Origin: Methylobacter sp.
GTDB lineage: Bacteria; Pseudomonadota; Gammaproteobacteria; Methylococcales; Methylomonadaceae
Reading direction: 5' to 3'
NCBI GenBank assembly: GCA_026399025.1
Contig: JAPLRU010000047.1
Location: 77,467-121,452 of the forward strand
DNA: 43,986 nt
This document shows, piece after piece, positions 1 through 43,986 of the stretch (within the stretch, counting starts at the first letter, position 1; each line of letters starts with the position of its first letter). A model generated the notes under the pieces. The model had not been told where the DNA came from, made no database searches, and worked only from the letters and a program-made list of their open reading frames with translations. Position numbers and translations under genes: made by a program.

Positions 1-8
1 GTCAATAC

Positions 9-947
9 ATGTCTTTCAACATTCTGGTTACGGGCGGAGCAGGTTATTTAGGTTCGACAATGGTGCCTGACTTGCTGGCGCTAGGTCATAAAGTTACCGT
101 ATTGGATAATTTTATGTATCGGCAAGCCAGCCTTAATCATGTTTGTCACGATCCGAACTTCGAAGTCGTTAAAGGGGATATTCGCCTTGAAAGCACTCTT
201 ACTCCTTTGCTGAAAAAAGCGGATATTATTATTCCGTTAGCTGCCTATGTGGGGGCGCCTATCTGCAATCAAGATCCTGTTGGCGCGCAAACTGTTAATC
301 ATGATGCGATTATGATGATGTTAAAGCATCTGTCTAAAGAGCAAATTGTTCTAATGCCTACTACAAATAGTGCTTATGGTACCGGCGATGAGAATAATTT
401 TTGTACTGAAGAATCGCCATTGCGCCCGATTTCAAAATACGCGATTGACAAGGTTGCAATTGAGAAAGAGCTTATGCAGCATTCCAATGCCATAAGCTTT
501 AGGTTGGCGACCGTATTTGGGATGTCTCCACGTATGCGTATAGACCTGCTTGTTAACGACTTTACTTACCGTGCGGTTAATGATCGATTTATCGTGTTGT
601 TTGAAGGTCACTTCAAGCGTAACTATGTACATGTTAGAGATGTGTCCAGAGCATTTCAGCATGGAATTGAAAACTTTGAAAAGATGAAGGGGCAAATTTA
701 CAACGTAGGTTTATCAGAAGCTAATGTCTCTAAATATGAGCTTTGTGAGCATATTCAAAAATTGATTCCTAGTTTTGTCTTTATTGAGGCGCCGGTAGGT
801 AAGGATCCCGATCAGCGTAACTATATTGTTTCCAATGAGAAGCTAGAATCCACGGGTTACAAAACATCGGTTACTCTGAATCAAGGTTTAGCTGAGTTGA
901 TCAAGGGGTATACCATGATTAAAAATTCTCGTTATGGTAATGTGTGA
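9..947 (+). CDS. NAD-dependent sugar epimerase/dehydratase (extended SDR)
   Basis: This cytoplasmic enzyme of 312 residues probably converts a nucleotide-activated sugar for surface polysaccharide. The N-terminus carries the Rossmann nucleotide-binding motif TGGAGYLG (residues 8-15), and the catalytic Tyr-xxx-Lys pair is at Y144/K148 (SKYAIDK), as in extended short-chain dehydrogenases of the NAD-dependent epimerase/dehydratase family. Length is normal for the family. It lies 19 bp upstream of an FAD oxidase and heads a run of polysaccharide genes on the same strand, so co-transcription is likely. The sugar substrate cannot be told from sequence. The start at 9 sits at the window edge, so the upstream context is unseen. 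Confidence 0.85.
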   Translation: MSFNILVTGGAGYLGSTMVPDLLALGHKVTVLDNFMYRQASLNHVCHDPNFEVVKGDIRLESTLTPLLKKADIIIPLAAYVGAPICNQDPVGAQTVNHDAIMMMLKHLSKEQIVLMPTTNSAYGTGDENNFCTEESPLRPISKYAIDKVAIEKELMQHSNAISFRLATVFGMSPRMRIDLLVNDFTYRAVNDRFIVLFEGHFKRNYVHVRDVSRAFQHGIENFEKMKGQIYNVGLSEANVSKYELCEHIQKLIPSFVFIEAPVGKDPDQRNYIVSNEKLESTGYKTSVTLNQGLAELIKGYTMIKNSRYGNV

Positions 948-966
948 TTTTATATTGAGATAAGAG

Positions 967-2172
967 ATGAATAATAGCTTTGATTTCGTTGTAATAGGCG
1001 CGGGTATTGTCGGATTAACTGTAGCTTATGAGTTGATTCGTAGAAAACCTAATGCTCGTATTGCGATAATCGAAAAAGAAGCGGCTCCAGGAATGCACGC
1101 GAGCGGGCGTAATAGCGGGGTTATGCATTGCGGCATCTATTATGGTAGTGATACATTGAAAGCTCGAGTGTGTGCTTCGGGAGCGAAGCGCATGATTGAG
1201 TTTGCTAAAACCGAAGGTATTTCCTATAGACAGACCGGTAAAGTGGTTCTTGCAACCTCAGAGGAACAATTATCAAGTGTAGAGAAACTCATTGATAACG
1301 CACGTAAAAATGAGATTCCTGCCGAACTTATCGATCATCAACAACTTCGTGAGATAGAGCCCTACGCTGCAATGGGACCTGCGGCCATATTCTGTCCAAC
1401 AACAGCGGTAATTGATAGTGCGGCAGTGGTGCACCGGTTACGTGAAATTTTGCAGGCGCAAGGCGTTGAGTTTTTTTTCGATTGTTGCGTTATTGGTCAA
1501 GATAACGATACTTATCTTAAAACATCACAGGGGCTTTTTAGTTATGGTTTCTTGTTTAATTGTGCCGGCGCCTATGCTGACACTATAGCTAAGTATTTTG
1601 ATTTAGCAGAAGATTATGTTTTGGTACCGTTTAAAGGTATTTATTGGAAATTGAGCCCTACTGCAAACCCTAAAGTAAGATCCAATATTTACCCTGTACC
1701 TGATATTTCTTTACCTTTTCTGGGAATTCATTTTACGCGAGTTATCAGTGGCGATGTCTATTTAGGGCCGACTGCGATTCCTGCCGTGGGCCGGGAAAAT
1801 TACGGAAAATTAGAGGGTTTAAGTCTCCTTGAGGGGGGGGTAATATCTCTTCAATTATTAAAAATGTATCTCCGTAATGAAAATAATTTCAGAATGCTTG
1901 CGCATCTTGAATTAGGTAAATATAACAAATCCAATTTCTTACAAGCCGCTCGTAAGTTAATGCCAACACTGACACTTGATGATATGATACCTACTGAAAA
2001 AGTAGGTATTAGGCCGCAATTAGTTAATTTAAACACCCGAAAACTTGAAATGGATTATATTTTGGAGCGGACTGCAAAGTCGTTACATGTGTTAAATGCT
2101 ATATCTCCGGCGTTTACGGGATCGTTTGCTTTTGCTGAAATGATTGTTGATCAAGTTACGGGATCATTGTGA
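967..2172 (+). CDS. FAD-dependent oxidoreductase, L-2-hydroxyglutarate oxidase (LhgO)-like
   Basis: The 401-residue protein starts with a dinucleotide-binding motif GAGIVG (residues 11-16) and has the segment SGRNSGVMHCGIYY, characteristic of the LhgO/YgaF branch of the DAO family of FAD oxidases. Characterised members oxidise L-2-hydroxyglutarate to 2-oxoglutarate and feed electrons to the membrane quinone pool. Here the gene sits among polysaccharide genes, so it may instead oxidise a 2-hydroxy acid or sugar acid made in that pathway; that is inference. The start has a purine-rich ribosome site (GAGATAAGAG) directly upstream. Family assignment is firm, the substrate is not. Confidence 0.8.
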   Translation: MNNSFDFVVIGAGIVGLTVAYELIRRKPNARIAIIEKEAAPGMHASGRNSGVMHCGIYYGSDTLKARVCASGAKRMIEFAKTEGISYRQTGKVVLATSEEQLSSVEKLIDNARKNEIPAELIDHQQLREIEPYAAMGPAAIFCPTTAVIDSAAVVHRLREILQAQGVEFFFDCCVIGQDNDTYLKTSQGLFSYGFLFNCAGAYADTIAKYFDLAEDYVLVPFKGIYWKLSPTANPKVRSNIYPVPDISLPFLGIHFTRVISGDVYLGPTAIPAVGRENYGKLEGLSLLEGGVISLQLLKMYLRNENNFRMLAHLELGKYNKSNFLQAARKLMPTLTLDDMIPTEKVGIRPQLVNLNTRKLEMDYILERTAKSLHVLNAISPAFTGSFAFAEMIVDQVTGSL

Positions 2173-2327
2173 TTTCGTTCATATTAGGTAAGATGGAGCT
2201 CGGTACATGGGAAGCTTGTTTTTTCAAGTTTATGGGTGATTAAAATAATATTTTACGATTCGCATCATTGATGCGTTTGTTCTGCCCTCATCAAAATCGT
2301 TACAATCAATAATTGAAAAGGTACAAA

Positions 2328-3719
2328 ATGACAAGATTCGTAATTTCTTCCCGCAAAGATGCTTTGGGAAGTCGGCTAATTAACGTGATGCATGGGTGGC
2401 GGTTAGCTAAAGCACTTGATGTGGATTATTTCGTGGCTTGGCCTAGGTTTTGGGAATATTACGATGCGGATGCCCCTCTCTCAGATTTTTTTGATTTTTC
2501 AAGTGTTAACGGTTTTTTCATAGAGGAAAGTAAATCTAAAATAGAAGAACTCATGTCATATCCAGGAATTTTCGAGGTTTCGAAATGGAATAAGGACTCA
2601 GTGTTAATTCCGCTAAATGCACCAGCTTATAGATTTAGATCAACTCTCTCATATCCTTTGCAAGGTGAAGTCGTCGAAGATGTAAACAGAGAAACTCGGC
2701 AGTTGATGTGTTCAGTTAAACTCAACGCTGAAGTTGAAGAAGCTATGTCAAAAGTTAGAGCTTGTGTTTCATTAAAAAATTATGCAGCTATTCATATCCG
2801 TCGTGGCGATTTTGTGGCGAATCTTGCTCTTTATAATTCCGAGCAACAGCGTAAGTACGGACTGGAATTTTGTCAAAAGTTCGTAGATGTTCCAAGTTAT
2901 GCTAATGCAATAAATGCACTTTGTCCTGATTCGCCGCTCTTTATCTTTTCTAAGGATATGGTTCAAGTCAAACAGCTCGCCGCCACAGTTAATGTACCAG
3001 TGGCTAATGTCGGAGATATATGTCACCTATATAGTAATCTTTCTCCTGTTCAGCAGGATTTTATTGAAATGCTCATTATGGCTGAATGTAAAATGATTAT
3101 AGGTGCACGGAGATCTAATTTTTCAAGGCTCCCTGCTGCTCTGGGAGGGATTCAGGATATTGAAGTTCATAGATGGATTCTTCCGCAACATACTATTGTC
3201 GCAGTTGAAGAAGCTCTTCCAGATAATCATAGAATGCTGGCGTTGATTTTTGAAGGTTATGCAAGATTGTTTCAAAAAAATCATAAAGATAAATCTGCAA
3301 TATTTACTGAACGTAGTATCTTTCATGCAGAGCAAGCGAAAAAAGATTGTGATAATATTCCAGGGGTATATTTAGGGTTAGATGTTTATAACGGCCTTAA
3401 TCGATTGAAAGGTAATGGTCTTATCTACCGGCGTGCATTATCTGAATTTGATAAAAATTATGAGTCTGCAACTTCGCATATTCAACAATTATTGGTTAAT
3501 GATGATTATTCTTCTGCCGAAAAATTCTTGGTTAATTTAGGGCAAATTGCAGGTGAATTGGGAGCTATAGAATTGCAGACTAATACTAATGACATTATAG
3601 ATACTATACATTCACGTATTATTGATGATCAAGTAATAATGAAATTCAATGAAGCTCTTGTTCAGGTTATGGTGACAATCCGTCTCATTCTGAACTCTTC
3701 TGAGAACCCCATTAACTAA
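2328..3719 (+). CDS. Fucosyltransferase-like glycosyltransferase
   Basis: This 463-residue protein has HIRRGDF near residue 156, the basic sugar-nucleotide-binding motif shared by the alpha-1,2/alpha-1,6 and protein O-fucosyltransferase superfamily (GT11/GT23/NodZ type). Two supporting segments are SRLINVMHGWRLAKAL near the N-terminus, typical of the first Rossmann-like domain, and IGARRSNFSRLPAAL, resembling the distal conserved serine/arginine motif. A TTG lies further upstream at 2313, but the ATG at 2328 is preferred because GAAAAGG sits 7 bp before it. The C-terminal 150 residues (Asn/Ile rich) have no recognised domain. It probably adds a deoxyhexose to a surface glycan. The family call is good; acceptor and linkage are unknown. 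Confidence 0.65.
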   Translation: MTRFVISSRKDALGSRLINVMHGWRLAKALDVDYFVAWPRFWEYYDADAPLSDFFDFSSVNGFFIEESKSKIEELMSYPGIFEVSKWNKDSVLIPLNAPAYRFRSTLSYPLQGEVVEDVNRETRQLMCSVKLNAEVEEAMSKVRACVSLKNYAAIHIRRGDFVANLALYNSEQQRKYGLEFCQKFVDVPSYANAINALCPDSPLFIFSKDMVQVKQLAATVNVPVANVGDICHLYSNLSPVQQDFIEMLIMAECKMIIGARRSNFSRLPAALGGIQDIEVHRWILPQHTIVAVEEALPDNHRMLALIFEGYARLFQKNHKDKSAIFTERSIFHAEQAKKDCDNIPGVYLGLDVYNGLNRLKGNGLIYRRALSEFDKNYESATSHIQQLLVNDDYSSAEKFLVNLGQIAGELGAIELQTNTNDIIDTIHSRIIDDQVIMKFNEALVQVMVTIRLILNSSENPIN

Positions 3720-3745
3720 ATGGCCTATAGATTAATATAAAAAAC

Positions 3746-3875
3746 TGGCGTGCTCATTTTTGAAAATACTTAATGTATTCAAAAAGTTATAATAGATGGG
3801 GTGCGCGGTTTTATCCAAAAAAGTAATGAATTATTATCTATAATAATCAATCTATTCTAAAAAATGAGCGAGCCG
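3746..3875. repeat. Small inverted-repeat element in an AT-rich intergenic stretch
   Basis: The 428-bp gap between 3720 and 4147 holds no convincing gene. It does contain a pair of imperfect inverted repeats about 17 bp long: TGGCGTGCTCATTTTTG at 3746 and its near-complement ending in GAGCGAGCCG at 3875. A smaller hairpin lies just inside the left arm. This could be a remnant of a small mobile element or a terminator-like structure. No target duplication was seen. The rest of the gap is AT-rich and featureless. Confidence 0.3.
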
Positions 3876-4147
3876 TGGGTAAAGATTGTGAAGTTACTTT
3901 AATATTCTATATGCCAAATTTGACTTAGTTCAAACAAAGATGAAACACACCACTCTGAACTTTTCTAAGCAGTTAGATTTAAATGCTATATTTTATATTG
4001 AACTACTCTCACCTGGGTGAAAAACCATACACTTTTATAAATCTATATTTATTGATTTACATGATTTTTCATTATTTTTGAAGTTATAGGTTTTCCAAAT
4101 AGGATGAGAGTAATTCCGATAAAATCAGAGTCAAACAAATCAATAAC

Positions 4148-4879
4148 ATGAAAATTAAAGTTGAGCATGGCGTGAAACCTACATTTGCTACATCAATACC
4201 CAAGGCAGGGACTCATCTTTTTGGTAAGGTTATTGAGTTGATATCGGGTCAGTATCCATTGTCAGTTAAAAAAAATACATTAGACTATGGATTATCTAAA
4301 AAACAACTTTCATTATTAGAAAGCTGTAATTTGTTAGGGCATTTTAGAAGTATTCATTTAGATGAAGATATTTACTTAAAAAATCTATTTTTGTCGCGAA
4401 CAGTATTTATTCTAATTCGAGATCCTCGCGATATTTGCAATTCGATGCTTCATTATCTTGAGACTAGTACCAATCTTAATCATCAATCTATCGCAAACCT
4501 ACTTGTAGGTCTAAATTATACTGAAAAAATAAAGTTATTGTCATCAGGTCTAAAATCGCCAAACTCTGAATTTGAGGTCTATAACCTGAACGATCATTGC
4601 TCTGGATTTTTAGAGATAAAAAATCATATACCCGACGCGGTAATTATTAAATATGAGGATTTTTTTGATGGAGATAAAATTTCAAATACCTTGTCGCATG
4701 CATTAGGTGTTCCCTATGAATTGGTTGATGTTAGTGTAAAAAAAGCATTGGCATCTGATACAAAAACTAAACGTGTAGGAATTCCATATATGTGGAAGCA
4801 TAGCTATGATGAGCAGTTGATAGATTATTTAAACAATAATTTTTCTCAAGTTATATCTGCTTTTGGATACGATTTATGA
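4148..4879 (+). CDS. Sulfotransferase family protein
   Basis: The 243-residue protein has both signatures of PAPS-dependent sulfotransferases. The 5'-phosphosulfate loop is PKAGTH at residues 18-23, and the 3'-phosphate motif is RDPRDICNS at 91-99, with the conserved Arg and Ser. Such enzymes transfer sulfate from PAPS to a hydroxyl; in this locus the likely acceptor is a surface polysaccharide or lipid, which is inference. The gene is strikingly AT-rich compared with the later part of the window, which suggests acquisition by transfer. Its stop overlaps a possible small reading frame (ATGA at 4876-4879). Confidence 0.8.
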   Translation: MKIKVEHGVKPTFATSIPKAGTHLFGKVIELISGQYPLSVKKNTLDYGLSKKQLSLLESCNLLGHFRSIHLDEDIYLKNLFLSRTVFILIRDPRDICNSMLHYLETSTNLNHQSIANLLVGLNYTEKIKLLSSGLKSPNSEFEVYNLNDHCSGFLEIKNHIPDAVIIKYEDFFDGDKISNTLSHALGVPYELVDVSVKKALASDTKTKRVGIPYMWKHSYDEQLIDYLNNNFSQVISAFGYDL

Positions 4880-4986
4880 TATTTTTTGATGAAAATGGAG
4901 GTTTTTTTTGGAGTTCGTGTAGCCATTGTTCGGTTACTGTTGGTTGCGAAGTGGTAGAGATCGACAATTATGAAGTTGGTTGAGCT
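4876..4986 (+). CDS. Possible small protein overlapping the sulfotransferase stop (uncertain)
   Basis: A 36-codon frame starts at the ATG in the ATGA overlap with the sulfotransferase stop, an arrangement typical of translational coupling. The product has a CSHC pair and a third Cys but matches nothing I recognise. It could also be the front half of a broken gene whose second half is the frame starting at 4970, since the two overlap in different frames. There is no independent evidence of expression. Confidence 0.2.
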
Positions 4987-5185
4987 ATGGTTGTGGGGGG
5001 GTTTCAAAAATAGGGTTATTGTATCTGACATTATTGGCTTAAGATCTTATTTGATGCGACGTCTGATGGCTTCCTACACCGCCTTTTCACTTGACTCCGA
5101 GTACCTGGCGGGAGAAGTGCAAAAGCAGTCGTTTGAGATGTTTGTCAGGCATGGAAAGTTGTCGATACTGAACAGCGGTCGCTAA
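4970..5185 (+). CDS. Hypothetical protein, possibly the 3' part of a broken gene
   Basis: This frame of 71 codons ends 3 bp before the GmhB start. It has no recognised domain, and its composition (basic, with a Trp-rich start) is unremarkable. A frame starting at 4876 overlaps its beginning, so a single frameshifted ancestor of about 100 residues is possible. The tight spacing to gmhB favours either a real small gene or the tail of a decayed one. No function is proposed. Confidence 0.3.
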   Translation: MKLVELWLWGGFKNRVIVSDIIGLRSYLMRRLMASYTAFSLDSEYLAGEVQKQSFEMFVRHGKLSILNSGR

Positions 5186-5188
5186 ATA

Positions 5189-5731
5189 ATGTTGCTCCGA
5201 GGCTTGTTTCTTGATCGGGATGGTGTTGTGAATGTCGATTATCCCTATGTTTACCAAAAAGAAAACTTTGAGTTTATTGACGGTATCTTTACGCTTTGTC
5301 GCACTGCAGCAGCGCTAAGCTATAAAATATTTATCGTCACCAATCAAGCAGGAATTGGGCGTGGTTATTACTCAGAACGCGATTTTCATGAATTAACTCG
5401 CTGGATGTGTGAAATTTTTGTACAAAACGGGGTGGCGATTGATAAGGTGTATTTTTGCCCTAATCATCCTACGCATGGAATCGGGGCTTATCGAGCCGAT
5501 TCTACATGGCGTAAACCAGGGCCAGGTATGATTTTACAAGCTGCTGACGAATTTGAGATCAATTTGCAAGATTCGCTGCTGATTGGTAATAATGAATCAG
5601 ATATTTTGGCTGCAAAAGCAGCTCATGTTGGGTGTGCTTTATTGTATTGTCCGCCGGATACGCCTCGGCAGGTTGCTACCAATGCCGATTTTATTATAGG
5701 GAACCTGTCTGAAGCTGCCGCTTATTTATAA
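5189..5731 (+). CDS. gmhB: D-glycero-D-manno-heptose 1,7-bisphosphate 7-phosphatase (HAD family)
   Basis: The 180-residue protein begins with the HAD nucleophile motif DRDGVVN, in which the first Asp forms the phospho-aspartate. It has NQAGIGRGYY (HAD motif 2), a CPNHP segment of the kind that binds zinc in GmhB, and a late Asn-Asn-Glu-Ser-Asp acidic motif (GNNESDILAA). GmhB removes the C7 phosphate during ADP-heptose or GDP-heptose synthesis for LPS inner core or S-layer glycans. Length matches the family. In this locus it supplies heptose for the surface glycan. The ATG at 5189 follows a stop at 5183-5185. Confidence 0.88.
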   Translation: MLLRGLFLDRDGVVNVDYPYVYQKENFEFIDGIFTLCRTAAALSYKIFIVTNQAGIGRGYYSERDFHELTRWMCEIFVQNGVAIDKVYFCPNHPTHGIGAYRADSTWRKPGPGMILQAADEFEINLQDSLLIGNNESDILAAKAAHVGCALLYCPPDTPRQVATNADFIIGNLSEAAAYL

Positions 5732-6533
5732 TTCGTGGTAAAAAATGCTTGATGCAAATTTTTAAAGTTTGCTAAAAACGCTCTCTTAAATTTAATATGT
5801 GCCCATGAATATTGAAATCATTAGCCGTAAGAAAGGCGAAAAACTTTTACTGAAGGCAAAAGATCGATTGTAGCATGATTTAATAACTAATGTTTCATGT
5901 GCGGCTGTAGGTTTTATATATCTATTTCATTATAGGTATAAATTATATGATTAAAGTGGAGGATTTGGTTGCTTTCTGGATTTGAGAATAAATACAATTG
6001 GTTTGTTACTCGCTAGGTAACTTCTCATTATCTACAGCCTCTAAAAAAATTTATTCATCACGAAGCCATGAAGGATACGCAGTTTTATTTTCTTTGTGCT
6101 GAATGTTTACCTATTATTAATGAGAAGTCACCTCGTTGGATAAGTTTCTGCTCTATATAAGTCAATAAGTTAGTAATCTGTATTTACGTGTCAAGATATG
6201 CAACTTTTAAAATACAAATAACTTTTTATTGTTTTATAACACTGGATTATTTGAAAACATGAACCGCAAAGCTTTGGTATAAGATTCCGGGATTTTATGT
6301 CTACATTGCTCAAGATTCATAACACTTAGCCTTCAAAAAAATTTTTATGGTTGCTTATAGTGACTTGTCTGATACGTGATTTAATATTTGTGGCGGTCGT
6401 ATACTTTTTGTATTTTATAGCCTATTGATTTTTTTTAAGCGTATGTGATGTTTCTTTGCAAAAATACTACATTTTTTTGCAAAGATAGGGCATTGAATAA
6501 TAATTTTTTTAAAAATGAGAGCACTGAAGTAGT
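5732..6533. other. 802-bp AT-rich intergenic region without a recognised gene
   Basis: This is the longest gene-free stretch in the polysaccharide locus. All frames are short; the clearest is a 22-codon frame at 5805-5873 with a Lys-rich product and no recognisable relatives. Runs of A/T dominate. No RNA gene or clear repeat was found. It may be the scar of a deleted or decayed gene, or a large regulatory region upstream of the SGNH/GSCFA pair. Confidence 0.4.
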
Positions 6534-7250
6534 ATGAAGTCAGATAAAAACATTTCACATCGTCCCATATTAATTATTGGGAATAGCCATACGACAGCAA
6601 TTGCTGCGGCACTTAATGACCAAACACGTTCAATAATTGATGTGGTCAATCTTGCCTCATTTTTTGACCCCATAAACCGTCGGAATAAGATTCTTCATCC
6701 AGAAATAGCCGATCTATTTAACCCAGAACATATATTTTGTTCATTTGGAGGTTCTGAACATAGCGTTTTCGGTTTGCTTGAAGCTCCCACTAAGTTCGAT
6801 TTTATGACCGAAAGTTGCTCTCAAACTGAACCGGATAGAGATATTATTACTTACGGTTTGGTGCGCACAACGCTTAGTCGGGCGATGCGAGGTGCTATGA
6901 ACAATACTCAAAAACTATGTGCTTTATTTAACTGTTCCATTACTCATATCTGCACTCCTCCACCCTTCAGAAATATAAGCGAAGATGCCATATTGCCACG
7001 GCGTTTTCAAGAATCCCTCGATCTTGGAGTCAGTCCTCCTTCTATAAGAAAAAAGCTTTATGAGACTCATAGTAATATTGCAAGAGAACTCTGTGCTTCT
7101 TTAAATATTGCTTTTCTGGATATACCTCTTGGAACCACGGATGGAGATGGCTTTCTTTATAGTAAATTTTGCAGCAAAGATCCAACGCATGCTAACTCAC
7201 TCTATGGCGAACTTGTAATAAAACAAATATTGGAGATTACAAATGTCTAA
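6534..7250 (+). CDS. SGNH/GDSL-hydrolase-like protein
   Basis: The 238-residue protein shows a degenerate SGNH-hydrolase layout. IIGNSH at residues 14-19 corresponds to the block I nucleophile motif (Asn-Ser in place of Asp-Ser), a GGSEH segment lies near residue 72, and DPTH at 216-219 matches the C-terminal Asp-x-x-His of block V. Proteins of this type often add or remove acyl groups on glycans. It overlaps the next gene by 8 bp, so the two are translated together and probably act together. No signal peptide is visible, which suggests a cytoplasmic location. Confidence 0.6.
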   Translation: MKSDKNISHRPILIIGNSHTTAIAAALNDQTRSIIDVVNLASFFDPINRRNKILHPEIADLFNPEHIFCSFGGSEHSVFGLLEAPTKFDFMTESCSQTEPDRDIITYGLVRTTLSRAMRGAMNNTQKLCALFNCSITHICTPPPFRNISEDAILPRRFQESLDLGVSPPSIRKKLYETHSNIARELCASLNIAFLDIPLGTTDGDGFLYSKFCSKDPTHANSLYGELVIKQILEITNV

Positions 7251-8322
7251 GAAACATCCGTACGTTGGTATGCCTGATTATCAGTTTTGGAAAAATGAAC
7301 AAGCTATCACGCAGCCCGAGCTTTTTGATCCGATTACGAATATTTCCTTCAAGATCGGCAAAAACGACTCAGTAGTTACCGCAGGCAGTTGTTTTGCTCA
7401 GCACGTAGCTAAGTATTTATCTAATAGCGGTTTTACATTTTCTGTAACCGAATTTGCTCACCCGATTATTCCACCTGAAATTGCGGCTAAATTTAACTAC
7501 GGTGTATTTACTGCTCGATATGGAAATATTTACACTGCCCGTCAGCTCAAGCAACTATTAGATCGTGCGTATGGATTTTTTGAACCTATAGAAAGCGTAT
7601 GGCTAACTAAAGAAAATTATTTTGTTGATCCATTTAGACCCCAGATTCAGGAAGGCGGTTTTGTATCTGAAGCAGAACTGATCATGGATAGACATGTGCA
7701 TTATGCGGCCGTGCGTAAAGCTATTGAGTCAATGTCGGTTTTTGTTTTTACCTTAGGGTTGACTGAAAGCTGGATTGATGTTCGCGATGGAGCGATTTTC
7801 CCGCTTGCGCCGGGGGTTGCCGGAGGCGTTTTCACTGAAGCACATTTTGCTTTTAAAAACTTCGAAGTTGGCGAGATAGTGGAAGATATGCAATCAAGTA
7901 TCGATTTTATCCGCGCGCGTAATCCTAATGCAAAATTCGTGATTACAGTTTCACCCGTTCCATTAAATGCAACAGCTATTGATCGCCATGTTTTCGTATC
8001 TACTACTTACTCAAAAGCTGTATTAAGGGTGGCGGCAGAAAAAATCTGTAATGACAACGATTTGTGCGACTATTTTCCATCATTCGAAATCATTACCAGC
8101 CCCTATGCGCGAGGGAGATACTATGGTCCTGATTGCCGAGAAGTTACGGAGTCCGGTGTTAATCACGTCATGTCAGTATTTTTAAAACAGTATGGCGAAT
8201 TTATTGGTCCAGACAGAAATGACGCAACGAATAAAGATGTAGAAGCAGCTCAGCAACATATCGAAAATATGGAAAGTTTGATGAGCGTGTTGTGCGACGA
8301 AGAACAGATTACAAATCAGTGA
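7243..8322 (+). CDS. GSCFA-domain protein
   Basis: This protein of 359 residues contains the name-giving motif GSCFA at residues 48-52, followed by FTARYGNIYTARQL and FTLGLTESW, all typical of the GSCFA family (PF08885), which is related to SGNH hydrolases. The Ser of the GSC motif is the presumed nucleophile and a C-terminal region supplies further polar residues (GVNHVMS). The biochemical role of the family is poorly defined; polysaccharide loci are a common setting. It overlaps the preceding SGNH-like gene by 8 bp and precedes a glycosyltransferase by 51 bp. Confidence 0.8.
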   Translation: MSKKHPYVGMPDYQFWKNEQAITQPELFDPITNISFKIGKNDSVVTAGSCFAQHVAKYLSNSGFTFSVTEFAHPIIPPEIAAKFNYGVFTARYGNIYTARQLKQLLDRAYGFFEPIESVWLTKENYFVDPFRPQIQEGGFVSEAELIMDRHVHYAAVRKAIESMSVFVFTLGLTESWIDVRDGAIFPLAPGVAGGVFTEAHFAFKNFEVGEIVEDMQSSIDFIRARNPNAKFVITVSPVPLNATAIDRHVFVSTTYSKAVLRVAAEKICNDNDLCDYFPSFEIITSPYARGRYYGPDCREVTESGVNHVMSVFLKQYGEFIGPDRNDATNKDVEAAQQHIENMESLMSVLCDEEQITNQ

Positions 8323-8373
8323 TGACATTATTTAATTTGCTTCTTAATATAAATATTTAACCCTGAGAATATT

Positions 8374-9084
8374 ATGCGTGATGATATTATTAAAGTTTTT
8401 ATCGGTTTCGATAAAGTAGAAAGTGTTGCTTGGCATACGATGGTGAGTTCTATTATGCGCCAAAGTTCACGTCCGGTTGCAATTGTGCCGGTAAATTTAG
8501 CTAATTTTAAAGATTTCTTTCATAGGGAACGTGACCCGAAACAATCGAATGAGTTTTCGATTAGTCGATTTCTAGTTCCTTATCTTTGCGATTATCAAGG
8601 TTATGGTATCTTTTTCGATTGCGATATGTTGTTACGTACAGATATTGCCGAGATTTTTAACGTTATTGATAGCGATCCCGGAAAAGCTTTATATGTTGTA
8701 AAGCACAGTTACGAACCACGAGACGATATTAAATATTTGGATACTGTTCAATATAAGTATCCCCGTAAGAATTGGTCTTCAGTTGTGCTGTGGAATTGCG
8801 GTCACAAGGACAACAAAAAGGTAACGCCGGAGTATGTAAACACTGCGTCGGCAATGGAATTACATCGTTTTCTTTGGCTTGAAGACAACGATATTGGTGA
8901 GTTGGATGTCCGCTGGAACTGGCTGGTGGGTGAATATACCGATCCGCCGGCAGATGTAAAAAATGTTCACTGGACAGTGGGAGGGCCTTATTTCAAAGAG
9001 TATCAGGATGCCGATTTCTCGGAGGAATGGTTTGAAGAATCAGCACGTATGTCTTTTTGTATGCAAAGGTCCGAAAAAAATTGA
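8374..9084 (+). CDS. Glycosyltransferase, GT8-like
   Basis: The 236-residue protein begins IKVFIGFDKVES, like retaining glycosyltransferases of the GT8 type, and has FFDCDMLL near residue 88. The Asp-Cys-Asp corresponds to the DxD motif that holds the metal and nucleotide sugar. No membrane segment is seen, so it should act at the cytoplasmic face of the membrane during glycan assembly. It sits between the GSCFA gene and kdsD on the same strand. Donor and acceptor are not deducible. Confidence 0.7.
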   Translation: MRDDIIKVFIGFDKVESVAWHTMVSSIMRQSSRPVAIVPVNLANFKDFFHRERDPKQSNEFSISRFLVPYLCDYQGYGIFFDCDMLLRTDIAEIFNVIDSDPGKALYVVKHSYEPRDDIKYLDTVQYKYPRKNWSSVVLWNCGHKDNKKVTPEYVNTASAMELHRFLWLEDNDIGELDVRWNWLVGEYTDPPADVKNVHWTVGGPYFKEYQDADFSEEWFEESARMSFCMQRSEKN

Positions 9085-9127
9085 TGCGTTTTGAACATGT
9101 TATTTGTTTATTGATGGACCTTGTCAA

Positions 9128-10114
9128 GTGAGTAACGCATCTGACCAGGATTTACTTGAAAGTGCTCGTTCTGTATTGGATATAGAAATAGCCGCTCTTG
9201 TTAATGTAAAAGAAAGCCTAGGTTCCGAGTTTTTATCGGCAGTTGAAATGATATTACATACCCAGCCGTCTGATCGGGTTATTGTTATGGGTATGGGAAA
9301 ATCCGGACATGTCGGAAAAAAAATCGCGGCCACTTTAGCCAGTACTGGGACGCCTGCCTTTTTTGTTCACCCTAGCGAAGCAGGGCATGGCGATTTGGGC
9401 ATGATTACGTCTAAAGATATTGTTATTGCAATTTCTCAATCCGGCAAGAGCGAAGAGATTTTACGGGTTATTCCTTATCTTAAACGCAATGCGATTAGTT
9501 TAATTGTGATGACAGGAGTAGCTAATTCACCGCTTGCTCTTCATGCGGATATTGTTATTAGCACAGCCGTAGAAAGAGAAGCTTGCCCGTTGGGTTTAGC
9601 ACCGACTTCCAGTACAACGCTAACCATGGCATTGGGTGATGCTTTAGCCATTTGCTTATTAAAATGCCGTGGATTTACCGCTGAGGATTTTGCCGCAACT
9701 CATCCCCATGGGGCATTGGGGCGTCGATTGCTGTTAACTATTGGTGACATTATGGTTTCAGGTGAGTTGATACCCATAGTGTCGCCAAACACAACAATAC
9801 GCAAAACATTAGTAGAGATGTCACGGGGTGGTTTGGGGTTTGTAATTGTTGCTGAGCCTGATAATGTTATTTGCGGTATTTTTACCGATGGCGACTTACG
9901 ACGAACTTTGGATAACGAAGTTGATATAAAAACTACGTTAATCGAAAAAGTTATGAATACGCATTTTGTTTCAGCAAAACCTAAACAACTTGCGGTGGAA
10001 GCGGTTGAGTTAATGGAGGAGTTTAAAATGTCGGCATTACCTGTTGTTAATGATAAAAATCATTTAGTTGGCGCGCTTAATATCCGAATATTATTGCAAT
10101 CCGGCGTTATCTGA
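9128..10114 (+). CDS. kdsD: D-arabinose 5-phosphate isomerase, KpsF/GutQ family
   Basis: This enzyme interconverts ribulose 5-phosphate and arabinose 5-phosphate, the first step to Kdo for LPS or capsule. The SIS domain is clear (GMGKSGHVGKKIAATLASTG, then HPSEAGHGDLGM and SQSGKSEE) and is followed by two CBS domains (EDFAATHPHGALGRR linker, ITIGDIM region, then GIFTDGDLRR). The frame extends upstream to a TTG at 9104, but GTG at 9128 is chosen because it has GGA nine bases upstream and gives the usual family N-terminus (V-SNASDQDLLESARSVL). It closes the polysaccharide locus. KdsD, GutQ and KpsF paralogues cannot be separated from sequence alone. Confidence 0.88.
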   Translation: MSNASDQDLLESARSVLDIEIAALVNVKESLGSEFLSAVEMILHTQPSDRVIVMGMGKSGHVGKKIAATLASTGTPAFFVHPSEAGHGDLGMITSKDIVIAISQSGKSEEILRVIPYLKRNAISLIVMTGVANSPLALHADIVISTAVEREACPLGLAPTSSTTLTMALGDALAICLLKCRGFTAEDFAATHPHGALGRRLLLTIGDIMVSGELIPIVSPNTTIRKTLVEMSRGGLGFVIVAEPDNVICGIFTDGDLRRTLDNEVDIKTTLIEKVMNTHFVSAKPKQLAVEAVELMEEFKMSALPVVNDKNHLVGALNIRILLQSGVI

Positions 10115-10225
10115 CCAGTAGAAATAGGTTGCATGTATTTTCACGAATTCCCCAATACCAACACCAATTACAAGCACTCATTTACCAATGGATTAAAGAC
10201 AGAGATTAGATCTTAAGGCAGATAA

Positions 10226-10324
10226 ATGAGTAGCTTGAAAAATCCATCCCGTGATTACACTGTTATGCCGTTCTGGTTCTGGAACGATAATCTCGATGAA
10301 AAAGAAATCCTCAGACAAATGTAA
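10226..10324 (+). pseudogene. 5' remnant of a glycoside-hydrolase-like gene, cut by an IS66-type element
   Basis: A good ribosome site (AAGG, 8 bp spacing) precedes an ATG opening a 32-codon frame. The product includes VMPFWFWNDNLDEKEILRQ, the beginning typical of a family of large glycoside-hydrolase-like proteins (rhamnosidase/galactosidase-related). The frame stops exactly where the IS66-type terminal repeat begins (10321), and the remaining gene is not found beyond the element. The body of the gene was therefore lost through insertion plus deletion. The family call rests on the short motif only. Confidence 0.6.
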
Positions 10325-10612
10325 GCGCTCAACCGTTCCACATCGTCAGGCCGTCGCCGCTATGATTTAATCGGCTGGGCGAAAGGCAACAGTTCGTCGA
10401 TGCGGCTTTGCGATAGTCGCTCAGTCGCGCTGTGAAAGTACTCACATTGATTTGCTGTTGCTTGTAATATTTGCTTGCGACAAACCGCTACGTTGCCTCG
10501 CTTCAATATATTGACGCCATTTCGATGTGATGGTCATGCCTTTTCCTGCTCAAAAAATCACAGGATGCCGTAGGCAGAATATTTTTCACAGGCGGAACAG
10601 CTGAACGCTTAC
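10321..10612 (-). mobile_element. Internally deleted IS66-family element (about 292 bp, MITE-like)
   Basis: Both ends carry IS66-type terminal inverted repeats: GTAAGCGCTCAACCGTTCC at the left and, on the opposite strand, GTAAGCGTTCAGCTGTTCC at the right. They match at 17 of the first 21 positions. On the minus strand the inside reads the start of a TnpA-like orf directly fused to the C-terminal tail of an IS66 transposase. A full IS66 element is about 2.5 kb, so most of it is deleted. The 8-bp flanks (AGACAAAT and ACTCTATA) do not match, so no target duplication survives. It could be moved only by a related transposase elsewhere. Confidence 0.75.
10360..10537 (-). pseudogene. Fused remnants of IS66 tnpA (start) and transposase C-terminus
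   Basis: On the minus strand the frame starting at 10537 reads MTITSKWRQYIEARQRSGLS, like the N-terminus of IS66 accessory protein TnpA. A one-base frameshift follows; the continuation in the next frame is YYKQQQINVSTFTARLSDYR. This joins abruptly to RIDELLPFAQPIKS and a stop at 10360-10362, which resembles the very end of the IS66 transposase. Neither gene can be functional. Confidence 0.65.
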
Positions 10613-10729
10613 ACTCTATATCTCTTGTAACTTATTGTATTTATAATAAAAAAGTTATGTGGATACTTATGCTCATTGGCACACAATCCAACGCTCTCTC
10701 AACAAGGTTCTTTCAGTCGATTTTAATCT

Positions 10730-11761
10730 ATGCGTGTTTTCCTTTTTTTATTGATGACGGCGCTGTCGATGGCATCAAGACTCGCAGGAGCGGCCGATGA
10801 TGCCGATAGCTCTTACCGGTTAGGTAATGGTTATCCTGTTAGCGATAGCGGCTTTCGTATCGGCGGCTATGCCACTGCACAGGTAGGCGCGCGGCATGCT
10901 GCTCCCAAACATTTCGAAATCAGCGATCTCAGCCTGTTTCTGACTTGGGATAACGGTTCACGATTACGCTTTTTCTCGGAATTGGAAGTCGGCGATGCAC
11001 TTAGCGCCAGCGAGCAGCAATCGCTGGGCATTCAGGATGCTCATTTCGAATTCGAAAGAGGATACTTTGATGCCTTGGTCAACAATAATTTAACGGTGCG
11101 AGTCGGTAAATTCTTAACGCCCGTCGGTCAATGGAACGTCATTCACGCCGCTCCGTTGGTTTGGACCAGCTCTCGTCCGGTCGTTACCGAGAATTTATTT
11201 TCTACCCATGTATCGGGACTCATGCTGCACGGTTCCGTTTCACTTGCTGAGCGTCAGCTTGAATACAGTGTGTATGGGGACGCCAGCGACAGCATCGATC
11301 CGCACCGGTCAAAAGAACCTTTTGAAAACGCAATAGGTGCGCATTTACGTTATTTCCTCGACGATACCTTACAGCTCGGTGTTTCTTTTGCCCATTTCGC
11401 TCTGAATGAACCGCTGCCCGTTCGATATTATCTGTCCGGGCTTGATGTTGCATGGGTTTACCGGAAATTCGAACTCAGTAGTGAAATAGTTTACCGCGCC
11501 GGCGACCATGCTTTTAGCGAAAACAATTGGCAAGGTTTTGTGCAAGGCGTGCTTCCTGTGCCGATGAGCCAACATTGGTTTGCGGTCGGACGCTATGAGT
11601 TTTTTGAGCAGACATTGGCTCAAACCGGCCAAGTCGGGTTGTTAGGGCTTGCCTATCGACCGTTACCGCCGCTTATCTGGAAGTTGGAGTATCAGCTGGG
11701 GACGCATAATGAACTATTAGCCCCGGACGGTGTATCAGCGTCTTTTGCGGTACTGTTTTAA
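10730..11761 (+). CDS. Outer-membrane porin-like beta-barrel protein
   Basis: This 343-residue protein has a signal peptide (cleavage likely after AGA at residues 20-22) and alternating aromatic/polar strands throughout. It ends in a hydrophobic strand with terminal Phe (SFAVLF), the usual C-terminal signature of Gram-negative outer-membrane barrels. Segments such as FRIGGYATAQVG and VRVGKFLTPVGQWN resemble porins of the phosphate-selective (OprO/OprP-like) type. Its stop overlaps the next start (TAATG at 11759-11763), so it is translationally coupled to a PstS-like protein. That suggests the pair handles an anion, possibly phosphate; this is inference. Confidence 0.7.
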   Translation: MRVFLFLLMTALSMASRLAGAADDADSSYRLGNGYPVSDSGFRIGGYATAQVGARHAAPKHFEISDLSLFLTWDNGSRLRFFSELEVGDALSASEQQSLGIQDAHFEFERGYFDALVNNNLTVRVGKFLTPVGQWNVIHAAPLVWTSSRPVVTENLFSTHVSGLMLHGSVSLAERQLEYSVYGDASDSIDPHRSKEPFENAIGAHLRYFLDDTLQLGVSFAHFALNEPLPVRYYLSGLDVAWVYRKFELSSEIVYRAGDHAFSENNWQGFVQGVLPVPMSQHWFAVGRYEFFEQTLAQTGQVGLLGLAYRPLPPLIWKLEYQLGTHNELLAPDGVSASFAVLF

Positions 11762-12201
11762 TGCTCATGCGCATCGCTTATCCGTTGTTGTTTGTGCTGT
11801 TGTCGGTCGGCTTACCGGTGCGCGCCGAGCCTTTAGCGGTTATTATCGCTACGGCCAATCCATTGAACTCACTCACGGCCGATGCCTTAAAACTTATTTA
11901 TCAACGTAAAAGTCAAATGGATGCCGAAGGCAATCGCTGGATTCCGCTAAATTTGCCACTCCCCGATCCGTTGCGGCGAGGATTCTCGCTTGCGGTGTTT
12001 TCGATGTTGCCGGAAGAGCAGGAAGACTATTGGAATATCCAATATTTCAATGGTATTACTCCGCCCAAGGTAATGGCTTCCGAAGAAGCCATAGTGCGAT
12101 TTGTCGCATCGACCACCGGCTCCATCGGTTATGTGCGTAAACAAAAAGTCGATAATCGTGTCAAAGTCCTATTATTCATTACGCCGCCTACTGAAAAATA
12201 A
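11761..12201 (+). CDS. Periplasmic PstS-like substrate-binding domain protein
   Basis: The 146-residue protein has a signal peptide (MLMRIAYPLLFVLLSVGLPVRA) and one compact domain. The segments LTADALKLIYQRKSQ, PLNLPLPDPLR and VASTTGSIGYVRK are typical of short phosphate-ABC-transporter binding-protein relatives (PBP-like domain). It is about half the length of PstS and lacks one lobe, so it is unlikely to be a standard transporter component. It starts within the stop of the upstream porin gene. No permease or ATPase follows; the pair may act as an accessory or sensing module in the envelope. Confidence 0.7.
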   Translation: MLMRIAYPLLFVLLSVGLPVRAEPLAVIIATANPLNSLTADALKLIYQRKSQMDAEGNRWIPLNLPLPDPLRRGFSLAVFSMLPEEQEDYWNIQYFNGITPPKVMASEEAIVRFVASTTGSIGYVRKQKVDNRVKVLLFITPPTEK

Positions 12202-12364
12202 GCTTTGTGGAAGTGACGGCTAATCAAATCTATCGGCTAAAAATTGTGTATGTTCTATTCGGCAAATCAAATACCTTAACCGGAGCCTTGCTAAACGTGC
12301 ACACCAGTCTGCATACATAGGGTATTCAGCAAATTCCCTCTCCATTCTTTATTTACAAATTACT

Positions 12365-13111
12365 ATGTCCGAAGATTTTATTGAAAGAAGAAGACCTTAT
12401 AGCCGTTTTAAAGACATTTCGGTCAGCGAAAGAATTTTAAATAGCGTATTTCTGCTGACCATCGGGCTCGGTTATCTAGCGGCTCTCGCCAACATGTATT
12501 ACACCCATCAGGGACTGGACGGTAAAGCCGGGCTCTCGATTGAAGATGTCGTGATCAGTTATCACGGTTCAAGCACTCAAACCCGACTGGGCACCGCCAT
12601 TAACGGCATCATGGAACCCAACCTGAAATATAAAAGCGACAAAGATGTGATCCTGCAATGGATACATCATGGCGCCGACGAACCGGAATATAACGAAAAG
12701 GTTGCTCCGATATTAAACCGGGACTGTATTTTATGCCATACGCCCGCGATTAACCCTTCCTTACCCGACTTGACCCATTACGCTACGGTGTCCGAAGTTG
12801 CTCATGCCGGCGGCGCCAGCATTCCGACCTTAATTCGGATATCTCATATTCATATATTCGGCATTGCTTTCATCCTGTTTTTTATAGGCAAAATATTTTT
12901 GTTGTGCGATATCAACGTTTACGTAAAAAGAGTGGCGGTAGTGATTCCTTTTGCGGCCATGTTATTGGATGTGGTGTCATGGTTTATTACCAAATCCACA
13001 CCTTCCTTTGCCTACGTCGTGGTTTATAGCGGGGCGTTAATGGGACTTTCCATGGGCTTGCAGATCCTGCTCAGCATTTATCAGATGTGGTTTTATTCTA
13101 AGGAAAAATAA
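12365..13111 (+). CDS. Membrane protein with a single c-type heme site (CILCH)
   Basis: This 248-residue protein has one transmembrane segment near residues 25-45, then a periplasmic loop with a c-type heme motif CILCH at 121-125. Three further hydrophobic segments follow at about 158-180, 188-210 and 217-240, with several His residues (ISHIHIF) at the third segment boundary that could ligate a further cofactor. I do not recognise a named family. The layout suggests a membrane electron carrier. It is preceded by 163 bp and followed by a repeat-rich gap, so it is probably transcribed alone. Confidence 0.6.
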   Translation: MSEDFIERRRPYSRFKDISVSERILNSVFLLTIGLGYLAALANMYYTHQGLDGKAGLSIEDVVISYHGSSTQTRLGTAINGIMEPNLKYKSDKDVILQWIHHGADEPEYNEKVAPILNRDCILCHTPAINPSLPDLTHYATVSEVAHAGGASIPTLIRISHIHIFGIAFILFFIGKIFLLCDINVYVKRVAVVIPFAAMLLDVVSWFITKSTPSFAYVVVYSGALMGLSMGLQILLSIYQMWFYSKEK

Positions 13112-13142
13112 TTTTTTAAACGCAATACATTAAAAACGTCGT

Positions 13143-13280
13143 GCCCTCGGCAACTGCTCCTGCATAAGCCGCAAGGATGTGGCGAAAGCTTCCGCTCCTT
13201 CCCTACATCCTTGTAGGTAATGCAGATTTTGCATTGAGCGCTATCTGCCCTTACCGTCCTTCGTGTCTTCGTGGTGAGTA
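13143..13280. repeat. Fragments of dispersed repeats downstream of the cytochrome gene
   Basis: The stretch holds CCTCGGCAACTGCTCCTGC near 13146. This is the inverse of GCAGGAGCAGTTGCCGAGG found near 13465-13484, with a related copy at 25190-25212. A small hairpin CTACATCCTTGTAGG lies at 13203-13217; nearly the same hairpin occurs at 29951-29965. A right-arm piece of the TTCGTGTCTTCGTGGTGA repeat is at 13260-13278. The short reading frame across 13271-13459 is repeat sequence, not a gene. Confidence 0.6.
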
Positions 13281-13320
13281 AAAACGCGCAATATCCGGGG
13301 ATGATCTTTCATGGAAATCA

Positions 13321-13648
13321 CCTTAGGCAACTCGCAATAAATAACCCTTCTGCCCCGAATAGTTCCCACGCTCCGGAGACTGAGAAAGTATTCGTTTTAG
13401 AACAAAAGCAAAAGCCTTCACCACGAAGACACGAACGACTGCACGGATGCAGGAGGTAGAGCAACGCAGGAGCAGTTGCCGAGGACACGAAGTTTTAATG
13501 CGTTGAGTTTAATCAATTATTTTTTCTTCGTGAACTTCGTGTCTTCGTGGTGAATAGGTTTTTAAACTGATTTTGATAATACTTTCACAGCCTCTCCGGC
13601 GTGGGAACGATAGCTGCGGGGATTTATTATTGCGAGTTACCTTTAAGG
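13321..13648. repeat. Palindromic dispersed repeat, copy 1 (long arms)
   Basis: The element has nested inverted repeats. The outer arms are CAACTCGCAATAAAT at the left and ATTATTGCGAGTTAC at the right, then GTTCCCACG against CGTGGGAAC. The core from 13376 to 13594 is bounded by GAGACTGAGAAAGTATT and AATACTTTCACAGCCTC, with inner arms TTCACCACGAAGACACGAA and TTCGTGTCTTCGTGGTGAA. Compared with copy 2 (15211-15383), about 46 bp are inserted in the left arm after GACACGAA. It has no coding capacity. It may form a long hairpin in RNA and end transcription on both strands. Confidence 0.75.
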
Positions 13649-13680
13649 GGAGCTGTCAGCGCTGCCGCCTCTTGAATCCA

Positions 13681-13720
13681 TACCAAAATTGCAGACATTC
13701 AGTGCATGGACTGCAAAAAT
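13681..13720 (+). promoter_or_regulatory. Upstream activator site shared with the RTX gene (TTGCAG-N16-CTGCAA)
   Basis: The stretch TACCAAAATTGCAG followed 16 bases later by CTGCAAAAA forms an inverted repeat with arms at 13689-13694 and 13711-13716. The same sequence with the same 16-base spacing lies upstream of the RTX gene (19905-19932). Its centre is about 104 bp before the predicted transcription start, right for a bacterial enhancer-binding protein acting on the sigma54 promoter at 13779. Confidence 0.65.
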
Positions 13721-13778
13721 AAGCGTTTAATTTTTGGCTATATTGACTATAAATATATATAAATCAGTATCTTATTTA

Positions 13779-13797
13779 TTGGCATGAATAGTGCTTT
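13779..13797 (+). promoter_or_regulatory. Sigma54 (-24/-12) promoter of the cyclophilin-fusion gene
   Basis: TTGGCATGAATAGTGCTTT has GG and GC separated by exactly 10 bases (13781-13782 and 13793-13794), matching the TGGCAC-N5-TTGCW consensus at the key positions. Transcription would start near 13806, giving a leader of about 109 nt with a hairpin (CCGAAC/GTTTGG) and a clear GAGGA ribosome site before the ATG at 13915. An activator site lies 65 bp upstream. Confidence 0.65.
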
Positions 13798-13914
13798 ATT
13801 GAGTGCACAGACGACTAAAAGAATTCATCGCCGAACTTAAGTTTGGTGAAGCCCTCTGTAGAAAAGGCCCCGAGCTTTAGTTCATGTCATGCGTCAATAA
13901 ACTGAGGAATAATA

Positions 13915-15180
13915 ATGCCTATAAAACCATTTTTTCAAAACCTTATCAGCCTACCCGTTTTTGCGTTAATGTTGACACTGGCGTCAGCGACAGATGCTTT
14001 GGCAACACCGGCTTATATGCAACAGTACGGGGCTCCGACCTGTCAAAGCTGTCACTATGATAATAGCGTCAGCTCAGGGAGAGCGGGGCTGGCCGCCTAT
14101 CTGGCCTCTAAAACACCGACTTGCAGCGCACCGCAAGTATTGCAAAATAATGTGTGCGTAACCCCGGTTCCCACATGTACCGCACCGCAAGTGCTGCAAA
14201 ATAATGTTTGCGTGACGCCACCCCCTACCTGCATCGCGCCGCAAGTGTTGCAAGATAATGTCTGCGTGACGCCGATTCCTACTTGTATCGCGCCGCAAGT
14301 GTTACAAAACAATGTGTGCGTAACCCCGCCACCTGCGGAAACGATGGTGCGCATGCAAACCTCTTTGGGGCTTATCGATATTCGCTTATTCGATGCGGAT
14401 GCGCCATTGACGGTGGCCAATTTTTTAAACTATATCGACAGCGGAGCTTATAACAGTTCATTGATTCACCGCAGCACGCCCGGTTTTAGCGTTCAAGGCG
14501 GCGGTTATGTTTGGAATGCGAAAAGTAAATCGGCAAAAGCGATCGCCAAAAAAGCGCCGGTTGTGAACGAATTCAGCCCCAGCCATTCCAATTTACGCGG
14601 CACCGTTTCCATGGTCAAAACTAGCGGCAAACCGGATAGCGCGACCAATCAGTGGTCTTTTAATTTGGCGGATAATTCAGCCAATCTCGATTACCAAAAC
14701 GGAGGCTCTACCGTTTTCGGTCAAGTGGTTGAAAAAAGTATGGCGGTTGTCGATGCGATTGCGGCTTTGCCTCGTAAGAATGCCGGTGGAGCCTTGACCC
14801 AATTACCTATTGCCACAACCCTGAGCGGTCCGGCGCTGAAAGCCTTGTTGAAAAAGCCGTTGGCGAAAAATAACTTGGTCACAATAAACGCGGTATCGTC
14901 GACTCGTTCCAACCTCGCCCCGAGCGATTCCGACCGGGTATTCGCCTACTTGGAAGCGGCTTATCCCGATCAGTTAGCCCCGGCCAACCCTTTATCTCCG
15001 TCCGATGCAGGTTCCGTCAGCTCAGGCGGTTATTATTATCGCTACTATGCAACGCCCCAAATATATGTTTTTACGTCCAATGGAGGGGTGTATTTCCGCG
15101 GTCCTGTTTCCAATAATCAAGATGTTTCTTGGGGCTCCTTGTCCGATTTTCTCGCCTTAGCCGTTGCGGCGGGTTACTGA
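13915..15180 (+). CDS. Secreted CxxCH protein fused to a cyclophilin peptidyl-prolyl isomerase
   Basis: The 421-residue protein has several modules. A signal peptide (1-30) is followed by a c-heme motif CQSCH at 43-47. Four perfect-register 18-residue repeats of the form PTCxAPQVLQNNVCVTPx cover 68-139, each with two Cys. A cyclophilin-type isomerase domain spans about 143-330 (VRMQTSLGLIDIRLF, APLTVANFLNYID, IHRSTPGFSVQGGG). The C-terminal module of about 85 residues (SDRVFAYLEAAYP, GYYYRYYATPQIYV, FLALAVAAGY) belongs to no family I can name. It should fold in the periplasm or be exported. Control is probably by sigma54 with an enhancer site. It is not close enough to the next gene to form an obvious operon. 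Confidence 0.8.
   Translation: MPIKPFFQNLISLPVFALMLTLASATDALATPAYMQQYGAPTCQSCHYDNSVSSGRAGLAAYLASKTPTCSAPQVLQNNVCVTPVPTCTAPQVLQNNVCVTPPPTCIAPQVLQDNVCVTPIPTCIAPQVLQNNVCVTPPPAETMVRMQTSLGLIDIRLFDADAPLTVANFLNYIDSGAYNSSLIHRSTPGFSVQGGGYVWNAKSKSAKAIAKKAPVVNEFSPSHSNLRGTVSMVKTSGKPDSATNQWSFNLADNSANLDYQNGGSTVFGQVVEKSMAVVDAIAALPRKNAGGALTQLPIATTLSGPALKALLKKPLAKNNLVTINAVSSTRSNLAPSDSDRVFAYLEAAYPDQLAPANPLSPSDAGSVSSGGYYYRYYATPQIYVFTSNGGVYFRGPVSNNQDVSWGSLSDFLALAVAAGY
14116..14331 (+). repeat. Four tandem 54-bp coding repeats
   Basis: Four copies of an 18-codon unit encode PTC(S/T/I)APQVLQ(N/D)NVCVTP(V/P/I). Differences are mostly at third codon positions, so the units are retained under protein-level selection while drifting at DNA level. 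Each unit brings a Cys pair spaced 11 residues apart. Confidence 0.9.
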
Positions 15181-15210
15181 GTTTTCAGTTTCGTCGGTTC
15201 CCAAGCTTCA

Positions 15211-15383
15211 GAGACTGTGAAAGTATTCGTTTTAGAATAAAAGCAAAAGCCTTCACCACGAAGACACGAAGGGCACGAAGTTTTTAATGCGTTGAGTTTC
15301 ATCAATTATTTTTTCTTCGTGAACTTCGTGTCTTCGTGGTGAATAGGTTTTTAAACTGATTTTGATAATACTTTCACAGCCTC
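15211..15383. repeat. Palindromic dispersed repeat, copy 2
   Basis: This is the cleanest copy, 173 bp. The ends are GAGACTGTGAAAGTATT and AATACTTTCACAGCCTC, and the inner arms are TTCACCACGAAGACACGAA and TTCGTGTCTTCGTGGTGAA. No frame is coded. It sits after the stop of the cyclophilin fusion and directly before another palindromic repeat; together they fill the gap before tlpA. Confidence 0.8.
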
Positions 15384-15390
15384 TTCAGTT

Positions 15391-15489
15391 GTAAGTATTC
15401 ACCTCCCCCTTTGAAAAAGGGGGATCGAGGGGGATTTATTTAAAAAATCTCCCCTAACCCCTCTTTTTCAAAGAGGGGGACTGAATAAT
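15391..15489. repeat. Second palindromic repeat family (CCTCCCCCTTTGAAAAAGGG), copy 1
   Basis: The 99-bp element begins GTAAGTATTCACCTCCCCC and ends GAGGGGGACTGAATAAT. The two halves are imperfect inverted repeats (CCCCCTTTGAAAAAGGGGGA against TTTTTCAAAGAGGGGG). A near-identical copy is nested inside another repeat at 17703-17802. It is G/C-run rich and could fold into a strong hairpin. Confidence 0.8.
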
Positions 15490-15527
15490 AAGGCTGTCGC
15501 TATTGCGTCAGCTGTCTGAGTCATTTA

Positions 15528-16049
15528 ATGAATGAGTATTTGAATATGCACAATAAAATCTTTTCGCTCGTCCTCGGTATGTTGCTAAATATATGTAGTT
15601 TTAGCGTTGATGCTTCCGACGTCGGCCAGCCCGCACCGTCGTTTACCTTGCCTTCTTTACGGCAAGATCAAGCGATCGGCCTGAGTCAATTCAGCGGCAA
15701 AGTTGTTTATGTCGATTTTTGGGCTTCATGGTGCGCCCCGTGCCGAACTTCTTTTCCTTTATTGAATCAATTACAGCAAAAACTTAAAGATCAAGGCTTT
15801 GAAGTGATTGCGATAAATCTGGATGAAAACAAAGCCAATGCCGAAAAATTCCTAAAAGACTTTCCGGTCGGATTTACGCTGTTACGCGACAGCAAAGGCG
15901 AATGGGCCGATCAATATGCCATTGAATCGATGCCGACCTCATTTATCGTTGACCGGCAAGGCGTCATCCGGAACATTCATCACGGTTTCAGCCGTGACGA
16001 TATTAATGAGCTTGAGCAAAAAATTGTTCAATTATTAGCGAAAAAATAG
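15528..16049 (+). CDS. TlpA-type periplasmic thioredoxin-like protein
   Basis: The 173-residue protein has an N-terminal signal sequence (hydrophobic IFSLVLGMLLNICSFSVDA) and a redoxin fold with the active site WCAPC (C69 and C72 counted from this start). It has the TlpA/ResA-type surroundings VDFWASWC and a cis-Pro segment ESMPTSFIVD. It should act as a periplasmic thiol-disulfide reductant. An alternative ATG at 15546 would give a shorter signal sequence. It is 9 bp upstream of the DUF4266 gene and in a conserved trio with DUF4266 and DUF3570. DsbD, encoded 1.9 kb further on, could supply its electrons. Confidence 0.88.
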   Translation: MNEYLNMHNKIFSLVLGMLLNICSFSVDASDVGQPAPSFTLPSLRQDQAIGLSQFSGKVVYVDFWASWCAPCRTSFPLLNQLQQKLKDQGFEVIAINLDENKANAEKFLKDFPVGFTLLRDSKGEWADQYAIESMPTSFIVDRQGVIRNIHHGFSRDDINELEQKIVQLLAKK

Positions 16050-16058
16050 GGAACGCCG

Positions 16059-16274
16059 ATGAAACTAGGACATATTTTTATGCTGGCGGGGTTCATTTTC
16101 AGTTGTACCGCCTGCACCGAGGTCTTACCCAGAGAGCGCGGCAGTTTGGCGCTTTCGCAAATGGCTTTAACACCGGATGCGTTGGAATTCGGTTTGCGTC
16201 AGCACATCGCTTTCAGTAAAGAAGCGGCGTCCGGCGGTTACGGTGGGGGAGGGGGCGGTTGCGGCTGTAACTGA
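16059..16274 (+). CDS. DUF4266 small exported protein with Gly-rich CGCN tail
   Basis: The 71-residue protein has an N-terminal export signal ending in a lipoprotein-like CTAC site and a short conserved body (ERGSLA, MALTPDALE, HIAFSKEAASGG). It ends in a tail GGYGGGGGGCGCN, typical of DUF4266. The two Cys in the last four residues are the obvious functional feature, as metal ligands, a modification site or partners of the TlpA protein next door. The function is unknown. A ribosome site (AGGGAA) precedes the ATG, and the gene lies between tlpA and the DUF3570 gene with very short gaps. Confidence 0.82.
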   Translation: MKLGHIFMLAGFIFSCTACTEVLPRERGSLALSQMALTPDALEFGLRQHIAFSKEAASGGYGGGGGGCGCN

Positions 16275-16306
16275 CGCCCTTTCAACTTACCTTACGATGA
16301 TTTCCG

Positions 16307-17530
16307 ATGAAAGCTAATAAAAAACACAACACCCTTGCGCAGTTGACCTGCGCGGCTTTGGCGTTGCCTGGACTGATGCAGACAGCGGCTGCCGGGCGCG
16401 TCGAAGACACTTACAACGCCGATTTTCAGTATGGACATTATTCCGAAAGCAATCAGCGCATGAAAGTCGATATTTTTGAAGGCGCGCTGTCGGCGCCGGT
16501 CGGCAAATCGCTGACCGCTTCGGTCAATTTAGTCCGCGACATGATCTCCGGCGCGTCGCCGATCTATAACGAAAAAGACGCTCAGGGACAGGTTCACCAA
16601 GTTATCAGCGGAGCATCGCCGAGCAGTTCTTGCGGCTCATCAATCTGCGAACAACGTGATGCGCTCAGTTCAGGTTTAACCTACTTTCTCGATTCGGCGT
16701 CGATTAACGTCGGCGGCGGCTTTTCCAGGGAACAGGATTACACCTCCCGTTATTTCAATACCACGATGAGCCTGGATTTGAATAAAAAACTGACCACGCT
16801 GAATTTGGGCGCTTCGGCTGCTTTTGATGAAATAGCCCCGTCGCCTTCGATATGGAACAGCCGGAACAGCGATTTTAACAGCCATAAAACCAGTCAACAG
16901 TATTTGCTCGGCGTAGCGCAAGTGATCGATAAAGACTCTTTAGTGCAGAGCAATATCAGCTTCGGCTATCAGTCCGGTTTTTTGTCCGATCCTTATAAAT
17001 GGGTGGCGTTTTATAACGGCAACAATTTTTCGGATTTCCAGCAAGATAAACGGCCGGGGCAAAAGTTCCAATGGGCGTGGCTGAATCAGTATGTCCGCCA
17101 TTTTGGTCAGCTTAACGATGCCGCACTGCATCTCGATTACCGGTTCAGCACCGATGATTGGGGCGTCAATGCCCATACTTTCGAGGCTGGCTGGCATCAA
17201 CCGATTGTCGATGATTGGCAAATAATTTCTCGAGTTAGATATTATTCGCAAGATCAAGCGGATTTCTACCAATCGGTTTTTTCCGGCGATTCGGCAAATT
17301 ACGCGGCTTATTCCAGCGATTATCGCTTGGCCGGTTTCGGCGCAATTTCCGGCGGAATTAAGTTAAGTAAAGAAATCAACCAAATAAAACCCTTTAGCCA
17401 ATTAAAGTTTCAAACCGGTTTTGAATACTACAACCATAAAGGCAGTTATGAATTAGGCGGCAGCCATCGCACTAACTTCGATAGCTTTAGTTATTGTTTG
17501 GTGACTGCTTCGTTTAATTTGAAATTTTAG
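16307..17530 (+). CDS. DUF3570 outer-membrane-like beta-barrel protein
   Basis: This 407-residue protein has an N-terminal signal (ending near QTAAA), then VEDTYNADFQYGHYSESNQRM, and dense alternating beta-strand patterns ending in FNLKF. This fits an outer-membrane barrel of the DUF3570 family. A CGSSIC pair near residue 105 could form a disulfide in an external loop. It follows the DUF4266 gene by 32 bp and likely forms an operon with it and tlpA. The barrel may hold or export the small DUF4266 product; that is inference from conserved neighbourhood. Confidence 0.82.
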   Translation: MKANKKHNTLAQLTCAALALPGLMQTAAAGRVEDTYNADFQYGHYSESNQRMKVDIFEGALSAPVGKSLTASVNLVRDMISGASPIYNEKDAQGQVHQVISGASPSSSCGSSICEQRDALSSGLTYFLDSASINVGGGFSREQDYTSRYFNTTMSLDLNKKLTTLNLGASAAFDEIAPSPSIWNSRNSDFNSHKTSQQYLLGVAQVIDKDSLVQSNISFGYQSGFLSDPYKWVAFYNGNNFSDFQQDKRPGQKFQWAWLNQYVRHFGQLNDAALHLDYRFSTDDWGVNAHTFEAGWHQPIVDDWQIISRVRYYSQDQADFYQSVFSGDSANYAAYSSDYRLAGFGAISGGIKLSKEINQIKPFSQLKFQTGFEYYNHKGSYELGGSHRTNFDSFSYCLVTASFNLKF

Positions 17531-17605
17531 AGTGCTAGACGGTGTTAAGTAGTCGTTGAAAAGTTTCTTAAACTCTCGCTTGGTAACGCAGTATTGGAAG
17601 CTCCA

Positions 17606-17892
17606 GAGACTGTGGAAGTATTATCAATAATTTAGTTTAAAAAACTCTTCACCACGAAGGCACGAAGGACACGAAGTTTTCAATACATTGAATTCAAAAA
17701 ATGTAAGTATTCACCTCCCCCTTTGAAAAAGGGGGATCGAGGGGGATTTATTTAGAATAATCTCCCCTAACCCCTCTTTTTCAAAGAGGGGGACTGAATA
17801 ATTACCAAAAAATTACTTTTCCTTCGTGACCTTCGTGCCTTCGTGGTGAATGCTTTTTGCTTTTGTTTTAAAACGAATACTTTCACAGTCTC
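17606..17892. repeat. Palindromic dispersed repeat, copy 3, carrying a nested second element
   Basis: The arms GAGACTGTGGAAGTATTAT (17606) and AATACTTTCACAGTCTC (to 17892) and the inner TTCACCACGAAGGCACGAA / TTCGTGCCTTCGTGGTGAA match copies 1 and 2. The centre is split by a complete copy of the second repeat family (17703-17802). The whole stretch from 17531 to 17932 between the DUF3570 gene and dsbD is repeat sequence with no gene. Confidence 0.8.
17703..17802. repeat. Second palindromic repeat family, copy 2 (nested insertion)
   Basis: This 100-bp element begins GTAAGTATTCACCTCCCCC and ends GGGGGACTGAATAAT, nearly identical to 15391-15489. It lies in the loop of a copy of the first family, so it inserted after that copy was in place. 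The sharing of the same end points in both copies argues for a discrete mobile unit. Confidence 0.8.
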
Positions 17893-17932
17893 TCCAGCTT
17901 GGTAACGAGCATCAATAAATAGAGTAAAAATC

Positions 17933-19819
17933 ATGAAAAAACTAGCATCTATAACAGCGCTTTGGCTGCTCGGTATCGTTATCGCCCAGGCTGAAGCGCC
18001 TAAAGCGGATTTCAGCATTACCCCTTTAAATTCCGGGCAATGGCCTGCCGAGTATCGGCTCTCTTTGGTCGTGCCTAAAGATCATCATGCTTATCTCGAC
18101 AAAGGCGACGAGAATATCTATCTCCCGGTTGAAGTCGATCCCGAGCAAAAATTGGCCGCGTCCCACTTAGTCATCGTTAATCTGCAAAGACCCGCGGGCG
18201 TGTACGACAACAAAGTGGAAGCCACGGTGTTAAGAGATCAAGGCGACTTCCTGTTATCCCTTGCGCCTTTAAGCGCCGAGCCTGTCAGCACACAGACCGT
18301 CGCGCTGGATGTCAATTATCAGCTGTGCAACGACATCACCCATGTTTGTTTTCGCCCGCAAACGACGCAGATCAGCTTGATCTTGCCGACGCCACCGGCA
18401 GCGCAGTCCGCAGTTCCTGAACAGCCCGGCACGATGACCGAACAATTGCTGTCATTATTTAAAAATAATCAGGACCATACCTTGATCCTGTTCGGGCTCA
18501 TGTTCCTTGCCGGTCTATTGTCCGTGGCGACGCCTTGTGTTTATCCGATGCTGCCGATTACTTCGATGTTTATTGTCAATCGCGCCAATGGGGTGGCGGC
18601 CAAGGAAAAACTGCACGCTTTTGCCTACGTCATCGGCATCATCGGCACCTACACCGCATTAGGCCTAATCGCGGGCATGACCGGAGGTGCATTTAACAGT
18701 TTTATGCAATCCGCCTGGGTCAATATCGGTTTTGCCTTATTCTTTGCTTTTTTTGCAATCGCCTTATTAGGGTTTTACGAATTGGCCTTCATGCAAAATG
18801 AAGTTCATGCCTTGGACCGGCATTCCGCGCGCGTTAAAGGCTTAAGCGGGACTTGGCTGATGGGCACGGTAGCCGGTTTGGTCATTTCGCCTTGTGTCGG
18901 GCCCATTGTTTTCGCTCTGTTGCTGCAAGTCGCCGATCACATAGCCGATAAAGCCGACAGCCTAAGCGCAATGGGTCAGAATCTGACTTTCTGGGACAAG
19001 TTAGGCGTCGCCGGCCAAGGCAGCATAATGATGAGCGGCTTCGGTCTGGGCGTAGGCTTGCCTTTTTTCGTCATCAGCGTGGTCAAATTCAAAAAACTGC
19101 CTAAATCCGGGTACTGGATGAATAAAGTCAAATATGCGTTCGGCTTGTTGATTTTGTACTTTGCTTACACCTATTTCGCTAAAGGCATGGGCGTGCTGGG
19201 CGTCGAATCGACGGTGACCTTATCGCTGGCTATCGGCATGGTGGCGGTGTGGATAGCCGTGGTGCAGTGCAACGTCTTATCGCTATTGCCCGGCGATGCG
19301 CAGCCCAACCGGAAAATGCATCATTACTGCGGCGTTATGGCGCTGGTCATCGGCATTTGGCTGATCGTCGCCGGCTTGGGTCAAACCCCGATTATCACGA
19401 CCGCTCATGCCAATGATGTCGGCTCGGAAAAAAGCCAAAACACAGCGAGTCCGGCCATACAGGAAGAAGCCGGAATTTCATGGTACAGAAGTTTTGATGC
19501 CGCGCAAAAAATGGCTCAACAAAGCGGCAAACCTATTTTCATCGATTTCTATGCCGATTGGTGCGCCAACTGCATCGCATTCAAGGCCGAAGTCGCGCAT
19601 AACATTCTATTAAATCAAGCTTTAAAGGAAAAAGCGGTCGCTGTAAAACTGGTGGATAAAGAACCGGAGTTTGAAAAGTTCCGTTCTTACCGGGAACACC
19701 GTCAATTAAAAATCGGCTTGCCTTATTTTGTTATTTTATCGCCCGATGGAAAACTGATCTGGTCAAGTACGGATTATAAAGCGACGGAAAAAATGGTTGC
19801 CGTCCTGGTCAATTCCTAA
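17933..19819 (+). CDS. dsbD: Thiol:disulfide interchange protein DsbD
   Basis: DsbD carries electrons from cytoplasmic thioredoxin to periplasmic thiol proteins. The 628-residue protein shows all three modules. A signal peptide and N-terminal alpha domain have a Cys pair in QLCNDITHVC. The eight-helix membrane core has reactive Cys in TPCVYPMLP (C202) and SPCVGP (C321). The C-terminal thioredoxin domain has DWCANC (C544, C547). Length is normal. Its neighbours upstream include the TlpA-type thioredoxin and a Cys-rich secreted fusion, both plausible clients. The upstream gap is repeat sequence, so promoter elements are not obvious. Confidence 0.92.
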   Translation: MKKLASITALWLLGIVIAQAEAPKADFSITPLNSGQWPAEYRLSLVVPKDHHAYLDKGDENIYLPVEVDPEQKLAASHLVIVNLQRPAGVYDNKVEATVLRDQGDFLLSLAPLSAEPVSTQTVALDVNYQLCNDITHVCFRPQTTQISLILPTPPAAQSAVPEQPGTMTEQLLSLFKNNQDHTLILFGLMFLAGLLSVATPCVYPMLPITSMFIVNRANGVAAKEKLHAFAYVIGIIGTYTALGLIAGMTGGAFNSFMQSAWVNIGFALFFAFFAIALLGFYELAFMQNEVHALDRHSARVKGLSGTWLMGTVAGLVISPCVGPIVFALLLQVADHIADKADSLSAMGQNLTFWDKLGVAGQGSIMMSGFGLGVGLPFFVISVVKFKKLPKSGYWMNKVKYAFGLLILYFAYTYFAKGMGVLGVESTVTLSLAIGMVAVWIAVVQCNVLSLLPGDAQPNRKMHHYCGVMALVIGIWLIVAGLGQTPIITTAHANDVGSEKSQNTASPAIQEEAGISWYRSFDAAQKMAQQSGKPIFIDFYADWCANCIAFKAEVAHNILLNQALKEKAVAVKLVDKEPEFEKFRSYREHRQLKIGLPYFVILSPDGKLIWSSTDYKATEKMVAVLVNS

Positions 19820-19895
19820 AATTGAAAATGTCCGGCAAAGGGCGGCTTCTGATCGCGATCCGCGGCATGTATGGCTTATCTCTCGTTAGCTTTTC

Positions 19896-19937
19896 ATACC
19901 AAAATTGCAGGTATTATTTGCAGGGACTGCAAAAAAA
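19896..19937 (+). promoter_or_regulatory. Upstream activator site of the RTX gene (TTGCAG-N16-CTGCAA)
   Basis: ATACCAAAATTGCAG, 16 bases, then CTGCAAAAA repeat the site found upstream of the cyclophilin-fusion gene. The arms are at 19905-19910 and 19927-19932. The centre is about 106 bp before the predicted start of transcription, almost the same as the first copy. The intervening 16 bases agree at 9 positions. Confidence 0.65.
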
Positions 19938-19996
19938 AGCGACTCGATTTTTGTGTGTAGGTTTATTAAATGTAACAAAATCATGGTTTTATATTG

Positions 19997-20015
19997 TTGG
20001 CATAGATGGTGCTTT
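19997..20015 (+). promoter_or_regulatory. Sigma54 (-24/-12) promoter of the RTX gene
   Basis: TTGGCATAGATGGTGCTTT has GG (19999-20000) and GC (20011-20012) with the required 10-base spacing, and it resembles the promoter at 13779 over most of its length. The leader to the ATG at 20138 is about 114 nt. It contains a hairpin GCCTTTTTAA/TTTAAAAGGC near 20059-20088 and a ribosome site AGAGGAAAG. Confidence 0.65.
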
Positions 20016-20137
20016 ATAAATTGCAGAGGCGGTATCAATGGTTTAAACCCGTGCTTATAAGCCTTTTTAAGTTCGATTTAAAAGGCATTTAGAATTAACG
20101 ATGAAGTTTATTTTTATTTAAAAACAGAGGAAAGATC

Positions 20138-21859
20138 ATGTCAGTTAAAACAAAAGGTTATGAAAATCAACTGGGCGCTTTTGATGTCGAAGACGATTTT
20201 GACACTGATCATAATGGGTCCGGGGATGACGATAGTGGACTTGGCGGCTCAAGCAATGACACTGGAAGCGGCGACGGCGATGACAATCTATTAGGCGGTT
20301 TGGGGCTCGACCTTTTAAGCGGCGGCCTAGGCAATGATCACATCGACGGCGGCGAAGGCAATGACACTGAAAACGGCGGTGACGGCGATGATCATTTATT
20401 AGGTGGTTTGGGCGATGATGGTTTGGACGGTGGTATCGGCGACGATAATCTCGACGGCGGCGACGGCACGGATAACTTAGCGGGCGGTTTAGGGTTCGAC
20501 CTTTTAAGCGGCGGCTTGGGTAATGATCAAGTCGATGGCGGCGAAGGCAATGACACTGAAAACGGCAACGACGGCGACGATAATCTTTTAGGTGGTCTGG
20601 GTGATGATAGCTTGGATGGCGGTATCGGCGATGACGACCTCGATGGCGGCGACGGAGATGACCATTTATTGGGCGGTTTAGGACTCGATATCTTAGGAGG
20701 CGGTTTGGGTAATGAACACATCGATGGCGGAGAAGGTAACGATACTGAAAACGGTCATGACGGCGACGACAATCTTTTAGGTGGTCTGGGTGATGATAGC
20801 TTGGATGGCGGTATCGGCGATGACGACCTCGACGGCGGCGACGGCGATGACCATTTATTGGGCGGTTTAGGACTCGATATTTTAGGCGGCGGTTTGGGTA
20901 ATGACCACATCGATGGCGGCGAAGGTAACGATACTGAAAACGGCCATGACGGCGACGACAATCTTTTAGGCGGTTTAGGTGACGACAGTTTGGATGGCGG
21001 TATCGGTGACGATAACCTCGACGGCGGCGACGGCATCGATAACTTAGCGGGTGGTTTAGGACTCGACCTTTTAAGCGGCGGTTTGGGCAATGATAAAATC
21101 GACGGAGGCGAAGGCAACGACACCGGAAACGGCGGCGACGGCAGCGATTATTTGTTAGGCGGTTTGGGTGACGACAGCTTGGATGGCGGCATCGGCAACG
21201 ATAATTTGGCTGGCGACGACGGTGCGGATAATTTATCGGGCGGTTTAGGTCTCGATATTTTGAGCGGCGGTTTGGGCAATGATAGCTTGGATGGCGGTAC
21301 CGACGACGATAACCTTAGCGGTGGTTCAGGCACGGATAATCTTAACGGCGGCGACGGCAACGATGCATTAGATGGCGGCAAAGGCAGCGACAATTTAGGC
21401 GGCGGCTTAGGGGACGATAACCTTAAAGGCGGCTTAGGCATCGACAACCTGAGCGGTGGCGACGGCAATGACAGTCTATCGGGCGGCGCAGGCAACGACA
21501 ATCTCAGCGCCGGCAACGGTAATGACTTGGTAATCAGCGATTCAGGCCGGGATATGTTAACAGGTGGCGCGGGGGCCGATACTTTCAAGTTTTCCAATGA
21601 AAAACACTATTTGAAAGACGTCATTAGCGATTTTTCTGAAGGCGACAGGATTGACCTGAGGGCGATTGATGCTAACGCTACGACTTCGGCCAATGACGCT
21701 TTTAGCTGGGTAACGGGGGCTTTCAGTCAGGCCGGGCAATTGCACTACAATGCGGCCAATCACACTTTATACGGCAATACCGATGCCGATAGCGCTGCGG
21801 AGTTTGCGATTCAACTGACCGGTGTGAATAGCGTAGCCGATACTGATGTCATGTTGTAA
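20138..21859 (+). CDS. RTX-type calcium-binding repeat protein, probably type I secreted
   Basis: The 573-residue protein lacks a Sec signal. It consists almost wholly of glycine-aspartate nonapeptides of the GGxGxDxLx kind (about residues 44-480), which bind calcium and fold into a beta-roll outside the cell. The last 90 residues (ADTFKF, VISDFSEGDRIDL, and a hydrophobic end TDVML) are the C-terminal secretion region typical of type I exported RTX proteins. No catalytic domain is present, so it looks structural, such as a surface-layer or matrix protein. No exporter genes are in the window. It probably answers to sigma54 and the shared activator site. Confidence 0.85.
   Translation: MSVKTKGYENQLGAFDVEDDFDTDHNGSGDDDSGLGGSSNDTGSGDGDDNLLGGLGLDLLSGGLGNDHIDGGEGNDTENGGDGDDHLLGGLGDDGLDGGIGDDNLDGGDGTDNLAGGLGFDLLSGGLGNDQVDGGEGNDTENGNDGDDNLLGGLGDDSLDGGIGDDDLDGGDGDDHLLGGLGLDILGGGLGNEHIDGGEGNDTENGHDGDDNLLGGLGDDSLDGGIGDDDLDGGDGDDHLLGGLGLDILGGGLGNDHIDGGEGNDTENGHDGDDNLLGGLGDDSLDGGIGDDNLDGGDGIDNLAGGLGLDLLSGGLGNDKIDGGEGNDTGNGGDGSDYLLGGLGDDSLDGGIGNDNLAGDDGADNLSGGLGLDILSGGLGNDSLDGGTDDDNLSGGSGTDNLNGGDGNDALDGGKGSDNLGGGLGDDNLKGGLGIDNLSGGDGNDSLSGGAGNDNLSAGNGNDLVISDSGRDMLTGGAGADTFKFSNEKHYLKDVISDFSEGDRIDLRAIDANATTSANDAFSWVTGAFSQAGQLHYNAANHTLYGNTDADSAAEFAIQLTGVNSVADTDVML
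20267..21590 (+). repeat. Nonapeptide coding repeats with a 189-bp higher-order period
   Basis: On top of the 27-bp RTX unit there is a longer period. For example, GGTGGTCTGGGTGATGATAG occurs at 20591 and again at 20780, exactly 189 bp apart (seven nonapeptides). The blocks from about 20270 to 21110 are variants of this 63-residue module. They must have arisen by segmental duplication, and copy-number variation between strains is likely. Confidence 0.85.
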
Positions 21860-21984
21860 ACCTTCGTTGTTTTAAAGCCGCGTTTTACGCCGGGTTCATG
21901 AGTTTGGGAACTCGGCGCGATACCGCTCACGATACCTATTTTGTCCGATAGTGCTTGAATACGGCGTAGCGGATTCATTTGATT

Positions 21985-22012
21985 TTGTTCGATGACTGGC
22001 GGCCTTTATAAT
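21985..22012 (+). promoter_or_regulatory. Possible sigma70 promoter directly before the sensor kinase
   Basis: TTGTTC (21985-21990), 16 bases, then a perfect TATAAT (22007-22012) ends only 5 bp before the ATG at 22018. Transcription would begin at or next to the start codon, so the message would be leaderless. No ribosome site is visible upstream, which fits. The match may be coincidental. Confidence 0.35.
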
Positions 22013-22017
22013 GCTTC

Positions 22018-23802
22018 ATGCGCATCCATCGGATTTTATTAATCTCTTTTCTTTCCCTGTTTCTTTTAGCGACGGTTCCGATCGTCGCGCTTTCCTTTTA
22101 TGCCTCTCAAGTCGCTTTAGAAGCGGAAATCGGACGTAGCCTTAAAAACGATGCGGCGATGTTGATGGAACAAATCGACATGCTGATTTTTGAGCGCCTG
22201 CAAAACGTCCATTCCTGGAGCCACCTGGATATTATCCAGGAAGGCCGCATCGGCGATGTGGACAAGCGTCTGGCGCAATTTTTGGCGGAGTTGGAACACG
22301 GTTATCCCGGCGTATACCGAAACCTGTTTTATCTGGATAAAGAAAACCGGATTATTGCGGCCGGAGACCCGGTCTTAATCAAGCAATCTTTTCAGCCTCA
22401 GCCGGACTGGATACGGGCACATGTCCCGCACGGCGAAGTCTTCCTGGAAGCGTTGCAATTACAGCCCCCTTATGAACGGGCGGATCTGGTTATTCGCGCT
22501 CCGGTACCCGATAGCTATGCGAGCGGCGATATAGGACAGCTTTACGGCGTATTCGATCTTAGGCAAATTTTCCGCTTGTTCGATCAGGCCAGCCATTCGG
22601 ACGCCGGCGAGCGTTTTGTTATTCTACTGGATGCCGAGGGCAGAACCATAGCCGCTTCCGCGGCCGCGCGTGCGCAAAAGCTGCTGTTAACCGATACCTT
22701 CGCCAACTGGAAACTCAACGAACAGAACGGCATCGCTGTCCATACCGGCAAGCCCTTGCTTGATTCATCGGTATTGGTCGGTTATGCGCTTTCTAAAAGT
22801 TATGAAGGTTACGCCAATATGGGCTGGTCATTGTTGGTTATCCAGTCTACGCAGCAAGCGTTCCAGCCCATTTGGGCGTTGTGGTGGCTGTTTTGCAGCG
22901 CTTTTCTCATCATCGGTTTGATCGCCGGCGGCGTCGCGCAAGGGGTGGCGGGACGTATCGCCAAGCCCCTGCTGGATTTGACGGCTTGGGTCAGGCGCTT
23001 TCAAAAAAACGCGGACTGCATCAGCCCCCAAGTATCCGGCGCCCAAGAAGTGCGCGAACTGAGCTTGGCTTTCGGCCAACTCGCCGAAGATTTAGAGCGT
23101 TCCCGCCAACAGGTTGTTCATGCCGCCAAATTGGCCGTGGTCGGCGAAATGGCGGCGATTATGGCTCATGAAGTGCGCACTCCGCTGGGCATTTTGCAAA
23201 CTACCGCGCAAATGCTGCAATGGGAAAGCGCATTAAGCGCTGAAGGCCTGGAAATGGCCCATATGATGGTTGACGAAAGCGCCCGGTTGAACCGTTTGAT
23301 TTCGACTTTACTGGATTGCGCCCGTCCGCGTCCGCCCAATATGCAAGTGCAGGACGTGCATAAAATCATCGCCCGCGTGATCGACCTGCTGGCCACGCAG
23401 GCGCAAAAAAAAGCGCTGCACATTGATTGGCAGGCGCCGAAAAACCCCGCCATCATCGAATGCGACCAGGAATTGTTGGTTCAGGTTTTTCTAAACCTGA
23501 TTTTAAACGCCATTCAAATCGTTCCGGCAGGCGGGCGAATACGGGTGCGTACCGATTGCTCAAACGGCGAATCGGTAAAAATAACCGTAGCGGACGACGG
23601 CCCCGGCATTCCGCCGGAAAATCGAGCGCGCTTGTTCGATCCTTTTTTTACCACCCGAGACGGCGGCATCGGTCTTGGCTTAACCGTTACCCAACAAATT
23701 ATCGCCGTTCACGGCGGTCATTTGAGTGCGGGCTCAAGCGATTTGGGCGGCGCGTGTTTTACCTTGTTTTTACCTTTTTATCAGGAAGAAAAAATATGCT
23801 GA
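22018..23802 (+). CDS. Membrane sensor histidine kinase (NtrB/ZraS-like)
   Basis: This 594-residue inner-membrane kinase has a first transmembrane segment at about 5-28 and a periplasmic sensing region of about 240 residues. A second segment near 285-310 leads into a HAMP-like linker. The phosphoacceptor helix is MAHEVRTPLG with H384, and the ATPase domain has DDGPGIPPENRARLFDPFF and a GIGLGL box. It overlaps the downstream sigma54 activator by 7 bp, so the two are a cognate pair. Architecture is like kinases that answer to envelope signals. The ligand is unknown. Loss or change of its periplasmic domain should alter activation of the linked targets. Confidence 0.88.
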   Translation: MRIHRILLISFLSLFLLATVPIVALSFYASQVALEAEIGRSLKNDAAMLMEQIDMLIFERLQNVHSWSHLDIIQEGRIGDVDKRLAQFLAELEHGYPGVYRNLFYLDKENRIIAAGDPVLIKQSFQPQPDWIRAHVPHGEVFLEALQLQPPYERADLVIRAPVPDSYASGDIGQLYGVFDLRQIFRLFDQASHSDAGERFVILLDAEGRTIAASAAARAQKLLLTDTFANWKLNEQNGIAVHTGKPLLDSSVLVGYALSKSYEGYANMGWSLLVIQSTQQAFQPIWALWWLFCSAFLIIGLIAGGVAQGVAGRIAKPLLDLTAWVRRFQKNADCISPQVSGAQEVRELSLAFGQLAEDLERSRQQVVHAAKLAVVGEMAAIMAHEVRTPLGILQTTAQMLQWESALSAEGLEMAHMMVDESARLNRLISTLLDCARPRPPNMQVQDVHKIIARVIDLLATQAQKKALHIDWQAPKNPAIIECDQELLVQVFLNLILNAIQIVPAGGRIRVRTDCSNGESVKITVADDGPGIPPENRARLFDPFFTTRDGGIGLGLTVTQQIIAVHGGHLSAGSSDLGGACFTLFLPFYQEEKIC

Positions 23803-25160
23803 ACGGATCGCGAGTCCTGATAGCCGACGACGAAGCCAATGCACGACGGATTCTGGAAATTTTATTGCGCAAACTGGGGTGTGAAGTGTTTTCGGCGGCG
23901 GATGGTTTGGCCGCGCTGGACCTAGTGCGCGAAACGCCTATCGATTTACTGATCACCGACCTTAATATGCCGGGCATGAGCGGTTTGGAGCTGTTAGCCG
24001 CGATGCGCGGCAACGGCCATACTTTTCCGGTGATTGTGGTGACCGCTTACGGGACCGTCGAAACTGCGGTTGCGGCGATGAAACTGGGCGCTTTCGATTT
24101 TATTATCCGCCCGCTGGATGTCGAGCAAGTGGAGATGGTGATTCGCCGCGCACTCGAAGTGCGCAGAGTGCATCAGGAAAACGTATTTCTGCGCGATGAA
24201 ATGAATAAAGATTGGGGCGAATTCGTCGGGCAGTGCCCGGCGATGCAGAAAATTTACGAGTTGATCCGGCAAGCCGGACCCAGTAAGGCCAGCATTTTTA
24301 TTATCGGCGAAACCGGGACCGGCAAGGAACTGGTTGCGCGCGCCGTGCATAGCCAGTCGGGGCGACGCGGCTTATTCGTGCCGATCAACTGCGCGGCCAT
24401 TCCGGCCGATATTTTGGAAAGCGAACTGTTCGGTTATGTGCGCGGGGCTTTTACCGGCGCGCATAAGGACAGGATCGGTAAATTCGAATTGGCTCACGAA
24501 GGCACTTTGTTTTTGGATGAAATCACCGAAATGAACCCATCCCTTCAAGCCAAATTGCTGCGCGTACTCCAGGAAAGCCGCATCGATCGTTTGGGCAGTA
24601 ATCAAAGCATTGAAGTCGATATCCGCATTATCGCCGCGACCAATCGCGATCCCTTGGGCGCGGTTCAGGCCGGACGCTTACGCGAAGACCTTTACTATCG
24701 CATCAATGTCTTAGGCATTCAGTTGCCGCCTTTGCGGGAGCGGCGCGAGGATATTCCTTTGTTGGCTCGCCATTTTCTTAAGAAATACCGGCGCTCGCTC
24801 GGCGGCGGCTGTTTTACCCTGTCGAATGAGGTCGCTCAAGCCTTAAGCGCCTACGCATGGCCGGGCAATGTACGCGAACTGGAAAATATGATGGAACGGG
24901 CGGTGGTGTTAAGCCAAGGTTTAGAGATCGGCGTCAGGCATTTGCCTCAGGAAATATTGATAACCGAATTACCGGTAACGGTCGGTTCTGCCGTTGACGA
25001 TGAAGATATGGATTTGGAGGTCGGCGTGGCAAAACTGGAAAAGAGCTTATTGAATAAAGCCCTGGGACAATCCGTCGGCAATAAAGCCAAAGCGGCGCGT
25101 TTGCTGAAAATCAGCGAGCGCACGCTTTGGTATAAGCTCAAGAAATACGGCTTAACTTAA
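23796..25160 (+). CDS. Sigma54-dependent response regulator, NtrC family
   Basis: The 454-residue activator has a receiver domain (phosphoacceptor D55 in ITDLNMPGMSG). Its AAA+ domain has Walker A GETGTGKE, the sigma54-contact loop GAFTGA and Walker B LFLDE. The C-terminal Fis-type helix-turn-helix is NKAKAARLLKISERTLWYKLKKYG. The frame is open much further upstream, but the ATG at 23796 gives a normal receiver start, has AGGAAGAA before it and overlaps the kinase stop. The usual receiver Lys is Arg here (R105, IIRP). Two sigma54 promoters with a common enhancer site lie within 10 kb upstream and are likely targets. Confidence 0.9.
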   Translation: MLNGSRVLIADDEANARRILEILLRKLGCEVFSAADGLAALDLVRETPIDLLITDLNMPGMSGLELLAAMRGNGHTFPVIVVTAYGTVETAVAAMKLGAFDFIIRPLDVEQVEMVIRRALEVRRVHQENVFLRDEMNKDWGEFVGQCPAMQKIYELIRQAGPSKASIFIIGETGTGKELVARAVHSQSGRRGLFVPINCAAIPADILESELFGYVRGAFTGAHKDRIGKFELAHEGTLFLDEITEMNPSLQAKLLRVLQESRIDRLGSNQSIEVDIRIIAATNRDPLGAVQAGRLREDLYYRINVLGIQLPPLRERREDIPLLARHFLKKYRRSLGGGCFTLSNEVAQALSAYAWPGNVRELENMMERAVVLSQGLEIGVRHLPQEILITELPVTVGSAVDDEDMDLEVGVAKLEKSLLNKALGQSVGNKAKAARLLKISERTLWYKLKKYGLT

Positions 25161-25239
25161 TGTTTCAGCGTTATACATAAATTGCCGAGGCGACGCGGGA
25201 GCAGTTGCCGTGAACATAAAGTTGAATCTGCCAAAGTAA

Positions 25240-25317
25240 TTGCTTTTCTCCGTGTTCTTCGTGCCTTCGTGGTGAATAAGTTTTTTAAAACGATTTGGAT
25301 AATACTTTCACAGTCTC
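25240..25317. repeat. Palindromic dispersed repeat, right half only
   Basis: TTCTTCGTGCCTTCGTGGTGAATAAG followed by AATACTTTCACAGTCTC matches the right arm of the first family, but no left arm is found. Just upstream (25190-25212) is a copy of the GGAGCAGTTGCCG module seen inside copy 1. So this is a decayed or rearranged copy between the NtrC-type regulator and phoB. Confidence 0.65.
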
Positions 25318-25371
25318 TTCAGTTTCCGCTCTCGTGCCCATTATGGGCGGATAAAACTGCAAAATCCTTTT

Positions 25372-25391
25372 TTGTCATAAAAGAGTAATAT
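25372..25391 (+). promoter_or_regulatory. Candidate Pho box upstream of phoB
   Basis: TTGTCATAAAAGAGTAATAT resembles a PhoB-binding pair of 11-bp repeats. The first half (TTGTCATAAA) is a close match to the Pho box, the second half is weak. Its position about 47-66 bp before phoB fits the autoregulation known for this operon. Confidence 0.4.
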
Positions 25392-25437
25392 GTAATTTGA
25401 TAAAATCTACCGTTTACCCTTAATTCCAAATTTAATT

Positions 25438-26160
25438 ATGCCTAGTTTAAATATTCTCGTTGTTGAAGATGAAGACGCCATCAGAGAAATGTTAATGATG
25501 GTACTTGAGCAGGCCGGCTTTAAGTCGATTGCCGCTACCGATGCTGAAGATGCGCAAAAAGCCCTGGATGAAGCCCTGCCCGATTTAATCCTGCTGGACT
25601 GGATGCTGCCGGGAATCAGCGGAGTCGAGTGGGCCAGACGCTTAAAGAAAGATCCGATGTATCGGGAACTGCCTATCATTCTACTGACGGCGCGAGGCGA
25701 GGAAGAAGACAAGGTGAGAGGTCTGGAAATCGGGGCTGACGATTATATGACCAAGCCTTTTTCGCCGAAGGAATTAATAGCGCGTATCCGCGCGGTTTTA
25801 CGCCGGAGCGGAAAAATCAACGATCTGGCGCAAATCACTTTGGGCGACTTGGTGTTGGACACCGAACAGCATCGGCTCAGCATTTGCGACAGACAATTGG
25901 AAGTGAGTCCTACCGAGTTCCGTTTAATGCAGTTTTTTATGACTCATCCCGATAAGGTATTCAATCGCACCCAATTGCTGGATCAAGTCTGGGGGCGTAG
26001 CGTCTACATTGAAGAACGGACGGTTGATGTGCATATCCGCAGATTGCGTAAAATTCTAGGCGAACACGGCAAGGAAGATTTAGTCCAAACCGTGCGCGGC
26101 TTCGGCTACCGGTTTTCCGTGGTGGATTTGCCGACTGCCAATGCGCCGACGACGTTTTAA
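25438..26160 (+). CDS. phoB: Phosphate regulon response regulator PhoB
   Basis: The 240-residue regulator has a receiver domain with phosphoacceptor D54 (LLDWMLPG), conserved Thr and Lys (LLTARGEEED, DDYMTKPFS), and an OmpR-type winged-helix DNA-binding domain with VDVHIRRLRKIL and VRGFGYRF. Sequence and gene order with an adjacent PhoR-type kinase 5 bp downstream identify it as PhoB. It should activate phosphate-scavenging genes through Pho boxes under phosphate limitation. The porin and PstS-like pair at 10.7-12.2 kb could be among its targets, but no Pho box was seen there. Confidence 0.92.
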   Translation: MPSLNILVVEDEDAIREMLMMVLEQAGFKSIAATDAEDAQKALDEALPDLILLDWMLPGISGVEWARRLKKDPMYRELPIILLTARGEEEDKVRGLEIGADDYMTKPFSPKELIARIRAVLRRSGKINDLAQITLGDLVLDTEQHRLSICDRQLEVSPTEFRLMQFFMTHPDKVFNRTQLLDQVWGRSVYIEERTVDVHIRRLRKILGEHGKEDLVQTVRGFGYRFSVVDLPTANAPTTF

Positions 26161-26165
26161 TTAGT

Positions 26166-27446
26166 ATGGGGGTCTGGCAAAAAGAAGTCATTACCGGCTT
26201 GCTGTTGTTTTTAGCCGTATCGATAGTGGGGGCGATGTCCGGGTTGTTTATGCCCTTGGCGCTAGTGATGGCGCTGGGCATTTTAATGCGCCAGCTGTTT
26301 CAGATTAACCGCTTTGAACGATGGATACGAAGCGGGGGCGGCGCTAAATATCCCAAGACCACCGGTATTTGGGAAGAAATTTATTACCATGTCTACCGCA
26401 TCAAAAAGAACGAAAAAAAACGCAAAAAGAAACTGGGCAAAATGGTTGATCAGTTTCGCCAATCCACTGAAGCCTTACCCGACGCAGCTGTCGTGTTGGG
26501 CGCTAACGATGAGATCGAATGGGCCAACAAAGCGGCCAGGGAAGTTTTCGGTTTGCAGCAATCGGATAAAGGCCAGCGCATCCCTAATCTTATTCGTTTC
26601 CCTGAATTTATCCGTTACCTGAAATCGGGAAATTACACCGAGCCGGTTATCTTGCCTTCACCGGTAGACCATCGCATCACCTTGGCGGTCAGGATTATTC
26701 CTTATGGCGCCGGTTTACGTTTGTTATTGGCGCAAGACGTGACGCAGTTGAAAAAAATGGAGCGGATGCGCAAGGATTTCGTGGCTAATGTATCGCATGA
26801 ACTCAGAACGCCGCTGACCGTACTTAAAGGTTATCTGGAGACTTTGCAGGACATGGATGACGGCAGGTCGCCGTTATTGACCACCTCGTTTCAGCAAATG
26901 CAGGGACAGACCGAGCGTATGCAACATTTGGTTGATGATTTACTGCTGCTGACTCGGCTGGAAACCCAACAGAAGAAAACCGAGTGTATCAATGTCCCGG
27001 CTTTACTGATCCAGATTTGCAAGGAAGCGGAAAGACTGCACGGCAACGCTTCCGCCCGGATTGAATTAACGCTGGAAACGGATATACGTATCGTTGGTGA
27101 AGAACAGGAATTGCGCAGCGCGTTTACCAATTTACTGGGCAATGCACTGAAATATTCGCCGGAAGATTCCCTGGTCAAGGTGCGCTGGCATCTAACCCAA
27201 AATGATGTTGTGCTGGACGTTGAAGATCGGGGGGAAGGTATTGCCATGGCCGACATTCCCCGAGTGACGGAACGATTTTACCGCTCCGAAGTCAAGCGCA
27301 CCAAGAAAGTGGGCGGCACCGGCTTAGGTTTGGCTATCGTCAAACACGTGCTGATGCGGCACGATGCCAAATTAACCATCACCAGTGAATTGGGTAAGGG
27401 CAGTTGTTTCGGTTGTTATTTTCCGCTTAAGCGGATTTGTAGTTAA
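26166..27446 (+). CDS. phoR: Phosphate regulon sensor kinase PhoR
   Basis: The 426-residue kinase has two short N-terminal membrane helices (about 10-40), a basic linker (KKNEKKRKKKLGK) and a PAS domain (ALPDAAVVLGANDEIEWANKAA). The dimerisation helix has DFVANVSHELRTPL (phosphoacceptor H211), and the ATPase domain has GNALKYSP, EDRGEGI and GGTGLGLAIVKHVL. This is the usual PhoR layout, without a large periplasmic domain, because the phosphate signal comes via the Pst transporter and PhoU. It lies 5 bp after phoB. Its end is only 12 bp from the end of the convergent M23 peptidase gene. Confidence 0.92.
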   Translation: MGVWQKEVITGLLLFLAVSIVGAMSGLFMPLALVMALGILMRQLFQINRFERWIRSGGGAKYPKTTGIWEEIYYHVYRIKKNEKKRKKKLGKMVDQFRQSTEALPDAAVVLGANDEIEWANKAAREVFGLQQSDKGQRIPNLIRFPEFIRYLKSGNYTEPVILPSPVDHRITLAVRIIPYGAGLRLLLAQDVTQLKKMERMRKDFVANVSHELRTPLTVLKGYLETLQDMDDGRSPLLTTSFQQMQGQTERMQHLVDDLLLLTRLETQQKKTECINVPALLIQICKEAERLHGNASARIELTLETDIRIVGEEQELRSAFTNLLGNALKYSPEDSLVKVRWHLTQNDVVLDVEDRGEGIAMADIPRVTERFYRSEVKRTKKVGGTGLGLAIVKHVLMRHDAKLTITSELGKGSCFGCYFPLKRICS

Positions 27447-27458
27447 ATTTCAGCTCGC

Positions 27459-28448
27459 TTAAGGCACAACCGGTATGCTGAATTGCTTCTTTAACACAGG
27501 CTCTGCGTGTTGTTGACGTAACAATCGATAAGACACACGGTACTCGCCTGTAGCCCATGCCTCACCGTGACGTTTCAAACCGACAAAGCTCCTGTATTGC
27601 GCCATGTTATGGTCTATGGGGATGGCTTTGTGCAACAGCGTGGCACCGTCCGGTGCAAATAAATCAACGACCTGCGTATCGCCTGCTTGTACGCCGAATA
27701 CGCTCAGCCAAAAAATCAATGCAGGCGCAGTCTTAGCTAACGATTGGGTTTCGGCAGGCAGGTCATCGGCCGCTAACGGATGATCGGTAAAACCGGCTGC
27801 CAGCACTTCGCTGGGGATATAACCGAGTTTAGCGAGCGTGTCGGCCGACCACAACGCTTGTTTGCCAAGCGCGCAAGCATTGCCGCCGTTAACTCCGACA
27901 AAGGGATCGATGGCTTTGCCTTGATGGCGGATTTCAAAATGCAGATGTAAAAATTCGGTATTGCCGGACAGACCCACCCGCCCCAATACCGTGCCGCGGC
28001 TTACCGGTTGTCCTGCATGAACCGCGATGCTGCCTTTTTTCAAATGCGCGTATTGAGATTCCCAGCCATTGCCGTGAACAATAACCACCGAATTACCGGC
28101 TTCTCTATTCTTTATCGCTTCATTGCCCAGCACGCGCACGCTGATGTCGTCCATATTATCGCGGGTCGCTCGAACTTTACCGTCAGCCGCAGCCAGTACG
28201 GGGATTGATGCATTCATGGATTTTGGGCGAAAATCGGTGCCCCGGTGATCGTCATAGCTAAGAAAACCGCAGCGATAATCGCTGTAGCCCGCACCGGCAT
28301 CGGCGTCGACATAGTTTTGAATAAAACAGTCGGTTCCGATAGTGCAGGCCAACGGCAAACTTAATTGCGGCGCGTTTTCGGTAGCGCTTAGCGGGTTCAA
28401 AAAGCCGTAAAGCAAGGCTATAAAAGCTAAAGTGTGTTTGTATAACAT
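27459..28448 (-). CDS. M23-family peptidoglycan endopeptidase (LytM type)
   Basis: The 329-residue protein has a signal peptide (MLYKHTLAFIALLYGFLNPLSA) and the zinc-binding residues of M23 peptidases: H68 and D72 in DHRGTDF, and H168 and H170 in LHLHFE, with H135 in YAHL. All metal ligands are present, so it is likely an active Gly- or cross-link-cleaving endopeptidase in the periplasm rather than an EnvC-like regulator. Four Cys in the N-terminal third could form disulfides. A C-terminal domain of about 110 residues (PALIFWLSVFGVQ) has an Ig-like strand pattern. It is a single gene, convergent with phoR. Confidence 0.87.
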   Translation of the reverse strand: MLYKHTLAFIALLYGFLNPLSATENAPQLSLPLACTIGTDCFIQNYVDADAGAGYSDYRCGFLSYDDHRGTDFRPKSMNASIPVLAAADGKVRATRDNMDDISVRVLGNEAIKNREAGNSVVIVHGNGWESQYAHLKKGSIAVHAGQPVSRGTVLGRVGLSGNTEFLHLHFEIRHQGKAIDPFVGVNGGNACALGKQALWSADTLAKLGYIPSEVLAAGFTDHPLAADDLPAETQSLAKTAPALIFWLSVFGVQAGDTQVVDLFAPDGATLLHKAIPIDHNMAQYRSFVGLKRHGEAWATGEYRVSYRLLRQQHAEPVLKKQFSIPVVP

Positions 28449-28777
28449 GACGATAGTGCAAATAAACTAGTAAATGGAGTACCCGATTATATTTGAGTGA
28501 GTATCGATGATACGCTTCAGCTTTGCTTAGTGGATCATTTTCCGCCTCCGTTCATCGTTTTCATTTAGGTCAAGCTCAGCAATCGGCTTATTTGCCGCCG
28601 AATAAAAGCTCAATTAAACTAATCGACATGCCGAATAATAATTAGACAAATAGGCCTGAGCTGGTAACCTCAATACCAATCGGACGCGGCTCGCCGGGTT
28701 TTTGCAATTCAATTCGGTCGTGTCGATGACATTTTTCATAAGGTGTGCTTTAAGCACTTTCCATGAGGAGAATAACC
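28449..28777. other. Divergent intergenic region, 329 bp
   Basis: This is the shared upstream region of the M23 peptidase gene (minus strand) and the 28778 gene (plus strand). Apart from a perfect short palindrome GTGCTTTAAGCAC at 28745-28757, placed close to the ribosome site of the plus-strand gene, nothing stands out. It should hold both promoters. Confidence 0.4.
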
Positions 28778-29311
28778 ATGACTAAAGAGAAAGATTATTT
28801 AAATGCGCCGTTTAATGATGCCGTTGCCGCGATTATCAAGGGTATTGACCGTGACGTGGAACGCGGCGAAGACGCACTGATGCTGGGACTTGGCATTGTT
28901 ATGTTGTCTTCCACTTTTGCCCCCGTCGCTCCGCCTCACCTTCTTCTGCCTTTGGTCGCGCTGACTTTCGCGCTGTCCGCGAGCTTTGCACGGAAGAATT
29001 ATCATAGCATGCAGAGAAAATTGCTGGAATCAATGGCGCAACTTGAAGGCCATGACAAAATTATTTTGCACCCGATCGCAGCCGTCTTTGCCGACTATCC
29101 GATGGATTCTTTGGCCGAATCGTTCAATCCGCTAAAAAATCCGAAACGAACCTGGAAAAGTGCGTTGGGCGGGATTTTGATCAATCCGCTGTGGATGCCT
29201 ATTTTTTACGTGATGGGTATGCAGATTACCGAAGAAAAAAATCTGGGAGCTTTAAACCGGGCCATTATGGGGGTTGAGCGGAAAGTTTCCGCGCTTTCTT
29301 CGCCGGTTTAG
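28778..29311 (+). CDS. Hypothetical membrane protein
   Basis: The 177-residue protein is not recognised. It has a hydrophobic hairpin at about 38-70 (LMLGLGIVMLSSTFAPVA, LLLPLVALTFALSASFA) that could form two membrane helices, a charged middle part, and another hydrophobic stretch near 138-152 (LINPLWMPIFYVMGMQI). The ATG at 28778 is chosen over that at 28763 because AGGAG sits 9 bp before it. The gene stands alone. The function is unknown. Confidence 0.6.
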   Translation: MTKEKDYLNAPFNDAVAAIIKGIDRDVERGEDALMLGLGIVMLSSTFAPVAPPHLLLPLVALTFALSASFARKNYHSMQRKLLESMAQLEGHDKIILHPIAAVFADYPMDSLAESFNPLKNPKRTWKSALGGILINPLWMPIFYVMGMQITEEKNLGALNRAIMGVERKVSALSSPV

Positions 29312-29364
29312 TTGCCGACGGCTGTAACCGGTTTAGCGTTGCGATTTATTGAGGCGGCTTAAAA

Positions 29365-29790
29365 TCAGGTTTCGGATGAAGATGGCGCGTCAAAGTGTCC
29401 AATCTCCTCCATAAATTGGGCGACCCAGCGTTCGACGCGAGGTAGGCAGCCATTTAACGAGGCCTGCTTTTCCGGGATGGCGAAATAATCGGGTTCATGA
29501 AGATAAGGGTAGGTGATTCTGCCGACGTCGACGGCATCATGGCTGAGGTCGACTATGCGCCCGCCGATGACATTGTATTGATGCTCATAGTGGCCGCAGA
29601 TCGCGCCGCCGAACACCTGATTCATAAACAGGCTTCCGTATTTGCACGAGCCGGAAAGATCGGTTGGAATGGGGACACCTCGCTCGGCAGCCTGTTCGCA
29701 CCATTTACGAAACACAAAAACTTTGGCTTGAGCAAAACGTTCATAGGAATAGGCAAGTTGCGCCTTCCGGTCTACAGTCCAATCGGTCAT
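29365..29790 (-). CDS. Hypothetical protein with a possible Cys-His-Asp triad
   Basis: The 141-residue protein has SCKYGSLFMNQVFGG (Cys49), then GHYEHQYNVIGGRIVDLSHD with His and Asp in the order found in papain-like and transglutaminase-like folds. It has no signal peptide or membrane helix. That pattern suggests, but does not prove, a small cysteine hydrolase or transferase. It lies alone on the minus strand, convergent with the 28778 gene. Confidence 0.5.
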   Translation of the reverse strand: MTDWTVDRKAQLAYSYERFAQAKVFVFRKWCEQAAERGVPIPTDLSGSCKYGSLFMNQVFGGAICGHYEHQYNVIGGRIVDLSHDAVDVGRITYPYLHEPDYFAIPEKQASLNGCLPRVERWVAQFMEEIGHFDAPSSSET

Positions 29791-30011
29791 TTTAGGGGCC
29801 TAAGAAAAGCTTATGTCGGCCCTCCATAATGGGATCGGAGGGATGGGTAGCGGCATGACGGGAAAATAACCATGGCTTACTCGGCTTAGGGTATCGCGAA
29901 AGGCTTGCAAGATCAACCCAGCCAAGCACTGCGTTCAGGAGCAGCGTACCTACATCCCTGTAGGCGTTGAAAGTGAAAGGTAGCGAAGATCCAATCAACT
30001 AAGCGAAACGG

Positions 30012-31331
30012 TTAAAAATTGATATTGCCTTGCACCCAGATTTTTTGGGTGTCTGTATTGGAAAAGGTATCGGGTCTGCTGTAATTATCCGCGCTGTAAT
30101 AAGCGTATTTAGCCAACACTGAATAATGTTTGCCGAATTTCTTAAGCGCCGAAAAATCCCATTCATCGCCGTATTTAATATTGCCGGTGTCGTCGGTAAA
30201 GTTATGATAAGTCCCGGTTAATATCACTTCACCGCGATCAAAGGTGGAAATCATCGTGCCGAAAACATCGCGAATACCGTTTACCGGTGTAACCAGAAAC
30301 AAATCCGCCCAGCCTTGGAACGCATGGTTGGTGCCTAGCGGGGTATCGAAAGTTTTGTTGGCTCCCATGCCGTCAAGTTGCTCTATAGCGCCTTGGAAAG
30401 TCAGGTTATAAGCGGTTAAACCACCCATCAGGTTAAGACGATCAACGGCATATTTGGTTGGACCGTGTGCGTAATCTTCTTGATGTCCCCATTCTGCGGT
30501 ATACACCACGCCGTAATTATCGGTTAACTTATAAGTGTCGCCCGGTTTTAGATAATTGGTCATGCGCAAACCGTAAGTTTGGCTGGATTTTTCATAGTTT
30601 TCCCGCTCGGTATAATCCAGCCAATAGCCGTAACCGATCAGGTTGCCGTAATCGCCGACTTTATAGTTGACGTTCAGAATCGGTGCGTTGATGTGTTCAC
30701 TGGTGGCGGTAAAGGTATTGACGTTGCCGATATAGCCGGCGTTAACGGTCAAACCGAACAGTTGCTGATTGTTGTGGGTGATCAGCACCGAATCGAAGGT
30801 TGTTTCCATTTGCCGCCAGCCGACGTTGCCGATAAAGCGGTCGTCGTCGAATTTAATGCGTTGCCGACCGCCTTTAATTAGCGTATCGGGGATACCGGCA
30901 TAACTGAGCCATAACTGGTTGAGTTCGCTTTTTTCCGGATCGGCAACTGTCGAATAACCGGTATTGCCGTTGCGGGTGCTGTTGTAGTCATCCAGCATGG
31001 CAAGATTGCCCTCGTATTCGGCGTAGCCCTGAATGCCGTGGAATACCGGCGACAGCAGACCTATCCGTAAGCGCGAGGTCACGGCATTGGCGGTGTGCGG
31101 TTGTCTTGCGGCAGGTAGCGCCAGTCCGGTGCCTGGGGTTTTGGCGGTACCCTGATCGACATTTTCCCAACGCGTGTTCAGGTCGAATTTGACCGCGCCG
31201 TTTTTGCCGTAATGATAGAAGTTAAGCGCATCTTCAACATCTTGGGTAGCGCCGGCTAAGGCTGAACCGCTCACTACCGACAGGGCCAATAGTGATGCCG
31301 ATAAAGGGTTTTTTCTTTGTTGCTGCGGCAT
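30012..31331 (-). CDS. Outer-membrane porin, alginate-export-like
   Basis: The 439-residue protein has a signal peptide (ending SGSALAGA) and a full-length beta-barrel. The segments RLRIGLLSPVFHGIQGYAEYEG, LSYAGIPDTLIKGGRQRIKFDDDRFIGNVGWRQ and the C-terminal strand WVQGNINF are typical of the alginate-export porin fold. It has a strong ribosome site (AAAGGAGGC). It follows the nitrate ABC transporter on the same strand after 150 bp, so it may provide outer-membrane passage for nitrate; that role is inference from position. Confidence 0.75.
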   Translation of the reverse strand: MPQQQRKNPLSASLLALSVVSGSALAGATQDVEDALNFYHYGKNGAVKFDLNTRWENVDQGTAKTPGTGLALPAARQPHTANAVTSRLRIGLLSPVFHGIQGYAEYEGNLAMLDDYNSTRNGNTGYSTVADPEKSELNQLWLSYAGIPDTLIKGGRQRIKFDDDRFIGNVGWRQMETTFDSVLITHNNQQLFGLTVNAGYIGNVNTFTATSEHINAPILNVNYKVGDYGNLIGYGYWLDYTERENYEKSSQTYGLRMTNYLKPGDTYKLTDNYGVVYTAEWGHQEDYAHGPTKYAVDRLNLMGGLTAYNLTFQGAIEQLDGMGANKTFDTPLGTNHAFQGWADLFLVTPVNGIRDVFGTMISTFDRGEVILTGTYHNFTDDTGNIKYGDEWDFSALKKFGKHYSVLAKYAYYSADNYSRPDTFSNTDTQKIWVQGNINF

Positions 31332-31481
31332 AAAGCCTCCTTTGTTTTTAATGTTGTGTTACGCACCGTTCACGAACAGTAGGGCGCGAGATAATGCATG
31401 GTTTGGTGGAGTTTTTTTAAGTCACGGTCGTACAGTATCGCATCTCTTTAAAAATTTGCATGAGGTTATAAGCCCTTATAC

Positions 31482-33221
31482 TTAATGCGTATGGTCGCAT
31501 TCGGTAAGAAAACTCAAGATGCTCTCCCGGTATTTGTAGTAATCGGGATGCTCCAGCAGGGCTTTACGGCTGCGCGGCCGGGGTAAATCAATCTCTTCGA
31601 TTTTGCCGATTCTGGCATGAGGGCCGTTAGTCATCATCACCACGCGGTCAGCCAACAGAATGGCTTCATCGACATCATGGGTAACGACAATGGCGGTTAC
31701 ATGGGTTCTTTCCCAAACTTCCATCAACACTTCTTGCAATTCCCAGCGCGTCAACGAATCCAACATGCCGAACGGTTCATCCAGCAACAGCAGTTTGGGC
31801 GACAGGGCAAAAGCGCGTGCGATACCGACGCGTTGTTTCATGCCGTTGGACATGTCGCCGGCTTTTTTACGCAGCGAATCGCCCAAACCGACGCGGGTCA
31901 GATAATACTCGACAATGTCGTCGCGTTCCGATTTTGCCGCATGAGGGTAGACCTTATCGACGCCCAGCATCACGTTTTCAAACGCGGTCAGCCAGGGAAA
32001 CAGGCTGGGCGCCTGAAACACTACGCCGCGATCCGGTCCGGCGCCGGCAATTTCTTTGTTGTCTAAAATAATAACGCCTTCGGATACGCTGTTTAAACCG
32101 GCGGTCATTGACAACACCGTCGATTTACCGCAACCCGAATGGCCGATGATCGAGATGAATTCGCCTTTTTTCATTTTCAGGTCGAAGCCGTCGACGACTT
32201 TGACCGTGCCGTTGCCGTCGGGCGTCGGGTAGATTTTGGACAGCTTCGAAAATTCCAGATAGCGGGGGCGGCCCAAGTCATCCTGTGTCGGCTTCAAAGC
32301 CGAACGATCTCGGTCCCAGTCATTGCTGGTGTTGGGTTTAACATTGGGTAGGATGACCTTTTCAACGCTTGAGCCCAGATTTTTTTCGATGCCGATGTCC
32401 ATCAAATAGCGGGTGATTTCGGCGCGCAGTCTTTTAAACTCGGGGTTATGGTTTAATGCAGTGCGGTCTCTGGGACGCTCGATATGGATAGGAAAATCCG
32501 GGCCGAAGGTCGCATCGGGGCCTGGATTCAGCGGGATCACCCGATCCGCCATGTAAATGGCCTCATCGACATCATTGGTAATCAAAATGACGGTTTTCTT
32601 TTCCTGCGCCCAGATTTGCAGAATTTCGTCCTGCAAGTTGCCGCGCGTCAATGCATCCAGCGCGCTGAGCGGCTCGTCGAGCAACAAAATATCGGGACTG
32701 GCCGCCAAAGCGCGGGCGACGTTAACCCGTTGACGCATGCCGCCGGATAGTTCGGCCGGTTTTTTATCCATCGCCGCGCCGAGATTAACCATTCTGACGT
32801 ATTTTTCGGTATGCGCCCGGCGTTGCTCGGCAGGCCAATGCTTAAAAATTTGATCGACCGCCAGCGCCACGTTTTCGAATACCGTCAACCACGGCATCAG
32901 CGAATAGTTCTGGAACACCACGCCGCGATCCGGTCCCGGTGCGGTAATCGGTTGACCTTGTTTCAGCACTTCGCCGCTGTCGGCTTGAATCAGCCCGGCA
33001 ATGGTCGAAATCAGCGTGGTTTTGCCGCTGCCGGAAAAACCGACAATGGCAATAAATTCGCCTTCTTGAATGCTCAGATTGATGTTATTGAGGATGGATG
33101 TCGCGCCATAGCTTTTGCACACGGCCTTTAATTCCAGTAAAGGCTGCTGAGCGTCATTCGATGGCGCAGGCGGGTTAGTTTGCATGCGTTTATTCACAAC
33201 GTTAAGATTGACGACGGACAT
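31482..33221 (-). CDS. Nitrate ABC transporter, double ATP-binding protein (NrtC-NrtD fusion type)
   Basis: The 579-residue protein has two ABC ATPase domains in one chain. The first has Walker A GFSGSGKTT (61-69), signature LSGGMRQR and Walker B LLLDEPLSALD. The second has GHSGCGKST, MSNGMKQR and LLLDEPFGMLD. In the first domain the H-loop reads ITNDVDEA, with Asn in place of the switch His; the second has VTHDVDEA. So one composite ATP site looks degenerate. The start is set at 33221, where AGGAG precedes the ATG 13 bp after nrtB, although the frame is open further upstream. It powers nitrate import together with NrtB and NrtA. Confidence 0.88.
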   Translation of the reverse strand: MSVVNLNVVNKRMQTNPPAPSNDAQQPLLELKAVCKSYGATSILNNINLSIQEGEFIAIVGFSGSGKTTLISTIAGLIQADSGEVLKQGQPITAPGPDRGVVFQNYSLMPWLTVFENVALAVDQIFKHWPAEQRRAHTEKYVRMVNLGAAMDKKPAELSGGMRQRVNVARALAASPDILLLDEPLSALDALTRGNLQDEILQIWAQEKKTVILITNDVDEAIYMADRVIPLNPGPDATFGPDFPIHIERPRDRTALNHNPEFKRLRAEITRYLMDIGIEKNLGSSVEKVILPNVKPNTSNDWDRDRSALKPTQDDLGRPRYLEFSKLSKIYPTPDGNGTVKVVDGFDLKMKKGEFISIIGHSGCGKSTVLSMTAGLNSVSEGVIILDNKEIAGAGPDRGVVFQAPSLFPWLTAFENVMLGVDKVYPHAAKSERDDIVEYYLTRVGLGDSLRKKAGDMSNGMKQRVGIARAFALSPKLLLLDEPFGMLDSLTRWELQEVLMEVWERTHVTAIVVTHDVDEAILLADRVVMMTNGPHARIGKIEEIDLPRPRSRKALLEHPDYYKYRESILSFLTECDHTH

Positions 33222-33234
33222 CTTCGGCTCCTGA

Positions 33235-34251
33235 TTAAAGTGCTCTACCGAAAGAGAATAGGTTTTGTAAGGACTGCATGATGCGATCCAACGCAAAGCC
33301 GATCAAGCCGATGGTAAACACCGCTACCATGATTCGGCCCAAGGAGTTGGAACTGCCGTTCTGGAATTCGTCCCAAACGAACTTGCCCAGCCCCGGATTT
33401 TGCGCCAGCATTTCCGCCGCGATCAGCACCATCCAGCCCACGCCCAAGGACAAACGCATACCGGTAAAGATATAAGGCAACGCGGACGGCAAAATGATTT
33501 TCTTGATTTGAGTACTCCAGTTAAGACGCAGCACTTTGCCGACATTGATCAGGTCTTTGTCTATCGACGACACGCCGACGGCGGTGTTGATCAGAGTCGG
33601 CCACAGCGAGCACAACGTAACGGTAATCGCGGAGGTCAGGAATGATTTTTCGAACCAGGAATCGTCGCCGCTCACATACACGGCGCTGACCACCAAGGTG
33701 ACGATAGGCAACCAGGCTAATGGCGACACCGGTTTAAAGATTTGCACCAGCGGGTTGATCGCGGTGTTAAAAACCGGACTCATGCCGCAAAACAGACCCA
33801 GCGGTATGGCGACCAGCGTGGCAATCATAAAGCCCGCAAAGACGGTGTAAAGACTGGTGAAAATTTTGTCCAGATAAGTGGCTTGGCCGTTGTAGGGGCG
33901 AACTTTAATTTCAGCGCTCGGGTCTTCCGCCCGTTTTTGCTCGTTACGGGCTTGTTGGCGTTGGTAATAGTCGGCTTCTTTGGCCCGTTCCGCGTAATGG
34001 TCGTCCAGTAAGCCGGCGGCCTCATGCCATACCGCGACCGGGCCGGGAATGGCGCCCAAACTGGTATTGACCTTGGAGGCGGAAAAGCTCCAAAGCCCCA
34101 GAAACACCATGAAAGCGAGTATCGGCACGCCCATGATCAGCCACAGTTGGCGGATTTGCAACGAGGGGTTTTCTCCGGCGGCTATTTTGACCAGGGGAAC
34201 AAACCAAGTGAGTCCGGTTATGTTTAAAAATTTGATGATTTGATTGTACAT
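33235..34251 (-). CDS. nrtB: Nitrate ABC transporter permease NrtB
   Basis: The 338-residue inner-membrane permease of the NrtB/CmpB/SsuC family has an N-terminal helix (about 35-57), a hydrophilic stretch of about 60 residues rich in Arg/Glu, then five to six helices. The EAA-type loop GKVLRLNWSTQIKKIILPSALPYIFTG is where the ATPase docks. The ATG follows AGGAG. It belongs to the operon nrtA, cupin, nrtB, nrtCD. The substrate assignment comes from the operon and its nitrate-type leader. Confidence 0.88.
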   Translation of the reverse strand: MYNQIIKFLNITGLTWFVPLVKIAAGENPSLQIRQLWLIMGVPILAFMVFLGLWSFSASKVNTSLGAIPGPVAVWHEAAGLLDDHYAERAKEADYYQRQQARNEQKRAEDPSAEIKVRPYNGQATYLDKIFTSLYTVFAGFMIATLVAIPLGLFCGMSPVFNTAINPLVQIFKPVSPLAWLPIVTLVVSAVYVSGDDSWFEKSFLTSAITVTLCSLWPTLINTAVGVSSIDKDLINVGKVLRLNWSTQIKKIILPSALPYIFTGMRLSLGVGWMVLIAAEMLAQNPGLGKFVWDEFQNGSSNSLGRIMVAVFTIGLIGFALDRIMQSLQNLFSFGRAL

Positions 34252-34313
34252 GCGTGGCTCCTAAATTTTCACCGACTGTAATAACGGCTGCTTTATTGCG
34301 TATGATGGCTTTG

Positions 34314-34664
34314 CTAAACAGGTCGATACCCGGCGTCGGCAGGTGAAACAACCGAAATAAAAACCAAAGGTTCGGGGTTATCGTTATAGACCCCATGGAC
34401 TTCACCGGTATGGGCTACGACTATATCGTCCGCCATAATCGGTCGGGTGGTGCCGTTATTGTCCAGGTAATAGTGGCCTTTGCCCGCTAATACGGTCCAG
34501 GTATCCTGTCCATGAGGGTGAACATGCAGGGGAATCCGTTGCCCTTGTTTGATACACCAAGCCACGACTACCGCCTCTTTCGATTGGGTTACAACCGAAC
34601 GTATGGGTTCATCGTCGGTCGGTTGTAAAAAAACGATGCTGTTTAATATTCTCGGCGTTGTCAT
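34314..34664 (-). CDS. Small cupin protein within the nitrate-uptake operon
   Basis: The 116-residue single cupin has the first metal-binding motif PLHVHPHGQDTWTVLAGKG and the second ending in HTGEVHGVYND, so the His ligands are present. The start at 34664 is chosen because AAGGAG lies 6 bp upstream; an in-frame ATG further up lacks one. It sits between nrtA (80 bp) and nrtB (62 bp) and must be co-expressed with them. The role is unknown: it could bind a small ligand or metal and tune uptake or assimilation. Confidence 0.75.
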   Translation of the reverse strand: MTTPRILNSIVFLQPTDDEPIRSVVTQSKEAVVVAWCIKQGQRIPLHVHPHGQDTWTVLAGKGHYYLDNNGTTRPIMADDIVVAHTGEVHGVYNDNPEPLVFISVVSPADAGYRPV

Positions 34665-34744
34665 GCTTAACTCCTTCATTATATTGACTTCGGGCGGGGC
34701 CGGTTTCCAGGTTTTAGCTTGCAAACCGGCCAAGAGGTTTCCGA

Positions 34745-36145
34745 TTACTCGACCACCTTGCCGCCGACCACTTTTTGCTTGCCCTTAAGGCCGATAGCGA
34801 ATTTAGTCAGATAATCATTAGGCTTGTTGGCGTCGAAACTTACCCCGTCAATGAAGTCGGCGCTGGCCGGCTTGATGCCGGTTTCGCTGTCGGCAGGAAA
34901 ATCGCCGGCTTTGGCTTTACCTTCGGCAACCAGCGCTTTCGCCGCCGCCATGTAAATATCGGGACGATACACTTTTTTAGCGGTTTCCAGATACCATGAA
35001 TCGGGTTTGAATTCGTTGATTTGGCCCCAGCGGCGCATTTGCGTCAGGCTCCAGATCGCATCGCTGTAATAAGGGTAAGAACCGTTATGACGGAAGAACA
35101 CGTTGAAATCGGGCAACTCGCGTTTGTCGCCTTTTTCATATTCGAAAGTGCCGTTCATGCTGTTGGCGAGAACTTCATAATCCGCGCCGACATATTGTTT
35201 TTGCGACAACATTTCCACGCCTTCATTACGATTTTTGTTGTTTTCCGCATCCAGCCACATTGAGGCGCGAATCAACGCTTTGATTACCGCTTTGTGAGTG
35301 TTGGGATTTTTTTCCGCCCATTCTTTATTCACACCGAAGATTTTTTCAGCGCTGTTTTTCATTAACTCATAATCGCTGATGACCGGTACGCCGATGCCTT
35401 TGAATACCGCTTGTTGATTCCACGGTTCGCCGACGCAATAACCGACAATCGTGCCCGAATCCATCGTAGCCGGCATTTGCGGCGGCGGCGTCACGGACAG
35501 CATCGCATCGGCGTCGATTTGCCCGGAGGTGTCTTCAGGCGGCGCGTAAAAGCCGGGTTTAATGCCTCCGGCAGCCAGCCAGTAGCGCAGTTTCATATTG
35601 TGCGTGCCGACCGGAAAGGTCATCGCCATATTGAACGGTTTGCCCGCGCTTTTGTATTTTTCCAGTACCGGTTTCAAGGTATCCGCTTTAACCGGATGGA
35701 CCGGCTTACCGTCTTTCATCGGAATTTGCGGCTTCATCTGATTCCAAACATCATTCGATACGGTAATCGCATCGCCGTTTAAAGTTAAGGTAAAGGCGCT
35801 GACAATATCGGCTTTGGTGCCGTAACCGATGGCGGTGCCGAAGGGCAGGGTGGCCAGCATATGCGCGCCGTCCAGCTCGCCGCTAACCACGCGGTCCAAT
35901 AAAACCTTCCAGTTGGCTTGCGCTTCAAGCTGTACGGAAAGGCCTTCATCTTCGAAATAGCCTTTTTCCAACGCAACCGCTAAAGGCGCCATATCGGTTA
36001 ATTTGATGAAACCAAGCTTTAAGCTGTCTTTTTCCAGCTTTTCAGCGGCCAAGACAGGGTTGGCAAAGGATAAGGTTGATACCACAGTCACGGCAGCGAA
36101 TGCGGTAAGCCATTTTTTGATTTTAAATTGTCCGGTTTGTTTCAT
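34745..36145 (-). CDS. nrtA: Nitrate ABC transporter substrate-binding protein NrtA
   Basis: The 466-residue periplasmic protein has a Sec signal peptide (cleavage after PVLA, about residue 33). The NrtA/CmpA-type body has LKLGFIKLTDMAPLAVALEKGYFEDEGL, ANWKVLLDRVVSGELDGAHML and GYCVGEPWN. The family binds nitrate, nitrite or bicarbonate. The upstream control region (sigma54 promoter, ANTAR-type leader, terminator) is of the nitrate-assimilation kind, which favours nitrate. It is the first gene of the operon. Confidence 0.9.
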   Translation of the reverse strand: MKQTGQFKIKKWLTAFAAVTVVSTLSFANPVLAAEKLEKDSLKLGFIKLTDMAPLAVALEKGYFEDEGLSVQLEAQANWKVLLDRVVSGELDGAHMLATLPFGTAIGYGTKADIVSAFTLTLNGDAITVSNDVWNQMKPQIPMKDGKPVHPVKADTLKPVLEKYKSAGKPFNMAMTFPVGTHNMKLRYWLAAGGIKPGFYAPPEDTSGQIDADAMLSVTPPPQMPATMDSGTIVGYCVGEPWNQQAVFKGIGVPVISDYELMKNSAEKIFGVNKEWAEKNPNTHKAVIKALIRASMWLDAENNKNRNEGVEMLSQKQYVGADYEVLANSMNGTFEYEKGDKRELPDFNVFFRHNGSYPYYSDAIWSLTQMRRWGQINEFKPDSWYLETAKKVYRPDIYMAAAKALVAEGKAKAGDFPADSETGIKPASADFIDGVSFDANKPNDYLTKFAIGLKGKQKVVGGKVVE

Positions 36146-36175
36146 AGTGACCTCAGCAAGGTTTAAAAAATCAGC

Positions 36176-36229
36176 AAAAAAAAAGCGTCATCCTGCGGAA
36201 TACATAATGTACTCGGCCGGATAGACGCC
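36176..36229 (-). terminator. Intrinsic terminator in the nrtA leader
   Basis: On the minus strand GCGTC-ATCC pairs with GGAT-GACGC, enclosing a further GAGTACA/TGTATTC stem, and the hairpin is followed by nine T. It lies before the nrtA start codon, so it would stop transcription unless an antiterminator acts on the upstream stem-loops. Confidence 0.75.
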
Positions 36230-36241
36230 TTTGTCTGTTTG

Positions 36242-36287
36242 GGTTCAACGTTGAACCGATGTTTTTTTAGTGCTCCGCCGTTGGAGC
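36242..36287 (-). promoter_or_regulatory. ANTAR-type two-hairpin leader of nrtA (NasR/NasT target)
   Basis: Two stem-loops follow each other: GCTCC-AACGGC-GGAGC (36272-36287) and GGTTC-AACGTT-GAACC (36242-36257). Each has a six-base loop with A first and G fourth, the pattern recognised by ANTAR-domain antiterminators. Together with the terminator downstream this is the nitrate-responsive leader known from nas operons. The antiterminator gene itself is not in the window. Confidence 0.8.
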
Positions 36288-36302
36288 CTCTGTATTTGTT
36301 TA

Positions 36303-36320
36303 CAGCAATCGCTGTGCCAA
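36303..36320 (-). promoter_or_regulatory. Sigma54 promoter of nrtA
   Basis: On the minus strand TTGGCACAGCGATTGCT matches the -24/-12 consensus (TGGCAC-N5-TTGCT) with 10 bases between GG and GC. The start of transcription would fall near 36293, a few bases before the first hairpin of the leader. This puts nrtA under nitrogen control, presumably NtrC. Confidence 0.8.
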
Positions 36321-36718
36321 AATTAATAAATCCATGTTTTGAGCGGGGCAGGGTAGAGAATATAAGCGCTTCTGGTCGATATTGGCCCCGGCAGGCCGGT
36401 TTTGGATTGTGCCTGGAATGCATCAATTCTGTGCATGCAACGGTCTTTTTGCACCAACGATGACAAATTACGATTGTTTTAAGGCGTATGGATTCAACGT
36501 TGTGGTTTTAGGTAATAGCGCGGGGCGTAACACTCGTCCTACACGGTTTCGGGACGTTGGCGCGTCTACGCCTGCATTCCCACGTCGGAGCGCTCATCGT
36601 TATGCATATATTAATGTAGTCAGCTATAAGACCATCCAAGCGCATAGCGCGAGTCGGCGTTTTCGGGTGGTGTTCCGTAAACCGGCAGAGATGCCGATCC
36701 GTTTGGCTTAAAACCCGG
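36321..36718. other. Gene-free stretch upstream of the nrtA promoter
   Basis: About 400 bp without a credible gene separate the nrtA promoter from the end of the toxin gene. It should contain the activator site for the sigma54 promoter; TTTGCACCAACGATGAC near 36459-36475 resembles half of an NtrC site, but the match is weak. Nothing else was found. Confidence 0.35.
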
Positions 36719-37006
36719 TTATGTGCGACTTGACCAATAGCCCGGTTTTCTACTGTTATGCATCACTGCAACTACATAAATTGACTCGTCAGTTTCCCGA
36801 TAAACCACAGAAAAGGGAAACCTGGAAAGTAAGAACCTTCGAAAGCCTTTTTCGAAAAACGGCCATGTTCGAGGACATTCAATAATCGCTTGATAAGCTG
36901 ATTCGAGTTCATTCAAGAAGTCATCCCCTAAACCTTCGGCTTGCTCTTGGTACCAAACGTATGAAGCTTTTATTTCAGAAGAAACTTCGGGGTGAAACCT
37001 TAACAC
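36719..37006 (-). CDS. ParE/RelE-family toxin
   Basis: The 95-residue basic protein has the fold signature of the ParE/RelE superfamily: FHPEVSSEIKASYVWYQEQ at the start, FLNELESAYQAI, then RRFLLSRFPFSVVYRETDESIYVVAVMHNSRKP. Such toxins block gyrase or cleave mRNA at ribosomes; which applies cannot be told. It starts 3 bp after the end of the antitoxin gene. Confidence 0.8.
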   Translation of the reverse strand: MLRFHPEVSSEIKASYVWYQEQAEGLGDDFLNELESAYQAIIECPRTWPFFEKGFRRFLLSRFPFSVVYRETDESIYVVAVMHNSRKPGYWSSRT

Positions 37007-37009
37007 ACC

Positions 37010-37225
37010 CTAACCTTTAACTTTTTTCTTTATATCGTCCCAAGATACAGACGCAACCTTACCGGAAACAAGCTCTTGATACCTAAGCTCGGCTAGTTCA
37101 GCCCATGATTGCTCAACGCCTTCATCGTGCTTGGTTTCAAGTGAAGAAATTAAACAATGAGCAACCAAGGCTCTCTCGTTAACATTTAATTGCTTTGCCT
37201 TTTCTAAAACTTGATTGATGTTCAT
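37010..37225 (-). CDS. Addiction-module antitoxin component
   Basis: The 71-residue acidic-to-neutral protein has MNINQVLEKAKQLNVNERALV and a C-terminal SVSWDDIKKKVKG, matching the small antitoxin family often found before ParE/RelE-type toxins (putative addiction module component). It is the first gene of the pair, as expected for antitoxins that also repress the operon. No clear operator palindrome is seen upstream. Confidence 0.78.
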   Translation of the reverse strand: MNINQVLEKAKQLNVNERALVAHCLISSLETKHDEGVEQSWAELAELRYQELVSGKVASVSWDDIKKKVKG

Positions 37226-37426
37226 GACCGATATTTATCCATTAATTTGCATTTTTTGAATTTTAGCATGGCGGCCGGAAAGCACGTAGCTCGCGATTAT
37301 TAGACGGGTCGGGCATGTTGTTTATGCCCGACATTTCCGCTACGGGGGATTGCTCGGTAAACTGTGCTCTGGATTCGCCACTCATTAAATGAGAAATGAG
37401 AATTTACGATAAGCCCATGAATAAAT

Positions 37427-39661
37427 TTAAAACTCTTCCCACTCGTCATTATCGGCAAGTTGTAACTGTACGTGTGGGCGCAACGCTACGTTTTTATTAG
37501 CGACTATTTTCTTGGTTGCGAGCGGGGGCTGAAAAGAACCGCGCGAATAGTCGCCCACTTTAAAACCGCCTACCGAAACCGACAGGTGTTGTGCCTGTTC
37601 TTCCAACGATTCCGCCGCCGCTGCGGCTTGTTCGACCAATGCGGCGTTTTGTTGGGTCACATTATCCATCTGGCCGATAGCCTGATTAATTTGTTTAATG
37701 CCGCTGCTTTGTTCGAGCGAGGCGGTGGTGATTTCGGCCATCTTGGCGGTAACCCCCCGGATGGAGGCGACAATTTCTTCCATAGTCAATCCGGCCTGCG
37801 CGACCAGCTTGCTGCCTCCGGAAACTTTGTCCACCGAATTGTCAATCAGGTTTTTGATTTCTCCGGCCGCCGTCGCGGCGCGTTGCGCAAGGTTACGTAC
37901 TTCAACGGCGACCACGGCGAAACCTTGACCTTGTTCGCCGGCGCGAGCGGCTTCCACGGCGGCGTTCAAGGCCAGAATGTTGGTTTGGAACGCGATGTCG
38001 TCGATGACCGAAATAATATCGCCGATCTTGCGTGAAGACTCGTTGATGTCAGTCATGGTCGCGACTACCTGACCGACCACTTCAACGCCTTTAGCCGCGG
38101 TGTCGGATGCGTCAACGGCAAGCCGGTTGGCATGTTCAGCGTTTGAGGCGTTATGCTGCACGGTCGAGGTCAGCTGCTCCATACTGGCGGCGGTTTGTTG
38201 CAGACTGGCGGCTTGCTGCTCGGTGCGATCGGACAATTCATTGTTGCCGGCGGAGATTTCCGTAGCCGCTGTGTGAATGCTGTCGGTGGCGTTTTTGATG
38301 TCGCCTACCAAATTTTTCAGGTTTTCGACGATGCCGTTCATACCGGTCATCATTTCGCCGAAAGTACCGGGATAATCTTTGTCGATGGTTTGGGTCAGGT
38401 TGCCTTGAGCCAGCGCATTAGCGACGTGCAACATGTCGTTGAAGCCGACATCGCAGGTTGTCATGAGTTTGTTCAGGTTTGTTAAAATGCCTTTGAACAT
38501 GAATTCGAATTTGTCCGCATCGCTACGCTTGGAAAAGTCGCCGGCGGCGCCTGCCTCCACCAACATTTTGATTTCGTTATTAACGTCAAGAAAGGTTTTC
38601 TTGGCGTCGTCCATGACTTGGGTAATCGCAATTGTCTCGCCCGGCAGAACATCCATGTCCATCGAAAAGTCGCCTTTGGCATACTGGTTGACGATACTGA
38701 TCAGCTTTCTATTGATCGCGATGCGGGATTGAACCAGTTCGTTCACTTCATGCGCCATTTTGCCGTAGATGCCGGAAAACTTTGTCGGATCGAGTTGTTC
38801 CTTGACCCAGCCTTCAGCGTGTTTTTTTGCGATAAAATCCAGGCCGGAAACAAAAGCGTTGATAGCATCCTGCATGGTTTTCATCGCGTTTAATAAGTCT
38901 CCGATTTCATTTTTTTGCTGAATATCGATGGCGGAACTTAAATCGCCTTTGGCAATGGCTCCAGCCACCTGTCGAACGGCTTTGAGCGCATCTAAAATAC
39001 CGCGGCTGATTAATGTCGTCAGCACGGTCGCGACTAAAATGCTGAAGATAAAAATCCCGATCAGGATTATTTTGTACTCCTGCCGGGTACTTCGCGCCAA
39101 AGCCTCATCGTTTACGGCATGGGCTGTTGCAAGCGTTACCACCTCGTTAATCGCCGCCCGGTGCAGTTCGTAAGCGTCGCGCATTTGCACAAGGTCGGCC
39201 GCCGCCGCGTTACGGTTGCCTGCCTGGATACTCGGTATAAAGTGTTGCTTGGCTGTCGTGTAAAAAGTTTGCGCCGCCCGGTAAGAGCGGTCAAGCAAAG
39301 CGGCATTGAGTCCCTGTTCCAAGGACTGAGACACCCAATAACGGTGACGGGTTTCGTATTCGGTTTTTAATACTTGAAAGCGCGATACCAAGGCGTCGAT
39401 TTCAGCGGGATCGTCGGACTGGATCAGTTGCAGCGCGACCAGATAAGATTCGATGATGTATTCGGGCGGCGGCAGAACATCGGCAATAATATCTTTGTTT
39501 TGGATAATCCGTTGATAGATCGGACCGTCGAGATTAACGGTATTCATGGCTTTAAACGTAGCGAAACCGAACAGTAAAAAGCCGACGGCCACTGTGCTTA
39601 AAATGACTGTAAAGCGCATTTTAATCGTTAACTGATCTAAATTTTTTATCTTATTGAACAT
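37427..39661 (-). CDS. Methyl-accepting chemotaxis protein, probably nitrate-related
   Basis: This 744-residue chemoreceptor has a membrane helix at about 17-36, a periplasmic sensing region of about 160 residues with the motif ADVLPPPEYIIES, and a second helix near 197-221. Several HAMP-like segments follow in tandem, then the signalling hairpin (AFQTNILALNAAVEAARAGE). The chain ends in EWEEF, resembling the xWxxF docking tail for CheR/CheB. The ATG at 39661 is preferred to the GTG at 39670 because AGG lies 8 bp before it. Its promoter and leader copy those of nrtA, so it is probably made only when nitrate is to be assimilated, and may sense nitrate or nitrite. The ligand is inferred. Confidence 0.88.
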   Translation of the reverse strand: MFNKIKNLDQLTIKMRFTVILSTVAVGFLLFGFATFKAMNTVNLDGPIYQRIIQNKDIIADVLPPPEYIIESYLVALQLIQSDDPAEIDALVSRFQVLKTEYETRHRYWVSQSLEQGLNAALLDRSYRAAQTFYTTAKQHFIPSIQAGNRNAAAADLVQMRDAYELHRAAINEVVTLATAHAVNDEALARSTRQEYKIILIGIFIFSILVATVLTTLISRGILDALKAVRQVAGAIAKGDLSSAIDIQQKNEIGDLLNAMKTMQDAINAFVSGLDFIAKKHAEGWVKEQLDPTKFSGIYGKMAHEVNELVQSRIAINRKLISIVNQYAKGDFSMDMDVLPGETIAITQVMDDAKKTFLDVNNEIKMLVEAGAAGDFSKRSDADKFEFMFKGILTNLNKLMTTCDVGFNDMLHVANALAQGNLTQTIDKDYPGTFGEMMTGMNGIVENLKNLVGDIKNATDSIHTAATEISAGNNELSDRTEQQAASLQQTAASMEQLTSTVQHNASNAEHANRLAVDASDTAAKGVEVVGQVVATMTDINESSRKIGDIISVIDDIAFQTNILALNAAVEAARAGEQGQGFAVVAVEVRNLAQRAATAAGEIKNLIDNSVDKVSGGSKLVAQAGLTMEEIVASIRGVTAKMAEITTASLEQSSGIKQINQAIGQMDNVTQQNAALVEQAAAAAESLEEQAQHLSVSVGGFKVGDYSRGSFQPPLATKKIVANKNVALRPHVQLQLADNDEWEEF

Positions 39662-39799
39662 GATCTGCACCTGTATTGATTTTATGATCGGTGGGTTAAT
39701 TGTTCGGTAACTGCCGTTTAAGTGCCGGCTAGTGTTTTAAAGCGTTCTGCAAAATCACAGACGAGCAGCCGGACTCGGCTTCGTTTAAGTTTTAAAGGT

Positions 39800-39856
39800 A
39801 AAAAAAAGGCGCCTCCAAACGGAATGCTTGATGCATTCGTTGGGTAGACGCCTTTG
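39800..39856 (-). terminator. Intrinsic terminator in the chemoreceptor leader
   Basis: On the minus strand AAAGGCGTCTACCC and AACGAATGC pair with GCATTCCGTT and GGAGGCGCCTTT in one long hairpin followed by eight T. It lies before the chemoreceptor start codon and corresponds to the terminator of the nrtA leader, sharing GACAAAGGCGTCTA. Confidence 0.78.
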
Positions 39857-39864
39857 TCTAGTGG

Positions 39865-39909
39865 GGCTCGCCTTTGAACCGGTATTTTTAACAGCTCCGC
39901 CATTGGAGC
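39865..39909 (-). promoter_or_regulatory. ANTAR-type two-hairpin leader of the chemoreceptor gene
   Basis: The minus strand reads GCTCC-AATGGC-GGAGC (39894-39909) and GGTTC-AAAGGC-GAGCC (39865-39880). Both loops have six bases with A first and G fourth. Compared with the nrtA leader, loop bases differ at the free positions and one stem has a G-U pair, so the structure and not only the sequence is kept. Confidence 0.8.
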
Positions 39910-39928
39910 TTCTTGGTATTAAGGGAAA

Positions 39929-39945
39929 AGCAAGCGTTGTGCCAA
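39929..39945 (-). promoter_or_regulatory. Sigma54 promoter of the chemoreceptor gene
   Basis: On the minus strand TTGGCACAACGCTTGCTTT fits the -24/-12 consensus with 10 bases between GG (39942-39943) and GC (39930-39931). Transcription would begin near 39918, just before the first leader hairpin, exactly as at nrtA. Confidence 0.8.
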
Positions 39946-40354
39946 AATTATCATGGCTTTGTATTTTACTTTTATTAAATCAATATCTTGTAATTTATAG
40001 GTGAATTAATGCGGCTGGTTTAATAAGGTATATGAATGATCTCAAATGATTTATTCGTTTGATAGGGTTAAGAACCGATGTTGTAATGGGGCTTTTTAAC
40101 GGGCTTAATTTGATAAGCGTAAAACCTTGCAGCTTATATTGCTGAAATAAACGCTTAGTTTTTGTGCGCCAGGTTGCCGACTCGCACCAATTGAGTTCTT
40201 CCGGTATGCAACAGGGGAGGTGTCATAGTGTTTTTTTGAACACTTTACGGAAGCACTATTTGCGCCGTTTGTAGGATTACGGCATGATAAATGGAACATT
40301 GATGCTTTATTGGTTTTTGCATAATTCCGTATATGATCGGCTCAAACAGGCTCG
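39946..40354. other. Divergent intergenic region upstream of the chemoreceptor and GAF genes
   Basis: About 400 bp without a credible gene. A short hairpin AGTGTT/AACACT lies near 40228-40245. It should hold the activator site for the chemoreceptor promoter on the minus strand and the promoter of the GAF gene on the plus strand, but no convincing match to an NtrC site was found. Confidence 0.4.
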
Positions 40355-41365
40355 ATGAGCTTTTCGGTACTCCGCTTATACTTTCAGCTCAATACCTCCT
40401 CAACGCCACCCGATCTTCACCGTCTGCATTTTGCTATAAAAAATAAAATGAAAACATTTATTAAAGTCACCGAAATATGGCTACCAAGCAAAGATCGTAC
40501 CCGCTTGGAGTTTAACGCCGGTCTGTACGGCCCTTTGAATGAATTTCGGGTCGCCAGCGAAAAAGAATCCTTCGCTTATGACGAAGGTTTGCCCGGCAAA
40601 GCCTGGGCCGTCGGTCATCCTGTGGTATTAACCGAATTCGATCATTCTTATTTCAAACGGACCCAATCGGCTAAAAAGGCCGGTTTAACCTGCGGTATTG
40701 CCATTCCGGTGTTTTCAGGCGAATTTATCATGGCCGTGGTGGTGTTTTTGTGCGGGGACGACCAACATCATGCCGGCGCCATAGAACTCTGGGGCAACAG
40801 TTTAGAGAACGACGCGGAACTGGCGATGATTGACGGTTATTACGGTACGCTGGATGATTTTGAACGTATTTCAAGAAAAATAAAATTCGGCAAAGGCTCC
40901 GGTTTGCCGGGGCAAGTGTGGCAAACCGGCATGCCCGTGCTTATAGAAGATATGGGCTTGGCATCCGCCTTTATCAGAAGCGCGGATGCGGCAAAAGCCG
41001 GAATCACCACGGCCTTGGGCATTCCGGTTGCGGTCCTTGCCGACCAGGTTTATATCATGACCTTTTTATCGGCTAAAGCGACGCCGATTGCCCAGCGTAT
41101 CCAGATATGGGTGCCCGATGAAACGGGGCAATTTTTGCTCTGTCAGTCGGGATACAGTAAACAAAACGACGAATTGGCTGAAATATTCGAAACCATGTCG
41201 GTGCGAAAAGGCGAGGGCATATTGGGCCGGGTGTGGTTGACCGGCATTCCGGCGATCAGGAATAACACGGCGAGTAGTGTTGCCTTGGGGCGCTTGAATT
41301 CCATGCTGGCCATGCCGGTTATAGACGGCGGAAAATTGAAAGCGGTGGTTAGTTTTTTGTTTTAA
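40355..41365 (+). CDS. Soluble protein with three GAF-like domains
   Basis: The 336-residue cytoplasmic protein has no output domain. Three related segments can be seen: about residues 32-135 (EGLPGKAWAVGHPVVL, AGLTCGIAIPV), 145-240 (SGLPGQVWQTGMPVLI, AGITTALGIPV) and 245-336 (EGILGRVWLTGIPAI, LNSMLAMPV). The repeated (E/S)GxxGxxWxTGxP pattern is typical of GAF domains that bind small molecules. The start is uncertain: 40355 has a weak AGG before it, while an in-frame ATG at 40448 would remove 31 residues. It probably acts as a sensor or partner of another signalling protein. Confidence 0.7.
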   Translation: MSFSVLRLYFQLNTSSTPPDLHRLHFAIKNKMKTFIKVTEIWLPSKDRTRLEFNAGLYGPLNEFRVASEKESFAYDEGLPGKAWAVGHPVVLTEFDHSYFKRTQSAKKAGLTCGIAIPVFSGEFIMAVVVFLCGDDQHHAGAIELWGNSLENDAELAMIDGYYGTLDDFERISRKIKFGKGSGLPGQVWQTGMPVLIEDMGLASAFIRSADAAKAGITTALGIPVAVLADQVYIMTFLSAKATPIAQRIQIWVPDETGQFLLCQSGYSKQNDELAEIFETMSVRKGEGILGRVWLTGIPAIRNNTASSVALGRLNSMLAMPVIDGGKLKAVVSFLF

Positions 41366-41412
41366 AGACTTAAGGCCATTTCCATATTAATGCATTCAAT
41401 AACAATTATTTT

Positions 41413-41469
41413 CTCACCACGAAGACACGAAGAGCGCGAAGTTTTATTGTTCGTGCTCTTCGTGGTGAA
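41413..41469. repeat. Palindromic dispersed repeat, short inner hairpin only
   Basis: TTCTCACCACGAAGACACGAA pairs with TTCGTGCTCTTCGTGGTGAA in a compact hairpin. This is the inner arm of the first repeat family without its terminal parts. It lies between the GAF gene and tex and could work as a terminator. Confidence 0.6.
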
Positions 41470-41591
41470 TAAAAAATATGGGCGGACTGGTTTAAATACC
41501 CGGATTTCTTTGACTGTTCGAAAGACTTTTCTGCAACTCCATTTCTTGCTGCTACAATGCGCCCACCTTAAACTGCACAAGAATTGAACAA

Positions 41592-43874
41592 ATGGATGTA
41601 ATACAACGCATTGCTGAAGAATTAGCGGTTAACGTCAAACAAGTCGGCGCCGCAGTCAATTTATTGGACGAGGGCGCGACCGTCCCGTTTATTTCCCGTT
41701 ACCGGAAGGAAGTGACCGGCGGTCTGGACGATACCCAATTAAGGCTGCTCGAAGAGCGTTTGGGCTATTTGCGCGAACTGAACGCGCGGCGCAAGACCAT
41801 TCTGGACAGCATTGCTGCTCAAGGCAAGCTGACGCCGGAGCTGGAAAAAGCCATTATCGATGCGGATACCAAAACGCTGCTCGAAGATTTGTATTTACCC
41901 TATAAACCCAAACGCCGCACCAAAGCGCAGATTGCCCGCGAAGCCGGACTGGAACCGCTCGCCGATGCGTTATTGGATGACCGCAGCCTAATTCCCGATC
42001 AAGTCGCCGAAGCTTTCATCGATGCGGAAAAAGGCGTGCCGAATATTGCCGCGGCTCTGGATGGCGCACGGCAAATCATCATGGAGCGCATTTCCGAAGA
42101 CGCCGAATTATTGGCCGAACTGCGTGAACGCATCTGGCAAAAAGGCATTGTTCATGCCACCGTTGCGACCGGCAAAGAACAGGAAGCGGCAAAGTTTAAG
42201 GATTATTTCGATTACGAAGAAGCCGTCAACAAGATTCCTTCGCACCGGGCTTTGGCGTTATTTCGCGGCCGCAACGAGGATTTGTTGAATTTAACGCTAA
42301 AACCCGGCGCTGACGACAAAGCCGAGCACGATCTTTGCGCCCAGTTTGTCTGCCGCCGTCTTAAAGTGACCGACAGCTCAAAACCGGCCGACGCCTGGCT
42401 GGCGGAAACCGCGCGTTTTGCTTGGAAAGTCAAGCTATATACCCGCATCGACCTGGATTTAAAACTCAGGTTGCGCGAAGCCGCCGAATTGGAAGCGATT
42501 CGGGTTTTTGCCAGCAATTTGCGGGATTTGCTGTTGGCCGCACCGGCTGGGCCTAAAGCAACCATGGGTTTGGACCCCGGTATACGCACCGGGGTTAAGC
42601 TTGCGATTGTCGATCCGACCGGGAAGGTTTTGGCGACGGACACTATTTATCCGCACCCGCCGCGCAAGGATTGGGATGGCTCGATCAACACCTTGGCTAA
42701 ATTGATCCAACAGCACAAGGTCGATTTGGTCAGCATCGGCAACGGCACCGGTTCTCGGGAAACCGACCAACTGGTCGCCGATGTAATGAAACGGCACAGC
42801 GAACTTAAATTCACCAAAATCACCGTGTCGGAAGCGGGCGCGTCGGTGTATTCGGCGTCCGAACTGGCGGCCAAGGAGTTTCCCGAGCTGGATGTGTCTT
42901 TACGCGGCGCGATCTCGATTGCCCGGCGCTTGCAAGACCCGTTGGCCGAGCTGGTCAAGATCGACCCAAAATCGATCGGCGTCGGCCAGTACCAGCATGA
43001 TGTAAATCAGGTTCAGTTAGCCAAAGGACTGGATACCGTAGTCGAGGACTGCGTGAATGCGGTCGGCGTTGATGTAAATACCGCATCGGTAGCCCTGCTT
43101 AAGCAAGTATCCGGCTTGTCTGCAAGTATCAGCGAAAACATCGTCGCTTTTCGCAATGAGAACGGTCCGTTTAAAAATCGCAAACAATTGAAAAAAGTGC
43201 CGCGCTTGGGCGATAAGGCTTATGAACAAGCCGCGGGCTTCCTTCGTATCATGAATGGCGACAACCCGCTGGATGCATCTTCAGTTCATCCCGAAGCTTA
43301 TCCCGTTGTTGAGGCCATCATCGGCAGCACCGGAAAATCGATCCGCGACCTGATCGGGCAAAGTCAGTTTTTACGCGGTTTGAATCCTGCTAATTTTACC
43401 AATGAACATTTCGGTTTGCCGACCGTGACCGACATCTTGCAGGAATTGGAAAAGCCCGGCCGCGATCCGAGACCGGAATTTAAAAGCGTCGAGTTTAAAG
43501 CCGGTATCGAGAAAATCACCGACCTTGAAGTCGGCATGAAGCTGGACGGCGTAGTTACCAATGTGGCTAATTTCGGCGCGTTTGTCGATATTGGTGTACA
43601 TCAGGATGGTTTGGTGCATATTTCGCATTTATCCGATACCTTCGTCAAAGACCCGAGGGATGCGGTGAAAACCGGTGAGATGGTTAAGGTGACTGTGCTG
43701 GAAGTCGATGTCGAACGCAAACGCATTTCGCTGTCGATGAAAACAAACCCGGAAGCCGGCGAAGCCAGACCCGAACGCAGCAGTCAAAAACAGGCGGCAT
43801 TCAAGCCAAAACCGCAGGCTCCGGTGCAAGGTTCAATGGCTAACGCGTTTGCCAAGGCACGAATCAATAAATAA
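41592..43874 (+). CDS. tex: Tex family RNA-binding transcription accessory protein
   Basis: The 760-residue protein has the complete Tex layout. It has an N-terminal helical region ([17 protein letters not shown]), a YqgF/RNase H-like domain ([16 protein letters not shown] near residue 327) and helix-hairpin-helix motifs ([30 protein letters not shown]). The C-terminal S1 domain is [30 protein letters not shown]. Tex binds nucleic acid and associates with transcription; it is widely conserved. A TACAAT at 41553-41558 may be its -10 element. The last 40 residues are a basic, low-complexity tail. Confidence 0.94.
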
Positions 43875-43927
43875 TTGCAGCTTTGCTATACTGATTTTTC
43901 ACGATTAATACAGCCACAGGATTTGAT

Positions 43928-43986
43928 ATGCGTAGATTCAGTCGTTTTTTTGTTCCTTTGCTTTTCATCAGCCTGCTGAGCGGTTA
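43928..43986 (+). CDS. Start of a secreted or membrane protein gene (cut by window end)
   Basis: The ATG at 43928 has CAGG 7 bp upstream and opens MRRFSRFFVPLLFISLLSG, a typical signal sequence. The window ends after 19 codons, so the product cannot be identified. Confidence 0.55.
   Translation, partial: MRRFSRFFVPLLFISLLSG

Follow-up and report, generated by a model that had tools for sequence, protein, structure and literature searches.

A chemoreceptor gene of Methylobacter sp. is very likely controlled by nitrate-type antitermination, to judge from the DNA that precedes it. With good confidence the gene can be placed in the nitrate-assimilation regulon of this Methylobacter, with a sigma54-dependent start, termination within a leader and ANTAR-dependent read-through. 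The sequence considered here (the window) is a stretch of 43,986 nt, positions 77,467-121,452 of the forward strand of contig JAPLRU010000047.1 in assembly GCA_026399025.1 (Methylobacter sp.; GTDB lineage as given, Bacteria; Pseudomonadota; Gammaproteobacteria; Methylococcales; Methylomonadaceae). The established targets of ANTAR antitermination are metabolic genes, chiefly those of nitrogen metabolism. The same RNA switch ahead of a chemoreceptor and, in relatives, of c-di-GMP enzymes would tie nitrogen supply to behaviour at the RNA level.

Promoter and leader of the chemoreceptor gene

The features of the window that bear on this control are listed by position.

31482-33221, minus strand: nrtCD (TIGR01184, nitrate ABC transporter ATP-binding protein)
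33235-34251, minus strand: nrtB, named from position
34745..36145, minus strand: nrtA, substrate-binding protein of a nitrate ABC transporter (NMT1_2; named from its position beside nrtB and nrtCD)
36176..36320, minus strand: nrtA leader (P1 36287-36272, P2 36257-36242, P3 36236-36223, T9 36184-36176)
36431..36457, minus strand: upstream element TTGGTGC(A/G)-N-(T/G)GC(A/G)C of nrtA, from a pattern count
37427..39661, minus strand: chemoreceptor gene (744 aa; MCPsignal, E 3.7e-54; HAMP, 6.5e-14)
39800..39855, minus strand: intrinsic terminator, from the fold (stem ~39855-39805, T8 39807-39800)
39846..39859, minus strand: hairpin P3, AGAC-AAAGGC-GTCT, 4-5 bp with hexaloop AAAGGC; shares bases with the terminator's 5' arm
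39865..39880, minus strand: hairpin P2, 5 bp with hexaloop AAAGGC (fold and leader alignment)
39894..39909, minus strand: hairpin P1, 5 bp with hexaloop AATGGC (fold and 14 leaders; pairs kept in 98.6% of cells)
39929..39945, minus strand: predicted sigma54-type promoter TTGGCAC-N5-TTGCT of the receptor gene, exact match
40166..40190, minus strand: enhancer-like upstream element TTGGTGC(A/G)-N-(T/G)GC(A/G)C of the receptor gene, from a pattern count
40448..41365, plus strand: triple-GAF protein gene, divergent neighbour of the chemoreceptor gene

The chemoreceptor reading frame begins with an ATG at 39661 and ends with a stop codon at 37427. Its product consists of two transmembrane helices (read directly from the sequence, without a prediction tool), a periplasmic domain of ~160 aa, HAMP domains and the MCPsignal domain of a methyl-accepting chemotaxis protein.

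Sigma54 promoters share a -24/-12 consensus, and the putative receptor promoter carries both the GG at -24 and the GC at -12 at the correct spacing. The nrtA gene has an exact match as well (36320-36304, minus strand), and no other site in the window matches TTGGCAC-N5-TTGCW when one mismatch is allowed. Taken by themselves, the promoters are evidence of modest weight: 0.61 matches are expected by chance at this tolerance, and two are reached in 11 of 100 shuffles. A looser sigma54 pattern, written with a different spacer, is not commoner than chance at two mismatches. The stretch 39600-40460 contains no recognisable sigma70-like site. The upstream element, with half sites that we take to be NtrC-like, occurs twice in the window, once ahead of each leader, against a mean of 0.15 in 100 Markov-resampled windows; this count is post hoc, because the GGTGC-N-TGCAC arrangement was spotted by eye and counted afterwards. 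The NtrC-type pattern TGCAC-N7-GTGCA is not commoner than chance.

The original prediction placed a promoter, hexaloop hairpins and an eight-T terminator here on the minus strand, and all of these are present. It counted two hairpins; there are three, P3 having been missed. P1, P2 and P3 together form the minimum free energy fold of the receptor RNA before the 3' arm of the terminator has been made. Folding is far better than that of dinucleotide-shuffled sequences both for the receptor leader (z -4.4) and for the nrtA leader (z -6.3), and no shuffle out of 200 equals either. A simple pattern scan does not flag the main receptor terminator because its stem is interrupted; the fold shows it. 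The nrtA leader, 3.6 kb away, has the same order of elements, as had been predicted, with spacings a few bases longer or shorter. P1 and P2 are separated by 13 and 14 nt in the two window leaders, and P2 and P3 by 5 nt in both (4-6 nt in all 14 leaders of the genus).

P2 and P3 both carry A at the first and G at the fourth loop position, as does P1 in the window. Their linker is of the length seen in ANTAR RNAs (~5-12 nt), and P3 (39859-39846) lies over the 5' arm of the terminator, whose stem begins at ~39855. The original prediction took P1 and P2 as the antiterminator. However, the 5-nt linker and the overlap of P3 with the terminator fit the published ANTAR form, and the antiterminator is therefore likely to be P2 with P3.

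Conservation of the leader and the genes behind it

A covariance model was built from 38 leaders of other genera, none of which stands ahead of a chemoreceptor gene. With it the receptor leader reaches 96.3 bits (E 8.6e-19) and the nrtA leader 96.0 bits, both at E ~1e-18. A second model (R1), trained on 14 leaders including the two of the window, finds only these two loci and their antisense echoes in the whole of the genome at E<=1. Among the 14 leaders of the genus, 93.3% of cells pair and both-sided changes occur at 7 of 31 pairs, neither value being reached in 500 shuffles. The terminator accounts for 5 such pairs out of 21. When P3 takes the place of the terminator in the model, covariation is weak: both-sided changes are found at only two pairs, both in P1, and 18 of 500 shuffles score as high. 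The pairs of P2 and P3 show no both-sided changes in these 14 leaders. The loops are well conserved across the leaders of the family, with A1 in 69/69 and G4 in 67/69 for P3, and each in 63/69 for P2. Conservation in related genomes and the 96-bit matches to the independent model support the proposal that the receptor gene has sigma54-type and ANTAR-type control like that of nrtA.

The leader lies directly upstream of the receptor gene in 6 of 12 full-length Methylobacter orthologues, one of these six leaders being degenerate. In five of these six genomes both P2 and P3 bear A1 and G4. In the remaining one (G001) P2 and P3 are broken, and in three more (G009, G013, G021) the P1 loop lacks G4. 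Four orthologues (G003, G010, G020, G022) lie behind an EAL gene with which they seem to form an operon, and a leader ahead of that EAL gene was detected in G022 only. In Methylobacter tundripaludum SV96 one contig (L126) repeats the arrangement of the window: the receptor gene and nrtA each follow a leader of their own, in the same order, and the GAF gene is divergently oriented. Within the family Methylomonadaceae the leader also precedes nrtA, nirB, narK, c-di-GMP phosphodiesterase genes and one NIT-GGDEF-EAL gene. Outside the family, none of the 28 leader loci read precedes a chemoreceptor gene, in keeping with the earlier remark that this target is unusual.

Regulatory protein, proposed mechanism and receptor ligand

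The expected NasT-type regulator follows the distribution of the leader. Among 237 genomes, which are related and do not represent 237 independent cases, 127 have both the leader and a NasT-like ANTAR protein, 7 have only the leader, 7 only the protein, and 96 have neither. The genome itself contains two ANTAR genes, one NasT-like on contig C67 and a second with a full receiver domain; the leader is most likely bound by the product of the former. A NasS-like sensor finds no support, the single NMT1_2 match in this genome being NrtA itself. A triple-GAF gene is directly behind nasT in 58 of the 79 family genomes that possess the protein, which may be the sensor of NasT. NreA was considered as a relative of the GAF protein and rejected (E 0.58 with a single sequence, no match up to E 1 with a profile of seven sequences), so the idea of a GAF sensor rests on gene order and co-occurrence.

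Building on the observed leader anatomy, its conservation and covariation as a whole, its downstream genes and its co-occurrence with NasT, we infer an activator, a binding ANTAR protein, an inducing signal and a physiological logic. Transcription would start at the predicted sigma54 promoter, which would require an enhancer-binding activator, presumably NtrC, and by default would end at the leader terminator. P2 and P3 would be bound by an ANTAR protein in its active state, the NasT-like one being the likeliest. P3 would then be unable to pair into the terminator, and transcription would enter the receptor gene. NasT would most likely be activated by nitrate or nitrite, as for nrtA, with the triple-GAF protein perhaps as the sensor. 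With antitermination and sigma54 control combined, the receptor is probably built only under nitrogen shortage when nitrate is around. Methanotrophs often live at oxic-anoxic boundaries and are able to use nitrate, and a receptor made under these conditions could therefore affect where they settle.

What the receptor senses is a separate matter. The original prediction was of a receptor for nitrate or nitrite, whose ligand would also induce its synthesis. It agrees with the regulation shared with the adjoining nrtA and with the occurrence of this receptor type beside nasT and EAL genes in Methylobacter. However, it appears unlikely. Neither PilJ nor NIT (PF08376) is matched in the window receptor (E<=0.01 over the whole length, E<=1 over the first 215 residues), which is thus neither of the PilJ/McpN type nor a NIT-domain nitrate sensor; the McpN N-box ([IVL][ND]xAGxQRML[ST]Q) is absent from all 72 related ligand domains, and G-x-x-R from the ligand domain of the window receptor. 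In the accessible part of its description, McpN is repressed by nitrate and not induced (PMC6381276). Receptors at seven other loci (L129, L130, L132, L137, L138, L141, L143) are directly downstream of nifB-nifQ genes, 7-340 nt from the nifQ-type gene, and their ligand domains are about as similar to that of the window receptor (60-67% identical) as those of leader-controlled orthologues (62-70%). That leader-controlled receptors form a single clade is not supported: four changes are needed and 0% of bootstrap trees show one clade (139 and 141 of 500 shuffles need as few, unlabelled rows not being counted). No Pfam ligand-domain family matches the window receptor; its relatives match TarH (27/72) and 4HB_MCP_1 (24/72) at E<=1, among the best 25 of 62 families. 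A single-sequence search gives no PDB match, and a profile gives weak ones only, several of them designed helical proteins.

Nitrate is a less likely ligand than one that the receptor has in common with its nif-linked paralogues. The duplicates might sense one cue in nitrogen acquisition, such as molybdate or another nutrient or redox signal, with one copy regulated by nitrate antitermination and the other placed behind nif genes; we regard this general role as tentative. Besides the seven nif loci it agrees with two leader-controlled ligand domains (L133, L139) that fall within a supported group with the nif-linked ones, for which bootstrapping is not settled, and with a Burkholderiales relative (L175) downstream of an ammonium transporter gene. 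Yet molybdate is a guess from the cofactor need common to nitrogenase and nitrate reductase, the family is widespread in Betaproteobacteria where the queries used do not show a nitrogen gene beside most loci, and contig C38, which carries nifQ in this genome, has no receptor among the matches listed. A quite different view would make the leader a plain attenuator or the inherited leftover of an nrtA leader that was once duplicated, without any regulatory function at the receptor gene. The likeness of the two leaders, the decayed copy in G001 and the genomes that have the receptor without a leader fit such a history, but the two leader sequences differ while their stems are kept through both-sided changes, and P2 and P3 retain A1 and G4 in all receptor leaders except the decayed one. 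Either form of this view is very improbable. Within the preferred reading of a receptor under nitrate-type antitermination, we offer as a possibility that the nitrate regulon extends to behaviour: NasT without NasS, with triple-GAF input, would govern the chemoreceptor, the c-di-GMP phosphodiesterases and NIT-GGDEF-EAL, nitrate would reset swimming and settling, and duplication of the receptor type into the nif region would give one nitrogen-hunting receptor two supply lines.

Comparison with known systems

The accessible parts of Ramesh et al. (2012, PMC3369931) describe ANTAR dual-hairpin antiterminators for nasF/NasR, amiE/AmiR and eut/EutV. Natural linkers there measure 5-12 nt in the eut genes of E. 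faecalis, and the second hairpin lies at the 5' base of the terminator. The Methylobacter leader resembles these in its two A1/G4 hexaloop hairpins, short linker, second hairpin over the terminator and genomic ANTAR protein. It differs in the additional upstream hexaloop hairpin P1 and in its target. The one printed precedent found, in a search with subscription papers mostly outside its range, is the legend to Figure S3 of the same paper, where a putative ANTAR RNA overlaps the ribosome-binding site of an MCP gene and is offered as possible translational, not terminator, control.

At gathering thresholds Rfam matches nothing in the whole window, and narK and P11 appear only in a permissive search. 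Against the narK RNA (RF03032, threshold 43.2 bits) the nrtA leader scores 31 bits and the receptor leader 26.5, and against P11 (RF00625, threshold 70 bits) they score 24 and 27. As read from their alignments, RF03032 and the Pseudomonas P11 model share a GGCAC...TTGC/CTGC promoter-like block, a CAACG-loop hairpin and GACAAAG(A/G)CGUC, and they would represent the same promoter-leader unit as the window leaders. They model one upstream hairpin and the GACAAAG element, whereas the Methylobacter leader has three hairpins. Those of their matches that were read at class level lie ahead of nitrate genes where the gene is recognisable.

McpN of Pseudomonas aeruginosa, a nitrate receptor with a PilJ domain and N-box, is a chemoreceptor with a nitrate-responsive gene, as is proposed for the window receptor; nitrate lowers its transcript, and the available text mentions no ANTAR leader (PMC6381276). 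The part seen of a paper on the NasT regulon (PMC6759348) has no mention of chemotaxis, chemoreceptor or flagell. NasS-NasT of Paracoccus and Azotobacter, in the portion of the source available (PMC3795266), has in common with this genome a NasT-like ANTAR protein and leaders before nitrate genes, but NasS is missing here; divergent NasT with NasS-like neighbours was found at two loci (L217, L218). Relative to these systems the points of difference include three recognition loops, not two, and a NasT without NasS, often with a conserved GAF partner.

Leader of the chemoreceptor gene

The receptor gene and the elements around it are as follows.

37427-39661 (-): chemoreceptor gene, 744 residues, with MCPsignal and HAMP domains
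39945-39929 (-): sigma54-type promoter of the receptor gene, TTGGCAC-N5-TTGCT, exact match
T8 ending at 39800 (-): intrinsic terminator of the receptor leader, 3' of hairpins P1, P2 and P3
36320-36176 (-): nrtA leader, with the same order of elements and spacings differing by a few bases
36719-37224 (-): short ORFs in the stretch separating nrtA from the receptor gene, among them one for a putative RelE/ParE-type toxin of 95 aa
40448-41365 (+): gene for a triple-GAF protein, divergent from the receptor gene
20138-21859 (+): 573-aa protein built from GGxGxD-like repeats of a calcium-binding kind and judged RTX-like by eye
22018-25160 (+): histidine kinase, then a response regulator whose GAFTGA motif, read by eye, is that of the sigma54 activator type

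The promoter, hexaloop hairpins and terminator originally predicted before the chemoreceptor gene, in the arrangement of the nrtA leader, are borne out. Both leaders fold better than all 200 of their shuffles, and an independent covariance model, built from 38 leaders of other genera (none before a chemoreceptor), scores the receptor leader at 96.3 bits (E 8.6e-19) and the nrtA leader at 96.0 bits. This resemblance exceeds chance. Both sigma54-type sites are exact and are the sole two matches in the window at up to one mismatch, which is modest evidence alone (0.61 expected; two reached in 11 of 100 shuffles). The leader ends 138 bases before the receptor start codon. A search of the same genome at E<=1 with model R1, trained on 14 leaders including both of these, yielded no third locus besides antisense echoes. 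It is very likely that the chemoreceptor gene is indeed under sigma54 and ANTAR control, regulated like nrtA.

Two hexaloop hairpins had been predicted. P1 and P2 are present, but the number was wrong, as a third (P3, AGAC-AAAGGC-GTCT), which shares bases with the terminator's 5' arm, had been overlooked. One study describes an ANTAR antiterminator as a hairpin followed by another that sits at the terminator's 5' base; linkers span 5-12 nt in the Enterococcus faecalis eut genes, and lengths of 3 and 14 nt were harmful in a eutP construct (PMC3369931). The P2-P3 linker is 4-6 nt in all 14 genus leaders aligned (alignment A2), and that between P1 and P2 is 11-15 nt. Receptor RNA up to the 3' arm of the terminator folds as P1, P2 and P3, and the full-length leader as P1, P2 and the terminator. 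Among 69 family leaders, A at loop position 1 and G at position 4 (A1, G4) are found in 61 and 63 for P1, 63 and 63 for P2, and 69 and 67 for P3. The structure with the terminator shows changes on both sides at 7 of 31 pairs, a level reached in 0 of 500 shuffles. The structure with P3 in its place shows two such pairs (matched by 18 of 500 shuffles); because both are in P1, the support for P2 plus P3 comes from conservation and geometry, not covariation.

The window has two copies of the element TTGGTGC(A/G)-N-(T/G)GC(A/G)C, one of them 5' of each leader, compared with a mean of 0.15 in 100 Markov-resampled windows. Of 19 other genus leaders examined, 14 also have it upstream (receptor 4/5, nrtA 7/9, EAL 2/4, NIT-GGDEF-EAL 1/1), at a distance of 136-160 bases from the modelled leader in 13 of the 14. 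We take this element to resemble NtrC half sites, in an order differing from the usual palindrome, and because of that likeness control by NtrC would be plausible.

Genes behind the leader in Methylomonadaceae

At E<=0.01, R1 matches 134 of 237 family genomes, in 20 of 29 genera. The loci read were the genus matches listed, apart from that of G008, where the contig ends, plus a selection from outside the genus; 21 further matches were antisense echoes of leaders read and were dropped. The check proposed with the original prediction, how often such leaders precede chemoreceptor genes, gives seven of the 71 leaders read among the matches listed, six of them in the genus. The remainder precede nrtA (47), nirB (7), EAL genes (7), and one each of NIT-PAS-GGDEF-EAL, NarK-type transporter and alginate-export-type porin genes. 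The 30 genus leaders comprise 17 before nrtA, 6 before chemoreceptors, 6 before EAL genes and 1 other; the 41 outside comprise 30 nrtA, 7 nirB, 1 chemoreceptor, 1 EAL and 2 others. The sole non-genus chemoreceptor (L086:1072-3562, genome G170) carries another kind of ligand domain, of Tar type, and is weak evidence for independent recruitment because the G170 genome is 7% contaminated.

Leaders before EAL genes (type of c-di-GMP phosphodiesterase); the genus holds six of the seven
L065:2805
L066:2453
L068:2156
L071:8557
L076:1531
L080:1123
L092:654

Of seven EAL proteins compared, six encoded behind a leader and one (L033) not, all but that of L071 retain every motif sought. In G022 (contig C5) a leader also precedes a NIT-HAMP-PAS-GGDEF-EAL gene (L072:1953-6001), whose product thus joins NIT, a nitrate/nitrite-sensing type of domain, to c-di-GMP domains.

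A full or near full-length receptor orthologue is the best match in 12 of the 23 genomes of the genus, Methylobacter (L003-L014), and in six (G000, G001, G004, G009, G013 and G021) the leader lies directly upstream. That of G001 is degenerate. In G009, G013 and G021 the P1 loop lacks G4, with P2 and P3 intact, and the gene order is leader-EAL, leader-receptor, leader-nrtA. An EAL gene precedes that of the receptor in G003, G010, G020 and G022, and only in G022 was a leader found before it (67 bits). The G005 contig ends too close upstream of the orthologue to show a leader, and in G017 the gene context differs and the leader is absent. In the genome holding the window, a paralogous EAL-receptor pair (L033) adjoins the NasT-like gene and has a sigma54-like site; the leader search gave no match there. 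The nrtA gene of G010 (L010:4395) keeps its sigma54 site with most of the leader gone, including the terminator, as if leader control had been lost.

The ligand of the receptor

The ligand domain is one of a wide family: 377 candidate stretches yielded 288 relatives, of which the best 80 were kept, and a segment KDxxADxxPPPEYxxE is strongly conserved. Seven relatives (L129, L130, L132, L137, L138, L141 and L143) are encoded 3' of nifB-...-nifQ genes, at distances of 7-340 bases. At L138 NifB and NifQ were assigned by TIGR01290 and PF04891, and at the other six loci by similarity to L138. These receptors, paralogues with a ligand domain of the same type, may be co-transcribed with the nif genes.

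The original prediction of a nitrate or nitrite receptor is not supported. The receptor lacks the features of PilJ and NIT domains and of the N-box, and the nif-linked ligand domains are about as similar to its own (60-67% identity) as those of five leader-controlled orthologues (62-70%). In a tree of 73 ligand domains whose bootstrap had not settled, leader-controlled receptors are unseparated from the others, and the leader-controlled L133 and L139 fall inside a supported group with nif-linked domains. These like identities and the lack of separation argue for a ligand that would be common to nif-linked and leader-controlled receptors. For McpN, a receptor for nitrate, repression by its ligand is reported (PMC6381276), opposite in logic to the nitrate induction proposed here.

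Candidate regulators and related leaders

The genome holding the window encodes two ANTAR proteins, one with a full receiver domain and one NasT-like (contig C67), whose receiver match is below the Pfam cut-off. Across 237 genomes, leader and NasT-like gene are both present in 127, leader only in 7, NasT only in 7 and neither in 96, although the genomes are related and significance is therefore overstated. NasS is absent from this genome, whose sole NMT1_2 protein is NrtA.

The triple-GAF protein, present here in a second copy (contig C78), is a candidate NasT partner in place of NasS. It occurs in 79 of 237 family genomes, 78 of which have NasT, and in 58 of the 79 its gene lies 8-54 bases behind nasT on the same strand (e.g. 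L214, L215, L216, L221 and L228), a position in which one could expect a partner like NasS. Within the genus it lies behind nasT in none of the 15 genomes having it, and 56 genomes have NasT without it. In two of the loci from genomes lacking it (L217, L218) a NasS-like gene adjoins a divergent NasT; in the others nasT is mostly behind a NarK-type transporter gene. At L209-L213, L219, L223 and L224 it follows that gene closely or overlaps it (MFS by Pfam for L209, by likeness for the others). The triple-GAF protein may sense nitrate. Sequence comparison with NreA gave no significant link.

A second leader model, R2, was run on 369 genomes of the class and hit 38, of which two belong to the family. 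A chemoreceptor had been called an unusual ANTAR target, and in agreement none of the 28 R2 loci read outside the family precedes one; their downstream genes, judged by eye from the first residues, are for nitrate/nitrite uptake or reduction (NarK-type at L263). At L267, L271, L275, L284 and L286 the leader was not located by pattern and the frame was set by a fixed offset. The narK RNA gave 16 matches in 15 of 369 genomes, none before a chemoreceptor, and those at L239 and L243 resemble chance ones.

A putative regulon under nitrate antitermination that extends to behaviour genes, and in which NasT works without NasS, would be the more interesting result. The Rfam models RF03032 (narK RNA) and RF00625 (P11) both hold a promoter-like GGCAC...TGC block and a GACAAAG(A/G)CGUC element and look like the same promoter-plus-ANTAR-leader unit.
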